A stretch of DNA of 64,000 bases from Citreicella sp. C3M06 (GTDB lineage: Bacteria; Pseudomonadota; Alphaproteobacteria; Rhodobacterales; Rhodobacteraceae), in the NCBI RefSeq assembly GCF_018860705.1, contig NZ_JAHKQA010000007.1:1-64000 (forward strand), in the 5' to 3' direction. The translations under genes and the position numbers were made by a program. The notes under the pieces were generated by a model. It worked only from the letters and a program-made list of their open reading frames with translations, searched no databases and was not told where the DNA came from. Positions 1-64,000 of the stretch are shown piece by piece; within the stretch, counting starts at the first letter, position 1, and every line of letters begins with the position of its first letter.

Positions 1-520
1 TGCATCCTGACCCTAGGCATTCCCGGGTACAGTCGTCGATTATGTCGAGCATGCGGTAGGCGCGCCCATCCGCTGTTCGGTCCTGGACGAAGTCATGGGA
101 CCAGACGTGGTTCGCTCGTTCCGAGCCTGAGCCGCACGCAAGATCCATCGACCAGCCAGAGCCGGCCGCGTTTCTTCTGTTTCGGCGGGACCTTGAGCCC
201 TTCACGCCGCCATATTCGGTCCACAGGCTTGTGGGTCACGCACCATCCGGCCTGAACCCGCATCCCGGTACCCTGCCGATAGCCGTAGCGAGCATAGAGG
301 CGTGCCAGTTCGATGATGTCCGCTGTCAGGCGCTCTTCATCAGGGAGGCCGACGGGGATCTTGCGCTGGAACGATGCTGCCCCAAGGCCCGGCAGGCGCG
401 GCGCTCGGAAACGCCGAGTTCCTGCCGGATATGATCGATGCAACGCCGGCGGCGTGAAGGGCTCAGTCGTTTCCCCGTGCGGCCTCGGACAAAATGAGCT
501 TGTCCAGCGTCAGACCCGAG
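1..520 (-). pseudogene. IS3-family transposase OrfB, frameshifted and truncated
   Basis: Pieces of an IS407-like OrfB can be read in three successive frames on the minus strand. The N-terminus (IDHIRQELGVSERRACRALG, about 375-520) is followed after a frame change near 370 by the middle part (PDEERLTADIIELARLYARY and KKRGRLWLVDGSCVRLRL, about 125-370). After a second frame change near 125 comes the start of the DDE catalytic core (ANHVWSHDFVQDR and MLDIIDDCTREC, 1-120), which carries the first catalytic Asp. The element is cut by the window edge before the remaining DDE residues. At least two indels mean no functional product. Confidence 0.8.
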
Positions 521-741
521 ACCGCACGCCGGAGCCGGGCATTCTCCTGCTTTAGCTCCTGCAACCGCTTGCGCTGATCTCGGCTCATGCCGCCATATCC
601 ACGTCGCCATCGGTAAAAGCTCCGCTGGCTCACGCCAATCTGCCGAACTGCGTCCGCGATCTTCACGCCCTGACCCTGCCGACCCTCGACCTGCCGCAGC
701 TTCGTCATGATGTCTTCGGGCTTCTCTCGTTTGCCTGCCAT
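463..741 (-). CDS. IS3-family transposase OrfA (helix-turn-helix subunit)
   Basis: A 92-residue protein that in IS3 elements supplies the DNA-binding half of the transposase, normally as an OrfAB fusion made by -1 frameshifting. Visible features are a helix-turn-helix around residues 27-50 (QIGVSQRSFYRWRRGYGG) and a C-terminal leucine/arginine-rich coiled-coil stretch (LQELKQENARLRRAVSGL) typical of OrfA dimerisation. The length is normal for the family. Because the downstream orfB is frame-broken, it probably makes only a truncated protein. It sits directly against the ggt remnant, which argues that this element interrupted ggt. Confidence 0.85.
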   Translation of the reverse strand: MAGKREKPEDIMTKLRQVEGRQGQGVKIADAVRQIGVSQRSFYRWRRGYGGMSRDQRKRLQELKQENARLRRAVSGLTLDKLILSEAARGND

Positions 742-806
742 CGTCGTAGTCCTTCGTAATACGGGATAAACTATCCCAAAGGGTAGACCACTTCAGTGGG
801 GCAAGA

Positions 807-1195
807 CCGGGGGCAAGCGCCCGTTCCACACCATCATCCCTAGCTTTGCGATGCAACAGGGCGCCCCGTTGATGGCCTTTGGCATGATGGGCGGCCCAAA
901 TTAGGCGCAAGGACACGTGCAGCTGTTCCTGCGCACCCAGCTGTGGGGTCAGGACGTGCAGACCGCCGCCGATGCGCCGCGCTGGCGCTTGTTGGACGGG
1001 CTGAACGTCGCCTGCGAGCCCAGTTTGTCGCCCGAGGTGGTGGACGGCCTGCGCGCGCTGGGGCATGAGGTCATCATCGAAGCCCCGGACAATGCTTTTG
1101 GCTTTGGTGGCGCGCAGTTGGTGCATCGCCTGCCCGAAGGCGGGTATGCCGCCGGATCAGACCCACGCAAGGATGGCCAGGCCGCGGGCTTCTGA
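807..1195 (+). pseudogene. ggt: 3' remnant of gamma-glutamyltransferase, with an internal stop
   Basis: Only the C-terminal part of a gamma-glutamyltranspeptidase (periplasmic Ntn hydrolase that cleaves gamma-glutamyl bonds of glutathione) remains. Readable conserved blocks are [19 protein letters not shown], then FGMMGGPN, an in-frame TAG at 902-904 where an intact enzyme continues with an MQAQGHVQ-like motif, and AQGHVQLFLRTQLWGQDVQ. The tail ends at 1195. The 5' part, including the catalytic Thr region, is replaced by the IS3 remnant. A GTG at 917 could start a 92-residue fragment but that would lack the active site. Both the truncation and the stop codon show that the gene is dead. Confidence 0.8.
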
Positions 1196-1223
1196 GCCCG
1201 GCCGCCAGAAGGAACCGACGACA

Positions 1224-2198
1224 ATGAGCTTTCTCAAACGCCTTGGCATCGACACTTACATGCTGCTCTTGCTGGGGACGGTGGCGCTTGCGCTGCTTGC
1301 CCCGGCACAGGGATTTGCGGCGGCGATCCTCGGGCATGTCACCTATTGGGCGGTCGCGCTGCTGTTCTTTCTGTATGGCGCCAAGCTGGATTCCGGCGCG
1401 GTCAGGGCGGGGCTGACCAACTGGAAGCTGCAGGGCATGACCCTCGCCGCCACCTATCTGATGTTTCCGCTCGTGGGGGTGGCGCTGTCATTTGTGGCCG
1501 GTCCGCTGTTGGGGGCAACGGTGACGCTGGGCCTGATGTTTCTGGCGGTGCTGCCATCGACGGTGCAAAGCTCGATCGCCTTCACGTCGATGTCCGGGGG
1601 CAACGTGCCGGCGGCGATCTGCGCGGCATCGGTGTCGAACCTCGTGGGCGTGGTGCTGACGCCGCTGCTGGTGGCAACCTTGCTGCACACCGGCGACGGG
1701 GGCATCCAGCTGGATGCGGTCATCAAGATCGCAACGCAGATCCTGCTGCCCTTTGTGGTTGGGCAACTGGCGCGTCCGTGGGTTGGTCATCACGTGCGCA
1801 AACACAAGATGCTAACGCTGATCGTCGATCGGGGAGCGATCTTGCTGATCGTGTTCTCGGCGTTCAGCGCGGGCACGGTGTCGGGGCTGTGGGCATCCTT
1901 GCCGCTGATGTCGCTGATTGTTCTCGCAATCATCGTGCTGGGGTTTCTGACCATCACCATGTCGCTGATGGTCTGGGCAGGGCGGGCGGCGGGACTGCCG
2001 GCGGCAGACCGCGCGGCGCTGTTTTATTGCGGGTCGACCAAAAGCCTTGCATCCGGGTTGCCGATTGCGACGGCGCTGTTTGCGCCTGAAAATCTGGCCG
2101 CGATCGTGCTCCCGCTGATGATCTACCATATGTCACAACTGCTGGTCTGCGCCTTCCTGTCGCAAAAAGCCGCCGCGCGGCTGGCAACGGCGGGATAG
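1224..2198 (+). CDS. BASS-type (bile acid:sodium symporter-like) membrane transporter
   Basis: An inner-membrane protein of 324 residues with about nine or ten hydrophobic segments, resembling the YfeH/SBF-like branch of the BASS superfamily of sodium-coupled organic-anion carriers. The motif around SGGNVPAAICAASVSN, with polar residues breaking helices in the middle of the protein, matches the substrate-crossover region of the family, and a later CGSTKSLASGLPIA block fits the second crossover. I chose the ATG at 1224 because AGAAGGA lies about 10 nt upstream and the family N-terminus begins there; an in-frame upstream extension to 1065 overlaps the ggt remnant and is unlikely. The substrate cannot be told from sequence. 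It stands alone between the ggt remnant and the RTX gene. Confidence 0.8.
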   Translation: MSFLKRLGIDTYMLLLLGTVALALLAPAQGFAAAILGHVTYWAVALLFFLYGAKLDSGAVRAGLTNWKLQGMTLAATYLMFPLVGVALSFVAGPLLGATVTLGLMFLAVLPSTVQSSIAFTSMSGGNVPAAICAASVSNLVGVVLTPLLVATLLHTGDGGIQLDAVIKIATQILLPFVVGQLARPWVGHHVRKHKMLTLIVDRGAILLIVFSAFSAGTVSGLWASLPLMSLIVLAIIVLGFLTITMSLMVWAGRAAGLPAADRAALFYCGSTKSLASGLPIATALFAPENLAAIVLPLMIYHMSQLLVCAFLSQKAAARLATAG

Positions 2199-2307
2199 CG
2201 CAGGGCGGCGATCCTTGGGTTTGCAAGGGCTGCAATCATGACGAAGCCCGCTGATCTGCTGCGTCGCGTGATGACTCTCTTTCGGCTTTGTCGCCCGACG
2301 CGAACGA

Positions 2308-4218
2308 TCAGACCAGAACCACGTCTGTTTCGAGGGCTGCGCTGTCCTCGATGCCCCAGAACAGGATGCGGTCGCCGCCCGAGAATGCGAACCCGACGCT
2401 GGTGATCATGCCGCCCATGCCATCGTCCGCCGCGACGGAAAACAGGCTCCGGCTGGCCCAGTCATCCGAGGTGACGACAAAACTGTCGATCCCAAGTTGA
2501 TAATCGTCGATCTCGTCGGTTCCGCTGGCCGATGTGAAATCGAAGGTATCGCCGCCGCCCCCGCCAACAAGGGTATCGTCGCCGCCTCCGGCGAAAAACG
2601 TGTCGTTGCCATTGCCGCCGACCGCGTAGTCGTTGCCGAAGGCGACCTGCGCATTGTCGAACCAGATGTCGTTGCCGTTGCCGCCAAAAGACCTGTCATT
2701 GCCGTTGCCGCCGGCGATGGTGTCGCTGCCATCGCCGCCCAGCATCGTGTCGTTCTGGTTGCCGCCGAACAGCCGGTCGTTGCCGAGCCGCCCAAAGATC
2801 AGATCCGCGCCGTCTTGCCCGAAGAAGCGGTCATTGCCGGCACCCCCGCCAATGGTGTCACTGCCGGCGTTGGCATAGACCGTATCGCTGCCGATGGCCC
2901 CGCCCTGGCCATTGTCGGCGAACAGATCATCTCCGCCACCCATGAACACAAGGTCGCGCCCGTCGCCCGCGATCACCGTATCGTCTCCGGCGCCGCCCCG
3001 CAGCGTGTCAAAGCCTTCGTTGCCGCGCAGAACGTCGTCTCCGATGCCACCGGACAGCACGTCATTGCCACGCTGGCCGCGCAGATCGTCATTGCCGCCG
3101 CCCCCGCGCAGCGTGTCATTGCCGGCGTTGCCGAACACCGTGTCGTCGCCAAAGCTGATCTGGCCGTTATCGATGAACAGATCGTCACCGTTGCCAAGCA
3201 TCACGAGGTCTTGGCCATTGCCGCCGAACACCGTGTCATTGCCGCCGCCAGCGTTGATTTCGTCGCCCTGATCGCCGCCGAACAAGGCGTCGCCCGCCGT
3301 GCTGCCAAGAATCGTATCGGCCCCGCCAAAGCCCAGCACGACCGCTGCGCCGCCGAGGGGATCGGTTTCGAACAGGGTATCCTGTTCCAGACCGACAATC
3401 GGCAGGTCGGCAAGAAACTGGTCGAACACCATGCCATCGACCACCAACTCGCCGGGGCCGGTGAACAGATCGCCGGTGGCCGAGGCCAGCACCACGCCAT
3501 CGCGAAGCAGGGTCGCGCCGGTGATGCTAATGTCCGACAGGTCTTCGGTGTAGAAGGCAAGCAGGGCGAGGCTGTCGAGGTTCGACAGGTCCGGCCCGTC
3601 GATTGCCAGCGTATAGCCCGCGAGGGTGATGGCGATACCATCTTCCGACAGGTCGATTTGTGCCAGTTCGGTGCCAGCTTCGCTCAGCGCGAGGCGGCTG
3701 ACCGAATAGGTGCTCAGCAGCGCCTGCGCCGCCATCACCTGATCGCCCGAGACGGGTTCGCCCTGCGCATCCGCCAACAGGAGGTCGATGGCCAGAACCA
3801 CGTCCTGGGCGGCGGCGAAGGTCAGCGGCAGCGCCGCGTCAAGGCTCAGAACGACGTCGCCGGTGGTGATCACCGCGCCATCGGCGTCGACCATGATCGA
3901 CAGGATCTCGGTGCCGCTGAGCGAAATCCGCAGCGTCTCGTAGCTACCGTCCGCGGTGCCGGTCTCGATGGCGTTCAGCAGGGCGGCGGCGGAATTGACC
4001 GGACCGATACCAGAGCCGGTCAGCGTCATGGCATAGGGGCCATAGCTGCCCTCGAGAAGCGTGGAGCTGATGGTTGTCAGGACAAGATCGGCTTCAAGAT
4101 CAATAAGATCGAACAGCGCGTCCTCATGTTCGAGAGACACTGCGGCGATGGCGCTCAGGTCAATTCCAGATGAAAGCTCAAGCAGCGCATCAAGCGACGT
4201 GGTAATCGTATAGGCCAT
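2308..4218 (-). CDS. Secreted RTX (hemolysin-type calcium-binding repeat) protein
   Basis: A 636-residue acidic protein. Residues 1-290 form an Asp/Leu/Ala-rich N-terminal domain that I do not recognise. Residues 297-560 are glycine/aspartate nonapeptide repeats of the GGxGxDxLx kind that form calcium-binding beta-rolls. The last about 75 residues lack repeats and end in the aliphatic tail TDVVLV, as expected for an uncleaved C-terminal type I secretion signal. There is no N-terminal signal peptide, which fits T1SS export. No transporter genes lie nearby. The repeats contain a higher-order unit: DN(G/A)Q recurs at residues 350, 435 and 521. Calcium binding and secretion are family inferences; any enzymatic or adhesive role is unknown. 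Confidence 0.85.
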   Translation of the reverse strand: MAYTITTSLDALLELSSGIDLSAIAAVSLEHEDALFDLIDLEADLVLTTISSTLLEGSYGPYAMTLTGSGIGPVNSAAALLNAIETGTADGSYETLRISLSGTEILSIMVDADGAVITTGDVVLSLDAALPLTFAAAQDVVLAIDLLLADAQGEPVSGDQVMAAQALLSTYSVSRLALSEAGTELAQIDLSEDGIAITLAGYTLAIDGPDLSNLDSLALLAFYTEDLSDISITGATLLRDGVVLASATGDLFTGPGELVVDGMVFDQFLADLPIVGLEQDTLFETDPLGGAAVVLGFGGADTILGSTAGDALFGGDQGDEINAGGGNDTVFGGNGQDLVMLGNGDDLFIDNGQISFGDDTVFGNAGNDTLRGGGGNDDLRGQRGNDVLSGGIGDDVLRGNEGFDTLRGGAGDDTVIAGDGRDLVFMGGGDDLFADNGQGGAIGSDTVYANAGSDTIGGGAGNDRFFGQDGADLIFGRLGNDRLFGGNQNDTMLGGDGSDTIAGGNGNDRSFGGNGNDIWFDNAQVAFGNDYAVGGNGNDTFFAGGGDDTLVGGGGGDTFDFTSASGTDEIDDYQLGIDSFVVTSDDWASRSLFSVAADDGMGGMITSVGFAFSGGDRILFWGIEDSAALETDVVLV

Positions 4219-4289
4219 GGCTCCATTCCCTCGGTAGGATCGTTAAAGACGTTCTGCGCGTATGCACGTGCACTGAAAAATCGAGGTCG

Positions 4290-4919
4290 ATGTCTTGCTT
4301 CAAAGCCATAATAGCATTGGTCAGCGCATTTGTGGCATGTCCTGCGCTCTCAGGCCAGCCAGAGATACGGGTCATTTTGTCGAATGGTCATGCTGCCTTT
4401 GCCGAGGTGGCCATGCAGCGCCTGACCAAGGGGTTTCTTGGCACGGCCGATATCAGCGGGCTTGATCTGACGCTTGGCAGCCTGTCGCTCGCGGTGCCGG
4501 GCGGTTGGGAGCTTGGGGTGGAAACGACGCTGCCGGTCTGGTCCGGCATGGGATACCTGCGCAGCGGAGCGGCGCTAGGTCAGCAGAAATACCACCTGCC
4601 GGATGGCGTGGGGATCTTTGTCGATCCGGGCAAGCTGACGCTGCGCCAACTGTCGGGATGGGCCGAACTGGGTCATCGCCATGAGCTGTGGCGCGGCGGC
4701 GCGGTTGCGGACGCATCGCTTGGGCTGCTTGCCAGCCACATGCGGGCGCGCTACCGCTCGGCGCTGATCGCGCGCACCGAGGTGTTTTCCGACGTCACCG
4801 CCTATGTCGGCGCGGGGCTCGATCTGCCCCTGACCGCCGATCTGCGGCTGGGGCTGCACGCCACCCGCTACGGCACCGGGATCACCGACATTCGCTTCGG
4901 CGTCTCGGCGCGCTACTGA
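4290..4919 (+). CDS. Exported protein, probable small outer-membrane beta-barrel
   Basis: A 209-residue protein with a clear Sec signal peptide (residues 1-22: basic start, hydrophobic core, cleavage expected after ALSG or nearby). The mature part alternates polar and hydrophobic residues with many Gly/Leu/aromatic positions, and it ends in a Tyr (FGVSARY), the terminal aromatic used by the BAM machinery to recognise barrel proteins. I do not recognise a named family. The gene diverges from the RTX gene across a 71-nt gap. Its role is unknown, and the outer-membrane assignment is inference from composition and C-terminus. Confidence 0.55.
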   Translation: MSCFKAIIALVSAFVACPALSGQPEIRVILSNGHAAFAEVAMQRLTKGFLGTADISGLDLTLGSLSLAVPGGWELGVETTLPVWSGMGYLRSGAALGQQKYHLPDGVGIFVDPGKLTLRQLSGWAELGHRHELWRGGAVADASLGLLASHMRARYRSALIARTEVFSDVTAYVGAGLDLPLTADLRLGLHATRYGTGITDIRFGVSARY

Positions 4920-5390
4920 CGTCGCGCAATTGCGCGGGGGCGCTGAAATCGTGGGTTAAAAGCGCTGGTCCGTGGCCGCTGGGCGAGTCGCGTCTTCACC
5001 AAAGCACCGACCACCGCGGCTATTTCGCCGGGCAGGCGCAAGCTGTGGCTCATGGCGCTGGTCTGGCTGTGCAAGGCGGCGGGGCCTCTTGCATTCTGCC
5101 CAGCTTCAGGGGCGCAAATGACCCGGAAACCGCTGGTCAGCCCGTTCACTCAATCAAAGGCGGTCTCAGGGCGCGCAAAAGCGCACACGGCGTCTTACGC
5201 GCCGCCTGCTGGCAATCGCTCGCTACCAGCTTGTCGCGCCGACCATGCAAACCCGCTTGCTGCCCGATGCGCAGGGCATACCCGGTTCGGCTGCCCGGTG
5301 GGCGTAGCCAAAACCGCGCAGGCAAAGCTGTAGCTGGTGGTGCGCAGCTTTGAACCCTGTATGGTCTGCACCATGCATAACGGAGGTATC
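4920..5390. other. Intergenic stretch without a recognisable gene
   Basis: About 470 nt between the barrel-like protein and the P1 peptidase. Open frames exist on both strands, as is usual for GC-rich DNA, but none shows a recognisable domain, convincing start signal or codon pattern. No tRNA, strong hairpin terminator or repeat was found. It may contain the promoter of the peptidase gene; the only clear element is the GGAGG ribosome-binding site at 5382-5386. Confidence 0.5.
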
Positions 5391-6401
5391 ATGCAACCCG
5401 GCCCTCTCAACCTGATCAGTGATGTCGCGGGGCTGCGCGTCGGCAACGCCGAGGATGCGGCGCTGAAATCCGGCGTCAGCGTGGTCACGGCCGAGGCGCC
5501 GTTTGTGGCTTCGGTGGCGGTGATGGGCGGCGCGCCGGGCACGCGTGAGACCGACCTGCTCGCCCCCGACAAAAGCGCGCCCGGCGTCGATGCGCTGGTG
5601 CTGTCGGGGGGCAGCGCCTTTGGGCTGGCCGCCGCTCAGGGCGTGATGGACGCGCTGCACGGGGCCGGGCGCGGGTTTCAGATCCTGTCGGCCCGCGTGC
5701 CGATCGTGCCTGCGGCGATCCTGTTCGACCTGCTCAACGGCGGCGACAAGGCATGGGGCGAAAACCCCTACCCGGCGCTAGGCCGCGCGGCGCTGGCGGC
5801 GGCGGGGCCACGCTTTGAACTCGGCAGCGTCGGAACTGGCTGCGGCGCGCAGACCGCGATGCACAAGGGCGGGCTGGGCTCGGCCAGTCTTGTGCTGGAA
5901 GACGGCATCACCGTTGGTGCGCTGGTGGCCGTGAACCCAATGGGCAGCGTCACCACGCCCTCGGGGCGGCATTTCTGGGCGGCGCCCTTCGAGATCGACG
6001 GCGAATTCGGCGGGCTTGGCATCGACCCGGTGCCGGATATCATCCTGCCGGCGTCGCGCAAGGCAAGCGCCATGGCAGGGCTGGGCAACACCACCATCGC
6101 GGTGGTGGCCACCGATGCAGATCTGGACAAGGCGCAATGCCACCGGATGGCGGTCGCAGCCCATGACGGCATCGGGCGCGCCATTCTGCCAGCGCATTCG
6201 CCGATGGACGGAGACCTCGTGTTCTCCGCCGCCACCGGCCACAAGGCGCTGGTCGCGCCGGGGATGCAGCTTGCCGCAATTGGCCACGCGGCAAGCCTGT
6301 GCCTGTCGCGCGCCATCGCCCGTGCCGTGTGGGAAGCGACGCCTGCGCCAAAAGACACGCTCCCGACGCTGCGCGCCGAGCTTCAGAGCCGGTCGTCGTA
6401 A
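5391..6401 (+). CDS. P1/S58-family self-processing peptidase (DmpA / NylC-like)
   Basis: A 336-residue member of the DmpA/BapA/NylC fold, N-terminal-nucleophile hydrolases that cut themselves in two and then act on small amides such as D-aminopeptides, beta-peptides or nylon oligomers. The family blocks LSGGSAFGLAAAQGVM (residues 72-87) and VGTGCGAQTAM are present. The expected autocleavage site is Asn233-Thr234 in GNTTIAVVATDA, making Thr234 the nucleophile. The ATG at 5391 is chosen because GGAGG sits 5 nt upstream and the conserved N-terminus starts there. There is no signal peptide, so it is probably cytoplasmic. Its 3' end overlaps the convergent lyxA-like gene by 19 nt. The substrate cannot be predicted. 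Confidence 0.85.
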   Translation: MQPGPLNLISDVAGLRVGNAEDAALKSGVSVVTAEAPFVASVAVMGGAPGTRETDLLAPDKSAPGVDALVLSGGSAFGLAAAQGVMDALHGAGRGFQILSARVPIVPAAILFDLLNGGDKAWGENPYPALGRAALAAAGPRFELGSVGTGCGAQTAMHKGGLGSASLVLEDGITVGALVAVNPMGSVTTPSGRHFWAAPFEIDGEFGGLGIDPVPDIILPASRKASAMAGLGNTTIAVVATDADLDKAQCHRMAVAAHDGIGRAILPAHSPMDGDLVFSAATGHKALVAPGMQLAAIGHAASLCLSRAIARAVWEATPAPKDTLPTLRAELQSRSS

Positions 6402-7060
6402 TCCGATACCAGAAGGTGCAGCGGCGCTTCATCCTCGTCGATGGTCGAGAACCGCCCGATGTCCATCTCGAAGATATTGTCGGAAGTGTCGTCGTTGACC
6501 GTGGAGACTTCGCCGATCAGCACATCGCCGCCCTCGCCCCAGAAGGCGTGCCACGTGTGCGGATACAGCGTTACCGACTCGCCCGGCTCAAGCTTCAGAT
6601 GGCCGCCCGCCGGCAGAACCCGATCAATGCCGTCACAGGTCAGTCGCACATCGCCCTTACGGTCGACGGTCCCGTCCTCGAGCCGGTTGTGCACCTCGAT
6701 CACCAACGTGCCGCCGCCGCGATTGATGATGTCCTCGACCTTGAGCAGGTGGTGGTGGTTCGGGCTGAGCTGATCCCGCTTCGAGATCATGATCTTCTCG
6801 GCATAAAGCATGGCGCTGCGCTGACCGAGATCTTCGGATAGCCCATTGCGGGTGGTAAACAGGAACAGACCCATCTTGTCGTATTCGCCCGCGCCGTAAT
6901 CGGTGATGTCCCAACCCATGCGCCGCGCCTTGATCTGGGCGTGATCTGCGGATTTGAGGTCGTCCGGCGACCAGTAGGCAAAGGGCGGCAGACTATAGCC
7001 GAAAGACCGGATGAAGGCATCGCCTTCCCGGATGATTTCATTGATGCGGGAACGTTTCAT
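6383..7060 (-). CDS. D-lyxose ketol-isomerase family protein
   Basis: A 225-residue cupin-fold sugar isomerase of the D-lyxose/D-mannose isomerase family, which interconverts D-lyxose with D-xylulose or D-mannose with D-fructose using a bound divalent metal. Recognisable parts are the N-terminus (SRINEIIREGDAFIRSFGY), the metal-site block PNHHHLLKVEDIINRGGG with its His cluster, and a downstream HTWHAFWGEGG segment supplying further metal-binding and catalytic residues. The length matches the family. The ATG at 7060 follows an AGGAG sequence. It is a single gene, with an extragenic repeat behind its start, and its 3' end overlaps the peptidase gene tail to tail. The natural substrate is uncertain. 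Confidence 0.85.
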   Translation of the reverse strand: MKRSRINEIIREGDAFIRSFGYSLPPFAYWSPDDLKSADHAQIKARRMGWDITDYGAGEYDKMGLFLFTTRNGLSEDLGQRSAMLYAEKIMISKRDQLSPNHHHLLKVEDIINRGGGTLVIEVHNRLEDGTVDRKGDVRLTCDGIDRVLPAGGHLKLEPGESVTLYPHTWHAFWGEGGDVLIGEVSTVNDDTSDNIFEMDIGRFSTIDEDEAPLHLLVSDYDDRL

Positions 7061-7122
7061 GGTGATCCTCCTGTAATCCGGCGCAACCCTACTCCGGCGA
7101 TGTGCCCGGTGACAGGGGAGGG

Positions 7123-7234
7123 CTGCCTCCGGCGGGGATATTTATGGCCAGAAGAAGCCACGGGCACCCCTCCTTTCTTCTGGCCTCAAATATCCCGGGG
7201 AGCGCGAGGCGCTGGCCCCTCGCTGGAGCAGCGT
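7123..7234. repeat. Extragenic inverted-repeat element, full-length copy 1
   Basis: The stretch contains two inverted arms: gggatattt then ccagaagaa on the left (about 7135-7157) and ttcttctgg then aaatatccc on the right (about 7175-7197). It is flanked by GC-rich tails (cctccggcg on the left, gcgcgaggcgctggcccc on the right). The same architecture recurs at 26326-26434, with half-copies at 9274-9330 and 53756-53803. It lies immediately after the hslU stop codon, so it may fold in the hslU 3' untranslated RNA. Confidence 0.7.
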
Positions 7235-8538
7235 CAGAGCACGTAGCGGCTCAGGTCTGCGGACCGGGTCAGCTCGCCAAGATACTTCTCGACGAACGCT
7301 GCGTCCACCGTCACGACATCGCCGGCGCGGTCGGGTGCGGTAAAGGACAGCTCCTCGAACACACGCTCCATCACCGTATAGAGGCGCCGCGCACCGATGT
7401 TCTCGACGCTCTCGTTCACCGATTGGGCGATGCGGGCCAGCGCGTGAATGCCGTCGTCGGTGAAGCTCACCGTCACTTCTTCGGTGGCCATCAACGCGGT
7501 ATACTGGCGGGTCAGCGCGTTGTCGGTCTCGGTCAGGATGCGGACGAAATCACCTTCGGTCAGCGGGCGCAGGTTCACCCGAATTGGCAGGCGGCCCTGC
7601 AGTTCCGGCAGCAGATCCGACGGCTTGGCGATGTGAAACGCGCCTGAGGCGATGAACAGAATATGATCGGTCTTCACGGGGCCGTGCTTGGTGCTCACCG
7701 TCGTGCCCTCGATCAGCGGCAGCAGATCGCGCTGCACGCCTTCGCGCGAGACGTCTCCGCCACGGGTCTCCTGCCGCGCCGCCACCTTGTCGATCTCATC
7801 AAGAAAAACGATGCCGTTCTGCTCGACAGCCTCGACGGCGGCCTTCTTGACCACCTCGTCATCCAGCAGCTTGTCGGCTTCTTCCTGAATCAGAAGCTCA
7901 TAGCTCTCCGCAACCCGCAGCGTCTTGCGGGTCTTGCGCGCACCAAAGGCCTTCCCGAAGATATCGCCGAGGTTCATCATCCCCATCTGGCCGGGCTGGC
8001 CGGGGATCTCCATCCCACCAAACGGGCTGGCGGTTTCGGCGACGTCAAGCTCGATCTCGGTGTCATCAAGCTCGCCATTGCGAAGTTTTTTGCGGAACAT
8101 CTCGCGGGTGCCCTCGCGCGCATCGCTGCCGGCGATGGCCTCGATCACGCGATCTTCGGCAGCCTTGTGCGCAGCAGCCTTTACATCCTCGCGCATGTAC
8201 TCGCGGGTCAGGGCGATGGCGCTGTCGGTCAGATCGCGAATGATCTGTTCCACGTCACGGCCGACATAGCCGACCTCGGTGAACTTGGTCGCCTCGACCT
8301 TGATGAAGGGCGCGCGCGCCAGTTTGGCAAGGCGGCGCGAGATTTCGGTCTTGCCGACGCCGGTCGGGCCGATCATCAGGATGTTCTTGGGATACACCTC
8401 ATCGCGCAGATCCGCAGACAACTGCTTGCGCCGCCAACGGTTGCGCAGGGCGACGGCCACGGCGCGCTTGGCATCCTTCTGTCCGATGATGAAGCGGTCC
8501 AGCTCCGAGACGATCTCGCGGGGGGTCAGGTCTGTCAT
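7234..8538 (-). CDS. hslU: ATP-dependent protease ATPase subunit HslU (ClpY)
   Basis: A 434-residue AAA+ unfoldase that forms hexameric rings, unfolds substrates and threads them into the HslV peptidase in the cytoplasm. The Walker A motif GPTGVGKT is at residues 57-64, Walker B appears as [10 protein letters not shown], the sensor/arginine-finger region follows, and the C-terminus ends in the short hydrophobic tail (LSRYVL) that docks into HslV. The intermediate I-domain lies between the Walker motifs. Length and motifs are normal. It is the second gene of the hslVU operon, starting 11 nt after hslV. Expression would be expected to be heat-shock linked, but I could not identify an RpoH promoter with confidence. 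Confidence 0.97.
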
Positions 8539-8549
8539 GGTGTGTCCTC

Positions 8550-9107
8550 TCAGCCAGAGATCGTTTCGACGGTCAGCTTGCCGTTGGTGTAGACGCAGAT
8601 GTCGGCCGCAATTGCCATGGCGGCGCGTGCCACCTCTTCGGCAGACTTGTCGCTGTCCATCATCGCCCGCGCCGCTGCCAGCGCGTAATTTCCGCCTGAT
8701 CCGATGGCCGCAACATCATGTTCCGGCTCCAGAACGTCACCGGCACCGGTGATCACATACAGGTCCGCACCATCGGTGACGATGAGCATCGCCTCGAGCT
8801 TCGACAGGTACTTATCCGTCCGCCAGTCCTTGGCCAGTTCGACACAGGCGCGCTGCAACTGGCCGGGGGTCTTTTCCAGCTTGCCTTCAAGCCGCTCCAG
8901 CAGGGTGAACGCATCCGCCGTCGACCCGGCAAATCCGCAGACCACATCCGAGCCGCCCGGAGACAGCCGCCGCACCTTGCGCGCGGTGCCCTTGATCACG
9001 GTCTGGCCAAGCGAGACCTGCCCGTCGCCCGCAACCACCACCTGGCCGCCCTTGCGCACGCCGATGATCGTGGTGCCATGCCAGCCGGGGAATTCCTGAT
9101 CGGCCAT
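8550..9107 (-). CDS. hslV: ATP-dependent protease proteolytic subunit HslV (ClpQ)
   Basis: A 185-residue threonine peptidase of the proteasome-beta fold; two hexamers form the degradation chamber capped by HslU. The ATG at 9107 is preceded by GAGGAG, and the first residues [11 protein letters not shown] form a short propeptide whose removal exposes the catalytic Thr of [10 protein letters not shown]. Downstream [11 protein letters not shown] and [16 protein letters not shown] are characteristic. A longer reading to 9221 has no family support. It is the first gene of hslVU. The 250 nt upstream contains a half-copy of the extragenic repeat and the trxA terminator. Confidence 0.97.
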
Positions 9108-9273
9108 TGTCGTCTCCTCAAGTCGTGTCGGGGGCCATATGGGGGCCCTGCGCCGCCCACGCAAGGCAACGCGACCCCACAGCGACATAGGGCAGCAGGG
9201 CACAGATTGAAATGCGCGCACGCCCGGTCATGAAGATTTAGAGAACCAGCACAAGGCAGGCGCCGCGTCCGCT

Positions 9274-9330
9274 CTTCATCTTGCCTGATAAACTCGGGGG
9301 GAGCCGCAGGCGGGGGGCTGGCCCCCCTCC
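9274..9330. repeat. Extragenic repeat, half-length copy 2
   Basis: It begins cttcatcttgcctgataaac and continues into ggggg plus a small GC palindrome (ggggggctggcccccc). The first 20 nt match the right arm of the copy at 26326-26434 almost exactly; the left arm is absent. It lies between hslV and the trxA terminator. Confidence 0.65.
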
Positions 9331-9357
9331 GTCCTCTCCTCCAGCGCTGCACATAAT

Positions 9358-9388
9358 AAAGGCGCGCCTGTCGCAGGGCGCGCCTTTT
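9358..9388 (-). terminator. Rho-independent terminator behind trxA
   Basis: A perfect 11-bp stem with arms aaaggcgcgcc (9358-9368) and ggcgcgccttt (9377-9387) and an 8-nt loop. On the minus strand the stem is followed by TTTATTAT. It lies about 20 nt after the trxA stop codon and is symmetric enough to work in both directions. Confidence 0.85.
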
Positions 9389-9410
9389 GTGGCCTCAAAG
9401 GCGTTGCAGC

Positions 9411-9731
9411 TCAGATCGCGTCCTTGATCCAGCTTTCCAGCGAGGCCTTGGGCGCTGCGCCGGTGCGGTTCGAGATCACTTCGCCATCCTTGAACAGGAA
9501 CAGCGCCGGGATGCCGCGCACACCCAGCTGGGCGGCCATGACCTGATCCTTGTCGACGTCGATCTTGGCAACCTTGATCTTGCCCTCATACTGCACAGAT
9601 AGCTCTTCGAGCGCCGGGCCGATCTGCTTGCAGGGGCCGCACCATTCGGCCCAGAAATCGACCACGACAGGAATGTCGGAGCCCTTAACTTCTTCGTCGA
9701 ACGTTGCGTCGGTGACGGGAACGGTGGCCAT
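9411..9731 (-). CDS. trxA: Thioredoxin
   Basis: A 106-residue cytoplasmic thioredoxin, a general dithiol-disulfide reductant for ribonucleotide reductase and many other proteins. The active site WCGPC is at residues 30-34, preceded by VVDFWAE and followed by the conserved cis-proline region ([11 protein letters not shown]). The ATG at 9731 is supported by AAGGAG about 8 nt upstream; the longer frame to 9797 adds residues not found in thioredoxins. It is the last gene of the run PAS protein - tsaE - amgK - murU - addB - addA - trxA, 69 nt after addA, and is followed by a strong terminator. Confidence 0.97.
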
Positions 9732-9800
9732 GGAGACTCTCCTTGCGGGTTCTGGCAGCTGAAACTTGAGGAGCGAACCTAGGAACGCTGCGCGCAATCG

Positions 9801-12800
9801 TCAAGCCGCCCTTGCGCGGTCGAGCGCCCGCGACACAAGATCGTGTGGTAGATCCACCAGCTGCCGTGTGCCTGTCCACAGGATCGCCGTGTCGATACGC
9901 CGTCCGGGCCAGATCTGCGCCAGCGCCTCGGCATAGGCGCCCATCTGGCGCAAGATGCCCTCGGGCGTTGCCTCGGGGGTGTCCGGTACTGTGCGGTTGG
10001 ATTTGAAATCCACCGCCAGCACGCTGTCATCGCTGACGATCAACCGGTCGATGATGCCATGCAGCCTCCCGATCCCCGGCAGATCGGCGCTGAACGGCAC
10101 CTCGGACAGGCTGCTACCCTGCCACAGTCGCGCCAACGCCGGCGCGGCCAGAACCCCAAGCGCCTCGGCGACAAGCGTTTCGGTCTCGGCGGGCGGGTCT
10201 TCGGCGATGGCGATCACATGCGGGGCCGCCTCGGCCCGCGCCTCGGGGGGCAGCGGGGCCAGATGTTCCAGCAGCAGGTGCAGCAGCGTGCCGCGCCGCA
10301 TCGCCTCGTCGCGGTCCTCGCCCGCATCGCCGCCAAGCGCCTTGGCGCCGCCAAGATCCGACGGTGACACCGCCTTGGCCGCTTCGGCAACCGCGGGCGC
10401 GGGCAAGCGGAACAGATCCGGCAGGTCGGTGGTGGGGACGGCGCGCGCGGCGGGGGTCTCCAGCGGCAGTGACGACCAGTCCTGCGTGCCGAGCCGCCAG
10501 CCGTCAAGCGTGCCGCCCCAGTCTCCGAAATCATACTGTACCGGCAGCGCGCCCGACCGGTCCATCCCGACGCGCACCTTGTCGTACCACGCCTCGCCAT
10601 TCTTCCCGAGTTCGCCAGCGGCGCAGACCACCAGCCATTTTTCGGCCCGCGTCAGCGCCACATAGAGCAGGCGGTCCCGTTCGCGGGCATCCGCCTCTTT
10701 CGCGGCCTGCAGCGCGTCGGCCTGAACCTGCGGTTGCGCATCCGAAGACGCCTTCCACACGGTGCCGCCATCGGCTTTCAGCAGCTGATCGCGGATATCG
10801 GCGCGCGGGCGGGCGCAATCGGGCAGGATCACGATCGGCGCTTCCAGTCCCTTGGCCCCGTGCACCGTCATCACGCGGATGCGGGAACCGGCGCTGTCGG
10901 GGGCGCGCTTGATCTCCAGATCGTCGGTCTGCATCCATTCAAGGAACCCGGTCAGCGAGGGCACCTCGGTCTGCTCATAGGCCAGCGCCTGCCCAAGCAG
11001 CGCGTCGATGCCATCCTGCGCCTCCTCGCCAAGCCGGCCGAGCAGCTTCAACCGCCCGTCGTGGCGGATCAGGATGCGTTCGATCAGATCGTAGGGGCGT
11101 AGGAAATCGGTCTGTCCGCGCAGATCGTCCAGCACCCGGACCGCATCCGGGAAATCTTCCCGCGCGTTGCGCAGCGCTGCCCACAGGTATCCTTTGCGCG
11201 GCTGGGCAAGGCTGAAAAGCTGCTGCTGTGACAGCCCGAACAGCGGCGAACGCAGCGCGGTGGCCAGCGACAGATCGTCTTCGGGGGTCGACAAAAAGGC
11301 CAGAAGCGCGCCGATATCCTTGACCGCCAGTTCCGACATGACCTTCAGCCGGTCCGCACCGGCTATCGGCAGGCCAAGCGATTTGCAGGCGCGGATGATC
11401 TCGGTAAACAGCCGCCCGCGTCCACGCACGAGGATCAGGAAATCACCGGCATGGGCAGGACGGGTGCGATAGGTGCCCGAATGGCCGATCTCCTCGGGCA
11501 GCGGCGTGCCGATGGTCTTGGCGATGAACCCCGCGACCCGGCCCGCAAGCACCACCGAATGATGCCGCTCGCCCACCCGGTCGACCGGTTCGAACCAGTC
11601 GCTGTCGTCGTCTTCGGCCTTGGTGTTCTCGACATGCGGCCACAGGTCAACCCGCCCCGGCATGGCGGATTTGAACGCCCGGTGCGTCTGATCGGGGGAA
11701 AACCCCGCCGCCTCTCGCCCCTCGAAGCAATTGTCCACCAGCCGCAGGATCGGCTCGGCCGAGCGGAAACTGTATTCCAGCATCATCCGGCACAGCGGTG
11801 CGTCGGTCGGTCTCAGCCGCTCGGCGAACTCGGCAGCCATGCGGTCGAACTCGCTGGGATCGGCCCCCTGAAAGCTGTAGATCGACTGTTTCTTGTCCCC
11901 CACGACAAAGATCGTGCGGCGGATATCGGTGCGCGCGCCGTCGCCGGAAGTGAATTCCTGCGCCAGCCGCTCGATCACCTGCCATTGTACGGGCGAGGTG
12001 TCCTGCGCCTCGTCGACAAGGATATGGTCGATGCCACCGTCAAGCCGGAACAGCACCCATTCCGCCACGCGCGGGTCGGACAGCAGATCGCGCGCCCGCG
12101 TCACCAGATCATCGAAATCCAGCCAGCCGCGCTTCTGCTTTTCCCGCTCATAGGCGGGCAGAAAGGCGCTGGCAAAACGGTGCAGCGTGATTTCACGCCC
12201 CAGAGAGGCCAGCGCAAGCCGCTGCTCGCGCGCGGTTTCGATCCGGCGCATGAGCGCGTCGAGCGCGTCGATTTCAGCCGAAAGCGCGCCATTGCGCAGG
12301 CCCTTGGTGGGAAAGCTGCCGATCTTGGCGGTAAAGGGCTCCTTTGCGCCAGAACCGGTGAGAAAAACGCTCTCGAGGATGGGAAGTGCCGCCAGATCTG
12401 GCGCGGTGATGCGCGCCAGCGCCGCTGCCGCCTTTTGATCGTTGGCACCCGAGCCCGCCAGCGCCGGGATCATTCGGGCCAACAGATCCATCTCGCCGCC
12501 AAGAAAGACCTGCCCCAGCAGCGTCTCTTCGGTCAGGCCGGGCGGCAGGCCGTAAAGCGCCTCCAGATCGGCCACGCTGCGCGCCGGAAGAAAGGCATCG
12601 CGGTTGGCGCAGATCTCGGCCAGCAGCGGCGCGGGATCGGCGGTGATGTGAAAGGCCAGCGTCGAGACCAGCGGCGCGGCCTCTACCGCCAGCGCATCAA
12701 GCACCTCGGCGCGCAGAAGCTCGGCGGCGCGGTCTTCCATCTCGTGAAACTGCGGCGACACCCCGGCCTCGAGCGGAAACCGGCGCAGCAGCGAGGCGCA

Positions 12801-13178
12801 GAACGAATGGATGGTCTGGATGCGCAGACCGCCCGGCGTTTCGATGGCGCGGGCAAACAGCGTGCGCGCCTGTGCAAGACGCTCGCCCGGAAGCATGCCG
12901 TCGAGCCCCAGATCCAGCAGTTCGGCCCGCAGCGCGTCATCATCCAGCATCGCCCAATGGCCCAGACGGCGGAACAGGCGGTTCTGCATCTCGGTCGCGG
13001 CGGCCTTGGTATAGGTCAGGCACAGGATGTGCTCGGGCAGCACCCCGTCCAGCAGCAGCCGCGCCACCCGGTCGGTCAGCACCCGCGTCTTGCCCGAACC
13101 CGCGTTCGCCGCCAGCCATGTCGAGGCATCGGGCCGCGCGGCGCGCACCTGCGCTTCGGTTGCCTCGTCGCGCTTCAT
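9801..13178 (-). CDS. addA: AddA helicase-nuclease, double-strand break repair
   Basis: A 1125-residue UvrD-type (SF1) helicase with a C-terminal RecB-like nuclease domain. With AddB it resects double-strand ends for RecA loading, the alphaproteobacterial replacement for RecBCD. Walker A AANAGSGKTRV is near residues 23-33, further helicase motifs include ILVDEAQDTSPVQW and FVVGDKKQSIYSFQGADP, and RIRVMTVHGAKGLE lies in the second helicase half. The nuclease motif VLAVDFKSNR is near the C-terminus. The ATG at 13178 overlaps the addB stop by 4 nt (ATGA), which decides the start over a longer frame beginning at 13310. It is translationally coupled to addB. Confidence 0.95.
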   Translation of the reverse strand: MKRDEATEAQVRAARPDASTWLAANAGSGKTRVLTDRVARLLLDGVLPEHILCLTYTKAAATEMQNRLFRRLGHWAMLDDDALRAELLDLGLDGMLPGERLAQARTLFARAIETPGGLRIQTIHSFCASLLRRFPLEAGVSPQFHEMEDRAAELLRAEVLDALAVEAAPLVSTLAFHITADPAPLLAEICANRDAFLPARSVADLEALYGLPPGLTEETLLGQVFLGGEMDLLARMIPALAGSGANDQKAAAALARITAPDLAALPILESVFLTGSGAKEPFTAKIGSFPTKGLRNGALSAEIDALDALMRRIETAREQRLALASLGREITLHRFASAFLPAYEREKQKRGWLDFDDLVTRARDLLSDPRVAEWVLFRLDGGIDHILVDEAQDTSPVQWQVIERLAQEFTSGDGARTDIRRTIFVVGDKKQSIYSFQGADPSEFDRMAAEFAERLRPTDAPLCRMMLEYSFRSAEPILRLVDNCFEGREAAGFSPDQTHRAFKSAMPGRVDLWPHVENTKAEDDDSDWFEPVDRVGERHHSVVLAGRVAGFIAKTIGTPLPEEIGHSGTYRTRPAHAGDFLILVRGRGRLFTEIIRACKSLGLPIAGADRLKVMSELAVKDIGALLAFLSTPEDDLSLATALRSPLFGLSQQQLFSLAQPRKGYLWAALRNAREDFPDAVRVLDDLRGQTDFLRPYDLIERILIRHDGRLKLLGRLGEEAQDGIDALLGQALAYEQTEVPSLTGFLEWMQTDDLEIKRAPDSAGSRIRVMTVHGAKGLEAPIVILPDCARPRADIRDQLLKADGGTVWKASSDAQPQVQADALQAAKEADARERDRLLYVALTRAEKWLVVCAAGELGKNGEAWYDKVRVGMDRSGALPVQYDFGDWGGTLDGWRLGTQDWSSLPLETPAARAVPTTDLPDLFRLPAPAVAEAAKAVSPSDLGGAKALGGDAGEDRDEAMRRGTLLHLLLEHLAPLPPEARAEAAPHVIAIAEDPPAETETLVAEALGVLAAPALARLWQGSSLSEVPFSADLPGIGRLHGIIDRLIVSDDSVLAVDFKSNRTVPDTPEATPEGILRQMGAYAEALAQIWPGRRIDTAILWTGTRQLVDLPHDLVSRALDRARAA

Positions 13179-16093
13179 TCCAGCGCCTCGCGTGTGGCGG
13201 GGTCGATCACGTCCCATTCTCCAAATCGGGAAAGATGATCGTAATCGGACATGTCGGTTTCCTTGAGCAACGCGGCGCGGGCGGTGTAGCCGCGATCGGG
13301 CTCGGCCCACGCGGTCATCAGCGCCTCGAATTCCTGCCAGACCTGCGTGGCGGGGACTTCGTCAAGCGGTGCGGGAATTTCTCCCGCAGGGTTCAGTGCG
13401 ACGAAGGTGGCGCTTGCGACATGGCTTGGCGCGAAGTCGCGAAAGGCGCCGCGTTCGACCATCGCCGCCTCTAGCAGCAACTGCTTGTCGAAGAACTTCT
13501 GTTCCTTTTTCGACGGCGCGCCGCCGGTCTTGTAATCGTAAAGATGCGCCCCGCCGCGCTCATCAAGGTCGATGCGGTCGGCCTTGCCGCGCAGGGTGAA
13601 ATCCAGCGCGGGGATCGGCGCATGGCCCATGATCTCGTATTGCGCCGGGCGGGCGAGGGTCTGGCGGGCGCGCTCGGACTCGGCAAACCAGCCCGCGACC
13701 CGTGCAAGCCGGGCCTGCCAAAGGTGCCGGGTGGCGGGCCATGGCACGATCTCCGGGTCTTGCAGGATCTGCGCCGCGCGGGCCATCAGGGCGCGTTCGG
13801 TCAGGCCGGACGGGTCGGCGACGCTGTCCTGAACGAAGGCTTCGAGCACCTCATGCACCAGCGTGCCGCGCAACATCGCATCAGGGGCGCGCTGCAATGG
13901 GTTGAGCGGGGACAGCCGCAGCACCCGCCGCGCATAGATCGCGAAAGGGTCGCGGATCAACGTCTTGATTTCGGTGACCGACAGGCTTTTGGGCCGCGCC
14001 CCGGCGGGCGGCGCGGGCGAGGGGCGTGGAGCGGCGGGCACCGGCACCGGCCGTTCCAGCGCGCGCGCCAGCGCCAGCCAATGCGCACCGCGTGCCCGCA
14101 TCGCCGCCAGCGCTTCGGGGCCGCCTTGACCGGGCAGGCCGTTCATCAGGTTCATCAGCCGGTTGACCCAGCGCGACGGGATGGTCTCGGCATCGGCGCT
14201 CTTGAGAGCGCGGGTGATCACAACCTCGCGCCCGGCCACCGCCTGCTGGAAATCATGCGCGGCAAGGCCGATGCGCCTTTCGGGCACCAAGAGCCCGGCC
14301 TGATGGCGCATCCGCCGGTTCAGCCACGGATCGGCGCCGGGCAGTTCGGGCCACGAGCCCTCATTGAGCCCGCCGAGGATCAGCAGATCGGCCCCCATCA
14401 CCCGCGCTTCAAGCGTGCCCCAGATCAGGATTTTCGGATGCGGCGCGTCGTTGTCGCGCAGTTCCGCGCGCGACAGGATTGCGGCGAAAAGATCGGCATA
14501 ATCGCGCGCGTCGAGCGCCGTGCCATGTGCGGCTTCGGCCTGCAACCCCTCGACCACCGTACGGGTCTTGCGCCCGGCGGCCTGTTTCCACAGTTCCGAA
14601 TCCGGCCCCCCGGCAATGGCCTCGGCGGCGGCGAGATGCGCGTTGACCCAATCGGCCAGCGGGCGCTGGTGCGGCTGGCGCGCGGGAAAGAAAGCGTCGA
14701 TCAGCCATTCGGCCCAGTCGGCCATATCTTCGGCCTCGCCCCAGCTACGGATCTGCTCGGGGCGCGGAAACGGCCAGCCCTTGCGGCGGATCTGCAGTTC
14801 CAGCTCGCGGGTGGCGCGCAGATGCGGGCCGCGCCCCTGTGCGCTGTGGGTCAGCGGATGCTTGAGCAGCGTCAGCAGCGCCTCGGCGGTCAGATCGCCG
14901 CCGAACAGATCGGCGACATGCCGCAAGAACCGCCCCGGCGGCGACAGCTGCAACGGCACACCGGCGCTGTCGTCTGGGAAAATTTCCCAGCGGTCCAGCG
15001 CGGCGGTGACTTGCCGCGTCAACATCCGGTCGGGGGTGATGAGCGCGGCGGTGACACCGTCTTGCGCAGCCTGACGCAGGCGCAGCGCGATGGCGGTGGC
15101 CTCGTCACGCGGGCTTTGCGCCTCGATCAGGGTCAGCCCCTCGGTCGCCTCGCTCAAGGCTTGCAGGCGCGGGCCTTCCTCGCGCCATTGATCGGTCACC
15201 GGCGCGGGCCGAAGCGCGAGCGAGATCAACCGGTTGCGTTCGGGCGCGGGCGGGTGATCGCTGGTCCAGCGCGGGATATCATCCGCCGTCAGCCCAAGTT
15301 CGGCCATCAGTCTGGCAAAGCGGAACTGCGGGTGATCCTCGCCCGAGAGCGCGTCGCTCAGGCCGTTCCACACCGTCTCGGGCGTGTCGAAATCGAAGCC
15401 GGGCAGCACCAGAGCGCCCTGCGGCAGACGTGCCACCGCCTGCATCAGCCGGTTGGTGCCCCCGCGCGAGCCGGTCGAACCGGCAAGGATCACCGGGTGC
15501 GTCGGCGGCGCCTGTTCCCATTCCGCAAGGCGGCGCTCCAGCGCAAGGCGGCGAAAGGCGTTCACATCCGGCGCCTCTTCGGCACCGTCGAAATAGCGCT
15601 GCACGATCATCAGGAATTGCTGCGCGCGCTGCCAGTGCCCGGACTCGTCGCTGACATCCAGCGCGGCGATGGCGTCGGGCGTGACGCCCTCGTCCTGCAT
15701 TTCATCCATAAGCGTCGCAAGGCTGTCGGCGAGATCGAACAGCGAGGCGCGCGGGGCAAGATCGGGTTGCGCGTCGAGCAGTCCCGATACCAGCCCGATC
15801 AGCTCGAGCCTGCGGCGCAGCGGCGGCACCGGCGCGGGCAGTCGGGCAAGCGCCACCGGGTCCGATACGTTGGACAACAGGCGCATCCGTGGCAGCAACG
15901 TGGCGGGGCCTTCGTCGAACACCGTGCGGATGCGGCGCGCCATGCGGGTGGTGTTGACGATCAGCTCGACGCGGGCCATCGCTTCGGGCGGCTGTCCGGC
16001 CATGCGGGCGCGCAAGCCGTTCACCAGCGCGCGGGGGAAATCCACACCGGGTTCGAGCGCAAAGACGCGCGGATGATCGAGGCGCTCAAACAT
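13175..16093 (-). CDS. addB: AddB, partner subunit of the AddAB helicase-nuclease
   Basis: A protein of 972 residues, alphaproteobacterial AddB type. It has an inactivated helicase fold and a C-terminal PD-(D/E)XK nuclease that cuts the strand opposite to AddA. Visible landmarks are the N-terminal LPRMRLLSNV region, ILAGSTGSRGGTNRLMQAVA, the segment DLLILGGLNEGSWPE, the PF12705-like block RDPFAIYARRVLRLSPLNP, and the nuclease core LYDYKTGGAPSKKEQ. The ATG at 16093 overlaps the murU stop by 8 nt; an alternative start at 16141 would run deeper into murU. It is the fifth of seven genes in the minus-strand run. Confidence 0.93.
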   Translation of the reverse strand: MFERLDHPRVFALEPGVDFPRALVNGLRARMAGQPPEAMARVELIVNTTRMARRIRTVFDEGPATLLPRMRLLSNVSDPVALARLPAPVPPLRRRLELIGLVSGLLDAQPDLAPRASLFDLADSLATLMDEMQDEGVTPDAIAALDVSDESGHWQRAQQFLMIVQRYFDGAEEAPDVNAFRRLALERRLAEWEQAPPTHPVILAGSTGSRGGTNRLMQAVARLPQGALVLPGFDFDTPETVWNGLSDALSGEDHPQFRFARLMAELGLTADDIPRWTSDHPPAPERNRLISLALRPAPVTDQWREEGPRLQALSEATEGLTLIEAQSPRDEATAIALRLRQAAQDGVTAALITPDRMLTRQVTAALDRWEIFPDDSAGVPLQLSPPGRFLRHVADLFGGDLTAEALLTLLKHPLTHSAQGRGPHLRATRELELQIRRKGWPFPRPEQIRSWGEAEDMADWAEWLIDAFFPARQPHQRPLADWVNAHLAAAEAIAGGPDSELWKQAAGRKTRTVVEGLQAEAAHGTALDARDYADLFAAILSRAELRDNDAPHPKILIWGTLEARVMGADLLILGGLNEGSWPELPGADPWLNRRMRHQAGLLVPERRIGLAAHDFQQAVAGREVVITRALKSADAETIPSRWVNRLMNLMNGLPGQGGPEALAAMRARGAHWLALARALERPVPVPAAPRPSPAPPAGARPKSLSVTEIKTLIRDPFAIYARRVLRLSPLNPLQRAPDAMLRGTLVHEVLEAFVQDSVADPSGLTERALMARAAQILQDPEIVPWPATRHLWQARLARVAGWFAESERARQTLARPAQYEIMGHAPIPALDFTLRGKADRIDLDERGGAHLYDYKTGGAPSKKEQKFFDKQLLLEAAMVERGAFRDFAPSHVASATFVALNPAGEIPAPLDEVPATQVWQEFEALMTAWAEPDRGYTARAALLKETDMSDYDHLSRFGEWDVIDPATREALE

Positions 16094-16766
16094 CGGCGGC
16101 CAGCATGTTTTCGGCCAGCGCAATGCCCTCCGGGTGGCCAACGTCGCACCATTGGCCGGGGTAGCTCAGCCCGTGCAGGCGTCCGTTCTCGGCCATGCAG
16201 TTCCATAGCAGGTTGAGCGAAAATGCCGTCTCATCGATGCCCAGCAGCCCATCGGTCTTGATGATCTGAAGGCCGGTATAGACGTTATCCCCGCTGCGGG
16301 AAATTTTCCCATCTTGCGACAGCGTGAAATCTCCGTCCCCCTTGCGCCCGACGGCGCGCGCCAGCGGCACGCAGAGCAGCAGCGCATCCATGGTCTCGGG
16401 TCGCCACGCCTCGGCCAGAAGCCGCAGTGGGTTCGGCCCGGTCAGGATCGCATCGGTGTTCATGGTGAACACCGGCCCGTCGCCAAGCAGCGGCAAGGCG
16501 GCGCGCAGGCCCCCTCCGGTATCGAGGATCTGCGGTGTCTCAACGCTGATCGCAACGTCACGCCCGGTCAGATGCGCGGCGATCTGATCGGCGTGGTAAT
16601 GGGCATTGGCGACCCGGCGCAGCGGCCCGTATGCATCGGCAAGCGTCAGTGCGTGATCGATCAGCGGTTTGCCCGCGACGGGCACAAGCGGTTTCGGACG
16701 CTCGGCGGTCAGCGCACCCATGCGGGTGCCAAAACCGGCGGCGAACAGCATCAGGGCGTCGGGCAC
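16086..16766 (-). CDS. murU: N-acetylmuramate-1-phosphate uridylyltransferase (MurU-like)
   Basis: A 226-residue sugar-1-phosphate nucleotidyltransferase. The signature AAGFGTRMGALTAERPKPLV is at the N-terminus, and the metal-binding MNTDAI motif follows about 100 residues later. Paired with the kinase just upstream, it fits the AmgK-MurU anhydromuropeptide recycling shortcut, in which MurNAc-1-phosphate is converted to UDP-MurNAc without de novo synthesis. That bypass is known to confer fosfomycin tolerance in pseudomonads. The start overlaps amgK by 16 nt, and the stop overlaps addB. Substrate specificity is inferred from the pairing, since the fold alone fits many nucleotidyltransferases. 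Confidence 0.82.
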   Translation of the reverse strand: MPDALMLFAAGFGTRMGALTAERPKPLVPVAGKPLIDHALTLADAYGPLRRVANAHYHADQIAAHLTGRDVAISVETPQILDTGGGLRAALPLLGDGPVFTMNTDAILTGPNPLRLLAEAWRPETMDALLLCVPLARAVGRKGDGDFTLSQDGKISRSGDNVYTGLQIIKTDGLLGIDETAFSLNLLWNCMAENGRLHGLSYPGQWCDVGHPEGIALAENMLAADV

Positions 16767-17707
16767 GGGTGTTTCAGCCTGTTCAGACGCGAAGCGTCGG
16801 GTTCGGGAAGCGCGCCGAGCAGGCGCGCGATGTCGCGCAGCGCCGGGTGGCGCAGGTCGGTTTGCAGGTGGCCCCAGACACGGGGCACAAGGTCGATATA
16901 GCCCGGCTTGCCGCGACTCGCAGCCAGCCGGGCGAACACACCGAGGATGCGCAGGTTGCGCTGCGCGCCCAGTACCGCAAGGGCTGCGCGGAAGGGGGCG
17001 TCGTCCAGCCCGGTTGCGTCGAGATAGTGGCGTATCGACAGCTCGGCGATGCCGGGGCGCAGATCGCGGCGGGCGTCTTCGATCAGCGACACGAGGTCAT
17101 AGGCGCGGTGCCCGGCCAGCGCGTCCTGAAAATCGAGCAGCCCGGCGCGGGCGGGGCCGCTGCGTTCGGGCAGCCAGAGGATGTTCTCGGCATGGTAATC
17201 GCGCAGCACCATGACGTCGGTGCCGGGTGCATGGGTGCTGAGCGCCTCTTCGAAGGCAGTGATCACGGCGGGTTTTGCTGCCGCCGCATCCGGCGCGTAG
17301 CAATCAAAGGCAAGATCGGTCATCTGCGCCAGCCGCTGCGGCGTTGCCTGCAGAAGCGGCGGCGCGGGGTGGCGGTGCAGCTCCGTCAGCGCGTCAACGG
17401 CGGCGCGGTACAGCTGCGCTTCGGTTTTGGGGTCGGTGGCCAGCCGCGCGATCAGCCCGTCGCCGAGATCTTCGAGCAGCAATCGCCCCGGCGCTTCGGC
17501 AAGGATGCGCGGCGCGCTGAGACCAAGCCCGCACAGGTGCCGCGACAGGCGCGCGAATAGCGCCACGTCGCCGTCTGGGTCGTCCATCAGGATCGCGGTT
17601 GCACCGTTGCGGGACAGGCGGGTGTAGCGGCGGGCGGACGCATCGCCTGCGAGCGCAGTGGCTCTGGCCCCGCCCCAGCCCGCGGCATCAAGGAACGGGT
17701 CGGTCAA
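16751..17707 (-). CDS. amgK: Amino-sugar kinase AmgK-like (anomeric MurNAc/GlcNAc kinase)
   Basis: A 318-residue phosphotransferase of the APH/choline-kinase fold. The catalytic loop is VLRDYHAENILWL (Asp and Asn of the Brenner-type motif) and the metal-binding DFQDALAGHRAYDLVSL follows. In the AmgK-MurU pathway it phosphorylates the C1 hydroxyl of MurNAc released during wall turnover. The protein starts with an ATG at 17707 that overlaps the tsaE stop by 4 nt, and it overlaps murU by 16 nt, so the trio is translationally coupled. Alone, the fold could belong to many small-molecule kinases; the murU neighbour is the main argument for the function. Confidence 0.82.
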   Translation of the reverse strand: MTDPFLDAAGWGGARATALAGDASARRYTRLSRNGATAILMDDPDGDVALFARLSRHLCGLGLSAPRILAEAPGRLLLEDLGDGLIARLATDPKTEAQLYRAAVDALTELHRHPAPPLLQATPQRLAQMTDLAFDCYAPDAAAAKPAVITAFEEALSTHAPGTDVMVLRDYHAENILWLPERSGPARAGLLDFQDALAGHRAYDLVSLIEDARRDLRPGIAELSIRHYLDATGLDDAPFRAALAVLGAQRNLRILGVFARLAASRGKPGYIDLVPRVWGHLQTDLRHPALRDIARLLGALPEPDASRLNRLKHPCPTP

Positions 17708-18192
17708 GAGCTGGCCTCGAATTGCGCGCCCAGGTCCCGCAGGATGTCGGTCCAGCGCGGATCGGAATAGGCAAGGGACAGGTGACGCAGATCCTCAGGA
17801 TCACCGGCGGTGAACTCGAGCGACAGCGCCCCTTGCGGGGTAAGCCCGGCCAGCCGGTCGGGCCATTCCACAAGGCAGATGGCGGTATCGAAGGCGTCGG
17901 TCAGCCCCAGCTCGAGGCATTGGTCTGGGTTCGAGAGGCGATAGAGATCAGCGTGCCAGATCTCGCCCGACGGGCTGTCATAGACCTGCACGAGGGTGAA
18001 GGTGGGCGAGGGCACGTCTTCGGGGTGATCCTGAAGCGACTGGATCAGGCATCGTGCGAAATGGGTCTTTCCCGCGCCGATGCCGCCCGACAGCAGCAGA
18101 ACATTGCCGGGACGCAGCCGCGCGCCAAGCGCCCTTGCAAGGGCGCAGGTTGCGTCGGGGGTGGGAAGGGTAAAGGTGCGCGGCTGGATCAT
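17704..18192 (-). CDS. tsaE: tRNA threonylcarbamoyladenosine biosynthesis ATPase TsaE
   Basis: A 162-residue P-loop protein that works with TsaD/TsaB to attach threonylcarbamoyl to A37 of ANN-decoding tRNAs. Walker A is SGGIGAGKTHFARCLI, followed by the switch-like SPTFTLVQVY and the EIWHADLYRL block, all diagnostic for TsaE. Length is normal. It follows the PAS protein by 41 nt and overlaps amgK by 4 nt. The partner gene tsaD is in this window at 32431-33510; tsaB was not seen. Confidence 0.95.
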   Translation of the reverse strand: MIQPRTFTLPTPDATCALARALGARLRPGNVLLLSGGIGAGKTHFARCLIQSLQDHPEDVPSPTFTLVQVYDSPSGEIWHADLYRLSNPDQCLELGLTDAFDTAICLVEWPDRLAGLTPQGALSLEFTAGDPEDLRHLSLAYSDPRWTDILRDLGAQFEASS

Positions 18193-18233
18193 GGCGCAAG
18201 GATACCGTGCCCCCCGGTCGGCGCAAGCCTTGT

Positions 18234-19760
18234 TCAGGCGTCAACATTCTCGCGTCTGCGGCGCAGGTTGCCGGCGTCGGCGGGAAGCGCGGAAAAGCGC
18301 ACCAGCGTCGAGCCTCCGGCCAGCGGTTCGACCCGGCTCAGCAGCCTTTGGCCGTCGCTGCGGATCAGTTCGGCGTCCCAGCCGGCGCGATCCCGCTCGG
18401 TCATCACGAAATCGCGCAGGTCTGACCAGATCGGGCTGAACTTGCAGGCCGATTGCCACAGCCGGGTCGACTCGGCGATACAGGTGTCGGCAAGGCTGCC
18501 GTCCAGGTCCAGATTCCACATGTCCCGGTAGGCGGCGTTGGTGAAGGTGAGTGTGCCGAGCTGCGAAAACACCGCCACCGCATCGCCAAGGCTGTCGAGC
18601 ACCGATTGCGTCACCTCGATCTCTTGGCGGAACCGGCGGGTGAGGCTGATTTCCGAGGTGATGTCCTCGAACAGGAAGGCGACGCCGCCGTCAGGGTGGG
18701 GCCGTCCGGTGATGCGATAGGTCAGGCCAACGGGCAGGTTCCAGACCTCGGTGTACAGGTCCGAGCTTGCGGCAGCGATGACCTCGGACAGCTTGTCGCG
18801 CCAGGATCGGTAATCCTTGGGCTCGGGCATCATCTGCCGTTCGCGCAGCATGTCGAAGAAGCTGAGCAGGTTGGGCCGTGACGACAGGAATTCCGCCGGC
18901 AGGTTGGTGTGGTCGATCAGCGCCGGATTGAACAACACCAGCCGCCGGTCCTTGTCAAAGACCGCAAGGGCGATGGGCAGATGGGCAAAGATCCGCGTCA
19001 GCGTCTGCAGGAAATTGCGCTGCGTCGCTTCGGCGTGGATCACCGCGTCGATGTTCTGGGCAAAATGCAGCCAGCCATCGGCGAGGCGATAGGATTGCAC
19101 TTCGAACCAGCTCTGCGTGCCATCCTCGCGTTTGCCGATGCTGGTGCGGCTGATGTAGAGTTCTTCGGCCTCGTTGGGCAGCACGGCAAAGGGCGGTGTC
19201 GCATTATCGGCCTGCCCGGCCTGAAGCGCCACATCGGTGAAGGCGGGGTTGGACCACACCACCTTGCGGGCGCGGTCGGTCTGCCACACCGGAAACGGCG
19301 CACGGGTAAACGCCAGCCTGAGGCGTGACAGATCGCGCATTTCGGTGCGCAGCCGCAGGTATTCGCCCGCGTCGAGCGACGGCCCGGTCATGCTGAGGTT
19401 CAGGCTGCGCCCTTCGGGACGGATCTCGATATGGGTGTCGGGATCGCCGGTGGCGTCGAGCACCAGCCGATCTCTGGGGGGCGCTTCGGGGAAGGCGGGG
19501 AAATGGGCGCGCAGCACCTCGGCGAGGTCATCCCAGATCAGCCTCTCGTCCGGGGTGCAATCAAGCAACTGGCGGGCCTGCGGCGTGGCATCGACCAGTC
19601 GGCCATCGGTCACGAACATCTCGACCCGGTTGCCACGAGGACGGGTGCCGGGGCTTGGCGGATCGTCGGCAGGGATACGCGCAGTGCGCAGGAGAAGCCC
19701 GCCGAAGATTGCGGCACAGCTGGCGCCGATACCGGCGGCGATAATGACAAGCAGTTCCAC
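18234..19760 (-). CDS. Membrane-anchored multi-PAS protein without an output domain
   Basis: A 508-residue protein with one N-terminal transmembrane helix (about residues 2-25) followed by about four PAS-like modules. These are visible from recurring patterns: MFVTDGRLVDATPQARQLL, FPVWQTDRARKVVWSNPAF, IALAVFDKDRRLVLFNPAL and DAVAVFSQLGTLTFTNAAY. The C-terminus stops shortly after the last PAS (ending in a charged tail) with no histidine kinase, GGDEF or methyl-accepting domain. It lies 79 nt after regB on the same strand, so it may be co-transcribed with the redox kinase. What it senses and whom it signals to are unknown. Confidence 0.75.
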   Translation of the reverse strand: MELLVIIAAGIGASCAAIFGGLLLRTARIPADDPPSPGTRPRGNRVEMFVTDGRLVDATPQARQLLDCTPDERLIWDDLAEVLRAHFPAFPEAPPRDRLVLDATGDPDTHIEIRPEGRSLNLSMTGPSLDAGEYLRLRTEMRDLSRLRLAFTRAPFPVWQTDRARKVVWSNPAFTDVALQAGQADNATPPFAVLPNEAEELYISRTSIGKREDGTQSWFEVQSYRLADGWLHFAQNIDAVIHAEATQRNFLQTLTRIFAHLPIALAVFDKDRRLVLFNPALIDHTNLPAEFLSSRPNLLSFFDMLRERQMMPEPKDYRSWRDKLSEVIAAASSDLYTEVWNLPVGLTYRITGRPHPDGGVAFLFEDITSEISLTRRFRQEIEVTQSVLDSLGDAVAVFSQLGTLTFTNAAYRDMWNLDLDGSLADTCIAESTRLWQSACKFSPIWSDLRDFVMTERDRAGWDAELIRSDGQRLLSRVEPLAGGSTLVRFSALPADAGNLRRRRENVDA

Positions 19761-19839
19761 AACGTGACCCTGACAAACTGTTAACCGGACAGACAGCTAA
19801 AAGTAGAAGGTTAATTACCGGTTAAGTTGTGACTGCGGG

Positions 19840-21225
19840 TCAGGTTTCGATCAAGGGATTTTCGCCAAGCGGCGTGTTCGGTGCAACAGTGGCCACCACC
19901 TTGGCCACGGGCCAGGTCAGCTCGACGATGGCGCCATTGGGCGCGCCTTCGGTGCCTTCGCCCTCTTCTGCGCCATTGGCAAAGCTGAGCTCGGCGCCGC
20001 TGCGCTCCAGCAGGGTCTTGGCGATGAACAGGCCAAGCCCCATGCCTTCGTATCCGGGCCGGGCGTTGCGGCCGGGATCGCTGCGGCGGCGGCGCAGAAA
20101 CGGATCGCCAAGCCGTCCGATCAGATGCGGCGGGAAGCCCGGCCCGTCGTCGCGGATGCGCACGACGATGCGGCGGTCGTCCCAGCTGGCGTCGATCCAA
20201 ACCTGCGTGCGGGCGAAATCCACCGCGTTCTGTACGAGGTTGCGCAGCCCGTGCAGGATGTCGGGGCGGCGAAACACCTGCGGCTGAGGGCCACCGCCGG
20301 GCAGGGGGGCAAATTCCATCGTCAGGGTCTTGCCGCGATTTTCATGCGGCTCGGCGGCCTCGCGCAGCACCTCGGACAGGGGGGCGTGGCGCATGTGCAG
20401 ATCGTCCTTGCCGGCGCGGCCCATGCCGTGAAGGATGTCGCGGCAGCGATCGGCCTGGGCGCGGATCAGGCGGGCGTCTTCCTGCATCTCGGGGAACTCG
20501 TCCAGATCTTCGATCAGCTCTGCCGAGGCGAGTTTGATCGTTGCCAGCGGTGTGCCCAGCTCATGCGCGGCGGCGGCGACCACGCCGCCCAGATCGCTGA
20601 GTTTCTGCGCCCGCGCCAGCGCCATCTGCGTTGCCACAAGCGCATCCGACATGGCGTTCATCTCGTTCGTCGTGCGCCGTGCATAGACCGAGATGAACAG
20701 CAGCGCGATCACCAGCGCCGTCCACTGGCCAAAGATGAACACATCGGGCAATCCGAAGATCGTCCCGTCTTGGGTGCTCAGCGGCATGTAGACGAACACC
20801 ATGCAGGTGATCAGCGCCACGGCGGTGGCGTTGATCAGCACGGTCGAGCGCAACGACAGCACCGTCGCCGAAACCGTGGCCGGGGCCAGCACCAGCAGCG
20901 AGAACGGGTTGTGCAACCCGCCAGTGAGGAACAGCAGCAGGCACAGCTGCAGCAGATCGAACATCACCATTAGGAAGTTCTCGGCCTCGGACAGGCGCTT
21001 GTCTTCGGGATAGATGAACATGGCGATGAGATTGCCGACCACCGACACGCCCACGGCGAGATAGCAAAGCCCCAGTTCCAGTTGCAGATCATACAGCTGG
21101 CGGGCGACGGAAATCGCGGTCAGCTGGCCGACGATGGCGACCCAGCGCAGAATGATCAGCGTGCGCAGGCGGATGAAATTGCTGCGCTGGCCCTCCTCGA
21201 GCAATCCCAGATCCGGCTGACTCAT
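19840..21225 (-). CDS. regB: Redox-sensing histidine kinase RegB (PrrB)
   Basis: A 461-residue membrane histidine kinase with about six N-terminal helices. The quinone-interaction motif GGLHNPF is at residues 102-108, the phospho-accepting His221 lies in AAAHELGTPLATIKLASAEL, and the redox-active Cys261 is in ADRCRDIL. An HATPase domain follows (NLVQNAVDFA, DDGPGFP, GYEGMGLGLFIAKTLL). In Rhodobacter relatives RegB phosphorylates RegA under low oxygen to control respiration and nitrogen and carbon fixation. I take the ATG at 21225; a GTG at 21255 in the same frame is possible, and neither has a strong ribosome-binding site. It diverges from senC across an 87-nt gap. Confidence 0.95.
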   Translation of the reverse strand: MSQPDLGLLEEGQRSNFIRLRTLIILRWVAIVGQLTAISVARQLYDLQLELGLCYLAVGVSVVGNLIAMFIYPEDKRLSEAENFLMVMFDLLQLCLLLFLTGGLHNPFSLLVLAPATVSATVLSLRSTVLINATAVALITCMVFVYMPLSTQDGTIFGLPDVFIFGQWTALVIALLFISVYARRTTNEMNAMSDALVATQMALARAQKLSDLGGVVAAAAHELGTPLATIKLASAELIEDLDEFPEMQEDARLIRAQADRCRDILHGMGRAGKDDLHMRHAPLSEVLREAAEPHENRGKTLTMEFAPLPGGGPQPQVFRRPDILHGLRNLVQNAVDFARTQVWIDASWDDRRIVVRIRDDGPGFPPHLIGRLGDPFLRRRRSDPGRNARPGYEGMGLGLFIAKTLLERSGAELSFANGAEEGEGTEGAPNGAIVELTWPVAKVVATVAPNTPLGENPLIET

Positions 21226-21273
21226 GGCTGCGCGCTTTCGTCTCTTTATCCCCACGACCGCGATTGTTAAGTC

Positions 21274-21291
21274 TGCGGGGCAGGTTCCGCA
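21274..21291. promoter_or_regulatory. Candidate RegA-type operator between regB and senC
   Basis: A perfect inverted repeat TGCGG-N8-CCGCA in the only intergenic space between the divergent regB and senC genes. It resembles the GC-rich, variably spaced half-sites described for RegA in Rhodobacter, where the locus is autoregulated. This is a resemblance only, and such short palindromes are common in GC-rich DNA. Confidence 0.4.
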
Positions 21292-21312
21292 ATCACATCA
21301 CGGGAGGATTCC

Positions 21313-21927
21313 ATGCGCTGGATCGCCGTTACCGCTGCCGCCACCGCCCTTGTCGTCGTTTCCGCCGGAGCGTGGCTTTACACCCGGGGGTCGGATGACC
21401 AGTTCGCCAGCTGCCGCGCAACTGCGGTCGCGGGCGGCGCCGGGGCCATCGGCGGGCCGTTCACGCTGGTCAACAGCGCCGGGCATACGGTGACCGACTC
21501 CGATGTGATCACCAAGCCGTCGCTGGTCTATTTCGGCTATACCTTCTGCCCGGATGTCTGCCCGCTCGACAATGCGCGCAACGCCGAGGCGGTCGATATC
21601 CTCGAAGAGCAGGGCTATGACGTGACGCCGGTGTTCATCTCGATCGACCCCGAGCGCGACACGCCCGAGGTGGTGGGAGAGTATGCCGAGGTGTTCAGCG
21701 ACAAGATGATCGGCCTGACCGGATCGCCCGAGCAGGTGAAGGCGGCAAGCCAAGCCTATCGGACCTATTACAAGAAGAACGACACCGGCGACGACTATTA
21801 CCTCGTCGACCATTCGACCTTCACCTATTTCGTGCTGCCCGAAACCGGATTCGCCGAGTTCTTCCGCCGCGAGGCAACGCCAGATGATATGGCGCAGACG
21901 GTGGGGTGCTTCATCGACCACATGTAA
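21313..21927 (+). CDS. senC: SCO1/SenC-family copper chaperone
   Basis: A 204-residue thioredoxin-fold protein anchored by an N-terminal hydrophobic helix (residues 1-22) with the rest in the periplasm. The copper-binding pair is Cys79 and Cys83 in FGYTFCPDVCPLD, with the third ligand His167 in VDHSTFTYFV. SCO proteins deliver copper to the CuA site of cytochrome oxidase. In Rhodobacter the homologue sits in the same place and also influences RegBA signalling. The ATG at 21313 follows GGGAGGA. It is upstream of regA by 81 nt and probably co-transcribed. Confidence 0.95.
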   Translation: MRWIAVTAAATALVVVSAGAWLYTRGSDDQFASCRATAVAGGAGAIGGPFTLVNSAGHTVTDSDVITKPSLVYFGYTFCPDVCPLDNARNAEAVDILEEQGYDVTPVFISIDPERDTPEVVGEYAEVFSDKMIGLTGSPEQVKAASQAYRTYYKKNDTGDDYYLVDHSTFTYFVLPETGFAEFFRREATPDDMAQTVGCFIDHM

Positions 21928-22008
21928 CTGCCACGCGGTGTTTGACCCTCCGGCAGGGCTTGGGTATGAACCTTTGCAGGCAAAGACCTGCATCGGGAGT
22001 ATAAATTC

Positions 22009-22563
22009 GTGTCGGACCGCACCATCGAAGACCTCGGCGACGACCGCTCCCTCCTGCTTGTCGATGACGATGAACCGTTCCTGCGCCGTCTTGCAAAGGC
22101 GATGGAAAAGCGCGGCTTCGAGGTCGAGACCGCCTTGTCGGTCGCGGGGGGAACGGCGATCGCCACGGCGCGGCCTCCGGCCTATGCGGTGATCGACCTG
22201 CGGCTCGAGGATGGCAACGGGCTTGATGTGGTCGAGGTGCTACGCGAGCGTCGCCCCGACAGCAAGGTGATCGTGCTGACCGGTTACGGGGCGATTGCCA
22301 CGGCGGTTGCGGCGGTCAAGATCGGGGCAACCGACTACCTGTCGAAACCGGCGGATGCCACCGACATCACCAACGCGCTGCTGTCCCGGACAGACGATCT
22401 TCCGCCGCCGCCCGAGAACCCGATGAGCGCCGACCGGGTGCGCTGGGAACACATCCAGCGGGTCTATGAGTTGTGCGATCGCAACGTGTCGGAAACCGCG
22501 CGGCGGCTGAACATGCACCGCCGGACGTTGCAGCGCATTCTGGCCAAGCGCTCGCCGCGCTGA
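22009..22563 (+). CDS. regA: Redox response regulator RegA (PrrA)
   Basis: A 184-residue response regulator and DNA-binding partner of RegB. The receiver domain has DD at residues 19-21, the phosphorylated Asp63 in AVIDLRLEDGNGL, and Lys in the LSKPAD motif. A proline-rich linker (PPPPENP) leads to a Fis-type helix-turn-helix (VSETARRLNMHRRTLQRIL) at the C-terminus, nearly invariant across alphaproteobacteria. The start is GTG at 22009 with GGGAG upstream, which fits the conserved N-terminus. Senses no signal itself; activates and represses energy-metabolism genes in response to quinone redox state. Confidence 0.97.
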   Translation: MSDRTIEDLGDDRSLLLVDDDEPFLRRLAKAMEKRGFEVETALSVAGGTAIATARPPAYAVIDLRLEDGNGLDVVEVLRERRPDSKVIVLTGYGAIATAVAAVKIGATDYLSKPADATDITNALLSRTDDLPPPPENPMSADRVRWEHIQRVYELCDRNVSETARRLNMHRRTLQRILAKRSPR

Positions 22564-22587
22564 CTAGGCTGTCTGGGCTGGCGGCGC

Positions 22588-23070
22588 TCAGAGGTCGTAG
22601 CGCTTGAGCTGTTTGGTCACGGTCTGACCGTTGCGCATGACATAGCCGTCGATACGGCCCCAATCCTCGAAGCCGCGGCTTTGATAATAGATCAGCCCGC
22701 CGGCATTGTCGGCCCGGATCTCGGCGTTGATCCATGCGTAGCCCGCCATGCGCGCCGCCTGTTTCGTGGCCTCGAATAGCTTTGATCCGATACCGAGCCC
22801 GGTTTTCCCAGAGCGCGCAAAGGTCGAGATCTGCCCGACCGAACCCCCATGTTCCGGATGCGGGTCGATCCACTGCACCCCGAGGATCTGCCCGGCATCG
22901 TCTTCGGCCACGTGCCAGATCGCGCGCGGATCGCTTTGCATCCATGCTTGCACATCGACGGGGCCGACCGCGTCGGTCATCGCCGTGGTGCCGCCGATGG
23001 CGATGACCTCGTTCAACAGCTCTGCGATGTCGCGCGCATCCAGCGCTGCGGCCCGGCGAACGCTCAGCAC
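22588..23070 (-). CDS. GNAT-family N-acetyltransferase
   Basis: A 160-residue acetyltransferase of the GCN5 fold. The acetyl-CoA-binding motif A appears as SGKTGLGIGSKLFEATKQAA (R/Q-x-x-G-x-G/A type), followed by NAEIRADNAGGLIYYQSRGF, the usual motif B with the conserved Asn and Tyr. It most resembles the phosphinothricin/L-amino-acid acetyltransferase branch, but the substrate is not predictable. The start overlaps the end of the HD gene by 7 nt. It lies convergent to regA, in the interval where hvrA is found in Rhodobacter. Confidence 0.8.
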   Translation of the reverse strand: MLSVRRAAALDARDIAELLNEVIAIGGTTAMTDAVGPVDVQAWMQSDPRAIWHVAEDDAGQILGVQWIDPHPEHGGSVGQISTFARSGKTGLGIGSKLFEATKQAARMAGYAWINAEIRADNAGGLIYYQSRGFEDWGRIDGYVMRNGQTVTKQLKRYDL

Positions 23071-23663
23071 GGCAGCGCCGCCAGCAGTTCGGCATGGCGG
23101 GCGGTGAACGCCGCGCGCACCTCGACTGGCGGGCGCAGGTGGATATCCAGCCCCTCTATCAGCGTCGGCTCGGGCGCTCCAAAGACCTTCTTGGCCTCCG
23201 CCGCCGAAAATCCGGCGATCTGCGTTGCCTCCATATAGGCCGATACCAGATCCGCCTTCTTGATCCGGGTCTTGAGCCGCGGCGGGATCAGCGCGGGCAG
23301 CCCGAAGCGGATGTGGATCGCCGCCATCAGCCGCTTGTCGAGCACGCCGTATTCCGGCCCGACCGCCGCCTTCACCGGGGAAATCATGTCGCCGATGACG
23401 TATTCAGGCGCGTCGTGCAGCAGCGCCGTCAGCTTCTGCGCCACAGTTGCGCCGGGGTTCATCCGGCAGAACAGCGCCTCGACCAGCAGCGAATGTTCGG
23501 CGACGGAATAGGGGAAATCGCCATGGGTCTGCCCGTTCCAGCGGGCAACAAAGGCAAGGCCATGGGCGATGTCCTCGATTTCGATATCCACCGGGGTCGG
23601 GTCGAGCAGGTCGAGCCTGCGCCCCGACAGCATCCGTTGCCATGCGCGCGCCTGTTTCGCCAT
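23064..23663 (-). CDS. HD-domain phosphohydrolase (YfbR-like)
   Basis: A protein of 199 residues with the HD metal-binding signature: His in [16 protein letters not shown], the HD doublet in [16 protein letters not shown], and a later Asp in [14 protein letters not shown]. This arrangement matches the YfbR-like 5'-deoxynucleotidase branch of HD hydrolases, which dephosphorylate nucleotides. The ATG at 23663 is preferred over one eight codons upstream because family members begin with a short [12 protein letters not shown]-type N-terminus. It is the first gene of a two-gene unit with the acetyltransferase (7-nt overlap) and is divergent from ahcY. Confidence 0.8.
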
Positions 23664-23841
23664 TACAGCGACTCGGCGTGCACGCAACCGCGAGCGTATT
23701 CATTGCTGGGAAAGCTGTCTGCCTCGATCATCGCGCCTGCTCTTTTACGGTCCGTCTGCAGCGAGTCCTGATGCACGTTGCCGCTATAATCAAGGGATGC
23801 TACCTCGGGCGCCAACACGCATTCACAGGACGGAGCCGGAA

Positions 23842-25230
23842 ATGGCACAGGACTACGTCGTCAAAGACATCGCGCTTGCAGCATTCGGCCGCAAGGAACT
23901 GGACATCGCTGAAACCGAAATGCCGGGCCTGATGGCCTGCCGCGAAGAATTCGGAGAAAGCAAACCGCTGGCGGGGGCGCGCATCGTAGGCTCGCTGCAC
24001 ATGACCATTCAGACCGCCTGCCTGATCGAAACGCTGGTGGCGCTGGGCGCGGAGGTGCGCTGGGCCTCCTGCAACATCTTCTCGACGCAGGATCACGCCG
24101 CGGCAGCCATCGCCGCAGCGGGGATTCCGGTGTTCGCGATCAAGGGCCAAAGCCTTGAAGAGCATTGGGATTACGTCGACAAATCCTTCCAGTTCGAAGA
24201 CGGCCCGAACATGATCCTCGACGATGGCGGCGACGCCACGCTGTACATCCTGCTGGGCGCGCGCGCCGAGGCGGGCGAAGAGATCATCCCGGTGCCGCAA
24301 TCCGAGGAAGAGGCGGTCATCAAGGCGCAGATCGCCAAGCGTCTGGAGGCCTCGCCGGGCTGGTTCACCAAGGTGCGCGACCAGATCAAGGGCGTGTCCG
24401 AGGAAACCACCACCGGCGTGCATCGCCTGTACGAATTGCAGAAAACCGGCCAGTTGCCCTTCCCGGCGATCAACGTGAACGATTCCGTCACCAAGTCGAA
24501 ATTCGACAACAAATACGGCTGCAAGGAATCGCTGGTCGACGGCATTCGCCGCGCCACTGACGTGATGATGGCCGGAAAGGTCGCCGTGGTCTGCGGTTAC
24601 GGCGACGTGGGCAAGGGCTCTGCCGCCTCGCTGGCAGGTGCTGGCGCGCGGGTGAAAGTCACCGAAGCCGATCCGATCTGCGCGCTTCAGGCGGCGATGG
24701 ACGGCTTCGAGGTGGTGCTTCTGGAAGACGTGGTGGACAGCGCCGACATCTTCATCACCACCACCGGCAACAAGGACATCATCCGCATCGAGCATCTGCG
24801 CGCGATGAAGGACATGGCCATCGTCGGCAACATCGGCCATTTCGACAATGAAATTCAGGTCGCCGCGCTGAAGAACCACAAATGGACCAACATCAAGGAC
24901 CAGGTGGATATGATCGAGATGCCGAGCGGCTCGCGCATCATCCTGTTGTCCGAAGGCCGTCTGCTGAACCTTGGCAACGCCACCGGCCACCCGTCGTTTG
25001 TCATGTCCGCCAGCTTCACCAATCAGGTGCTGGCGCAGATCGAGTTGTGGAAGAACGGCGGTGATTACGAAAACAAGGTCTACATCCTGCCCAAGCATCT
25101 GGATGAAAAGGTCGCGCGCCTGCATCTGGCCCGCATCGGGGTCAAGCTGACCCAGCTGACCCCCGAACAGGCGGCCTATATCGGTGTCACCCCCGAAGGC
25201 CCGTTCAAGCCGGAACATTACCGCTACTGA
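23842..25230 (+). CDS. ahcY: S-adenosyl-L-homocysteine hydrolase
   Basis: A 462-residue NAD-dependent enzyme splitting S-adenosylhomocysteine into homocysteine and adenosine, which relieves product inhibition of methyltransferases. Substrate-site blocks [15 protein letters not shown] and the [14 protein letters not shown] loop are present, as is the NAD-binding [15 protein letters not shown] with the C-terminal KPEHYRY tail. The ATG at 23842 follows GGAGCCGGAA; the frame is open far upstream but without conserved sequence. In Rhodobacter ahcY also lies next to regA. The 178-nt leader shows a TATAAT-like hexamer at 23785-23790 without a good -35 box, and I found no convincing SAH riboswitch fold. 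Adenosine product would be used by the adenosine kinase at 44677-45684. Confidence 0.97.
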
Positions 25231-25252
25231 CCGTTCCGCCATCGCTTTTTAT

Positions 25253-25281
25253 AAACGCCCCGTGATCGTGCGGGGCGTTTT
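25253..25281 (+). terminator. Rho-independent terminator of ahcY
   Basis: Perfect 9-bp stem, aaacgcccc (25253-25261) with ggggcgttt (25272-25280), a 10-nt loop and TTTT at the end, starting about 22 nt after the ahcY stop. Confidence 0.9.
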
Positions 25282-25347
25282 GCCTTTCGAGGGTTGCACT
25301 TTGCCGCGCAAGGGCGCTGCCATGCGGCAAGTACCAAGGAGATAATC

Positions 25348-26322
25348 ATGCGCATCATCATTCACGGCGTCGGCGCCATCGGCGGCGTTGTCGCTGCGGC
25401 CCTTCTGGCCACGGGGCAGGAGGTCATCGGCATCGCGCGCGGCCGCATGCTGGAGGCGATCCGCGACAAGGGCCTGACGATGATCAGCCCAAAGGGTCGC
25501 GTCACGGTGGATCTGCCCTGCGTCGCCCACCCGTCCGAGATCACCTTTCGCGACGATGATATTGTGCTGCTCTGCGTCAAGGGGCAGGACACAGACGCCG
25601 CGCTGCAAGATCTGCGTGCCGCCGGGATGACCGAACAGCCGCTGTTCTGCCTGCAGAACGGCGTCGCCAACGAGCGCGTCGCCTTGCGCTATTTCCCCAA
25701 TGTGCATGGCGCGACGGTGATGATGCCCGCCACCTATCTGGAACCGGGCGAGGTTATCACCCACGGCGCGCCCTGCTATGGGCTGTTCATGCTGGGCCGC
25801 TACCCGGGCGGCACCGACACCGATGACGAAACGCTGAAACAGGCGTTCGACGCTGCGAATCTCGCCGCCCTCCTGCCCGCGAGTGTCATGGACACGAAAT
25901 ACGGAAAGCTGCTGCTGAACCTTGGCAATATCGTCGATGCGCTGCTGCCGCACGAAGCTGACAGGGGGCGCTTTACGGGGCAGCTCAAGGCTGAGGCCGA
26001 GACAGTATTCGCAGCCGCGGGGATCCCTTGGGAGGAAATGGGCCTCGACAACCCGATACGCGAGCAATTCATGAAGATCGTCGATATCGACGGGGTGCCA
26101 CGCTCGGGCAGCTCGACCCGGCAAAGCATTACCCGAGGCGCGGGTAGCGTCGAGACCGATTATCTCAATGGTGAAATCGCAATGCTGGGCCGCCTGCACG
26201 GTGCGCCCGCCCCGCTCAACGCCGCCATGTCTGCCTTGGCGGCCCGCCTTGTCGGTGCGGGCAACGGCGCGGGCGGCATGAGTGAGGAAGATCTTGAAGC
26301 GGTGTTCCTGGCCGCCCTGTAG
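25348..26322 (+). CDS. Ketopantoate reductase family protein (PanE/ApbA-like)
   Basis: A protein of 324 residues with an N-terminal Rossmann motif GVGAIGGVVAAALL and an Arg shortly after that suits NADPH. The block LLCVKGQDTDAALQDL and LFCLQNGVANERVAL match the KPR family, as does the C-terminal catalytic-lysine region (MDTKYGKLLLNLGNIVDAL). The family includes 2-dehydropantoate 2-reductase of pantothenate synthesis but also many reductases of unknown substrate, and there are no pantothenate genes nearby, so I give no symbol. ATG at 25348 has AAGGAG 7 nt upstream. It is a single gene behind the ahcY terminator, followed by a full extragenic repeat. Confidence 0.8.
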   Translation: MRIIIHGVGAIGGVVAAALLATGQEVIGIARGRMLEAIRDKGLTMISPKGRVTVDLPCVAHPSEITFRDDDIVLLCVKGQDTDAALQDLRAAGMTEQPLFCLQNGVANERVALRYFPNVHGATVMMPATYLEPGEVITHGAPCYGLFMLGRYPGGTDTDDETLKQAFDAANLAALLPASVMDTKYGKLLLNLGNIVDALLPHEADRGRFTGQLKAEAETVFAAAGIPWEEMGLDNPIREQFMKIVDIDGVPRSGSSTRQSITRGAGSVETDYLNGEIAMLGRLHGAPAPLNAAMSALAARLVGAGNGAGGMSEEDLEAVFLAAL

Positions 26323-26325
26323 CGA

Positions 26326-26434
26326 CGCCTCCGGCGGGAGTTTATTTGGCAAGATGAAGGATAGGCGCCCCGCCCCGTCTTCATCTTGCCGGATAAACTC
26401 CGGGGGGCCCGAAGGGCGGGGGCAGCGCCCCCTC
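26326..26434. repeat. Extragenic inverted-repeat element, full-length copy 3
   Basis: The left arm is gggagtttatttggcaagat then gaag (26337-26360) and the right arm cttcatcttgccggataaac then tcc (26379-26402). They pair over about 22 nt around a GC-rich centre, with outer cctccggcg and gggcggggg...gcccc segments. It starts 3 nt after the stop of the reductase gene. Related copies are at 7123, 9274 and 53756. Confidence 0.75.
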
Positions 26435-26568
26435 TGATCTCTGTCCAATGGCGCAAGCGAGATCTTTCGCCGCAGGATCGGTCATGAAACTGAGATTGCG
26501 AGGTGATCTGCGTGTTACCAAGCAAGGGTAGAGCACGGCTAGCCTTACCTTGGGAATGGAACCGTCTC

Positions 26569-27918
26569 ATGCGCCTCTCGATCTCTGCCCTTGCTGTTGC
26601 GGGCGTGCTTGCCGCCCCGGCCCTTGCCGAAGAAATCTATCCTGCCACGCTTGCCGGTCATGCGATCTTGCCCGCGATGTCGCTTGTCGAGCCGCCTGCT
26701 GACGCGCCGCGCGATGCCTGGATCTCGGGCAAGTTCACTGGCGCGGCGCGCATCGATGCGCCGATGAGTGTCATGGGCAATGTCGGAAAATCCTATGGCG
26801 GGCACGACACCGGCATCGCGCTGCCCTTCATCGGCCAGCCGGTGCAGGGCATGTCGGGCTTTGCCATGACCCGCGCCGAAGATGGCAGCTGGTACACGCT
26901 GACCGACAACGGTTTCGGCTCCAAGCGCAACTCGCCGGACGCGATGCTGTTCTTTCACAAGATGGCCCCTGATTGGGACAGGCAATCGGTCGAACGCCGC
27001 GAGACGATCTTCCTCTCCGATCCCAATCACGTCGTGCCGTTTCGCATCGCTTATGAAGGCACGCAAAGCCGGTACCTGACGGGCGCGGATTTCGACACCG
27101 AATCCATTCAGGTCATTGGCGACGAAGTGTTCATCGGCGACGAATTCGGCCCCTACATCATCCGTGCCGGGCTCGACGGGGTGGTGAAATCGGTGCACGC
27201 GACGATGCTTGACGGCAAGGAACTGACCGGCCCTGACACCTATAGCGTCTATGTTCCCGCCGCTGCGGGCACCGATTTTCAGGTGCAGCGGTCTGGCGGC
27301 TACGAGGGCATGGCGCTTCAGCCCGGCACCGGGATGCTCTGGGCGATGCTTGAAAAGCCAATCCTGCTTGACGGCGGCGAAACCGAAGGCCCCTTCCTGC
27401 GCGTGATCCAGTTCGACCCCAAGGCGGGCGACTGGACCGGCACCTCGGTCAAGTTTCAGCTGTCAGACGGCGCCACCGCCATCGGCGATTTCAACTTCAT
27501 CGACGAGTCCCGCGCGCTGGTGATCGAGCGCGACAATGGCGAGGGCGATCCGGCGCAGGGCTGCGAAGACGGTGCGAGCGACATGACCGCCTGCTATCCC
27601 AATCCCGCCAAGGTCAAGAACGTCGTTCTGATCGACATGAGCGACACCGATGCCGATGGCTTCGTGCGCCGGATCGGTCACATCGATCTGATGAACATCG
27701 CCGATCCGGATGGCAAGGCCATCGACGGGCTGCACCAGAGCGAGGGCGCGTTCACCTTCCCATTCTTCACCATCGAAGACGTGGCCCGTGTCGATGACAC
27801 CCACATCATCGTGGCGAATGACAACAACCTGCCGTTTTCGGGCGGGCGCAACATCGGCAAGGCGGCGGACAACGAGTTCATCCTGCTGTCGGTTCCCGAG
27901 CTGCTGTCGGCAAAGTGA
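26569..27918 (+). CDS. Exported esterase-like/phytase-like beta-propeller protein
   Basis: A 449-residue exported protein: signal peptide at residues 1-20 (hydrophobic, ending ALA before EEIYPATL). The mature part matches the 'esterase-like activity of phytase' family (PF13449) in its arrangement: FAMTRAEDGSWYTLTDNGFG, then GDEVFIGDEFGPYIIRA, YEGMALQPGTGMLWAMLE and a C-terminal DDTHIIVANDNNLPFSGGR block. These propellers bind calcium and some hydrolyse phosphoesters, but the biochemical activity of most members is unproven. ATG at 26569 is chosen because the signal peptide begins there. Probably periplasmic. Monocistronic, with a terminator directly downstream. Confidence 0.8.
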   Translation: MRLSISALAVAGVLAAPALAEEIYPATLAGHAILPAMSLVEPPADAPRDAWISGKFTGAARIDAPMSVMGNVGKSYGGHDTGIALPFIGQPVQGMSGFAMTRAEDGSWYTLTDNGFGSKRNSPDAMLFFHKMAPDWDRQSVERRETIFLSDPNHVVPFRIAYEGTQSRYLTGADFDTESIQVIGDEVFIGDEFGPYIIRAGLDGVVKSVHATMLDGKELTGPDTYSVYVPAAAGTDFQVQRSGGYEGMALQPGTGMLWAMLEKPILLDGGETEGPFLRVIQFDPKAGDWTGTSVKFQLSDGATAIGDFNFIDESRALVIERDNGEGDPAQGCEDGASDMTACYPNPAKVKNVVLIDMSDTDADGFVRRIGHIDLMNIADPDGKAIDGLHQSEGAFTFPFFTIEDVARVDDTHIIVANDNNLPFSGGRNIGKAADNEFILLSVPELLSAK

Positions 27919-27931
27919 GCCGGGCATGAAA

Positions 27932-27962
27932 AAGGGGGCGCCCTGTGCCGGGCGCCCCCTTC
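27932..27962. terminator. Bidirectional rho-independent terminator
   Basis: Perfect 11-bp stem, aagggggcgcc (27932-27942) with ggcgccccctt (27951-27961) and an 8-nt loop, between the convergent esterase-like and alanine symporter genes. A runs on the left and Ts on the right let it serve both strands. Confidence 0.8.
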
Positions 27963-27975
27963 GCGTTCGCAAGGA

Positions 27976-29526
27976 TCAGGCGTAGCGCTTGATCTCGCCC
28001 GATTTCAGCCGGGCCTGATAGCTCAGCATCTCGGCCTTGACGATGGGCATCAGGAAATACAGCCCGAAGATGTTCACCAGCGCCATGGCAAAGATCGCCG
28101 CATCCGAGAAGTCGATCACCGGACCAAGGTTCATCGCCGCGCCGATCACGACGAAGATGCAGAACAGGATCTTGAACGACAGCTCCTGCGCCTTGCCCTC
28201 GCCGAACATGTAGGTCCATGCCTTGAGGCCGTAGTAGCTCCACGAGATCATGGTCGAAAAGGCGAACAGGATCACCGCCAGCGCCAGCACATAGGGGAAG
28301 AACGACAGCGCCGAGCCGAAGGCCGCCGATGTCAGCGCCACGCCGGAGACGTTGCCTTCGGTTGCCACCCGGCCCGCTTCGGCATCCCAGATGTACAGGC
28401 CGGTCTGCGGGTCGATCTGAAGCACGCCGGTGATGACGATGACCAGCGCCGTCATGGTGCAGATCACCACCGTGTCGATGAAGGGTTCCAGCAGCGAGAC
28501 ATAGCCCTCGGTGATCGGTTCCTTGGTGCGCACCGCGCTATGGGCGATGGCGGCCGAACCGACGCCCGCCTCATTGGAAAACGCTGCCCGTTTGAAGCCC
28601 TGGATCAGCGCACCAACAAGCCCGCCAGCGACGCCAAGCCCGGTGAAGGCCCCCGCGAAGATCTGGCCGAAGGCCCAGCCGATCTGGTCATAGTTCATCG
28701 CGATGATGATCAGCGCCGTGCCGACGTAGAGCACGCCCATGAAGGGAACCACCTTTTCGGTGACCTGCGCGATGGATTTCAGCCCGCCGATGATCACCGC
28801 AAAGACAATCGCGGCAAAGATGATGCCGGTGATCCAGCCGGGATAGTCGCCGACGATGTTGGAGATTTGCGCATGGGCCTGATTGGCTTGGAACATGTTG
28901 CCGCCGCCGAGCGCGCCGAGCACGCAGAAAATCGAGAAGAGGATGGCAAGGAATTTGCCAAGCCCGGCAAATCCGCGTTCTTCCATGCCCTTGGACAGGT
29001 AGTACATCGGGCCACCCGACACCGATCCGTTGGGATATTCGTTGCGATATTTCACACCCAGCGTGCATTCGGTGAATTTCGACGCCATGCCCATCAGGCC
29101 AGCGAGGATCATCCAGAATGTCGCGCCGGGGCCACCGATCGACACCGCCACAGCGACGCCCGCGATGTTGCCAAGGCCCACCGTGCCCGACAGCGCCGTT
29201 GCCAGCGCTTGGAAATGGCTGACCTCGCCAGCGTCGTCAGGGTCGGAATACTTGCCAGTTACCAGCGCGATGGAATGCGGAAACGAGCGGAACTGCACAA
29301 AGGCGAAATACACGGTGAACACCGTCGCGGCGATCACCAGCCACAGCACGATCCATGGAAAGCTGGTGCCGGGAAAAGGTGAGAAGATGAAATTGACAAA
29401 GGGGCCGGTCGCCGCGCCCACCATTTCGTTGATGGCGGCATCGATGCCATTGGGCGTTTCCTGCGCATTGGCCGCCGGGGCCGCAAACAGTGTCGCGAGG
29501 GCAAGAAGGACTGTCTTGTTGAACAT
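27976..29526 (-). CDS. Sodium:alanine symporter family (AGCS) transporter
   Basis: A 516-residue inner-membrane carrier importing alanine or glycine with sodium. Family blocks GTVGLGNIAGVAVAVSIGGP and FSNEAGVGSAAIAHSAVR are present, along with about eleven hydrophobic segments. The N-terminus (MFNKTVLLALATLFAAPAANA) looks like a cleavable signal peptide, a feature I associate with many AGCS members of marine alphaproteobacteria. ATG at 29526 has AAGG upstream, and a longer frame to 29859 is unsupported. It follows the universal stress protein gene by only 17 nt on the same strand and is probably co-transcribed with it. Confidence 0.9.
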   Translation of the reverse strand: MFNKTVLLALATLFAAPAANAQETPNGIDAAINEMVGAATGPFVNFIFSPFPGTSFPWIVLWLVIAATVFTVYFAFVQFRSFPHSIALVTGKYSDPDDAGEVSHFQALATALSGTVGLGNIAGVAVAVSIGGPGATFWMILAGLMGMASKFTECTLGVKYRNEYPNGSVSGGPMYYLSKGMEERGFAGLGKFLAILFSIFCVLGALGGGNMFQANQAHAQISNIVGDYPGWITGIIFAAIVFAVIIGGLKSIAQVTEKVVPFMGVLYVGTALIIIAMNYDQIGWAFGQIFAGAFTGLGVAGGLVGALIQGFKRAAFSNEAGVGSAAIAHSAVRTKEPITEGYVSLLEPFIDTVVICTMTALVIVITGVLQIDPQTGLYIWDAEAGRVATEGNVSGVALTSAAFGSALSFFPYVLALAVILFAFSTMISWSYYGLKAWTYMFGEGKAQELSFKILFCIFVVIGAAMNLGPVIDFSDAAIFAMALVNIFGLYFLMPIVKAEMLSYQARLKSGEIKRYA

Positions 29527-29543
29527 GGTTCTGCCTTTCCGGA

Positions 29544-29981
29544 TCATGGCACGATGACGGTTGGAACAGGGGCAAGTTGCGCAAGCCCGAGTGTGACCGA
29601 TCCAAAGACCCGCGCCGCCATCGACTGCGACCCCGAGCGGCCGACGAAAATCGCCGTGGCCTGCGCCTTCTTGGTCTCTTCGAGGATCAGTTCCACCACC
29701 TGTCCGTAGCGGATGACCCCCTTGGCGGGCACGCCAGCGGCTTCGGCGCGGGCCAGCGCGGGCTGCATGACGACCTGATCGGCGCGCGCCAGCTCCTGCT
29801 TGCGGCGGCCATGGCGTTCGGCCAGTTCTTCGGGGGTAAGGAAGCGGTAGGGCGACCATTCGAGGATATGCACCAGCAGCAGGCTGGCACCTTCTGTCTT
29901 CGCGCGGTGTATGGCGTACTCAAGAACGCCCGGATTGTCGGGCGCGCCTTCGAACGCGACAATAAAAGTGTCGGAACTCAT
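29544..29981 (-). CDS. Universal stress protein (UspA family)
   Basis: A 145-residue cytoplasmic USP. The N-terminus FIVAFEGAPDNPGVLEYAI with its Asp/Glu after the first strand is typical, and the C-terminal nucleotide-binding region reads FVGRSGSQSMAARVFGSVT, close to the G-2x-G-9x-G(S/T) ATP-binding pattern, so ATP binding is plausible. The ATG at 29981 is preceded by AAGGACAGACAGG. It lies directly upstream of the alanine symporter; a USP adjacent to a transporter is common and suggests a role in transporter regulation, which is inference only. Confidence 0.85.
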   Translation of the reverse strand: MSSDTFIVAFEGAPDNPGVLEYAIHRAKTEGASLLLVHILEWSPYRFLTPEELAERHGRRKQELARADQVVMQPALARAEAAGVPAKGVIRYGQVVELILEETKKAQATAIFVGRSGSQSMAARVFGSVTLGLAQLAPVPTVIVP

Positions 29982-30234
29982 CCTGTCTGTCCTTTTGTTG
30001 TTCTCGGCGTCGGACGTTGCTCTTGTCGGTGGCAACCTGCCCTGAATGCTGGGCGATAAAGGCCAGAGCTGTCACCTGATTTTAAGGAAAACTTTACAAT
30101 TTCGCGGGCCATCTCGGGTCAGCATGGCAGATTGTGACCGAAAAGGGCGAATAATTCCGGCTTTTTCTTCCTTGGCGTGTGGGCCATGCTGCGTTCAGCC
30201 CCGCGCATCCGGGGCCCAACACGGGAGAGAAGAC

Positions 30235-30576
30235 ATGAGCAAGCGCGACGAGCTGATTCAGAAATACGCCGAAGACCTGCGCGGAAAATGCGGCATCGAG
30301 CCGGACATGGCCCTGCTGACCAAGGTGACCATCGGCTGTGGTCCGTCGATTTACAACGCAGACAGCGCGACCGTCGCTTCGTCTCAGCCAGCCGAACTGG
30401 AGACCGTGAAGGCCAATTTCCTGATGAAGAAGCTGGGCTTGCCCGATGGGCCAGAGCTGATGGATGGCATCAACAAGGCCATCGAAACCTACGGACAGTC
30501 CGAGCGCAGCAAATATCGCGCCGTGCTGTATTATCTTTTGGTGACGCAGTTCGGCAAGCAAGCGGTCTACGGCTGA
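30235..30576 (+). CDS. DUF2853 family protein
   Basis: A 113-residue helical protein recognised from its start SKRDELIQKYAEDLRGKCG and the block LETVKANFLMKKLGLPDG, matching the DUF2853 family of small cytoplasmic proteins of unknown function common in alphaproteobacteria and Bacteroidetes. No signal peptide, cofactor motif or metal site is evident. The ATG at 30235 has GGGAGAG upstream at normal distance. It is a single gene, divergent from the stress-protein gene across about 250 nt, which would carry both promoters. Confidence 0.8.
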   Translation: MSKRDELIQKYAEDLRGKCGIEPDMALLTKVTIGCGPSIYNADSATVASSQPAELETVKANFLMKKLGLPDGPELMDGINKAIETYGQSERSKYRAVLYYLLVTQFGKQAVYG

Positions 30577-30790
30577 CCGGGTTCGGTTAACGCAGTTTAC
30601 CACGACCTTTCCGCAATGGATCGCCGTTTAGGGAGTTCCTGCTTGGGGAGAATCGCGGCTTGGGGTATTCATGGTTTGTGGCCAGAAGGCCGAAACCGGA
30701 ATTGAACCATACTGTGTGGGAGCAGTGGGGTGAGAGACGGGGTTCGGCACCGGCCGGACCTCGTCTTTATCTTTTTGTCAGGCGGGCAAT

Positions 30791-31207
30791 TCAGCTCAGC
30801 CCGGCGAGCGCGCAGACCACCCGCCATTCCTCGGCGGTGACCGGCTGCACCGACAGGCGCGACTGTTTCAACAGCGCCATTTCCGACAGGCGCGGGTCGG
30901 CTTTGACCATCTCAAGCGTCACCGGGGTTTTCACCGGCTCTATCGCCTGAATGTCGACGCAATCCCAGCGATCATCACTTGCCGTGCTGTCGGGATGGCT
31001 TTGCGCAATCACCTCGACAATGCCGACGATGGCCTTTTCCGTCTGGGAATGATAGAAAAAGCCCCGGTCGCCCACGCGCATCTCGCGCATGAAATTGCGG
31101 GCCTGATAGTTGCGCACGCCGGACCATTCCTCGCCCGCACTGCCCTTGGCCACCTGGTCTGCCCAGGACCAGGCCGATGGTTCGGACTTGAACAGCCAGT
31201 GGTTCAC
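30791..31207 (-). CDS. EVE-domain protein (modified-base reader fold)
   Basis: A 138-residue EVE-domain protein, a PUA-like fold related to YTH and ASCH domains that binds modified nucleobases. The family markers NHWLFKSEPSAWSW, WSGVRNYQARNFMREMRVGD and FFYHSQTEKAIVGIVEV are all present. The start is a GTG at 31207 that overlaps the stop of the YciI-like gene (GTGA), which settles the N-terminus. Bacterial EVE proteins are often found alongside restriction or toxin systems, but here the neighbours are YciI and gpsA, suggesting a housekeeping role. Ligand unknown. Confidence 0.9.
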   Translation of the reverse strand: MNHWLFKSEPSAWSWADQVAKGSAGEEWSGVRNYQARNFMREMRVGDRGFFYHSQTEKAIVGIVEVIAQSHPDSTASDDRWDCVDIQAIEPVKTPVTLEMVKADPRLSEMALLKQSRLSVQPVTAEEWRVVCALAGLS

Positions 31208-31476
31208 CCGACGACCTTTTTCCAGGCCTTCAGCTCGACGCTGTCGAACAGGCCTGCCTTGGCATAGGGATCGCTGTCGGCCCATGCCTGCGCCGCCGCC
31301 ATATCGGCCACTTCGAGAAGCACGAGGCTGCCGCACATCTCGCCCGCCGCATCCAGCAGCGGCCCGGCCATGGTCACAACGCCGGTGGCCGCGATATAGT
31401 CCAGATGCGCCTGACGGTTGTCCTTGCGCGTCTGCAGCGCGCCTTTCTTGTCCTTGGCGATAAGAGCGATAAGCAT
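31204..31476 (-). CDS. YciI-family protein
   Basis: A 90-residue ferredoxin-like-fold protein of the YciI superfamily, with the conserved His of the putative active site in NRQAHLDYIAA and the WADSDPYAKAGLFDSVEL block. Members include dehydrochlorinases and small proteins of unknown function. It begins 1 nt after the gpsA stop and overlaps the EVE gene by 4 nt, so tsaD - gpsA - yciI-like - EVE form one tightly packed minus-strand unit, an arrangement common in alphaproteobacteria. Confidence 0.88.
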   Translation of the reverse strand: MLIALIAKDKKGALQTRKDNRQAHLDYIAATGVVTMAGPLLDAAGEMCGSLVLLEVADMAAAQAWADSDPYAKAGLFDSVELKAWKKVVG

Positions 31477-31477
31477 G

Positions 31478-32434
31478 TCATTCCTCCTTCAGGGATCGGT
31501 TTAGCAATTGGGTGATGATCTCGGCAACCGAGGCGCCGTTCGAAACCTCGGCCACGGCGGCGCAGATCGGCAGATCCAGGCCCAGCCGCCCGGCCAGCCG
31601 GGTGACGGCCAGCGCGGTCTTGACACCTTCGACGGTCAGCGCGGCATCGAACGGCGCGCTGCCCCCCAGCGCCAGCCCATAGCGATAGTTGCGCGACAGC
31701 TCCGAGGTGCAGGTCAGCGCCAGATCGCCAAGGCCCGACAGCCCGGCGAGCGTTTGCGGTTTTGCGCCAAGCGCGATGGCAAGGCGGGTCATTTCGGCAA
31801 AGCCGCGGGTCATCAGCGCGGCGCGGGCGCTGTCGCCCAGCCCCATGCCGATGCAGGCCCCGCAGGCAATGGCGATGACATTCTTCAGCGCGCCGCCAAG
31901 CTCGGCCCCGGTGGTGTCGGTGGCGCGATACAGCCGCAGCGTCGGGGTCGACAGCTCTGCCTGAAGCGCGGCGCCGGTGGTGGCATCGGCGCAGGCAAGG
32001 GTCAGCGCGGTCGGCAGGCCCCGCGCGATGTCGTCGGCAAAGCTGGGGCCGGTGAGGATCGCCGGAATCGCCTGCGGCTTGGCGGCGGCGATCACCCCGG
32101 TCGGGCCGGTCAGCTCGGTCAGATCGATGCCCTTGCAGCAGGCGACAAGGCGCTGCCCGGCCAGCGGCGCATCGATTAGGCCAAGCACCGAATGCAGCGA
32201 TTGCATCGGCGTCGCCAGCAGCAGGGTCTGCGCCTGCGCAACCTCTGCGATGGACTGTGATGCGGTGATGCCATCTGGCAGTGGCGCATCTGGCAGGCGC
32301 GGGGCGCGGCGCTTGGCGTTGATGCTGTGAACAGTGGCGGCGTCGCGCGCCCAGATGGTCACGGGGGTGCCCTTGCGGGCCAGCGTGATCGCCAGCGCCG
32401 TGCCGAAGGCCCCCGCGCCGATCACGCCGATCAC
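31478..32434 (-). CDS. gpsA: NAD(P)H-dependent glycerol-3-phosphate dehydrogenase
   Basis: A 318-residue cytoplasmic enzyme reducing dihydroxyacetone phosphate to sn-glycerol-3-phosphate for phospholipid synthesis. The N-terminal Rossmann motif is [18 protein letters not shown], the catalytic lysine lies in [15 protein letters not shown], and [11 protein letters not shown] is the conserved C-terminal block. Length is normal. The ATG at 32434 overlaps the tsaD stop by 4 nt, indicating translational coupling. Confidence 0.96.
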
Positions 32435-33510
32435 GCCTTGGCGCCCTTCTTGCCAGAGCCAAGCAGCGGCGCGGCGTTCCGGTCGAGCGGCCAGCGGGGG
32501 CGGGCGGTCAGCGCCATGTCCGACAGCTCACCAAGGGCAAGTAGCTCGCCTCCGGCATAGGCGATCATCGCCGCATTGTCGGTACAAAGCGCCAGCGGAG
32601 GCGCGGTGAAACGCACGCCGCGTTCGTCGCAGATCGCCTGCAAGGCGCCCCGGATGGCGGTGTTGGCCGCAACCCCGCCTGCGATGGCGATGGCGGGGGC
32701 CTCTGGCGCGTCGGCGAGATACAGCGCCAGCGCCCGCCGGGTCTTTTCCGCCAGAACGTCGCGCACCGCCGCCTGAAACCCGGCGGACAGATCGGCGCGG
32801 TCTTGTTCATACAGCCCGCCTTGGTCGGCGACAATCTGGTCGCGCATCCGCAACAGCGCCGTTTTCAGGCCGGAAAAGCTCAGATCGCAGCCGGGGCGAT
32901 CCAGCAGCGGGCGGGGGAAGCGAAACCGCTTTTCATCGCCGCAAAGCGCCGCCTGTTCGACCGACGGCCCGCCGGGTTGCGGCAGGCCCAGCAGGCGGGC
33001 GGTCTTGTCGAAGGCCTCGCCGGGCGCGTCGTCGATGGTGCCGCCAAGGCGGGTAAATTCCTGTGGGCCACGCACGATCAGAAACTGGCAATGCCCGCCC
33101 GACACCAGCAACATCAGGTAGGGAAACGCCAGACCGTCGGTCAGGCGCGGCGTCAACGCATGGCCCGCAAGGTGGTTGACCCCGATCAGCGGCTTGCCCA
33201 GCCCTGCCGCCAGCCCCTTGGCCATCATCACCCCCGACAACACACCGCCGATCAGCCCCGGCCCCGCCGTCACCGCCACCGCGTCGATGTCGCGCAGCGT
33301 CACCCCGGCGTCGGCCAGCGCCTGCTCGATGGCAAGATCGAGCTTTTCCGCATGGGCGCGGGCGGCGATCTCGGGCACCACGCCTCCGAAGGCGGCGTGC
33401 AGTTCGGCTTGGCCCATCACCACCGATGACAGGATCTGCCGCCCGCGCAGCACCGCCGCGGCAGTGTCGTCGCAGCTGCTCTCCAGCCCGAGGATCAGGG
33501 GGTCGTTCAT
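32431..33510 (-). CDS. tsaD: tRNA N6-adenosine threonylcarbamoyltransferase TsaD
   Basis: A 359-residue catalytic subunit of the t6A37 synthesis complex. The ASKHA-fold N-terminus [15 protein letters not shown] and the metal-binding HxxxH in [14 protein letters not shown] are diagnostic, along with [11 protein letters not shown] and the C-terminal [15 protein letters not shown]. It is first in the tsaD-gpsA-yciI-EVE unit. It is divergent from hemD with 72 nt between starts; the tsaD-hemD divergence is standard in alphaproteobacteria. Partner TsaE is encoded at 17704-18192. Confidence 0.97.
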
Positions 33511-33582
33511 GCGTCCATCCGTTGCAATGCCTTTGCCATGCAGCTACCACCTGCGCACAAGCGTCACAATGCCAAGGCCGCC

Positions 33583-34317
33583 ATGCCAACGCCCATCCTG
33601 CTGCTGACAAGGCCCGAACCCGCCGCGCGGCGGTTTCTGGCAGCCGTGTCAGAGCGGGTCGAGGGCTTTCATCCGATCCTGAGCCCGCTGCTGCGGATCG
33701 AACCGCACGGCCCGCTGCCGCAGACCGATGCGGTGGGGGCGATCTTTACTTCGGCCAATGGCGTGGCCGCGTGGCAGGCGCTTGGCGGCGCGCCGCTGCC
33801 GCTGTGTTATACGGTGGGCGATGCCACGGCCCGTGCTGCCCGCGCCGCCGGCTTTGCGCCGATCAGCGCGCAGGGCAATGCCGATGCCTTGGTGGCGCTG
33901 ATCCGCGCGCAGGCCCCGCGCGGCCCGCTGATCCACCTGCGCGGCACCCACAGCCGCGGCGATGTGGCCCGGCGGCTGACCGACGCGGGCATTCCGGTGC
34001 GCGAAGCGGTCATTTACGATCAGCCTGCACAGGAATTGAGCGCCGAGGCGTTGATGGCCCTGTCTGGTCAGGCTCCGGTGATTCTTCCGCTTTTCTCTGC
34101 GCGAACGGCACAGCAGGTTGCGCAGACCCCGGCAGGCAGAGCGCCGCTAATCGTCGCAGCCATCAGCCCCGAGGTGGCCGATGCGCTGGGCGCGCTCTAT
34201 GTGCAAAGGCTGGAAATTCCTGCGCGAGCTGACGCGGAACATATGCAGGCTGTCGTGATTGGTCTACTGAAAGACAGCGGGGCGCTTGTGAAACGTCACG
34301 GGTCTGTGGAAGGTTAG
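33583..34317 (+). CDS. hemD: Uroporphyrinogen-III synthase
   Basis: A 244-residue enzyme closing and inverting ring D of hydroxymethylbilane in tetrapyrrole synthesis. HemD sequences are poorly conserved, but the pattern LLTRPEPAARRFLAAV at the N-terminus, IFTSANGVAAW, CYTVGDATARAARAAGF and LIHLRGTHSRGDVARRL is recognisable, and the gene order supports it. ATG at 33583 has only a weak upstream ribosome-binding site (AAGG). It is followed 65 nt later by the Mic60-like gene and hemY. hemC is not adjacent in this window. Confidence 0.92.
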   Translation: MPTPILLLTRPEPAARRFLAAVSERVEGFHPILSPLLRIEPHGPLPQTDAVGAIFTSANGVAAWQALGGAPLPLCYTVGDATARAARAAGFAPISAQGNADALVALIRAQAPRGPLIHLRGTHSRGDVARRLTDAGIPVREAVIYDQPAQELSAEALMALSGQAPVILPLFSARTAQQVAQTPAGRAPLIVAAISPEVADALGALYVQRLEIPARADAEHMQAVVIGLLKDSGALVKRHGSVEG

Positions 34318-34382
34318 GCAGGCACGCGCCTCAGACGTGCCGTGGATACGAGAACGTACTCGAGAATTTGAAAGGGTGGAGC

Positions 34383-35873
34383 GTGGCCGACGAGAAGAAA
34401 CCGGTAGACGGCATTGAGGATGGCGCTGATACGCAAGCGCCACAGACCCCGGAGACGGTGAACGAAGAGCTGGTCGGCGATGGCGCGGGCAAGGCCGAAG
34501 ACGACGCTCCCGCCAAAGAGACCGAAACAGAGGCAACCGCCTCTGTCGGGACGGACGAGAACACCGATATTCATTCGGCAGGCGAAGCGGCTCTGGCCGA
34601 GGAAGAGGCCGCCGAGGCCGAACCTGTGCCGGACACGGATGAGACCGCCGAAGCGGAAGACAACGATGCGTCCGTTCCGGACGACACGGATGCGCCCGTT
34701 CCGGACGACGAGGATGCGCCCGTTCCGGACGACGGCTCTACAATCGACGCCAACTCGCCGTCCGCAATCGACGGCACCGTCGAAGCGCCGGCTCCTGAAG
34801 CCGCAACCGCCGCCGCCGCCGTCCCCCCCGCCGCCGAGCAGAGGCCCGCACCCAGCTCTCCGCCGCAGGTGATCGAAAAGACCATCGTCGAGAAAAAGGG
34901 CGGCTTTGTGCCGATGCTGCTCGGCGGTGTCATCGCTGCCGGTATCGGCTACGGCGTTGCGACCTATCAGGCCGGCGGTTTTGGCACCGTGCCGAATCCG
35001 TTCGAGGATGAAACCCGCGCCAGCCTGACCGACCAGTCGGCCCGCATCGACGCGCTTGCTGCCGAGGTGAAGACCGCCACCGACACCGCAAACGGCATCG
35101 ATCTTTCGGCGCTCGAAGCCTCGGTCAGCGATTTGCAAAGCCAGATCGACGCTGCCACCGGCAGCTCTGCGCAACTGTCGGAGCGTCTCGACACCTTCAC
35201 CGCGCGGCTCGATGCGATCGAAAAGCGTCCGCTAGAGCAGATCTCGCCCGAGGCCGTCGCGGCGTTCGAGCGTGAGCTCGACACGCTGCGCGAGGCAGTG
35301 GCCCTGCAAAAGACACAGGTCGAGGACATGACCCAGCAGGCGCTCGACGCCGAGGCCAACGCCGAACAGCTTGCCGCCCTGTCCAAGGCCCGCGCCGCAC
35401 TGGCCGAGGCCAGCGCTGCCATCGTGGCGGGTGCGCCCTTTGCCGCGCAGCTCGCGATCATCGAAGCCAATGGCGTTTCGGTGCCGGCGGCGCTGTCGGC
35501 ACCCGCGGAAGACGGCGCGCCCACGCTGCCCGAACTGACCGAGGAATACCCGCCGCTGGCCCGCGAGGCGCTTGCCATCGCGCGGCGCGACGAAACCGAA
35601 GGATCGAGCGGCACCGCGCGGTTCAGCACCTTCCTCGAAAACCAGCTGGGCGTGCGCTCGGTCACCCCGCGCGACGGCGATGGCGCCGACGCCATCCTGT
35701 CGCGCGCCGAGGCCGCGCTGAAAGGCGGCGACCTTGCCACCGCGCTGAGCGAACTGAACAGCCTTCCGGACGAGGCCAAGGCGCCTTTGAGCGACTGGAT
35801 GGCCAAGGCGCAGACACGCGCCGATGCGGTCGGGGCGGCAGAGTCGCTCGCCCAGGAACTGAACAAGGAATAA
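34383..35873 (+). CDS. Mic60/mitofilin-like inner membrane protein (COG4223)
   Basis: A 496-residue protein with an N-terminal acidic, proline-rich disordered region (about residues 1-170), one transmembrane helix near residues 180-200 (MLLGGVIAAGIGYGVATYQ), a long coiled coil, and a C-terminal helical domain. This architecture and its position between hemD and hemY match the alphaproteobacterial homologue of mitochondrial Mic60, which shapes envelope contact sites and intracytoplasmic membranes in relatives. The GTG at 34383 with GGTGGAG just upstream is the likely start; a TTG at 34368 is the alternative. The disordered region contains a 24-nt tandem repeat. Function here is inferred from homology and synteny. 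Confidence 0.82.
   Translation: MADEKKPVDGIEDGADTQAPQTPETVNEELVGDGAGKAEDDAPAKETETEATASVGTDENTDIHSAGEAALAEEEAAEAEPVPDTDETAEAEDNDASVPDDTDAPVPDDEDAPVPDDGSTIDANSPSAIDGTVEAPAPEAATAAAAVPPAAEQRPAPSSPPQVIEKTIVEKKGGFVPMLLGGVIAAGIGYGVATYQAGGFGTVPNPFEDETRASLTDQSARIDALAAEVKTATDTANGIDLSALEASVSDLQSQIDAATGSSAQLSERLDTFTARLDAIEKRPLEQISPEAVAAFERELDTLREAVALQKTQVEDMTQQALDAEANAEQLAALSKARAALAEASAAIVAGAPFAAQLAIIEANGVSVPAALSAPAEDGAPTLPELTEEYPPLAREALAIARRDETEGSSGTARFSTFLENQLGVRSVTPRDGDGADAILSRAEAALKGGDLATALSELNSLPDEAKAPLSDWMAKAQTRADAVGAAESLAQELNKE
34665..34733 (+). repeat. 24-nt tandem repeat inside the Mic60-like gene
   Basis: Three near-perfect copies of a 24-nt unit (gatgcgcccgttccggacga plus c and a variable codon) starting at 34665, 34689 and 34713. 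They encode DA(S/P)VPDD units in the disordered acidic region. Being a multiple of three, copy-number changes would keep the frame and lengthen the linker. Confidence 0.85.
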
Positions 35874-35883
35874 GGGTCGAAAC

Positions 35884-37404
35884 ATGCTCTGGTCACTTCT
35901 GAAGATCGTCATCTTCGTCGCCATCGTCGCGGCCCTGACCCTTGGCGCGGGCTATATCATGGAGGCCAACGGCGGCATCCAGATCACCGCCGCAGGGTAC
36001 GAGCTCAACCTCGGGCCGCTGCAATCGGTGATCGCCGTCGGGCTGCTGGTTCTGGGCCTGTTCATCCTGTTCAAACTGGTGGGCCTGCTGATCGCGGTGC
36101 TCAAGTTCATCAACGGCGATGACACCGCGTTGTCGCGCTATTTCGACCGCAACCGCGAACGCAAGGGCTATCAGGCGCTGTCCGAAGGCCTGCTGGCGCT
36201 GTCCTCTGGCGAGGGCAAGCTGGCCATGGCCAAGGCGCAAAAGGCCGACCGCTACCTGCACAAACCCGCGCTGACCAACCTGCTTACCGCGCAGGCCGCC
36301 GAAATGAGCGGCGACACCCGCAAGGCCGAGGAAACCTACAAGAAGCTGATCCAGAACGAGGATACCCGCTTTGCCGGGATTCGCGGCATGATGAAGCTGA
36401 AGCTGGCCAAGGGCGATGAAGACACCGCGCTGGCGCTGGCCGAACGTGCCTTCTCGATCAAGCCCAAACATCCTGAAATTCAGGACATGCTTCTGGAATT
36501 GCAGGTGAAAAAGCACGACTGGAAGGGCGCGCGCAAGACGCTTTCCGCCGAGCTGAAGCACGGCAACTTGCCGCGCGACGTGTACAAGCGCCGCGATGCG
36601 GTTCTGGCGCTGTCCGAGGCCAAGGATATCTTTGCCGAGGACAAGCCGATCGAGGCGCGCGAGGCGGCGATTGCCTCGGCCAAGGGCTCGCCCGACCTGA
36701 TCCCCGGCGCCTGCATGGCAGCGCGGGCCTATCTGGCGCGCTCGGAAAAGAAAAAGGCCGAGCGTATCCTCAAGAAGACCTGGAGCGTGCAGCCGCACCC
36801 CGATCTTGCAGCCACCTTCGCCGAGATCGAGCCCGAGGAAACCCCGGCCCAGCGGATGAAGCGGTTCAAGGCGCTGACCTCGCTGCGCACGGCGCATCGC
36901 GAAACCAAGCTGCTGCGGGCCGAACTGGCGCTGTCCGCCGAGGATTTCCCCGAGGCGCGCCGCGCCATCGGCAACCTTGCCGAAACCGAGCCGGATGCCC
37001 GCGTGCTGACCGTCATGGCCGCGATTGCCAAGGGCGAGGGCGCGCCGGAAACCGAGGTGCGCGGCTGGCTGGCCAAGGCGCTGAGCGCGCCGCGCGGCCC
37101 GTCCTGGGTCTGTGACAAATGCCACCACATCCACGCCGACTGGGTGCCGATCTGCGACAATTGCGGCGGTTTCGACACGCTGAGCTGGACCAACCCGCCG
37201 CAAAACGGCGGCGCGCCCGCCGGGGCCGAGATGCTGCCACTGATCGTCGGCACCGCGCCGGCCCCCGCCGAAGAAGAGGCGCCGGTGGTCATGGCTCCCA
37301 ATCCACCGACGCCAGAGGGCGCGGCTGCGGCAGAGGCCACCAAGGCCGAGGTCGAAGAGGCAGAAGTCGTTGCCGAAGACGCGCGCAAAGAAGAGGCAAA
37401 ATAG
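35884..37404 (+). CDS. hemY: HemY-like TPR membrane protein of the heme locus
   Basis: A 506-residue protein: two N-terminal transmembrane helices (about residues 4-24 and 44-72), then TPR-like helical repeats (ALSRYFDRNRERKGYQALSE; AEETYKKLIQNEDTRFAGIR), and a C-terminal zinc-ribbon with Cys410-x2-Cys413 and Cys424-x2-Cys427 in WVCDKCHH and PICDNCGGFDTLSW. A Pro/Ala/Glu-rich tail follows. Note that this HemY is not the Bacillus protoporphyrinogen oxidase of the same name; it is a tetrapyrrole-locus TPR protein of uncertain function. The four-cysteine ribbon recalls the rubredoxin-like module of LapB. It starts 10 nt after the Mic60-like gene. Confidence 0.9.
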   Translation: MLWSLLKIVIFVAIVAALTLGAGYIMEANGGIQITAAGYELNLGPLQSVIAVGLLVLGLFILFKLVGLLIAVLKFINGDDTALSRYFDRNRERKGYQALSEGLLALSSGEGKLAMAKAQKADRYLHKPALTNLLTAQAAEMSGDTRKAEETYKKLIQNEDTRFAGIRGMMKLKLAKGDEDTALALAERAFSIKPKHPEIQDMLLELQVKKHDWKGARKTLSAELKHGNLPRDVYKRRDAVLALSEAKDIFAEDKPIEAREAAIASAKGSPDLIPGACMAARAYLARSEKKKAERILKKTWSVQPHPDLAATFAEIEPEETPAQRMKRFKALTSLRTAHRETKLLRAELALSAEDFPEARRAIGNLAETEPDARVLTVMAAIAKGEGAPETEVRGWLAKALSAPRGPSWVCDKCHHIHADWVPICDNCGGFDTLSWTNPPQNGGAPAGAEMLPLIVGTAPAPAEEEAPVVMAPNPPTPEGAAAAEATKAEVEEAEVVAEDARKEEAK

Positions 37405-37449
37405 CCCTTCCCTACGGGTGGCCTCGGTGCTATGAGGCCGCCCACCAGT

Positions 37450-37525
37450 GCCGGTGTAGCTCAGCTGGTAGAGCACGTCATTCGTAATGATGGGGTCGTA
37501 GGTTCGAGTCCTATCACCGGCACCA
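37450..37525 (+). tRNA. tRNA-Thr (anticodon CGU)
   Basis: The 76 nt fold as a standard cloverleaf: acceptor GCCGGTG pairing with CACCGGC, D-arm GCTCAGCTGGTAGAGC, anticodon loop TTCGTAA with anticodon CGT (reads ACG, threonine), T-arm TAGGTTCGAGTCCTA, discriminator A and encoded CCA (37523-37525). It stands alone 45 nt after hemY. As an ANN-decoding tRNA it is a substrate for the TsaD/TsaE t6A pathway encoded in this window. Confidence 0.97.
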
Positions 37526-37947
37526 AGATGCTATACGGATCGCTTCTGCGAGGCGTATGCGCCAAAGGCAGGGCAATCGAGACACCTTCTGGTGTTCGGA
37601 ATTTCGCTCTGGCAAGATGATCCTGACGAGTTTCAGACAGCCCTGATCCTGATTTTGACCCGCAGGGCAGGGCTTCCCCATGCTTCCGACTTTCAGGCTA
37701 GCAAGGCCGATCGCTCTGATCGGGATCGCATGTCGGCGGATTGGGACAAATGCGCGGACAACACATATGTGGGCCCCTACGCTTGGCGGTGGATGTCGCG
37801 GGCGAGGCCCGGTGCGCGTCTTTGGATCTGGCGCGTCGTAGGTGATCTGCAACCGGGATCGCAGCAACAGCCATTGTACAAATGACCCCGCCCGGCAGAT
37901 CCAGGAGCCGATCCACCGGGCGCGGCCGTCATGCCGGTCTTCCCCTG
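37526..37947. other. Region downstream of tRNA-Thr without a recognisable gene
   Basis: About 420 nt between the tRNA and the stop of the haloperoxidase-like gene. Short open frames exist on both strands but none looks real. I searched for a repeat of the tRNA 3' end, which would mark an integrated element, and for an integrase; neither was seen. A small hairpin (acaccttctggtgt) lies near 37580. This 3' end of a tRNA is the left border of the most unusual gene group in the window. Confidence 0.5.
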
Positions 37948-40011
37948 TCAGACCGGCATGTGGTCTTCGGCGGCACGGGACAGCCAGCTGGTCACGTCAA
38001 CCATCCGGCCATCCCGCCCGCAAATCGTCACGCCGACCGCGTGGCCGCTTCCCTCGATCAGAATGCGGTCGCCGTCGAAACTGGTAAACCGCAGACTGAC
38101 CGGATCGGCAGAGGTCAGCATCTGTTCCTGCAGGATCGTCAGGGCGATCCGTTCTCCCAACCTCAGCCCCTCGCTGGCGTCGCTGAAAAAATGCACGCCT
38201 GCCATGCAACCGGCTTGGGCGAGGTTGCCGGCCAGCTTGTCGAGCTCTCCCTGGATCGTGAGATGTTTGCTGCCCGGCGCCAGAACCAGATCGGCGCCGC
38301 TGCGCGCCGGGTCGATTCCATCGAGGCCAGAGATGACGCAGGGTTGCAGCGCGTCGCCAAGACCGATGCTGTCCATCGGGCGCTCTGTCCAGCCGTCTTC
38401 GCAGGTGAACATCTCGAACCGGGCCTTGAGCATGGTGACGCAGGCCCCGGCAACAGTTGCGGGCGCGGCTCCGTGCGAAGGAGTCATGGGCGATCCGTCG
38501 ATCCATACCATCGGCATCAGAAGGCTTTGCGCCCCGTCGTGCGATAGGCCAGTCAGAGGGTAGCCGTTTTGGGGATCTTTATGCGCCGCAAGCTGCGCGG
38601 CATTATGCGCCGCAACAGGGGCAAGCAGGCCGGTCCGCTCCAGCCCGTCGAGCATCAGCCGCAGTTGGCGCTGCATGTCCTGTGTCAGCCTGCCGGGACG
38701 CCCATTCGCGACCTTGTCGAGCATCGCCGCTAGGCGTTCGGGGCGCCCACGGCGATGGATGTGAAACGCCTGTCGCCGCGCCGCCTTGGCCGCGTGAGAG
38801 GCGGCAATGGCGAGGCTGGACAACAGATCGAGGGCGGCGACCTCGCCGCGGGTGCCTTGCGCCTGAGCGCCGGAGCGAGGCGCGCCTTGGCCGAGCAGGA
38901 TCAACGCCGCGGTGGTGCAATGCTGTGAGATCTGGTCGAGCCGTGCGCAGGCGGCCAGATGCCGCGGCGTGGTGATAAACCCGCGCTCTGGCGCAAGCGC
39001 CTGCAAATGCCCGAGATTTGCGCCCTGCTGCGCATCAAGCCAGCTTTGCGTATCGACCATGTGATCGACGCCGTGCGGATAGCGTCCGACCCGCTGGTCG
39101 ATGTCCTGCACCCCAAGGGAAACACGGCCGCGGCGCTGCTCTGTGGGGGTGCGCCCTGTTCCGACAAGCAGGAATTGCGACAGGGCGGGGCCGCGATCGT
39201 CGTTGCGCGTGGCGCCCTGAAACAGCGGTCGGATCGCATGCTGCCCCTGCTGGTCAAAACGGGTTGCGCGGCGCTCTGTGGCGCGGGGGCCGATGCCGCA
39301 GGGGGTCACGCCAAGGTTCAGGAACGGCAGGCTGCCAAGCGCTTGCGTCAGCGCATCGACGCTGAGCCCGCAGGCAAGCACGCGATCGCTGCCCGCGGTG
39401 ATCTCGGAAAACGGCACGTCGCGCAGCAGCGCCAGCGCGTAAAGTTCGGCCATCTCCGCGATCAGCTCGGCCGAGCCCAGCGTGGGGGCGGCTCCGGTGG
39501 CGATGTCGCCCGGATCGGCCCCCTGAAGATCGAACAGATGCCCGGCGCGCGGGCCGTCCCAATCCCGTGGCTCGATGGGGTTGCCGTCACGGCGCGTGCA
39601 ACGCCACGGCTCGCGATAGTCGGGCTTGGGGCGATACCATGCGGGGGTGTGGCCGCCGCGCACGCCCGCTGCCTGCGGGCCGAGCGGTACGTCGAAATCA
39701 TGGGCGAGGCCAGCCCGCCCCGGCTGCGTGATCGCCCTCACGAAGGCGCGGTAGGCGCGCGGGTCGACAAAGCCATCGGAATCATGGGGCAGACCCTTGG
39801 TGAAGGCCAGCGGCCACAGCTCGGCATGCCGTGCGTCTTCGCCATTGGTCGGGCTGATCTGTGGCGCGCGGCTGGCGGCGATCAGCGCGGCGGTTTCGCG
39901 AATCTCGCAGGACTTGAGGTGGCGTTCTGCCGGACCAGTGTCGGAGCCGGTATGGTGCTGATAGTCTCGAAAATCATCCATCGCGTCATCTTCCCCTGTC
40001 GAGCGCCGCAT
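37948..40011 (-). CDS. Vanadium-haloperoxidase-like protein with degenerate active site
   Basis: A 687-residue protein. KGLPHDSDGFVD, HLFDLQGADPGDIA and AELIAEMAELYALALLRDVP are hallmarks of bacterial vanadium-dependent haloperoxidases (PAP2 superfamily). The vanadate pocket is degraded. The lysine expected 8 residues before Arg423 is Ala415; the SGH triplet normally in HPSYGSGHATVAG is Ala515-Ala516-Pro517 (TPSHGAAPATVAG); the arginine 6 residues before His607 is Gly601. Only Arg423 and His607 of the seven classical ligand positions remain. The frame is intact and surrounding sequence is well conserved, so this looks like a maintained pseudoenzyme, not a dead gene. ATG 40011 has GGGAGG upstream; ATG 39981 is an alternative. 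No signal peptide is apparent. Divergent from the regulator - PAP2 - protease unit. Confidence 0.78.
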   Translation of the reverse strand: MRRSTGEDDAMDDFRDYQHHTGSDTGPAERHLKSCEIRETAALIAASRAPQISPTNGEDARHAELWPLAFTKGLPHDSDGFVDPRAYRAFVRAITQPGRAGLAHDFDVPLGPQAAGVRGGHTPAWYRPKPDYREPWRCTRRDGNPIEPRDWDGPRAGHLFDLQGADPGDIATGAAPTLGSAELIAEMAELYALALLRDVPFSEITAGSDRVLACGLSVDALTQALGSLPFLNLGVTPCGIGPRATERRATRFDQQGQHAIRPLFQGATRNDDRGPALSQFLLVGTGRTPTEQRRGRVSLGVQDIDQRVGRYPHGVDHMVDTQSWLDAQQGANLGHLQALAPERGFITTPRHLAACARLDQISQHCTTAALILLGQGAPRSGAQAQGTRGEVAALDLLSSLAIAASHAAKAARRQAFHIHRRGRPERLAAMLDKVANGRPGRLTQDMQRQLRLMLDGLERTGLLAPVAAHNAAQLAAHKDPQNGYPLTGLSHDGAQSLLMPMVWIDGSPMTPSHGAAPATVAGACVTMLKARFEMFTCEDGWTERPMDSIGLGDALQPCVISGLDGIDPARSGADLVLAPGSKHLTIQGELDKLAGNLAQAGCMAGVHFFSDASEGLRLGERIALTILQEQMLTSADPVSLRFTSFDGDRILIEGSGHAVGVTICGRDGRMVDVTSWLSRAAEDHMPV

Positions 40012-40135
40012 TCGCGCCCCCTCCCAAGCATCGTTTCGCCAATGGATTCACCGGCACAGGGGAAAAAATGGGGAATTCACGGACCATTTTCGGGGAAAAA
40101 CCGAGGAAACCTCTCAAAAGTCGGGAATTGCGTGT

Positions 40136-40163
40136 TTGACAGAAGCTGACCAAAGGTAAAGCA
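40136..40163 (+). promoter_or_regulatory. Possible promoter of the regulator - PAP2 - protease unit
   Basis: A perfect TTGACA hexamer at 40136-40141 lies 62 nt before the regulator start; 16 nt on is a poor -10 match (about 40158-40163). It sits in the 192-nt AT-richer gap between two divergent genes, so it would be the natural place for a promoter, but only the -35 element is convincing. Confidence 0.35.
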
Positions 40164-40203
40164 TCGGTTAACAAATTTCAGTACGCGTATTGGAGGCATG
40201 GGC

Positions 40204-41832
40204 ATGAACCGGCCCGGTGATCGTTACAGATTGCGCCTTTTCGGACCGTTCGAGCTGCGCGCTCCGGACGGGCGGGCGGTGACGCTTGGCCGCAAGGCAC
40301 AGGGGCTGGTGGCGATCCTTGCCTGTCAGGATGGGCGGGCCGTGCCGCGTGTTCGGCTTCAGGATCTTCTGTGGTCGCTCAGCGGCCCGGAGCATGGCCG
40401 CGACAGCCTGAAGAAATGCCTGCGCCAGCTGCGCACTGCGCTTGGCGAGGATGCCGATGGATTTGTGCTTTGCCGTACCGACGGAGTGGCCCTGAACAAG
40501 GCCGCAATCGACTGCGATCTGGAACAGGTTTCTCCAGAGGGCGCATTTCTTGAGGGGCTCGATCTGAACGATCCCGAATTCGAGGATTGGCTGCGCGAGA
40601 CGCGCTCCCGGCTCAGACGGCCGCGCAGCGTGGTGGTCGCCGGGCCGGGCCGCGACGCTGGCTCGCGGCTGCGCATCGCGGTAGGGGCGCTGCGCACGCT
40701 GCCTCAGGACATGCTGGCCGAGATGGGCGCGGGGATGCTGCTGGGCCGGCTGGTGTCGTTGCTGTCGCAGAACGATCTGATCGACCTGCGCGATCTGCGC
40801 GACGCCGACCTGCAAAGCCTTGGCGGGGCGGACGCGCGGCTTGCCAGCCGGGCGATGACCTCTGGCGACCGGATCTGCGTGCAGCTTGCGCTGATTGCGC
40901 TGGCCAGTGGCCGGGTGATCTGGTCCGAAGACGTGGTGCTGCCCGTCGATACCGGCACCGATCGCGCCGCACTGGCGGGCACGGTCGCCCGGCTGGCCGG
41001 GCAGATCGAGCGCGCCGTCTGCCGCGAGGATCGCGAGACCGGCGATGGCAGCCGCGCCGCGTCGCGGCTGATGCTCGACGGGATCGAACGGCTGTTCCAC
41101 CTTGGCCCCAACAACACCGACGCCGCTGTCGAGCGCTTTCGCCGCGCCGCCGCCATCGAGTCGCGTGGCAGCTTCAAGGCGTGGCTGGCGCTGACCACCG
41201 CGTTTCGGCTGGAAAGCAGCAAGGGCCGCGACGCCCCTGCCTTGCGGGACGAGGCCGAACAGCTGACCGCAGAGGCACTGGACGAGGCGCCCGACAATCC
41301 CTTGGTGCGCTCGCTTCTGGCGCATGTCAGCGGCTTCGTGCTGCGGGATTTCGACCGGGCGAATGCGTTGCTGACCCCGCTCGAGGGCAGCGATCCGGCA
41401 ACCCCGATGTATCATTTCGCGCTGTCGATGCTGCGCTTCTACGAAGGGCGGCTGGACGCTGCGCAACAGGCCGCGGTGACAGCGCGCCAACGCGGCGGCA
41501 GCCATCCCTATGCCTATGCTTTCTCGACCGGGCTGAGCATGATCGCGCTGTGTCGCGGCGATGCGGCGCAGGCCGTCGCGCATGGGCGCGAGGCGCGTGG
41601 CCTGATGCCGCTGCGCAGCCGTCCCTACGAGCCAACGCTGCGCTATCTCACGGCGGCGCAGGCGCAGGCGGGGCAATTGGCCGACGCGCGCAATACGTGG
41701 GACGCGCTGTGCCGCGCCGACCCCCACAACGATGCCAAGAACTTGCGGGACAGCGATTTTCCAGTGCCCGCCGAACATGCCCGCGAAGCGCTTGGCCGCA
41801 GTTTTCGCGCGCTTCATGCTGCCGTGACCTGA
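40204..41832 (+). CDS. Winged-helix / TolB-like / TPR transcriptional regulator
   Basis: A 542-residue soluble regulator. Residues about 8-100 are an OmpR/SARP-like winged helix (LRLFGPFELRAPDGRAVTLG; LLWSLSGPEHGRDSLKKCLR). Residues about 155-275 follow the pattern of the TolB-like module of CadC-type and adenylate-cyclase-type regulators (GDRICVQLALIALASGRVIW then SEDVVLP). The remainder is TPR-like helices up to the C-terminus. There is no transmembrane helix or receiver domain, so signal input is presumably through the C-terminal repeats. ATG 40204 is preferred to 40198 because GGAGG at 40192-40196 is only 1 nt from the latter. PAP2 starts 14 nt after its stop. Confidence 0.75.
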   Translation: MNRPGDRYRLRLFGPFELRAPDGRAVTLGRKAQGLVAILACQDGRAVPRVRLQDLLWSLSGPEHGRDSLKKCLRQLRTALGEDADGFVLCRTDGVALNKAAIDCDLEQVSPEGAFLEGLDLNDPEFEDWLRETRSRLRRPRSVVVAGPGRDAGSRLRIAVGALRTLPQDMLAEMGAGMLLGRLVSLLSQNDLIDLRDLRDADLQSLGGADARLASRAMTSGDRICVQLALIALASGRVIWSEDVVLPVDTGTDRAALAGTVARLAGQIERAVCREDRETGDGSRAASRLMLDGIERLFHLGPNNTDAAVERFRRAAAIESRGSFKAWLALTTAFRLESSKGRDAPALRDEAEQLTAEALDEAPDNPLVRSLLAHVSGFVLRDFDRANALLTPLEGSDPATPMYHFALSMLRFYEGRLDAAQQAAVTARQRGGSHPYAYAFSTGLSMIALCRGDAAQAVAHGREARGLMPLRSRPYEPTLRYLTAAQAQAGQLADARNTWDALCRADPHNDAKNLRDSDFPVPAEHAREALGRSFRALHAAVT

Positions 41833-41846
41833 GACAGGAGCCGCCC

Positions 41847-42797
41847 GTGCCGATCCCCCCATTGCCCCATCCACTTGCCGGGTTCGACGGCGCCAGCAAG
41901 CTGCGGCTTGGCAAGCAGGGCGACATATTCGAGCCGCTGGCCGCACCGGCGCCGCTTGCGGCCACGCGCGGCGCAACAATGCGCATTGCCTCGCTCGCAA
42001 GCGTGAAAAGCGCGACCAGCCTTGGCGGAGCCCGTGCGCAGGCCCAAGCACAGGCACAGGCCCAAGCGCAGGCTCAGGCTCAGGCGCAGACAGCGGGCGG
42101 CGGTTTTCCCGATCAGGTGCTGTCGACATGGGCGGAGCTGCGGGAACTGGCGCTGCTCGGCGATCGCATTGCGCCGGATGGCAGCGGGGCGCTCCTCGAG
42201 GCCGGACGCGCCTTTCCCTTCGAGGCGATCTGTCTGCCACCGCCCCCCGGCGCCGATGAGACCGCCGCCGAAATCGAGACCCTGCGCGGCTATCTTCAGG
42301 ATCTGCGCAAGGACAGCTACCGGCAGGCCGAGATCGACCGCCAGAAGACCGCCAACCATCCAATCGACGTGCTGCGCCCGCTGGGGATCGACGGCATCGG
42401 CGGCTATGACAACACCGTCCGGCTGATCCGCACGCTGCTGCAACTGTCAGAGCGCATCGGCTATGTCTACAAGGCGCGGTTTTCCCGGCCGCGCCCCTCG
42501 GCGCTGGATCCGACGCTGCGGCCCTTTCTGTCGAATCCACCGCACGCGGCCTATCCGAGCAACCACGCCTTCCAGAATTTCACCCTCGCCGAAGTGCTGA
42601 ACCGCGCGCTGCCCGAACTGCCCGCGACGGTCGAGCTGTTTCACGTGGCGCGGCGCATCGGTGAAAACCGCGAACACGCGGGCATCCATTACCCCTCGGA
42701 CACCGACGCTGGCGAGATGCTGGCGCGGCAGATGGCCCCCTATTTCATGTATGTCTGCCGCTCCGCGATCCGCGCGGCGCAGCAGGACTGGCGCTGA
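41847..42797 (+). CDS. PAP2-superfamily phosphatase / haloperoxidase-fold enzyme
   Basis: A 316-residue protein. The catalytic set of the PAP2/vanadium-haloperoxidase superfamily is in order: Lys209-x6-Arg216-Pro (KARFSRPRP), Ser238-Asn239-His240 (AAYPSNHAF), Arg275-x5-His281-x3-Asp285 (REHAGIHYPSD). Asn239 replaces the usual Gly of the SGH motif. There is no signal peptide or membrane helix, unlike lipid phosphatases, so a soluble acid-phosphatase or haloperoxidase-type activity is more likely. Residues 64-81 are nine Ala-Gln repeats, a probable flexible linker between an unrecognised N-terminal segment and the enzyme domain. Start is GTG 41847 with CAGGAG upstream. It lies 14 nt after the regulator and 10 nt before the protease gene. 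Confidence 0.78.
   Translation: MPIPPLPHPLAGFDGASKLRLGKQGDIFEPLAAPAPLAATRGATMRIASLASVKSATSLGGARAQAQAQAQAQAQAQAQAQTAGGGFPDQVLSTWAELRELALLGDRIAPDGSGALLEAGRAFPFEAICLPPPPGADETAAEIETLRGYLQDLRKDSYRQAEIDRQKTANHPIDVLRPLGIDGIGGYDNTVRLIRTLLQLSERIGYVYKARFSRPRPSALDPTLRPFLSNPPHAAYPSNHAFQNFTLAEVLNRALPELPATVELFHVARRIGENREHAGIHYPSDTDAGEMLARQMAPYFMYVCRSAIRAAQQDWR
42036..42089 (+). repeat. Nine-copy hexanucleotide repeat encoding Ala-Gln
   Basis: Nine tandem hexamers of the form GCN-CAR encode (Ala-Gln)9 in the PAP2-like protein. Synonymous positions vary (gcgcag, gcccaa, gcacag, gctcag), so the array is old or selected at protein level, yet it could still expand or contract by slippage in frame. Confidence 0.9.
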
Positions 42798-42807
42798 AGG
42801 TGATGAT

Positions 42808-44262
42808 ATGATGGACGAACCCGGGTATGGGCAACATTTCCTGTGGCATCTCGCACGGATCGGCGCGTTGCAACCTGTCGGAACCGCCCCTGAAACATGG
42901 CAGCCCAGCCCGGCCTGGGTGGCGCTGCTGGACCACGCAAAGCCGCTCAGGATTGCGCTGATCGACAATGGGGCGGCGCTGGATCATCCCAACCTGCAAG
43001 AGCCGGGGCGCCCCTGTCTGCACCAGCCGATCGAATTTGCCGCCCATGTGCAGGGCACGCTCTATGCCGACGATCCCGATGCTGCCGTGCCACGGTTCGA
43101 CCGGCTGCCTGCCGCGTTGGCGCATATCGGCATCGACGATCCCGCGGCGTTCTTCGACCGCCCGCTGACGCCGCAGCTTGGCGATGCCATCCACGGCTAT
43201 CTGGCCGGAACGCTGAGCCCGGCGCGGATCGACCTGCCATCGCCCTCGGCCCGTTTCGCCGCGCATGGCACCTGCTGTGCGGGGCTGCTGGCCGGGCGGC
43301 CCGAACCCGAAGGGGCAACGCATCGCAGCCCGGTGACGCTGCCCTATTACGGGGTGAACCCGGTGGCGCAGGTGATTCCCATCGCCACGGTCTACAGCCC
43401 TGCCTACTGGCCGCTGGTGATGGGGCTGCTGTATGCCATCGACCGGGGCGCCGATGTGATCCTGATGCCGCGCGCCGCCGAAGACATGATCGCCCCCGCC
43501 GATTACCTCGCGGTCTGGGGGGAGGACGGCAAACCAAAACTCGGCGAAGACGCCGATCCGCGCGGCAACGGCAACCTGACCGACGCGGCGCGCTACGCCG
43601 ACAAGCTGCTGTTCGAAGAACTGCTGCTGAAAATCGCTGCGCATGTGCCGGTGATCCTTGCCGCCGGGAACAGCGGCCAGAGCCGTCTGGAATATCCCGC
43701 CTCTCTGGCCGCGCCGGACAATGCACTGATCACCGTGGGGGCGGTGAACAGCCTTGGCAGGATTGCTAGCTATTCCTCGGGGCAGGCAGACGGGCCGACG
43801 GTGCTTGCGCCTTCGGATGATCGTGAAGAGATTTCAAACGCCTATTTCCGCCATTCTGACACATCGTGGCGGGCGCGGCGGCTGGATCTGTCCGCTGTCG
43901 AGGGCCGGACCGATGCCGAATCCGACTATTCGCCTTACGGAGTGCTGGCGACCGACATTCCCGGACCTTACGGCTATGATGCAAGCACGACATCCGATCT
44001 CGACCTGACCGAAGATCGCCTGCCTGCCAGCGTGATCGCTGACCGGATGGGGCAGGAAAGCCTGCCGCGCGGGCTTTATACCTTGTTCGGAGGCACCTCG
44101 GCGGCATCAACCATCGTTGCGGGCATCGTCTCGCTGATCAAGGCCAGCCCAGCCGGGAAAGATCTGGATGGCCATGCCATGAAGCAGAAACTGTTGGCCA
44201 TATCGCAGGACAATGCGCCGCTTGCGCTCGACGCGCTTCAGGCCGCGGACGAGCCGGACTGA
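42808..44262 (+). CDS. Subtilisin-like (S8) serine protease, apparently non-secreted
   Basis: A 484-residue protease with all four catalytic positions of the S8 family: Asp53 (IALIDNGAALDHPNL), His153 (FAAHGTCCAGLLAG), oxyanion Asn288 (VILAAGNSG) and Ser431 (FGGTSAASTIVAGI). The last motif has SAAS where most subtilases have SMAAP. There is no signal peptide and no obvious prodomain: the Asp motif lies only about 50 residues from the start, so a cytoplasmic or co-secreted role is suggested. The insert between His and Asn is long (about 135 residues). ATG 42808 has GAAGG upstream and is 10 nt after the PAP2 stop, so it is clearly co-transcribed. Substrate unknown; the neighbouring proteins are candidates. 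Confidence 0.85.
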   Translation: MMDEPGYGQHFLWHLARIGALQPVGTAPETWQPSPAWVALLDHAKPLRIALIDNGAALDHPNLQEPGRPCLHQPIEFAAHVQGTLYADDPDAAVPRFDRLPAALAHIGIDDPAAFFDRPLTPQLGDAIHGYLAGTLSPARIDLPSPSARFAAHGTCCAGLLAGRPEPEGATHRSPVTLPYYGVNPVAQVIPIATVYSPAYWPLVMGLLYAIDRGADVILMPRAAEDMIAPADYLAVWGEDGKPKLGEDADPRGNGNLTDAARYADKLLFEELLLKIAAHVPVILAAGNSGQSRLEYPASLAAPDNALITVGAVNSLGRIASYSSGQADGPTVLAPSDDREEISNAYFRHSDTSWRARRLDLSAVEGRTDAESDYSPYGVLATDIPGPYGYDASTTSDLDLTEDRLPASVIADRMGQESLPRGLYTLFGGTSAASTIVAGIVSLIKASPAGKDLDGHAMKQKLLAISQDNAPLALDALQAADEPD

Positions 44263-44676
44263 TCGCTGCGCGGCGCCTTTGCTGCGCTGTTGTCAGACAG
44301 AGACGCAGCCTTTTGAAGGGATTGTGCGACGCTTACGGCCTCTCTGGCCCGGGCGCGCGCCTCCCGTGACCGGGCGCGCGCTTCGGCAGCGCGGTCGTTG
44401 ACAGGCGGAGCCGTGACACTCAGCGATTCCATTCGCCCCTCGGAATTTGCCCTGAACTCAAAGGAGCGTGTCGATTTAAATCGTTTGCGTCAAGAAATGG
44501 CAGCGTTCTGTCGCTTGGTTTCGGTAAAATGCGTTGCGATCAGGCGTGGGCCAAGTCGACGGGGCCGGGTCTCTTTGAGATCGCCCGAGCTCTGTCATGC
44601 GCGCCAAGGATTCCGGCGCGCACAGGTCTTGCAGTCTGGCGCGACGTCAGGGGGCGACGACGCCAGAGGCGATGGT
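44263..44676. other. Gap between protease and adenosine kinase without a recognisable gene
   Basis: About 410 nt. A 64-codon minus-strand frame (44238-44432) rich in Ala/Arg overlaps the protease 3' end but has no recognisable feature and is probably chance. The part from 44440 to 44560 is less GC-rich. No clear terminator with a T run was seen behind the protease gene, and no RNA gene. Confidence 0.5.
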
Positions 44677-45684
44677 TCAGATCAACCCCTCGCGGCGCAG
44701 CAGGGCCTTTACGTCTGCCTCGGGGCGCGGGCCCATGTGGGCGATGACCTCGGATGCGGCAACGGTGCCCATCCGGGCGCAGGTTTCCATGTCGGCGCCG
44801 GTGGCAAGCCCGTACAGAAACCCTGCGGCGAATTGATCGCCCGCGCCGGTGGCATCGATGGGCACCACCTTGGTTACCGGCACGTCGATGCGCTGGCCAT
44901 CCTTCATCACGCTGACGCCGTCGCCCGACCGGGTGCAGACCACCAGCGGGCAGACCGCCGCCACCCGCTCCAGATCCTTGTCGAGATGATCGTCCTGATA
45001 CAGCGAGCGGATCTCGGCCTCGTTGCCGATGACGTAATCCATCTCGTTGGCGATCAGGCGCAGGAAATCGTCGCGGTGACGTTCGACGCAGAACGGATCG
45101 GAAATGGCGATGCCGGCGATGCCCCCCGCGGCGCGGCATTTGCGGGCCATGCGGGTAAAGGCGTCTTTGCCCTTGGGCTTGTCGAAAAGATAGCCTTCGA
45201 GGAACACGATCTCGGCCTGCGCCGCCACGTCTTCGGACACATCCTCGGGGCCAAGCTCGGCCGAGATCCCCAGATAGGTGTTCATCGAGCGCTCGCCATC
45301 GGGCGAGACGAAGATCATGCTGCGCGAGGTCGGCAGCTCGCCGCCCACCACCGGCGGATTGACGAAATCGGTGCCGTCGCGCTCCATGCCTTCTGCGTAG
45401 AACCGCCCGAGCGCATCGTCGCGCACCCGTCCGACAAAGCCGGTGCGCAGCCCCAGCTTGCCGATCCCGGCCAGCGTGTTGGCCACCGACCCGCCCGGTG
45501 CCTGCACCCGGTTTTCCATCGCGCCGTACAGCTGTTCTGCGCGGTCGCGTTCGACCAGCTGCATGATGCCCTTCTCGATGCCCATATGGTCGAGAAAGCT
45601 GTCATCGCTGCGGCTCAGCACGTCGACGATGGCGTTGCCGATGCCGACGACCTGATATTTCTTGGTGGGGTGGGGCAGGGTCAT
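44677..45684 (-). CDS. Adenosine kinase (PfkB/ribokinase family)
   Basis: A 335-residue sugar-kinase-fold protein. The N-terminal glycine motif PGGSVANTLAGIGKLG and the C-terminal catalytic PfkB signature DATGAGDQFAAGFLYGLAT (Asp as base) are present. The sequence matches alphaproteobacterial proteins annotated as adenosine kinase, which convert adenosine to AMP. A link to AhcY, which releases adenosine, is reasonable but inferred, and some homologues may prefer other nucleosides or sugars. The ATG at 45684 overlaps the nth stop by 4 nt, so it is translated with nth; a longer frame to 45930 lies inside nth. Confidence 0.87.
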   Translation of the reverse strand: MTLPHPTKKYQVVGIGNAIVDVLSRSDDSFLDHMGIEKGIMQLVERDRAEQLYGAMENRVQAPGGSVANTLAGIGKLGLRTGFVGRVRDDALGRFYAEGMERDGTDFVNPPVVGGELPTSRSMIFVSPDGERSMNTYLGISAELGPEDVSEDVAAQAEIVFLEGYLFDKPKGKDAFTRMARKCRAAGGIAGIAISDPFCVERHRDDFLRLIANEMDYVIGNEAEIRSLYQDDHLDKDLERVAAVCPLVVCTRSGDGVSVMKDGQRIDVPVTKVVPIDATGAGDQFAAGFLYGLATGADMETCARMGTVAASEVIAHMGPRPEADVKALLRREGLI

Positions 45685-46325
45685 AGGGTCTTTTCCTCGA
45701 ACTGGCAGAGGTCGCGGATCAGGCAAGCAGGACATTTCGGCTTGCGCGCGACGCAGGTGTAGCGACCGTGCAGGATCAGCCAGTGATGGGCATGATGCTG
45801 GAAATCCACGGGAATATTGTCTTCGATGGCGCGCTCGGTGGCGACGACATCCTTGCCGGGGCAGATGCCGCTGCGGTTGCCGACGCGAAAGATATGCGTA
45901 TCGACCGCCTGCGCCGGGTAATGCCACCACATGTTGAGCACCACATTGGCGGTCTTGCGCCCAACGCCGGGCAAGCTTTCCAGCGCGGCGCGCGAGCAGG
46001 GCACTTCGCCGTCGTAATCGTCGACAAGGATCTGGCTCAGCTTGATGACGTTCTTGGCCTTGTTGCGGAACAGGCCGATGGTCTTGATATGCTCGGTCAC
46101 GCCGTCCAGCCCGAGGGCCAGCATCTTTGCGGGGGTATCGGCGATCTCGAACAGCTTCGCCGTGGCCTTGTTGACTCCGGCGTCGGTTGCCTGCGCCGAC
46201 AGCGCCACGGCGACAACCAGCGTATAGGCGTTGACGTGATGCAGCTCGCCTTTTGGTTCGGGTTCCGCCGTCTGAAAGCGGGTGAAGATCTCCCGCAGGG
46301 TATGATAATCGAGCTGTTTTGCCAT
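45681..46325 (-). CDS. nth: Endonuclease III (DNA glycosylase/AP lyase)
   Basis: A 214-residue base-excision repair enzyme removing oxidised pyrimidines. The helix-hairpin-helix LPGVGRKTANVVLN carries the catalytic lysine, the catalytic aspartate is in AVDTHIFRVGNR, and the iron-sulfur loop has four cysteines in the C-terminal C-x6-C-x2-C-x5-C arrangement (CVARKPKCPACLIRDLC). ATG 46325 fits the family N-terminus; twelve extra upstream codons are not conserved. It is the first gene of nth - adenosine kinase, and divergent from the Ada-like gene. Confidence 0.96.
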   Translation of the reverse strand: MAKQLDYHTLREIFTRFQTAEPEPKGELHHVNAYTLVVAVALSAQATDAGVNKATAKLFEIADTPAKMLALGLDGVTEHIKTIGLFRNKAKNVIKLSQILVDDYDGEVPCSRAALESLPGVGRKTANVVLNMWWHYPAQAVDTHIFRVGNRSGICPGKDVVATERAIEDNIPVDFQHHAHHWLILHGRYTCVARKPKCPACLIRDLCQFEEKTL

Positions 46326-46467
46326 CTGTCCGGATATGCCGGGCAAACGCGGTCCGGGCAAGCAGTTAGCGTTGCGGGCGAGGGGCTGGCCTTGAAACCG
46401 CAGGATCCGGGTCGCGCGGCGGCCTCGGTCAGGCTACTGCTGTGTCACGCAGAACGGAGCCGGACAG

Positions 46468-47304
46468 ATGCAGCAGGACGCCCAAGGCTATCATTTCGAT
46501 TTCATGCGCCGCGCCATCGCCGAGGTCGACGCAGCCGGCCCCGGCGTATCGCTTGAGGCGCTGGCGGGGCGGCTGAACATGAGCCCGGCGCATTTCCAGC
46601 GGGTGTTCTCGCGCTGGGCCGGGGTGTCGCCGAAACGCTTCCAGCAATACCTTGCGCTGGGTCACGCCAAGGCGCTGCTGGACGAGCGGTTCACCACGCT
46701 TGAGACAGCGCATGAGGCCGGGCTGTCCGGCACCGGACGCCTGCACGATCTGTTCCTGCGCTGGGAGGCGATGAGCCCGGGCGAGTATTCCAGAGGCGGT
46801 GACGGGCTGGTGATCCGCTGGGGCTGGTTCGACAGCCCGTTTGGACCGGCGCTGATGATGGGCACCGACAAGGGGCTGTGCGGCATCGCCTTTTCCGCCG
46901 AATCCGGTGAGGCGGAGGCGATGCGCGATCTGCGCGCCCGCTGGCCGGCGGCGCGCTACGTCGAAGATCCCGCCATGCTGGCGGACTGGACCGCCGCCGC
47001 CTTCGGGCAGGCTCAGGGCGATGTGCCACTGTTCCTGATCGGCGCGCCGTTCCAGATCAAGGTGTGGGAGGCACTGATGCGCATCCCGTCCGGCCATGTC
47101 ACCAGCTATTCCGAAATCGCCAAGGCCATCGGAAACCCGCGCGCCGTGCGGGCGGTGGGCACGGCGGTCGGGCGCAACCCGATCTCGCTGCTGATCCCTT
47201 GCCACCGGGCGCTGCGCAAATCGGGCGGCTTGGGGGGCTATCACTGGGGGCTGCCGGTCAAGCGGGCGATCCTTGCGTGGGAATCGGCGCGGCTCGAGGC
47301 GTGA
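46468..47304 (+). CDS. AraC-HTH / O6-methylguanine-DNA methyltransferase fusion (short Ada)
   Basis: A 278-residue protein: an AraC-type helix-turn-helix at residues about 10-105 (LEALAGRLNMSPAHFQRVFS) and a C-terminal methyltransferase domain whose acceptor Cys245 lies in LLIPCHRALRKSG, with the conserved PRAVRAVGTAVGRNP upstream. The N-terminal Ada zinc domain, whose Cys senses methylphosphotriesters, is missing. It can therefore repair O6-methylguanine by suicidal alkyl transfer, but whether it still activates transcription is unclear. ATG 46468 follows GGAG. A 9-bp inverted repeat (47304-47351, no T run) follows the stop. Confidence 0.88.
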   Translation: MQQDAQGYHFDFMRRAIAEVDAAGPGVSLEALAGRLNMSPAHFQRVFSRWAGVSPKRFQQYLALGHAKALLDERFTTLETAHEAGLSGTGRLHDLFLRWEAMSPGEYSRGGDGLVIRWGWFDSPFGPALMMGTDKGLCGIAFSAESGEAEAMRDLRARWPAARYVEDPAMLADWTAAAFGQAQGDVPLFLIGAPFQIKVWEALMRIPSGHVTSYSEIAKAIGNPRAVRAVGTAVGRNPISLLIPCHRALRKSGGLGGYHWGLPVKRAILAWESARLEA

Positions 47305-47444
47305 CATCGGCGTGAGAGTTGTTGCGGGATGCGCAGACTCCCGCCGATGTGATCGCATAACCGTGGTTGGCGCTGGTAAACGGCAGGCTATAACCCACGC
47401 AGACCCCGACTCTGGGGACTGCATACCATGAGGAGAGGCTTTTC

Positions 47445-48113
47445 ATGATCCGGGCAACCAAACCGATTTTCCTGACGCTCACCGCCGCGCTGGCGCTGGC
47501 GGCCTGTAGCGATATTACGCTGATCGACGACAGCGATCCCAACGCACGCGCCAAGTCGGGTGCGGTGATCGGCGCGCTGGGCGGGGCCGCGGCAGGCCGC
47601 ATTCTGGGCGGCAACAACAATGACACCGTCAAGAACACCCTCGTTGGCGCTGCCGTCGGCGCGGCGGCGGGCGGCCTGATCGGCAACAACCTCGACAAGC
47701 AGGAAGCCGCGCTGCGACAGCAGCTGGGCAACAATGTCGGGATCAACAACACCGGCGACCGGCTGATCGTGACCCTGCCGCAGGACATCCTGTTCGCCAC
47801 CGACAGTGCATCGCTGCGCCCCGACCTTCAGGCCGACCTGCACACCGTGGGCCGCTCGCTGCTGGAATATCCCAACACCACGGTGCAGGTCATCGGCCAC
47901 ACCGACAGCGATGGTGATGCGGGCTACAACCAGCAGCTCTCGCAGCGCCGGGCGCAGTCCGTGGCTTCGGTGCTGATGTCCGAAGGCGTGCCGTCCTACC
48001 GCATCCAGTCGATCGGACGCGGCGAAAACCAGCCCATCGCGTCGAACCTGACCGCAGAGGGCAAGCAGCAGAACCGCCGGGTCGAAATCGTGATCCTGCC
48101 GAACGCCAGCTAA
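47445..48113 (+). CDS. OmpA-family lipoprotein (YiaD-like)
   Basis: A 222-residue outer-membrane lipoprotein. The lipobox LALAAC puts the acylated cysteine at residue 21. Glycine-zipper repeats (GAVIGALGGAAAGRILGG; GAAVGAAAGGLIGNN) follow, then a C-terminal OmpA domain that binds peptidoglycan (VIGHTDSDGDAGYNQQLSQR and RRVEIVILP, with the Asp and Arg used to grip diaminopimelate). Acts as a wall-to-membrane tether; the glycine zipper resembles YiaD/YMGG proteins. ATG 47445 has AGGAGAGG upstream. Monocistronic with its own terminator. Confidence 0.93.
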   Translation: MIRATKPIFLTLTAALALAACSDITLIDDSDPNARAKSGAVIGALGGAAAGRILGGNNNDTVKNTLVGAAVGAAAGGLIGNNLDKQEAALRQQLGNNVGINNTGDRLIVTLPQDILFATDSASLRPDLQADLHTVGRSLLEYPNTTVQVIGHTDSDGDAGYNQQLSQRRAQSVASVLMSEGVPSYRIQSIGRGENQPIASNLTAEGKQQNRRVEIVILPNAS

Positions 48114-48136
48114 GCCTTTCAGGTCTCGCTGACATG

Positions 48137-48167
48137 ACGCGCCGCGGCCCACCCGCGGCGCGTTTTT
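48137..48167 (+). terminator. Terminator of the OmpA-family lipoprotein gene
   Basis: 11-bp GC-rich stem, acgcgccgcgg (48137-48147) with ccgcggcgcgt (48153-48163), a 5-nt loop, and TTTTT following, 23 nt after the stop. Confidence 0.9.
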
Positions 48168-48268
48168 GCATTCCGGACGCATCGCCCTAGCGATACCGTA
48201 GGCCTGTGCCCTTGCGGGCAGGCAGAAAGGCTGCAAGGGCAGACAGGTGGCGGTATCTGGCGTAAACG

Positions 48269-48296
48269 AAAAACCCCCGGCGCAAGGGCCGGGGGT
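48269..48296 (-). terminator. Terminator of the ExoY-like sugar transferase gene
   Basis: 9-bp stem acccccggc (48273-48281) with gccgggggt (48288-48296); on the minus strand it ends in TTTTT. It lies about 28 nt after the sugar transferase stop codon. Confidence 0.88.
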
Positions 48297-48323
48297 CTGT
48301 CGCGAGCTTTGAAGAGAGAGAGT

Positions 48324-49013
48324 TCAGCAGCCGGTGCCGTGCAGAACGACGCGGAAGGTTTTTGCGATCACCGACAGGTCGGTGCCAAGCGACACCTGAC
48401 GCAGGTAATCAGTGTCGAACCCGGCCCGTTCGGCAAAGCTCGATTCATTGCGGACAGAGATCTGCCAGAAGCCGGTGATGCCAGGGCGCAGCGCGTAATA
48501 GGCGGTGCCCGGATACAACTCCTGCTGCGACACCAGCATCGGGCGCGGGCCGACAAGGCTCATGTCGCCGCGCAGCACGTTGAACAGCTGCGGCAACTCG
48601 TCCAGAGATGTCTTGCGGATGATGCGACCAACCACTGTGATGCGCGGGTCGTTGCGAAGCTTCTGGTTGCGGTCCCATTCGGCACGGGCGGCAGGATCCG
48701 AGGCCAGATGCGCCTCCAGCCGCGATTCCGCATCGGCGACCATCGAGCGCAGCTTCCACATGTAGAAGATCCGGCCATGACGCCCGACCCGCTTTTGCAG
48801 GAAGAACGGCGACTTGCCATCAAGCGCGATCAGGGCTGCCAGAACCAGCGTCACCAGAACAACGGGCACGGCCCCAAGAAGCACGATGGCGACATCAAGG
48901 CTTCGCTTGCCGAAGTCGCGGTAAAACTGCGCACGCGGCGCCTTGAGCAGCGTGTCTTCAATCAGCCTGTCGAATTCGGCCGTGATGACCGGTTGTCGAA
49001 TATGCAGTGTCAA
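48324..49013 (-). CDS. Initiating sugar phosphate transferase (ExoY/WbaP-like)
   Basis: A 229-residue bacterial sugar transferase (PF02397) that moves the first sugar phosphate onto undecaprenyl phosphate to begin a surface polysaccharide. One membrane segment (about residues 38-63) precedes the cytoplasmic catalytic part with FFLQKRVGRHGRIFYMWKLR, KTSLDELPQLFNVLRGDMSL, VGPRP and LRPGITGFWQISVRN. Length corresponds to short ExoY-type enzymes. The gene lies alone behind a long AT-richer leader, about 5 kb from the glycan cluster at 53.8-64 kb, and could supply its first step. Sugar specificity (galactose or other) is not predictable. Confidence 0.92.
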   Translation of the reverse strand: MTLHIRQPVITAEFDRLIEDTLLKAPRAQFYRDFGKRSLDVAIVLLGAVPVVLVTLVLAALIALDGKSPFFLQKRVGRHGRIFYMWKLRSMVADAESRLEAHLASDPAARAEWDRNQKLRNDPRITVVGRIIRKTSLDELPQLFNVLRGDMSLVGPRPMLVSQQELYPGTAYYALRPGITGFWQISVRNESSFAERAGFDTDYLRQVSLGTDLSVIAKTFRVVLHGTGC

Positions 49014-49900
49014 CGTGACCTCCTAGAGGTTTTGCATCGACGGGAAACGGAAAGGGCCTGCGCCTCCGGGTCTCTTCCAGAAAAACAGCCGAGCGCATGG
49101 TTCGGCCAAAGCCGGGCTCAGGTTTATCCTCTGGAGAGGTCGGGGATTTCCGACAATGCGCCGGTCAAGATTGCAGTGAACTCGCCATAAGCTCCCGAGT
49201 GATGGCACCAACCCCCCGGTGCCGTTGTGATAATCAAGTTCTGTGACCGGAATGTGTTCATTCGTTCCACTTTTATGTTTATGCGCCGCGACTTCGCTGG
49301 GGTCAACCGACGCTTTTATGAACAGCTTATGGTTGTTCTTTGCGGGCAGATGTAAATCCGCGGTTAACCTATTTTAAATGAATAGCCGCCTCCCAATACC
49401 GGGTGTTTGAATAGAATCGTCCGCCATGCTTTCGGAGCCGGGCTGTCTTTGGGTGGAAACAATACCGGTGCCAAAACCGGCAAATTCATGCTGCAGCGCG
49501 GAAAAATCTGGGCTCGGGGCGGCGGAGAGCGGTCAGATACGAGCCTCGGCGGGGGCCGGTCGAGCCGGGGTGGAAACAATCCGGCCACCGTATCTTCGTT
49601 GCGCGGACGCGGCCCGATCGCCTGTTACGCCGAGTGGATCGCAAGCGCTGCCGGTTGATCGACACGCTCCGCGAGAACATAGTCGATAACGAAATGTTAC
49701 AGGCGGAGATAATCCGTGATGGGCTGTGCCTAAGTGATGACCACCGACTGCCCAGCTTTCGCCTAACTCGGGTCGAATCGCGCCACATTGCGTCGACGGA
49801 TCGCTCGATTGAGACATGGTTTCCGAATCCTTTCCCCGGCTTTTGGTTGCATGAGTCGTGCAGCCTGCATATCTCGGTGCGGCAACTTGGGGCGGCGTGC
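49014..49900. other. Long intergenic region between the sugar transferase and RNase D genes
   Basis: About 890 nt without a gene I can support. The section 49200-49420 is noticeably AT-richer than its neighbours (e.g. tattttaaatgaatagccgc near 49369-49388), as expected for promoters of both divergent genes. A 13-nt direct repeat gggtggaaacaat occurs at 49451-49463 and 49568-49580. The frame upstream of the RNase D start is open but not conserved with that family. No tRNA or convincing terminator was seen. Confidence 0.5.
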
Positions 49901-50515
49901 ATGGCCATACATCTTCACAGGCAGGATCTGCCAGACACGCTGGACCTCGGGCCGGTCGTCGCCATCGACTGCGAGACGATGGGGCTCGACCCGCGTCGCG
50001 ACCGGCTGTGCGTCGTGCAGCTTTCGGCGGGCGACGGCGATGCGCATCTTGTCCAGATCGCCCGCGGCCAGACCGAGGCCCCGAACCTGTGCCGCCTGCT
50101 GGCCGATGCGCAGGTTCTCAAGCTGTTCCATTACGGGCGTTTCGATATCGCCGCGATGTATCATGCCTTTGGCACGCTGGCGCAGCCGGTCTGGTGCACC
50201 AAGATCGCCAGCCGTCTGGTGCGCACCTATACTGATCGTCACGGGCTGCGGAACCTGACGCAGGAGTTGCTGGGCGTCGATATTTCGAAACAGCAGCAAT
50301 CCAGCGACTGGGGCGCGGCGGAGCTGAGCAAGGCGCAGCTTGATTATGCCGCATCGGACGTGCTGCACCTTCACCGCCTGCGCGAGGTTCTGATCGCCCG
50401 GCTCGAGCGCGAGGGGCGCAGCGACATGGCGCAGTCCTGTTTCGACTTCCTGCCGATGCGGGCGCGGCTCGACCTTGCGGGCTGGGCCGACACCGACATC
50501 TTTGCGCATAGCTGA
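49901..50515 (+). CDS. RNase D-like 3'-5' exoribonuclease (single domain)
   Basis: A 204-residue DEDDy exonuclease. The acidic residues are visible in VVAIDCETMGLD (Asp, Glu), LFHYGRFDIAAM (Asp) and LDYAASDVLHLHRLRE (Tyr and Asp). It lacks the C-terminal HRDC domains of E. coli RNase D, a short form that is usual in alphaproteobacteria. ATG 49901 starts at the conserved N-terminus; the open frame to 49634 is not conserved. lptC starts 4 nt after its stop, so it heads the rnd-like - lptC - lptA - lptB unit, a gene order known in Rhodobacterales. Confidence 0.92.
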   Translation: MAIHLHRQDLPDTLDLGPVVAIDCETMGLDPRRDRLCVVQLSAGDGDAHLVQIARGQTEAPNLCRLLADAQVLKLFHYGRFDIAAMYHAFGTLAQPVWCTKIASRLVRTYTDRHGLRNLTQELLGVDISKQQQSSDWGAAELSKAQLDYAASDVLHLHRLREVLIARLEREGRSDMAQSCFDFLPMRARLDLAGWADTDIFAHS

Positions 50516-50518
50516 GCC

Positions 50519-51124
50519 ATGGTCCGGCGCGGAGATTCCTACACGCGGCTGATTGGCTGGTTGAAGCTGCTGCTGCCGCTGGTCGCGCTGGTGATGCTGT
50601 CGACGCTGTTCCTGCTGCCGCGCGGCAGCGCGCCGGTGAGCACACTGCCGGTGGTCGAGGGCGATGCCCCCTCGGGCGCCCGCGAACAGATCGTTGCACC
50701 TGTGTATATCGGCACCACGCAAGACGGCGACCAGCTGCGCTTTACCGCCGACACGGTCGAACCGCTTGGGGATGAGGCGCAGCAGATGCTGGCGAACCGG
50801 CTCGACGCACAGCTCGACATGGCCGATGGCAGCAGCCTTGCCCTGCGCGCCCAAGAGGCCCGCATCGACAGCGGCGCCATGACCGCAGACCTGCAAGGCG
50901 CGGTGCGGATCGAAAGCTCGACCGGCTATGTCATGGACACCGAGCACATGGTGAGCGCCATCGACCGCATCGGTGCACAGACGCTGGCCCCGGTCAGCGG
51001 CACCGGTCCGGCGGGGCGTTTCACCGCAGGAAAGCTGGTGATCGCGTCGGATGCGAGCACAGGCGATGTGCAACTGCTTTTCACCGGCGGCATAAAGCTG
51101 GTATATGACCCGCAAGATCCATGA
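50519..51124 (+). CDS. lptC: LPS export ABC transporter periplasmic protein LptC
   Basis: A 201-residue bitopic protein: one N-terminal transmembrane helix (about residues 14-33, LKLLLPLVALVMLSTLFLL) and a periplasmic beta-jellyroll that passes LPS from LptBFG to LptA. Sequence conservation is low, but length, topology, beta-rich pattern (RFTADTVEPLGDEAQQMLAN; GAVRIESSTGYVMDTEH) and overlap with lptA identify it. The start is 4 nt after the RNase D-like gene; the stop overlaps lptA by 4 nt. Confidence 0.9.
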   Translation: MVRRGDSYTRLIGWLKLLLPLVALVMLSTLFLLPRGSAPVSTLPVVEGDAPSGAREQIVAPVYIGTTQDGDQLRFTADTVEPLGDEAQQMLANRLDAQLDMADGSSLALRAQEARIDSGAMTADLQGAVRIESSTGYVMDTEHMVSAIDRIGAQTLAPVSGTGPAGRFTAGKLVIASDASTGDVQLLFTGGIKLVYDPQDP

Positions 51125-51624
51125 GGGCTATGCCGATGTACCGTACGCTGATCGCCGCCATTTTCATTGCCCTTGCGGGGCCGGTTGCGGCGCAAGGCAC
51201 CAACGTGGCCTTCGGCGGCACCAAGCAGGATACCAGCGCGCCGGTCGAGGTCAGCGCCGATCAGCTTCAGGTCAACCAGTCCGACGGCACGGCGCTGTAT
51301 AGCGGCAATGTGGTGATCGGGCAGGGCGAGATGCGCCTTGCCGCGCCCCGCGTGCTGATCATCTACACCGAGGACGAAAGCAGCATCGAGCGCATGGAAG
51401 CCACTGGCGGTGTGACCGTGGTCAGCGGCGACGATGCCGCCGAGGCCGAGCGCGCCGATTACAGCATCGACGCAGGCACCATCGTCATGACGGGCAACGT
51501 GCTGCTGACACAGGGCCAGAATGTGCTGACCTCTGAACGGATGGAGGTCGATCTTGACGCTGGAACGGCGCAGATGAGTGGCCGGGTGAAAACCGTCATC
51601 GGCAACGCTGCCGACGGGCGGTAA
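51121..51624 (+). CDS. lptA: LPS transport periplasmic protein LptA
   Basis: A 167-residue OstA-like beta-jellyroll protein forming the periplasmic bridge for LPS. A signal peptide ends at VAA before QGTNVAFGG. Conserved elements are [20 protein letters not shown] and [19 protein letters not shown]. The ATG 51121 overlaps the lptC stop (ATGA); an ATG at 51133 would give a shorter signal peptide and cannot be excluded. lptB begins 2 nt after the stop. Confidence 0.92.
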
Positions 51625-51626
51625 GC

Positions 51627-52385
51627 ATGGCCCTTCCGGAACTGACCGTCGCCGACGCAGACAGCGGCCTGCGCGTCCAGCATCTGCGCAAGAGCTATCG
51701 CAAGCGCGTGGTGATCCGCGACGTGACCCTGTCGCTCGACCGGGGCGAGGTGGTGGCGCTGCTGGGCCCCAACGGGTCGGGCAAGACAACGACATTCTAC
51801 GCGGTGGCAGGTCTGGTGAACCCCGAAAGCGGGCAGGTCACCATAGACGGGCGCGATGCGACCTGGCTGCCGATGTATCGCCGGGCGCGGCTTGGCATCG
51901 GCTATCTACCGCAGGAAATGTCGATCTTTCGCGGCCTGTCGGTCGAAGACAACATTTCCTCGGTGCTCGACATCGTCGAGCCCGATGCGACCCGGCGCCG
52001 CGAACGGCTCGAAGAACTGCTCGGCGAATTTTCCATCGAACACCTGCGCCGCGCCCCGGCGCTGGCGCTGTCGGGCGGTGAACGCCGCCGCGTGGAAATC
52101 GCCCGCTGCCTTGCGGCCGATCCGAAATACCTGCTGCTCGACGAGCCCTTCGCCGGGGTCGATCCGATCAGCGTCGGCGATATCCGCCACCTCGTCGCCG
52201 ATCTCAAGACTCGCGGCATCGGCGTGCTGATCACCGATCACAACGTGCGCGAAACGCTCGAGATCGTCGACCGCGCCTATATCCTGCACGACGGCAAGGT
52301 GCTGATGTCCGGCACCCCCGCCGAGGTGGTGCAGAACGAAAACGTGCGCAGAGTTTACCTGGGCGAGAATTTCCGCTTCGGCTAA
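51627..52385 (+). CDS. lptB: LPS export ABC transporter ATPase LptB
   Basis: A 252-residue ABC ATPase that powers LPS extraction by LptFG. Walker A is [16 protein letters not shown], the signature [17 protein letters not shown], and Walker [15 protein letters not shown] with the switch His in [12 protein letters not shown]. The N-terminus has a short extension before the core. lptF and lptG are not in this window. Last of the lpt unit; about 260 nt separate it from hpf. Confidence 0.96.
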
Positions 52386-52447
52386 GCGCGCCTTGGATGT
52401 TCCTTCGCTTTGTCGGCAGTCGGCAGGCCATGGTTTGCGACAGATCA

Positions 52448-52477
52448 TTGACACTCAGCCCGAGTCTGAAGTCAAAT
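52448..52477 (+). promoter_or_regulatory. Possible promoter of hpf-ptsN
   Basis: TTGACA at 52448-52453 and TCAAAT at 52472-52477 with an 18-nt spacer, about 165 nt before the hpf start codon. The -35 box is perfect, the -10 weak (4 of 6). The long leader would leave room for post-transcriptional control. Confidence 0.35.
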
Positions 52478-52643
52478 CAAGTCATGACGCATCGCCGTCT
52501 TGCAGGCCCTAAAAGAGGCCCCTGAGGAGAGGGAGGCCCGGGCACCGATCGCAACGGCCTTGTGTCTTTCCCGGCTCGTACCCACGTGACTCATCCGCAG
52601 CAAGCGGAAGGGCGACGGGTCCAAAAGAAGAGAAGGAACCAAT

Positions 52644-53207
52644 ATGCGCTATCAGATCACGGGTAAGCAGATCGACATCGGCGAAGCGCTGCAAACTCAT
52701 GTGAAAACCGAGCTCGCTCCGGTGATGGATAAATATTCCTCCCGCGCGACCGACGCACAGATCACCTTTTCCAAGAGCGCGCATGAATTCATATGCGAAG
52801 TCACCATCCATCTGTCGACCGGGTTGAATGCTTCGGCCAAGGGCCGGGCAACCGAGATCTACGCCTCGTTCGACGATTGCATCGAAAAGATCGACAAGCA
52901 GCTGCGTCGTTACAAGCGCCGTCTCAAAGACCATCACAAGGATCGCGTAGAGCCCGTTGAACTCTTCGGGGGCTCCTCGTATATCCTCGCCGGCGAGACC
53001 GACTCAGAAGCTGATGAGCCGGACTCGCTGCAACCGATCATCGTGGCCGAGATGGAAGCCAAGATCCCCTCGCTGTCGGTCGGTGAAGCCGTTATGCAGA
53101 TGGAGCTGGCCGGTGCCCCCGTGCTGGTCTTCCGGAACGAGAAAAAGGATGGCGTGAACGTCGTGTATCGTCGCGACGATGGCAACATCGGCTGGATCGA
53201 TCCGTAA
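52644..53207 (+). CDS. hpf: Ribosome hibernation-promoting factor (long form)
   Basis: A 187-residue long HPF. The N-terminal ribosome-binding domain (MRYQITGKQIDIGEALQTHV, residues 1-100) blocks the decoding and mRNA channel, and the C-terminal domain (PSLSVGEAVMQMELAGAPVL onward) dimerises two 70S ribosomes into 100S particles in slow growth. ATG 52644 has AAGAAGAGAAGGA upstream. It lies between lpt genes and ptsN, where rpoN would be expected in many proteobacteria, but rpoN is absent. Confidence 0.95.
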   Translation: MRYQITGKQIDIGEALQTHVKTELAPVMDKYSSRATDAQITFSKSAHEFICEVTIHLSTGLNASAKGRATEIYASFDDCIEKIDKQLRRYKRRLKDHHKDRVEPVELFGGSSYILAGETDSEADEPDSLQPIIVAEMEAKIPSLSVGEAVMQMELAGAPVLVFRNEKKDGVNVVYRRDDGNIGWIDP

Positions 53208-53264
53208 CGAACGGGTCGCGCCCCGAGGCCAGCGCGCCCATGAGCAGACAGCGAAAGGCGGTCT

Positions 53265-53729
53265 ATGACCTTTCTGGAACTTCTGAGTCCGCAGGCGGTC
53301 AAGGTGGTCGCCGCGGCCAGCAGCAAGAAACGGTTGATGCATGACATCGCCGAGTTGGCTGAAACTGCATACGCCCTGAAAGCGCCTCGCGTCGTCGAGG
53401 CGCTGATGGAGCGTGAAAGCCTCGGGCCCACTGGCGTGGGACATGGCGTTGCCTTGCCCCATGCCCGTCTTCATGGCATCGATGAGGTGCGCGGTGTCTT
53501 CATCCTGCTGGAAAAGCCGGTCGAATTCGAATCCGTCGACCGCCAGCCCGTCGATCTGATTCTGGCGCTCTTCGCGCCCGAAGATGCCGGGGTCGAGCAT
53601 CTCAAGGCCCTCGCCCTGGTCTCGCGTACCCTGCGCGACGCGGGGCTGTGCAACAAGCTGCGCGCCAATCCAGACCCGGCCACGCTGCACGCCATCCTGA
53701 CCGAAGACCGCTCCTCCCAAGCAGCATAG
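53265..53729 (+). CDS. ptsN: Nitrogen-related PTS EIIA protein PtsN
   Basis: A 154-residue EIIA-Ntr regulator. The phosphorylated histidine lies in GVGHGVALPHARL (conserved HARL), with the preceding LMERESLGPTG motif. In its phosphorylation-dependent interactions it affects potassium transport, stringent response and envelope homeostasis in other proteobacteria. ATG 53265 lies 57 nt after hpf, likely the same transcript. A half-copy extragenic repeat begins 27 nt after the stop. Confidence 0.95.
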   Translation: MTFLELLSPQAVKVVAAASSKKRLMHDIAELAETAYALKAPRVVEALMERESLGPTGVGHGVALPHARLHGIDEVRGVFILLEKPVEFESVDRQPVDLILALFAPEDAGVEHLKALALVSRTLRDAGLCNKLRANPDPATLHAILTEDRSSQAA

Positions 53730-53755
53730 CGCCGCTGGTCAGGCGCGAGGGCCCC

Positions 53756-53803
53756 CTTCATCTTGCCGGTAAACTCCGGGGGTGTGGGGGCTGGCCCCCA
53801 CCG
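53756..53803. repeat. Extragenic repeat, half-length copy 4
   Basis: It starts cttcatcttgccggtaaact followed by ccggggg and a small palindrome (gtgggggctggcccccac). It matches copy 2 at 9274-9330 and the right arm of copy 3. It lies between the convergent ptsN and sulfotransferase genes. Confidence 0.65.
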
Positions 53804-53819
53804 GCTGTGGACGCAAGCG

Positions 53820-55250
53820 CTAGCCCCAGTCTGCGAAGCCGAACATCAGGTAATCGCGGGCATAGGCATCGCGCGCCGCCGCTTCGAGCCGATCATCATA
53901 GATCTCCGCCAGTGCATAAGGCGCCGTAACCGGAACCTTCTCCGGGTCGGGCGGGGCCGTATGGCCGACCTGCAAGGCCAGCGCTGGCAAATAGGCCAGC
54001 ATCTCATCCTCACGCACCACCATGTCCGGTACGACAAGCTCCGACATGCCGTGAATCACCTGCGTCTGACTTGCCCAATGCCCGTCGATCCGCACCGCGG
54101 TCTGCCCCGCAAGGTTCGCCTTCAGGAACAGCAAAAACGCCTCGAACGCCTTACGATGGGCCGAGGCGCTGTAATCCGCGCCCGGCTCTTCCTCGGGAAT
54201 CGGCAGCGCGTGGGCGCGCCGCAGAGTCCGGCGAATGCCCGCATAGCTCCCCGGCCCCGTGGTCAGCACCTTGGAACAGAACGCATCATGCGCCCGCGCC
54301 AACGGATGCCTGACCACGGTAAAGCTGCGATGCCCCTCGCGGTCGCGCTTCCACTGGCGCAGGGTCTTTTGGCTGAACCCGCGCGCAAGCGCGTCTTCCT
54401 CCACCCCATCGAGCGCGCAGAGCCAGCGCGTCACCGCTGCTTCGGGCCCGGACTTGATCGGCATGAACAGCAAAGGCGTTGTGGCGCCGCCAAGATAGCT
54501 CGGAACTTGCGGCCCGCGCCGAGGCTCGAAATTCGGGGTTCGGGTCAGGTTGAACCGGTCGAGCCGTGCAAGCGCGCCTTCCATCTCGTCGAAATTCAAC
54601 ACCTTCTGGGCGACCGGCTCCGGGTTTTGCCGTTTCAGCGAGGCGGTCAGACCGTCAAGCCGCGCGGACACGCCCAGCCAGCGCGCCAGCCCATTCATCA
54701 CCTGCACATCCTGCAGATCCTCGTAGGCGATGTAGAACGCTGTCTGCCCGCTGACCTGCAACGCGCTCATCAGCGTCACCTGAAAGGCCTGCAACGCCTC
54801 GAGATGCGCTTCGAATTCGGGCGCATCGAAGCGCACCCGCGATTCCTTGCGCTTTGACACATTGGTCAGCTTCCACTGCCCGGTGGCCTGCGCGATCTTC
54901 CAGCTGACATAGCTGTCGACCGGGTTGCGCGTCAGCACGATCTTGGCGCAGCGTTCATCTTCTAGGATCGCCGGCAGCACCCGCGGGTCATGGTCGTGAA
55001 AGAATCGAAACCCGCCAATTCCGTCGGGCATCCGCTCGCGGATGCGGTTGAGCAGCAGCATCGGATCCTGATCGCGACGCTCTTGCGTGATGCCCAGCAC
55101 CTCCGTGCTGTTCGGGTAGCCGATGAAATGCGGGTTGAAGACCTCGCCCAGACAGCTCAGCCCGTCGAAGGCGTTCAGGTTCGCCTCGAGAAAATTCGAG
55201 CCGGTGCGCATCTCGGCAAAAACGACGAAACTGTCGAAGCGATCGGTCAT
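53820..55250 (-). CDS. Two-domain sulfotransferase (Stf0-like plus second sulfotransferase domain)
   Basis: A 476-residue protein with two PAPS-binding units in tandem. The N-terminal Stf0-like domain has the 5'-phosphosulfate loop MRTGSNFLEANL (residues 14-25) and the 3'-phosphate site IVLTRNPVDSYVSWKIA (104-120). The C-terminal domain has a second loop, FMPIKSGPEAAVTRWL (Lys266-Ser267-Gly268), and FTVVRHPLARAHDAFCSKVL (Arg314), resembling the HNK-1/Sulfotransfer_2 type. It probably transfers sulfate from PAPS to a glycan made by the neighbouring glycosyltransferases; cysQ at 62461-63258 would clear the PAP by-product. The ATG at 55250 lies 6 nt after the stop of the GT14 gene. Related proteins are sometimes annotated NodH-like. 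Substrate unknown. Confidence 0.82.
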   Translation of the reverse strand: MTDRFDSFVVFAEMRTGSNFLEANLNAFDGLSCLGEVFNPHFIGYPNSTEVLGITQERRDQDPMLLLNRIRERMPDGIGGFRFFHDHDPRVLPAILEDERCAKIVLTRNPVDSYVSWKIAQATGQWKLTNVSKRKESRVRFDAPEFEAHLEALQAFQVTLMSALQVSGQTAFYIAYEDLQDVQVMNGLARWLGVSARLDGLTASLKRQNPEPVAQKVLNFDEMEGALARLDRFNLTRTPNFEPRRGPQVPSYLGGATTPLLFMPIKSGPEAAVTRWLCALDGVEEDALARGFSQKTLRQWKRDREGHRSFTVVRHPLARAHDAFCSKVLTTGPGSYAGIRRTLRRAHALPIPEEEPGADYSASAHRKAFEAFLLFLKANLAGQTAVRIDGHWASQTQVIHGMSELVVPDMVVREDEMLAYLPALALQVGHTAPPDPEKVPVTAPYALAEIYDDRLEAAARDAYARDYLMFGFADWG

Positions 55251-55256
55251 ATGAAC

Positions 55257-56957
55257 TCAGCTCTTCACAAGATAGGGCTTGCGGCGTTTGCCACGGCTGT
55301 TGCGCGGCACCGGTTCCACCGGAAAATCGCCCATCAGATACGGGTGCATCCCCTGATTCTTGAGGTTTTGCAGGAATTGTCCAAAGCCGGTCAGATCCTC
55401 CATCACCGGGGCTTCGGCAAGGCGGCGCGGCGTGCGCTGGCCGATTTCGTCGATCAGCACCTGAAGCGGTTCCATCGGCGCTTCGATGAATTCTGCCATG
55501 GTCCAGATCCGGATTCGGGCCTTGGCCTCGGGCGAGCGTAGCTGGTCGAGCATGCTGCTTTCGGTTTTTTGCAGCAAGGCAGCCTCGGCGCGCAGATCGG
55601 CGAAATTGGCGTTGGATTTGAACAAGGGCACCGCCCAAGCCCCCGAGATCACGCTGATCTGCGCATTGGGATCGCGCGCAAGGTGCCAGACGATGTCAGG
55701 CGTGTCATGCGGGCCGTGTTGAAAACACTGCCGTTCGCCCCGCGTATTCCAGAGCAGATTGGTCAGAAACGCCCGTGGGTTGGCATCGCGCAGCGCGGCC
55801 GTGTCGGGCAGCGCGCCGTTGATCACCGTCTGTCCCTGCGCAAATTCCGCCCGCTTCGGGGCAAACAGATGGCCGTGCACCTGCGCCCCGGTCGAGCGCG
55901 CCAGCCAGCCGTCGAAATCCTTGAAGAGATCGCTGAACCCTTGAAACACAGAGTATTTCCAAGCGGTTGTCCCATTTTCCCAGCCGTGGTTGGGGAACCG
56001 CGACTGCATATACAGACCGGCGCGCCCACGGGTCCGCCGATCGACCGCCTTGGCAAAGATCCGGTCGATCTTGCCGGGGTTCGGTTCTTGCCGGTTCTCG
56101 GCGCCGGTGCCATCGGTCAGAAAGGCCTGATACAGCCGTTCTGCATGCGGCCAGATCTTGCGGGCGACAAAACAGTCCGAGCGGCGCAGCAATTGCAGGT
56201 GATCGTCGTAGAAGATATGCGGCTTTCCCTGAAAATCGAACTTTGACAGGGTCAGGGACCGGCTTTCGATATTGGTCGCATACAGCCGAGCCAGCGTCTG
56301 GAAATAGCTTTCGTCCGGAATCCAGACCCGGCGGAAATAGCGATCAAAGCGGCTGCGGTCCGGGTCTTGCAGGATCGCGCTCAGCGTCTGCCGGGTGAGG
56401 CACCACCACTGGCTGCCCATATGCGGCGTGATGCCTTTGGGAATGCGCCGTCCAAAGCCGCAGCGACGTTGCAGATCGACGAACCTGTCGAAAAGATAGC
56501 GGTTCGAGCGCCATGAGAACGGGAACAGTAGGGTGAATCGCTCGTGATCAAGCCCCCCCACCGTCCAGGGCACATCGGCGGTGGTCGCGCTTTCGATGAA
56601 ATCGGTGCGGGGGCGCTCGTCGAGGTATTCGATCAGCTCTTCGACCGGGCGCAGCGGCAGGCAGGAGCCAGAGCTGAGATACACATGCCGGATCGCCGGA
56701 AACCGGTGCAGGATCAGCTCGGAGGCATCCTGACTGGCCGCCACCAGCCCCCATGTGCCCCATTCGCAGTGATGGCGGCGCGAAAACAGCACCTCGGGCA
56801 GATCCGACAGCGCATCGACAAAGCGCTGATAGATATGTCCTGGAACCTGGCTGTCGACATGGATCACCACCGGGCAGCCCGCGCGCACCCAGTGCCGGGC
56901 CACCTGCTCGGCCCGGTCAAAGGCCGTGTGCACCAGCATCACGATGCCAACGCTCAT
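55257..56957 (-). CDS. Core-2/I-branching-type glycosyltransferase (GT14) with DUF5927-like C-terminus
   Basis: A 566-residue cytoplasmic glycosyltransferase. The N-terminal half matches bacterial GT14 enzymes (beta-1,6-GlcNAc or xylosyl type): IVMLVHTAFDRAEQVARHWV, HVDSQVPGHIYQRFVDAL, VYLSSGSCLPLRPVEELIEY, and WWCLTRQTLSAIL. The C-terminal about 250 residues resemble the DUF5927 region commonly fused to these enzymes in Rhodobacterales. ATG 56957 overlaps the stop of the upstream glycosyltransferase by 4 nt; a longer frame to 57035 lies inside that gene. Its product is followed by the sulfotransferase gene after 6 nt. The sugar donor cannot be read from sequence. Confidence 0.85.
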   Translation of the reverse strand: MSVGIVMLVHTAFDRAEQVARHWVRAGCPVVIHVDSQVPGHIYQRFVDALSDLPEVLFSRRHHCEWGTWGLVAASQDASELILHRFPAIRHVYLSSGSCLPLRPVEELIEYLDERPRTDFIESATTADVPWTVGGLDHERFTLLFPFSWRSNRYLFDRFVDLQRRCGFGRRIPKGITPHMGSQWWCLTRQTLSAILQDPDRSRFDRYFRRVWIPDESYFQTLARLYATNIESRSLTLSKFDFQGKPHIFYDDHLQLLRRSDCFVARKIWPHAERLYQAFLTDGTGAENRQEPNPGKIDRIFAKAVDRRTRGRAGLYMQSRFPNHGWENGTTAWKYSVFQGFSDLFKDFDGWLARSTGAQVHGHLFAPKRAEFAQGQTVINGALPDTAALRDANPRAFLTNLLWNTRGERQCFQHGPHDTPDIVWHLARDPNAQISVISGAWAVPLFKSNANFADLRAEAALLQKTESSMLDQLRSPEAKARIRIWTMAEFIEAPMEPLQVLIDEIGQRTPRRLAEAPVMEDLTGFGQFLQNLKNQGMHPYLMGDFPVEPVPRNSRGKRRKPYLVKS

Positions 56958-57964
56958 GCCCAGTTGCCCTTGGACATCAATCCGAGGATTTCGAGCTGTC
57001 GCCAGTTGATGTATTTCTCGGACCACCTGCACCACAGATCGGGGTTGTCCTTGATCCCATTGTGATAGGCGAGATACTCGACCGAGGCGGCATAATGCTG
57101 CTTGCGCTCAAGCTCTTCGGCGGCCTTCGTCCCAAAGGTGTCGAGGAATTTTGTGTGCAACAACAGCCCGCTGGCCTTTTCGCCGCCCCACTCGTCATAG
57201 ACGAGGTTCAGCCCGCGTGGCAGCAGCATATGGGTCGAACTGACATAGGCATAGCGCCTGTCCCATTTCACCAGCGGGATCTTGTTGAGCGCCGGCGCCT
57301 TTTGCGGCGCGTCGGCAAAGAACACGCGGGCCCGGGGCCCGCCCTGAATCCACAGGTTGCCAAAGCGTCTGTTGCGGGAAATGGAATAATTTCCGGCGTC
57401 GAACCATGACGCGATCTCAAGCGGGTTCTGCCCGGCCACGTAGGGCTGCGCGTCGATGCGCCCCTTGGGATACATATCCAGCAGCATGGCGGAAAAGCTC
57501 TTGATCGACGAGGCATCGAGCCAGTCGGTCAGGGCGCGCAGCGGGCGGGTGTCGCAGAACGGGTAGAGGAAGAATTCGTCCGGATCGACGGTCAGTGCCC
57601 AATGCCCGTGGGCGTATTTGCGCAACAGATGATTGAGCCAATCCACCCCGAAGCGCGCGCGCTTGTAGCTGCCACGCGTCGACCAGACCGATACATCCTC
57701 TTGCCGCGACAGGAATTCGAGCGAGCCATCTCTGCTGTCATTGTCGACAAAGAAGAAGTGGTTGACCCCCATCTCGCGGTAATACTGCAGGAAATAGGGC
57801 AGGCGGATGCCTTCGTTCCGGGCGGTGCAGAAAACCAGAAGGTCCGAAGGCCTGATCTGCCCGGTGCGATTGATCACTGGCCTGAGTTCACGCGACTTGC
57901 GCAGGGCGCGTATGCGCCAGCGTTTGCGCTGAAGCCTCAGCCGATATGACTGCCATGCACCCAA
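56954..57964 (-). CDS. Glycosyltransferase family 2 (Glyco_tranf_2_4 type)
   Basis: A 336-residue protein of the GT-A fold: LLVFCTARNEGIRLPYFLQY, FFVDNDSRDGS (nucleotide-sugar site), and ALTVDPDEFFLYPF, which supplies the metal-binding DxD-like motif. The N-terminus is basic (QRKRWRIRALRKSRELR). The only reasonable start is TTG at 57964, with AGAGGG about 6 nt upstream; an ATG in frame is not available until residue 85. It is the first gene of a coupled trio with the GT14 and sulfotransferase genes, 49 nt after the GT4 gene. Confidence 0.85.
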   Translation of the reverse strand: MGAWQSYRLRLQRKRWRIRALRKSRELRPVINRTGQIRPSDLLVFCTARNEGIRLPYFLQYYREMGVNHFFFVDNDSRDGSLEFLSRQEDVSVWSTRGSYKRARFGVDWLNHLLRKYAHGHWALTVDPDEFFLYPFCDTRPLRALTDWLDASSIKSFSAMLLDMYPKGRIDAQPYVAGQNPLEIASWFDAGNYSISRNRRFGNLWIQGGPRARVFFADAPQKAPALNKIPLVKWDRRYAYVSSTHMLLPRGLNLVYDEWGGEKASGLLLHTKFLDTFGTKAAEELERKQHYAASVEYLAYHNGIKDNPDLWCRWSEKYINWRQLEILGLMSKGNWA

Positions 57965-58013
57965 AGCGTGCCCTCTCTGCGGCCGGTTTCTCCGGCCTAT
58001 CGGTTTCCGGCTA

Positions 58014-59195
58014 TCAGATCAGGGTTAACACGAACTTGAAATGTTCATCCCATGTGGGCGGATAAAATGCCGCACGCGTTGAACCTTTTTCGTGACACCC
58101 TGCCTGTCGATCCGCTGCCAGCCGGTCGATTTCCCGCGCCCAACGATATGTATCGGCTACCGCAGCGTAAATGGGAATATCCCCCATCACCTCGCGCAAC
58201 ACCGGCAGATCGGCGGCCAGCACCGGCACCCCCAGCGCGGCGGCTTCCATCGGGGGCAGGCCGTAGCCCTCGGCGAGGCTTGGAAACAGCAGCCCGGTGC
58301 TGCCTTGCAACAAGGCGGCCACGGCATGATCAGGCAGGCCCGGCAATTCATGCACCCCTGCGATTCCGGCATCGAGCCGGGCAAACACCTCGGCATTGCC
58401 CCAGCCCCGCGCGCCGCAGATCAGCAAATGCGGGGGGCTGACATTGCTTCGGGATGCGCGGCGCTGCCACAGGTTAAGCAGCAGCGCGTGGTTCTTGCGC
58501 GGCTCAATGGTGCCCAATGCCACGAAATAGGGTGCCCCGACCCACGGCCCGGAGGGCATCTGTCCGGGACGCGCCACATCGACGCCCAGATGGGCTACGA
58601 CGTTTGGCGGGGGCGATGCAAGATGCCGCGCCAGATCAGCCTTCGTCTGCGCCGAGTTGCAGATCACCAGCGCCGCAGATTGCCCGACCCGGTCGAGAAA
58701 CCCGGTGAACCGCTCGGTCATGCCGTCTCGGGTAAACTCAGGATGATCGAGAGGGATGGTATCATGCAACAGCACTACCACCCGCAGATCCCGCAGCGCG
58801 TCGACGCTGAACAGCGTGTGCCCGACGTTGAGGTAGGTGCAGCCCTCGGGCAGCGCCCGCAACATCCGCCGCAGCCCCGATGGCAGGCAGCGCGCCACCG
58901 CGACGCGGCGCAAGGCCGTCTCGGCCCCGGCGCGCCGACTGTCGCGCCTGCGCAAGCGTGACAGCAGGTCCGGCGCGGGAAAGGCGCCGCCCTCCAGCAG
59001 CGCCTTCAGCGCGGCGCAGCCCGATCTGTTCAGCAGAAGATAACCCATCTGCGTGCGCACCAGCCCCCACAGGGGCCCTTCGGACAACAGTCTGGAAAGA
59101 TAGGCGTATTCCACCCGGTCAATGCCGGTGAAGGCGCGGCCGGCCCGTGAGACCAGCCGCGTCAGGTCCAGAAGTCTAGCCGTCGTAATGGCCAT
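58014..59195 (-). CDS. Glycosyltransferase family 4 (GT-B fold)
   Basis: A 393-residue retaining glycosyltransferase. The C-terminal Rossmann half contains ALGTIEPRKNHALLLNLW and the donor-binding ExxxxxE motif in LFPSLAEGYGLPPMEAAAL. The N-terminal half has LRVVVLLHDTIPLDHPEFT, typical of this family. It overlaps the start-proximal galE region by 20 nt (its start lies inside the 3' end of galE), so it is tightly linked to the UDP-sugar genes. Acceptor and donor unknown. Confidence 0.9.
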   Translation of the reverse strand: MAITTARLLDLTRLVSRAGRAFTGIDRVEYAYLSRLLSEGPLWGLVRTQMGYLLLNRSGCAALKALLEGGAFPAPDLLSRLRRRDSRRAGAETALRRVAVARCLPSGLRRMLRALPEGCTYLNVGHTLFSVDALRDLRVVVLLHDTIPLDHPEFTRDGMTERFTGFLDRVGQSAALVICNSAQTKADLARHLASPPPNVVAHLGVDVARPGQMPSGPWVGAPYFVALGTIEPRKNHALLLNLWQRRASRSNVSPPHLLICGARGWGNAEVFARLDAGIAGVHELPGLPDHAVAALLQGSTGLLFPSLAEGYGLPPMEAAALGVPVLAADLPVLREVMGDIPIYAAVADTYRWAREIDRLAADRQAGCHEKGSTRAAFYPPTWDEHFKFVLTLI

Positions 59196-60159
59196 TCAGA
59201 TGCCAGTTCCAGGCATCCGCGATCATCTGCGGCATGGTCGAGCGCGCAGGCTCCCAGCCCAGTTCGCCGGCGGCGCGGGTCGAGCCGGACACCAGCTTGG
59301 TGGCATCGCCAGCGCGGCGCGGCCCTTCGGAATGGGGCACTTCGCGATTGGTCACGGCGCGCGATGCATCGATGACCTCGCGCACGGAAAACCCCGTGCC
59401 GGTGCCAAGGTTGAACACTTGGCTGCCCTTGTCCTCGCGCAGCCATTTCAGCCCCAGAACATGCGCATCGACCAGATCGCAGACATGCACGTAATCGCGA
59501 ATGCAGGTGCCATCGGGCGTGTCGTAATCGGTGCCGTGAATGGTCAGCGCCGGGCGCTTGCCGTCGATGGCTTCGAGCATCACCGGAATCAGATGGGTTT
59601 CGGGGCGATGATGCTCGCCGACCTCGCCTTCGGGATCGGCGCCCGCCACGTTGAAATATCGGAAAATCACCGATTTCAGCCCGTAAGCGGCCTCGAAATC
59701 GCGCAGGATGTTTTCGACAGCGCGCTTGGAGGCCCCATAGGCGTTCAGCGGCTCTTGCGGCGTGGCCTCGTCGAGCACGACGTTGTCATGTTCGCCATAG
59801 GTCGCGCAGGTCGATGAGAACACGAAATTCAGGCAGCCAGCGGCGCAGGCCGCTTCGATGAGGGTCAGCGAACCCTCGACGTTGTTGCGCCAGTAGCGCC
59901 CCGGCTCGGACATCGCTTCGCCAACCTGACTCAGGGCGGCGAAATGCATCACCGCCACCGGCTGGTACTTGGCGAATACCGCGTCCAGTTTTGCCCGGTC
60001 AGACAGGTCTCCGTGCTCGAACGGGCCGAATTTGACCGAATCCCGCCAGCCGGTCACGAGGTTGTCGTATGTGACGGGCGTGTAGCCCGCCGCTTTCAGC
60101 GCCTTGCAGGCGTGCGAGCCGATATAGCCCGCACCCCCGGTAACCAATACATGGGTCAT
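59176..60159 (-). CDS. galE: UDP-glucose 4-epimerase
   Basis: A 327-residue short-chain dehydrogenase-type epimerase interconverting UDP-glucose and UDP-galactose. The NAD-binding GGAGYIGSHACKALKAAGYTP is at the N-terminus, the catalytic Ser/Tyr-x3-Lys appears as FSSTCATYGE and NAYGASKRAVENIL, and the C-terminal region is normal. ATG 60159 lies 6 nt after galU. Together with galU it feeds UDP-Glc and UDP-Gal to the cluster. Confidence 0.95.
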   Translation of the reverse strand: MTHVLVTGGAGYIGSHACKALKAAGYTPVTYDNLVTGWRDSVKFGPFEHGDLSDRAKLDAVFAKYQPVAVMHFAALSQVGEAMSEPGRYWRNNVEGSLTLIEAACAAGCLNFVFSSTCATYGEHDNVVLDEATPQEPLNAYGASKRAVENILRDFEAAYGLKSVIFRYFNVAGADPEGEVGEHHRPETHLIPVMLEAIDGKRPALTIHGTDYDTPDGTCIRDYVHVCDLVDAHVLGLKWLREDKGSQVFNLGTGTGFSVREVIDASRAVTNREVPHSEGPRRAGDATKLVSGSTRAAGELGWEPARSTMPQMIADAWNWHLNGHYDG

Positions 60160-60165
60160 GAGGCG

Positions 60166-61062
60166 TTACTGGGCCGCCTTGCGCGCCGCGACAACCTCGT
60201 GAAGGTAGGCGGCCAGATCATCGCGAAGCTCTTCGCGCTCGAGGCCAAAGGCCACGGTCGCCTGAAGGAAGCCTGCCTTGGAACCGCAATCGTAGCGCTG
60301 ACCGTTGAAGCGGTAGCCATAGACACCGTTGGTCTCATCGCCGATCTGCTTGGCGATGGCATCGGTCAGCTGAATCTCGCCGCCCGCGCCGGTTTCCTTG
60401 TTCTCGAGGTTTTCAAGGATCTTCGGCGACAGGATGTAGCGGCCGATCACCGCAAGGTTCGACGGCGCAGTGCCAGCTTTGGGCTTTTCGACCATGCCTT
60501 TGACCGACACGAGGCTGCCCATGTCTTCCTGAACGTCGAGGATGCCATAGCTGCTGGCCTGGCTGGCGGGCACTTCCATCGCGGCGACCATGTTGCCGCC
60601 GACTTCTTCGTAGCTTTCGATCATCTGCTGAAGGCAGGGTTTGTCCGCCGCGATCACGTCATCGGGCAGAATCACCGCAAAGGGCTCGTCGCCGATCAGG
60701 CGCCGGGCGCACCAGACCGCGTGCCCGAGGCCAAGCGCCTTGTGCTGGCGGATATAGGCAATCTCGCCCGAGTCCATGTTGGTATGTTCGAGGATCTCGA
60801 GAAGCTTGTCCTTGCCCTTGGCCTTCAGGTCGGCCTCGAGGTGGGGAGCAACATCGAAGTAATCTTCAAGCGCGCTTTTGCCGCGCGAAGTCACGAAGAT
60901 GAATTCCTTGATGCCCGCGGCGCGGGCTTCGTCGATGGCGTACTGCACCAGCGGGCGGTCGACCAGGGTCATGATTTCCTTCGGAACGGACTTCGTTGCC
61001 GGCAGGAACCTTGTGCCGAGACCGGCGACTGGAAAAATCGCCTTGGTCACCTTGTTGCGCAT
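60166..61062 (-). CDS. galU: UTP-glucose-1-phosphate uridylyltransferase
   Basis: A 298-residue nucleotidyltransferase making UDP-glucose. Motifs are FPVAGLGTRFLPATKSVPKE, VILPDDVI, GMVEKPKAGTAPSNLAVIGRY and GGEIQLTDAI. ATG 61062 has AAGGAG 8 nt upstream; a frame extending to 61122 is not conserved. It is the first gene of galU - galE - GT4 on the minus strand, with a 135-nt gap (to the GT2 gene) that could hold the promoter. Confidence 0.95.
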   Translation of the reverse strand: MRNKVTKAIFPVAGLGTRFLPATKSVPKEIMTLVDRPLVQYAIDEARAAGIKEFIFVTSRGKSALEDYFDVAPHLEADLKAKGKDKLLEILEHTNMDSGEIAYIRQHKALGLGHAVWCARRLIGDEPFAVILPDDVIAADKPCLQQMIESYEEVGGNMVAAMEVPASQASSYGILDVQEDMGSLVSVKGMVEKPKAGTAPSNLAVIGRYILSPKILENLENKETGAGGEIQLTDAIAKQIGDETNGVYGYRFNGQRYDCGSKAGFLQATVAFGLEREELRDDLAAYLHEVVAARKAAQ

Positions 61063-61197
61063 AACGGTTTGCTCCTTGAAATAATCCGAAAGCCTCGCGT
61101 GTCGAGGGTACGGTTTCGCCAATTTACTAGCACGTCTCCTTTAACGAGAAAACAGGGCAAATAGCCTGCGGGTTCCCGCTGCGCGGTCATATTCCGC

Positions 61198-62460
61198 TTA
61201 GTGATCGCTTGGCGTGCGCAAACTTCGAATTTTAGCCACGCGTGTAATCTCGGCGTTCAGTCGCACCCGGAAAAGCGTCGCGACAAAGCGTGGTCCGCCC
61301 CTGTCGCTGCGGCCCCAAAGGCCACCGGTCTGCTCCCAGTAGCCCCCGGCGTCAAAGCGCATCCGGTGCGGCAGCGCGGTGTGGGTGAAGCGAAAGACGC
61401 TGACGATCTCGCCCTGCGCGGCGCGGTGTGCGGCCTCGCGCCGCAGGGCGCGGCGGTTCCACAATCGCCCCGACAGAACGCTGCGACTGGCGCCGGGGCG
61501 CCCGGGAAACGGCAGGAAAGCCGCCCTCGCCGCCGGGATCGGGGCGAGCGGCGCGGCACTGCGATTCGCACCTTCGGCAAAGCCTTGATCCAGCCCGCGC
61601 AGCAAGCCCTGCATGTCGTCACGGCGCAGCGCCCGGCGCGCGACAAGCGCGGCCAACCTGTGTTGCTGCCCGTCGCGAAATCGTTGCCACGCCGCGCCGC
61701 GATCCTGCTCGGGGCAGTGGCGGGCAAGGAAGCACGCCATCGACGCGCCGATCTCGGTCAGATCGCGCGGCACGCGGCGGGCGCTGCGCCGGGGGCTTTC
61801 GGCATAGCCGTGATGCACTTCGGCCAAAGGCACCACGACCGAGATATGCCCGCGCGCCGCGTGGCGCATATCAAGGTCGGTCTCGTCGAGATAAAAGCGG
61901 AAGGCCGGATCAAAGCCGCCCATTGCCGCCAGCACTGTGCGGCGATGCGCCATGTTGGTGCCCTGAAGCTTCAGCGCGGCCCCATCGGGCAGGGCGGGGC
62001 GGGCCGGTGTGTCGCTGGTGATGTGCAGTGGTGCATCTTCGCCGCTTCCCTGCACGCTGCGGGCGCGCCATTGGAAGGAAATGCCGTTGCGCCCGCGCAC
62101 ATAGCCCCCGGCGGCAGCCACTTGCGGATCGGCGAAAGGGCCAAGCAGATGCGCCAGCCAGGTCGGTTCGGGCACGGCATCGTCGTCGATGAAGGCGATG
62201 ACCTCGCCCGCGGCGACCGCGATGCCAAGATTGCGCGCTTCCGAGATATTGGCCCGGTCAAACGCCATGGCCTTGATCAGCGCCCGTTGGGGATGCTCGC
62301 CCAGCATCGCCATGCCAGCCGGGCAGGCCACCACGATCACCTCGAACTGCGGATGATCAAGCTGCGCGATCCCCGCGAGGCAGAGCCGCAGCGCATCGGG
62401 TCGCCCCCGGCTGACGATCACGATGCTGGCCGCAATCGTCTGCGCCGAGGGCGTGGGCAT
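61198..62460 (-). CDS. Glycosyltransferase family 2
   Basis: A 420-residue GT-A enzyme. IVIVSRGRPDALRLCLAGIA, ARNLGIAVAAGEVIAFIDDD (the DDD of the metal site), LHITSDTPARPALPDG, and FDPAFRFYLDETDLDMR (the ED-type catalytic base region) are visible. The C-terminal about 150 residues are Arg/Ala-rich and unrecognised. Its ATG directly abuts the cysQ stop codon with zero spacing, so it is co-translated with cysQ. Donor unknown. Confidence 0.87.
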   Translation of the reverse strand: MPTPSAQTIAASIVIVSRGRPDALRLCLAGIAQLDHPQFEVIVVACPAGMAMLGEHPQRALIKAMAFDRANISEARNLGIAVAAGEVIAFIDDDAVPEPTWLAHLLGPFADPQVAAAGGYVRGRNGISFQWRARSVQGSGEDAPLHITSDTPARPALPDGAALKLQGTNMAHRRTVLAAMGGFDPAFRFYLDETDLDMRHAARGHISVVVPLAEVHHGYAESPRRSARRVPRDLTEIGASMACFLARHCPEQDRGAAWQRFRDGQQHRLAALVARRALRRDDMQGLLRGLDQGFAEGANRSAAPLAPIPAARAAFLPFPGRPGASRSVLSGRLWNRRALRREAAHRAAQGEIVSVFRFTHTALPHRMRFDAGGYWEQTGGLWGRSDRGGPRFVATLFRVRLNAEITRVAKIRSLRTPSDH

Positions 62461-63258
62461 TCAGGCGTCTTTCAGCTCGACGCTCGGGGCGTAGGCGATG
62501 AAGAACGGGTTGGCGAACTCTGGCTTGCCATAGGCCAGCGGGGTGTGATCGTCGAAGCGCACGACCCGACCGCCCGCGCCACTCAGCACGGCATGGCCCG
62601 CGGCGGTGTCCCATTCCATCGTCCGCCCGAGGCGCGGATAAAGATCGGCCTCACCGGTCGCGACAAGGCAGAATTTCAGCGAAGATCCGGCGCTCTTGGA
62701 ATCCTCCACGGCGTATTTACCGATATAGGCATCGGTTGCCTCGTCGCGGTGCGACTTGGAGGCCACCACCATCAGCGCCGAATTATTGGCGTTCGAGACC
62801 GACAGCGGCACGGTTTCGCCGACGGTTTCCTTGTCGAAGGGTCCGGTTTCTTCGACCGACTTGCCGACGCTGTCGGTGTAGAACATCCGTCCCTTGGCCG
62901 GAGCATAGACCACGCCGCGCGTCGGAACGCCCTCTTCGACCAGCGCGATGTTGACGGTGAAATCCCCACGCCGGTTGACGAATTCCTTGGTGCCATCCAG
63001 CGGATCGACAATAAGAAAGGTCATCGCGTCAAGGGTATGGCTGTCTGCCTGCTCTTCGGTAACAAGCGCCACATCGGGGAACGCTTCGCGCAGTCCGGCA
63101 GAGATCAGCGCATCCGCCGCCTCGTCGGCCTCGGTCACCGGGCTGGAGTCGGACTTGGTCTTCACCTCGAAATCGTCGGACTCGTAGATCTCCATGATCT
63201 TGTCGCCCGCCTCGAGCGCGAGGCGCCGCATCACCGTCACAAGAGTTTCGTAATTCAA
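62461..63258 (-). CDS. cysQ: 3'(2'),5'-bisphosphate nucleotidase CysQ
   Basis: A 265-residue lithium-sensitive magnesium phosphatase hydrolysing 3'-phosphoadenosine 5'-phosphate (PAP), the by-product of PAPS-dependent sulfotransfer. The motifs SSPVTEADEAADALI, LVTEEQ, IVDPLDGTKEFVNRRGDF, and WDTAAGHAVLSGAGG are the metal-binding signature. The start is probably TTG at 63258 (AGGAG 7 nt upstream, conserved NYETLVTVM N-terminus); the upstream open frame to 63414 is not conserved. Placed at the head of the glycan run next to a sulfotransferase cluster, it likely recycles PAP. Confidence 0.93.
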   Translation of the reverse strand: MNYETLVTVMRRLALEAGDKIMEIYESDDFEVKTKSDSSPVTEADEAADALISAGLREAFPDVALVTEEQADSHTLDAMTFLIVDPLDGTKEFVNRRGDFTVNIALVEEGVPTRGVVYAPAKGRMFYTDSVGKSVEETGPFDKETVGETVPLSVSNANNSALMVVASKSHRDEATDAYIGKYAVEDSKSAGSSLKFCLVATGEADLYPRLGRTMEWDTAAGHAVLSGAGGRVVRFDDHTPLAYGKPEFANPFFIAYAPSVELKDA

Positions 63259-63415
63259 GGTTGATCTCCTTATTCCGCCAATCGGTGCGGATTCATTGAT
63301 TTGAAAGGCTCTCACTCTTATGCTGCCCGAAGTCGCGATGGGCAAGAAGACCCGTCCGATGGGGCAGATCCTTCCGCCGCAGCTGACGGTGGGGCCATAG
63401 CGGAGCAGGCGCAAG

Positions 63416-64000
63416 ATGTTCGAATCCAGAAAACCGCGATCGAGCTTTGGGTCTGCGGTCTATATTTGCGAGCTGATCTACCACAATTCGGTGCGTGCCG
63501 TGCGCAAGAGCCATGGCAACGCGTTCATGGCGCTGTTCATGAACATGCTTCAGACCATCATCTTCGTGCTCGCCTTCTATTTCATGTTCCAGATCCTCGG
63601 GTTGCGCAGCACGGCGCTGCGCGGCGACTTCATGATTTACATCATGACCGGCGTGTTCCTGTACATGACCCATACCAAGACCATGGGGGCCGTCGTCGGT
63701 TCCGAAGGCCCGGCCAGCCCGATGATGCAGCACGCGCCGATGAACACCGCCATCGCCATCGCTTCGGCGATGCTGTCGACGCTGTATATTCAGGTGCTGT
63801 CGCTGTTCTTCATCCTGTTCATCTACGACGTGGCCTTCAACCCCTTCGTCATGCGTGAGATATATGATCCCATCGCCTGCCTTGGCATGTTGCTGCTGTC
63901 ATGGCTTTCAGGGGCGGCGATCGGGCTGGTGTTCCTTGCGGCCAAGCCGTGGTTCCCGACGCCGGTGTCGATCCTGTCGACGATCTATCAGCGGGCCAAC
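63416..64000 (+). CDS. ABC-2 type polysaccharide export permease (partial)
   Basis: Begins at ATG 63416 and remains open for 195 codons to the window end. The N-terminus (FESRKPRSSFGSAVYICELI) is cytoplasmic, followed by hydrophobic segments (MALFMNMLQTIIFVLAFYFM; FMIYIMTGVFLYM; LYIQVLSLFFILFIYDVAF; LLLSWLSGAAIGLVFLA), as in KpsM/Wzm-like permeases of ABC exporters for capsule or O-antigen. It diverges from cysQ with a gap of about 157 nt. The ATPase partner (KpsT-like) and co-export genes would lie beyond the window. Suggests that the cluster's glycan is exported by an ABC route. Confidence 0.85.
   Translation, partial: MFESRKPRSSFGSAVYICELIYHNSVRAVRKSHGNAFMALFMNMLQTIIFVLAFYFMFQILGLRSTALRGDFMIYIMTGVFLYMTHTKTMGAVVGSEGPASPMMQHAPMNTAIAIASAMLSTLYIQVLSLFFILFIYDVAFNPFVMREIYDPIACLGMLLLSWLSGAAIGLVFLAAKPWFPTPVSILSTIYQRAN

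What the first reader, a model, noticed from the sequence alone, without database searches (positions are those of the whole stretch)
37948..44262. Candidate undescribed system: degraded haloperoxidase diverging from regulator - PAP2 enzyme - subtilase unit
Seen: four adjacent genes with no housekeeping link. A VHPO-like protein diverges across a 192-nt gap from three tightly spaced genes (14 and 10 nt) encoding a wHTH/TolB-like/TPR regulator, a PAP2-fold enzyme with a conserved Lys/Arg/His set, and an S8 protease with intact triad but no signal peptide. Two members of one superfamily, one catalytically plausible and one not, flank a regulator. Inference: the pseudoenzyme may act as a sensor, scaffold or substrate, with the protease processing a partner. 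I know of no described system with this composition.
Basis: partly seen in the sequence, partly recalled or inferred. Interest (0 to 1): 0.7.

Follow-up and report, generated by a model that had tools for sequence, protein, structure and literature searches.

The report
Regulator, repeat-tailed phosphatase, protease gene trio
Three neighbouring bacterial genes - a regulator, a phosphatase carrying a stretch of repeated short amino-acid units, and a protease - travel together through many bacteria, sometimes with a peroxidase beside them, and seem to form an undescribed system.

Summary
Regulator (REG), PAP2 and S8 genes form a conserved unit: all 9 other family genomes found with this S8 keep the order, and gene models over 87 loci show PAP2 in 87, S8 in 86, REG in 84. 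Distances agree (r 0.92-0.955); PAP2-S8 gaps have a median of 10 nt. Two genomes fuse PAP2 and S8.

Five loci of one clade have Peptidase_A4 in place of S8.

The haloperoxidase is a facultative partner: 9 of 80 loci hold a peroxidase, vanadium or haem type, and 8 of 20 loci chosen for a peroxidase carry REG plus array-PAP2. Its decay looks lineage-specific; the Salipiger aestuarii copy has an intact site, so a conserved 'pseudoenzyme sensor' is not supported. Function is inferred only: a regulated hydrolase/oxidant module whose PAP2 may replace the protease's propeptide.

The parts
40198..41832 (+). REG: winged-helix-like N-terminus plus TPR repeats, one-component regulator (544 aa)
   Evidence: Pfam TPR_19 and Trans_reg_C weak, below cut-off; 46 relatives at E <= 0.01: Trans_reg_C 14, TPR_19 31, Guanylate_cyc 4
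41847..42797 (+). PAP2 phosphatase-fold enzyme with an N-terminal array (316 aa, GTG start)
   Evidence: AlphaFold model m5fe9b65118d2, mean pLDDT 81.6, from residue 131 on the 10-residue blocks average 90-98
42036..42089 (+). (Ala-Gln)9 array, mixed synonymous codons
   Evidence: sequence; arrays in REG-linked PAP2
42471..42701 (+). PAP2 active-site residues K209, R216-P217, S238-N239-H240, R275, H281, D285
   Evidence: K, P, S, N, H, R, H, D identical in 87 of 87 gene models; R216 in 86 of 87
42808..44262 (+). S8 subtilase starting at the mature domain (LWHL motif), no propeptide or signal peptide seen (484 aa)
   Evidence: D53, H153, N288, S431 identical in 86 of 86 models; model m3d28d883cc21, mean pLDDT 84.2
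37948..39981 (-). vanadium haloperoxidase-like protein with a degraded active site; facultative partner, probably decaying in this lineage
   Evidence: divergent copy with intact site in L021
39982..40197 (.). divergent intergenic region between VHPO and REG, probably holding both promoters
   Evidence: no repeat of 14 nt or more; promoters not tested

Best explanation
The window holds one copy of a co-inherited three-gene module: a one-component regulator, a PAP2 phosphatase with an N-terminal short-period array, and a protease made without its own propeptide; a peroxidase gene sits beside some copies and seems to be on the way out here. Shown: the unit, its order and tight spacing, invariant catalytic residues, the array rule, two PAP2-S8 fusions, a second protease class in another clade, and linkage to two unrelated peroxidase types. 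Inferred: REG senses a signal and switches the operon on. The PAP2 protein is translated just before the protease and, as in the fusions, takes the place of the missing propeptide, holding or assembling the protease; the array drives self-assembly of that complex, which would explain why repetition is conserved but its composition is not. The released phosphatase and protease, with hypohalous acid from the peroxidase where present, would work as a degradative and oxidative cocktail against competitors or the cell itself. The last two steps are the least certain.
For: Order and presence: 9 of 9 other S8-bearing family genomes, 9 genera; gene models over 87 loci: PAP2 87, S8 86, REG 84, while the next most shared gene cluster is in 20 loci. 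Spacing: PAP2-S8 gap median 10 nt, 97.7% of 86 at most 60 nt; REG-PAP2 median 27.5 nt, n=82. Co-inheritance r 0.92-0.955 over 83 loci. Fusions L156 and L158 carry both Pfam domains above cut-off. Array: 118 of 120 PAP2 with REG nearby have a perfect array of 8 aa or more (sets A, F, P, C; 4 of these loci occur in both A and F); the two exceptions are L035, imperfect NK array, and L224, whose REG hit looks by eye like an AraC-TPR protein. Six of 6 REG-less set-C PAP2 lack one. Arrays of 12 aa or more occur in 4 of 1514 other gene models, 2 of these being the fusions. All 67 arrays examined use mixed codons. Third gene Peptidase_A4 in 5 loci, E 2.2e-18 to 1.5e-28. Catalytic Asp at a median position of 61, too early for a propeptide in front. 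Peroxidase linkage: 9 of 80 and 8 of 20.
Against: No function was tested. No peroxidase was found in 71 of 80 trio loci and no VHPO or haem type in any of the 32 class/phylum loci, so it is not essential. Array composition differs too much to name one physical role; AlphaFold gives the window array only as a low-confidence helix. The propeptide-replacement step rests on two fusions and on the missing propeptide. Most members lack a hydrophobic N-terminus, so where the enzymes act is unknown. A protease directly beside PAP2 is not universal: of the 25 array-bearing set-C loci, L217 and L220 have an S8 on the far side of REG instead and L219 shows none; in set P the L160 protein is below the S8 cut-off and L175 has no identified protease. 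Where the protease is Peptidase_A4, a specific PAP2-S8 fit cannot hold. In 4 of 46 REG proteins a cyclase domain is found, so DNA binding is not universal. The only other genome of the window's genus in the sample, G088, has no S8 match.
Confidence: 0.38

Rival explanations
1. A nutrient-scavenging operon: phosphatase and protease liberate phosphate and peptides under REG control, and the array is a cell-surface or polymer anchor.
For: PAP2 resembles class A acid phosphatases; phosphatase plus protease is a usual scavenging pair (general knowledge).
Against: 0 of 87 PAP2 and 3 of 86 S8 models have a hydrophobic N-terminus, whereas the two REG-less PAP2 relatives measured (L221, L222) have one. 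Peroxidases and, in L027, a nuclease domain nearby do not fit scavenging well.
Confidence: 0.2
2. An anti-phage or abortive-infection module: REG (sometimes with a cyclase) senses infection and releases protease and phosphatase inside the cell.
For: Cytoplasmic-looking enzymes, variable flanks, patchy distribution (10 of 248 genomes incl. the window's own); cyclase domain in 4 of 46 REG.
Against: No PADLOC match for any of the four proteins. The neighbours were not surveyed for defence genes, so this is weak evidence.
Confidence: 0.15
3. One reading: VHPO pseudoenzyme, REG, PAP2 and S8 form one four-part system in which the inactive VHPO is a sensor, scaffold or substrate.
For: VHPO lies divergent from REG in both the window and L021; its frame is open over 677 codons despite the lost site, so some selection may remain. 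L028 also has an altered VHPO beside the trio.
Against: L021 VHPO keeps the site residues and the window copy shows lineage-specific divergence; no peroxidase was found in 71 of 80 loci; in others a haem peroxidase stands there.
Confidence: 0.07
4. The arrays are neutral microsatellites with no role.
For: Units change freely within clades.
Against: Arrays follow REG linkage closely, are rare in other gene models (4 of 1514), and use mixed synonymous codons in 67 of 67 cases, which points to selection on the peptide.
Confidence: 0.05

Closest known systems
Vanadium-dependent bromoperoxidases (5lpc)
   Same: The window VHPO is homologous over residues 58-640
   Different: Three of the site motifs are broken in the window copy; I know of no described link to an array-PAP2 and a protease
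Class A non-specific acid phosphatases (PhoN; acid phosphatase 7f18)
   Same: PAP2 active-site set K-RP-S.H-R-H-D
   Different: PSNH in place of PSGH in the core clade, an N-terminal array, no hydrophobic N-terminus, beside REG and usually a protease
S8 subtilases, including type VII mycosin
   Same: Catalytic tetrad; weak hit to the mycosin model TIGR03921 (45.5 bits against a cut-off of 278.75)
   Different: No hydrophobic N-terminus and no room for a propeptide; type VII secretion genes were not searched for
Peptidase_A4 (glutamic peptidase G1, eqolisin; the G1 name is recalled)
   Same: Takes the protease position in L209, L212, L213, L215, L216
   Different: A different peptidase family from S8; found in a separate PAP2 clade
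wHTH/TPR and cyclase/TPR one-component regulators (recalled)
   Same: Domain layout of REG
   Different: Here tied to one PAP2-protease pair

Membership tests
Vanadium haloperoxidase (window VHPO) | Homology over the whole fold | tested here: met
   5lpc E 1.4e-69 over residues 58-640
Vanadium haloperoxidase (window VHPO) | Intact vanadate and acid-base residues (K, GH, R, H; roles recalled) | tested here: not met
   K->A, GH->AP, R->G; last His kept. A relative, probably not a working member
PAP2 / class A acid phosphatase | K-RP, S-x-H, R-H-D set | tested here: met
   87 of 87 models for K, P, S, N, H, R, H, D; R216 in 86 of 87
PAP2 / class A acid phosphatase | Canonical PSGH and signal peptide | tested here: not met
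   PSNH in 87 of 87 core models for S-N-H; hydrophobic N-terminus in 0 of 87 models, starts approximate. Phosphatase activity itself is not testable here
Subtilase S8 | Asp-His-Ser triad with oxyanion Asn | tested here: met
   86 of 86; PF00082 above cut-off
T7SS mycosin | Score above the curated cut-off | tested here: not met
   45.5 against 278.75 bits
T7SS mycosin | Lies in a type VII secretion locus | not tested
   no model of type VII genes was run on the neighbours
Known anti-phage defence systems | Match to a PADLOC model | tested here: not met
   0 families for all four proteins at E <= 0.01
Trans_reg_C winged-helix regulator | Match above Pfam cut-off | tested here: inconclusive
   17.2 against 26.2 bits in the window; 14 of 46 relatives match at E <= 0.01
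REG-arrayPAP2-protease unit (defined here) | REG adjacent, array in PAP2, protease next | tested here: met
   window; family-wide

The most novel reading that the evidence does not exclude
A new class of bacterial effector system in which the array is the key: each lineage carries its own repeat unit, used as a homotypic assembly or recognition tag that holds an interchangeable, propeptide-less protease (subtilase or Peptidase_A4) together with the phosphatase until release, with vanadium or haem peroxidase as exchangeable oxidant partner. The fast change of the unit with strict keeping of repetition would then reflect diversifying selection, such as kin or self recognition.
Probability: 0.15. 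Interest if true: 0.9.

Novelty: categorically new. Interest (0 to 1): 0.72.

Why it matters
It would add an unnamed operon type found in many Alphaproteobacteria, with two complete copies elsewhere in the phylum (L245, L246), and it poses a clear puzzle: why should a phosphatase carry a short-period array whose composition varies so widely (34 units) but whose repetition is kept? It also links vanadium haloperoxidases and animal-type haem peroxidases, two unrelated routes that both can make hypohalous acid (general knowledge), to one conserved partner, which gives a handle on the poorly known roles of bacterial haloperoxidases. The pair is small, soluble-looking and easy to test.

Tried and rejected
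Four-gene unit with conserved VHPO: rejected, VHPO found in 0 of the 9 other family trio loci and in 4 of 80 (a fifth locus, L026, has a chloroperoxidase-type one). Conserved pseudoenzyme: not supported. Island integrated at tRNA-Thr 37450-37525: no direct repeat of the tRNA end was reported downstream, so not claimed. PADLOC gave nothing; PHROGs gave one protease family for the S8 (E 2.2e-7) and nothing for the other three. NCBIfam gave only hits far below cut-off. A papain-like guess by eye for the third gene of L175 was not supported and is dropped. A first genome-contig scan with the S8 alone found nothing. A period-2-only array scan first made me think that distant PAP2s lack arrays; with periods 2-6 corrected that. 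In the PAP2 tree the core member L022 falls outside the core clade on a branch of 3.11, probably a wrong sequence piece; I did not resolve it.

Paper searches: searches returned no paper; the others listed papers, none on this gene combination as far as titles and abstract starts show. Lists were capped: one search showed 15 of 36 and 12 of 6,389. I opened no paper.

Limits of the counts: only the best 80 of 158 PAP2 relatives were held. A stricter array threshold (10 aa) gives 72 of 80 PAP2 frames, and 72 of 87 gene models because called starts cut some arrays off; the same clipping may hide arrays in the 1514 other models, which did not include the class/phylum loci. Of 17 genomes with VHPO (incl. 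the window's own) and 34 with the haem type, 10 places each were fetched; the haem set left out G006 and G140, already known to carry the trio, and did not follow rank strictly (G185 skipped). G171 gave one place to each set. The chance estimates are rough: they treat loci as independent, the haem query came from one of the loci counted (G140), and the reverse rate of 0.1 systems per genome is my own guess. Gene models come from a home-made codon caller, so start sites are approximate. Orders of organisms are judged from record titles and recall.
Full report
WHAT IS THERE. The VHPO matches vanadium bromoperoxidase 5lpc at E 1.4e-69, the PAP2 acid phosphatase 7f18 at E 1.8e-15, and the S8 Pfam Peptidase_S8 at E 8.3e-15. 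REG has only weak TPR and Trans_reg_C hits.

THE TRIO IS A UNIT. In 248 family genomes the S8 occurs in 10 at E <= 1e-20, including the window's own; the one other genome of the same genus, G088, has no match. All 9 others, each from a different genus, carry REG, PAP2 and S8 in the same order on one strand. Their flanks differ, except that L015 and L016 share the divergent haem peroxidase. None of the 9 has a VHPO hit (tblastn E <= 1e-3) in the stretch held, which reaches about 3 to 9 kb beyond the trio. With a 10-sequence PAP2 alignment a scan of one genome per species gave 158 relatives, of which the best 80 were held; their titles name Alphaproteobacteria, judged from the genus names. Over 87 loci (80, the window and 6 of the 9) gene models give PAP2 in 87, S8 in 86 and REG in 84; the next most shared cluster, by eye an ABC ATPase family, is in 20 loci. 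L045 lacks S8 and L061 and L086 lack REG on short contigs; L069 shows no REG hit. In L026 REG is on the other strand, with a peroxidase and two small genes between it and PAP2. PAP2-S8 gaps have a median of 10 nt (n=86) and REG-PAP2 gaps of 27.5 nt (n=82). Pairwise distances agree between the three proteins, r 0.92-0.955 over 83 loci.

CATALYTIC RESIDUES. PAP2 keeps K, P, S, N, H, R, H and D in 87 of 87 models and R216 in 86; this core clade has PSNH where acid phosphatases have PSGH (recalled motif). S8 keeps Asp53, His153, Asn288 and Ser431 in 86 of 86, and the N-terminal LWHL motif in 82-84 of 86 for the three residues counted. The catalytic Asp sits at a median position of 61, so the S8 begins at its mature domain. 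A hydrophobic N-terminus was seen in 3 of 86 S8 and 0 of 87 PAP2 models; gene starts are approximate.

THE ARRAY. All 80 PAP2 relatives have a low-complexity stretch before the domain: a perfect run of 8 aa or more in 78, imperfect NK stretches in L035 and L069; at 10 aa or more it is 72 of 80. The window has (AQ)9 at 42036-42089; others have NR, NK, SR, SK, AK, GR, TK and MA. In the more distant loci most units are of period 3 or 4: SGV, NSF, NAE, GGF, GSF, GNT, GGA, DAR, NAD, SGGA, AGR, QTQ and more. One search lists 34 units by period and composition. Counting sets A (80), F (9), P (20) and C (32) of that call, with four loci in both A and F, 118 PAP2 with REG nearby have an array of 8 aa or more and 2 do not (L035; and L224, whose REG hit looks by eye like an AraC-TPR protein); 2 without REG have one (L061, L086, short contigs); 7 without REG have none (L069 and the six REG-less set-C ones). 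Twelve set-P loci have no PAP2. Among 49 short loci that partly repeat set C, 24 have both, 24 neither, and L235 has an array without REG in its 4 kb; the same place with more flank, L254, does have REG. In gene models, period-2 runs of 10 aa or more occur in 72 of 87 PAP2 and 0 of 1237 others, and arrays of 12 aa or more of period 2-6 in 4 of 1514 others, two of them the fusions below. All 67 arrays examined use more than one codon pair, which speaks for selection on the peptide.

FUSIONS AND PROTEASE EXCHANGE. L156 (877 aa) and L158 (924 aa) carry PAP2 and S8 in one protein, with (TK)n and (TH)n arrays. Of the 25 set-C loci with REG and array, 17 have an S8 (core or distant model) beside PAP2, and 5 - L209, L212, L213, L215, L216 - have Peptidase_A4 after it (E 2.2e-18 to 1.5e-28); L217 and L220 have an S8-like gene beyond REG, and L219 shows no protease. 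L245 and L246 are complete and lie outside the class. The five Peptidase_A4 loci group together in the PAP2 tree (support 0.85), and within the distant-S8 group the array unit changes often while repetition stays. In set P, S8 passes the Pfam cut-off next to PAP2 or fused with it in L156, L158, L163, L164 and L171, is below it in L160 and L168, and L175 has no identified protease.

THE PEROXIDASE. Nine of the 80 loci hold one: VHPO in L021, L028, L029 and L076, animal-type haem peroxidase in L022, L025, L027 and L032, and a chloroperoxidase-type VHPO in L026. It is not always divergent from REG: downstream in L028 and L029, upstream on the same strand in L076. VHPO was found in 17 and the haem type in 34 of 394 family genomes. 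Of 20 such places fetched, 8 (5 of 10 VHPO, 3 of 10 haem) have REG and array-PAP2, and L157 REG only. Rough chance estimates are 2.8e-8 for 3 or more of the 10 family trio loci and 3e-22 for 8 or more of 20 (assumptions in Tried and rejected). So the linkage looks real but facultative; no VHPO or haem hit at E <= 1e-4 was found in the 32 class/phylum loci.

DECAY OF THE WINDOW VHPO. The window copy has K->A, GH->AP and R->G; L021, likewise divergent from REG and 59.9% identical, keeps all of these. Of 15 VHPOs, the window's, L028's and L157's have altered sites. The window copy is less similar than L021 to 12 of 13 others. Decay in this lineage is the simplest reading, although the long open frame leaves room for residual function. 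L012 and L025 hold 331-aa remnants of the haem type.

HOW IT MAY WORK. Shown: the unit, spacing, intact sites, the array rule, the fusions, protease exchange and peroxidase linkage. Inferred: REG switches on the operon; PAP2 stands in for the missing propeptide; arrays drive assembly; the output is degradative or oxidative. AlphaFold gives a confident PAP2 domain and a low-confidence helix for the array and a mostly confident S8.

KNOWN OR NEW. No PADLOC match, one PHROGs protease hit for the S8 only, and nine paper searches listed nothing on this combination; only listings and abstract starts were seen, two lists were capped, and most subscription papers are not in the library. The families are known; the system appears undescribed.

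Noticed in passing
window 37450-37525: tRNA-Thr (CGT) lies about 420 nt from the end of the VHPO gene; no copy of its end was reported downstream of the trio.
   Followed up: partly
L017 (=L034) REG, and 4 of 46 REG proteins: A class III nucleotide cyclase domain is found in some REG proteins, in L017 by eye in place of the winged helix.
   Followed up: partly
L027 2065-5850(-); L032 3371-5983(-): Beside the haem peroxidase lie large proteins with Trypsin_2 + Endonuclease_NS + S8, or alpha/beta hydrolase + Trypsin_2.
   Followed up: partly
L044, L046, L048, L049, L053, L058, L071, L083 upstream of REG: A second S8-type protease (557 aa in L049) with two small proteins of about 131 and 89 aa lies upstream of REG in these 8 loci.
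   Followed up: partly
L029 14427-14936(-), L076 4804-5346(+), L156 10214-10696(-), L163 9875-10378(-): A small protein family accompanies VHPO; its L076 member has no Pfam match.
   Followed up: partly
L166, L169, L174: Haem peroxidase loci without REG and PAP2 still have protease genes nearby (S8, M10, trypsin, C1) and, in L169, a nuclease domain and a RoxA-like cytochrome.
   Followed up: no
L158 2985-5759(-): The PAP2-S8 fusion begins with a Tat-like twin-arginine N-terminus (by eye), unlike the window's trio.
   Followed up: no
L250 4085-5923(+) and 9297-11147(-): Two REG-like genes flank one PAP2-S8 pair.
   Followed up: no
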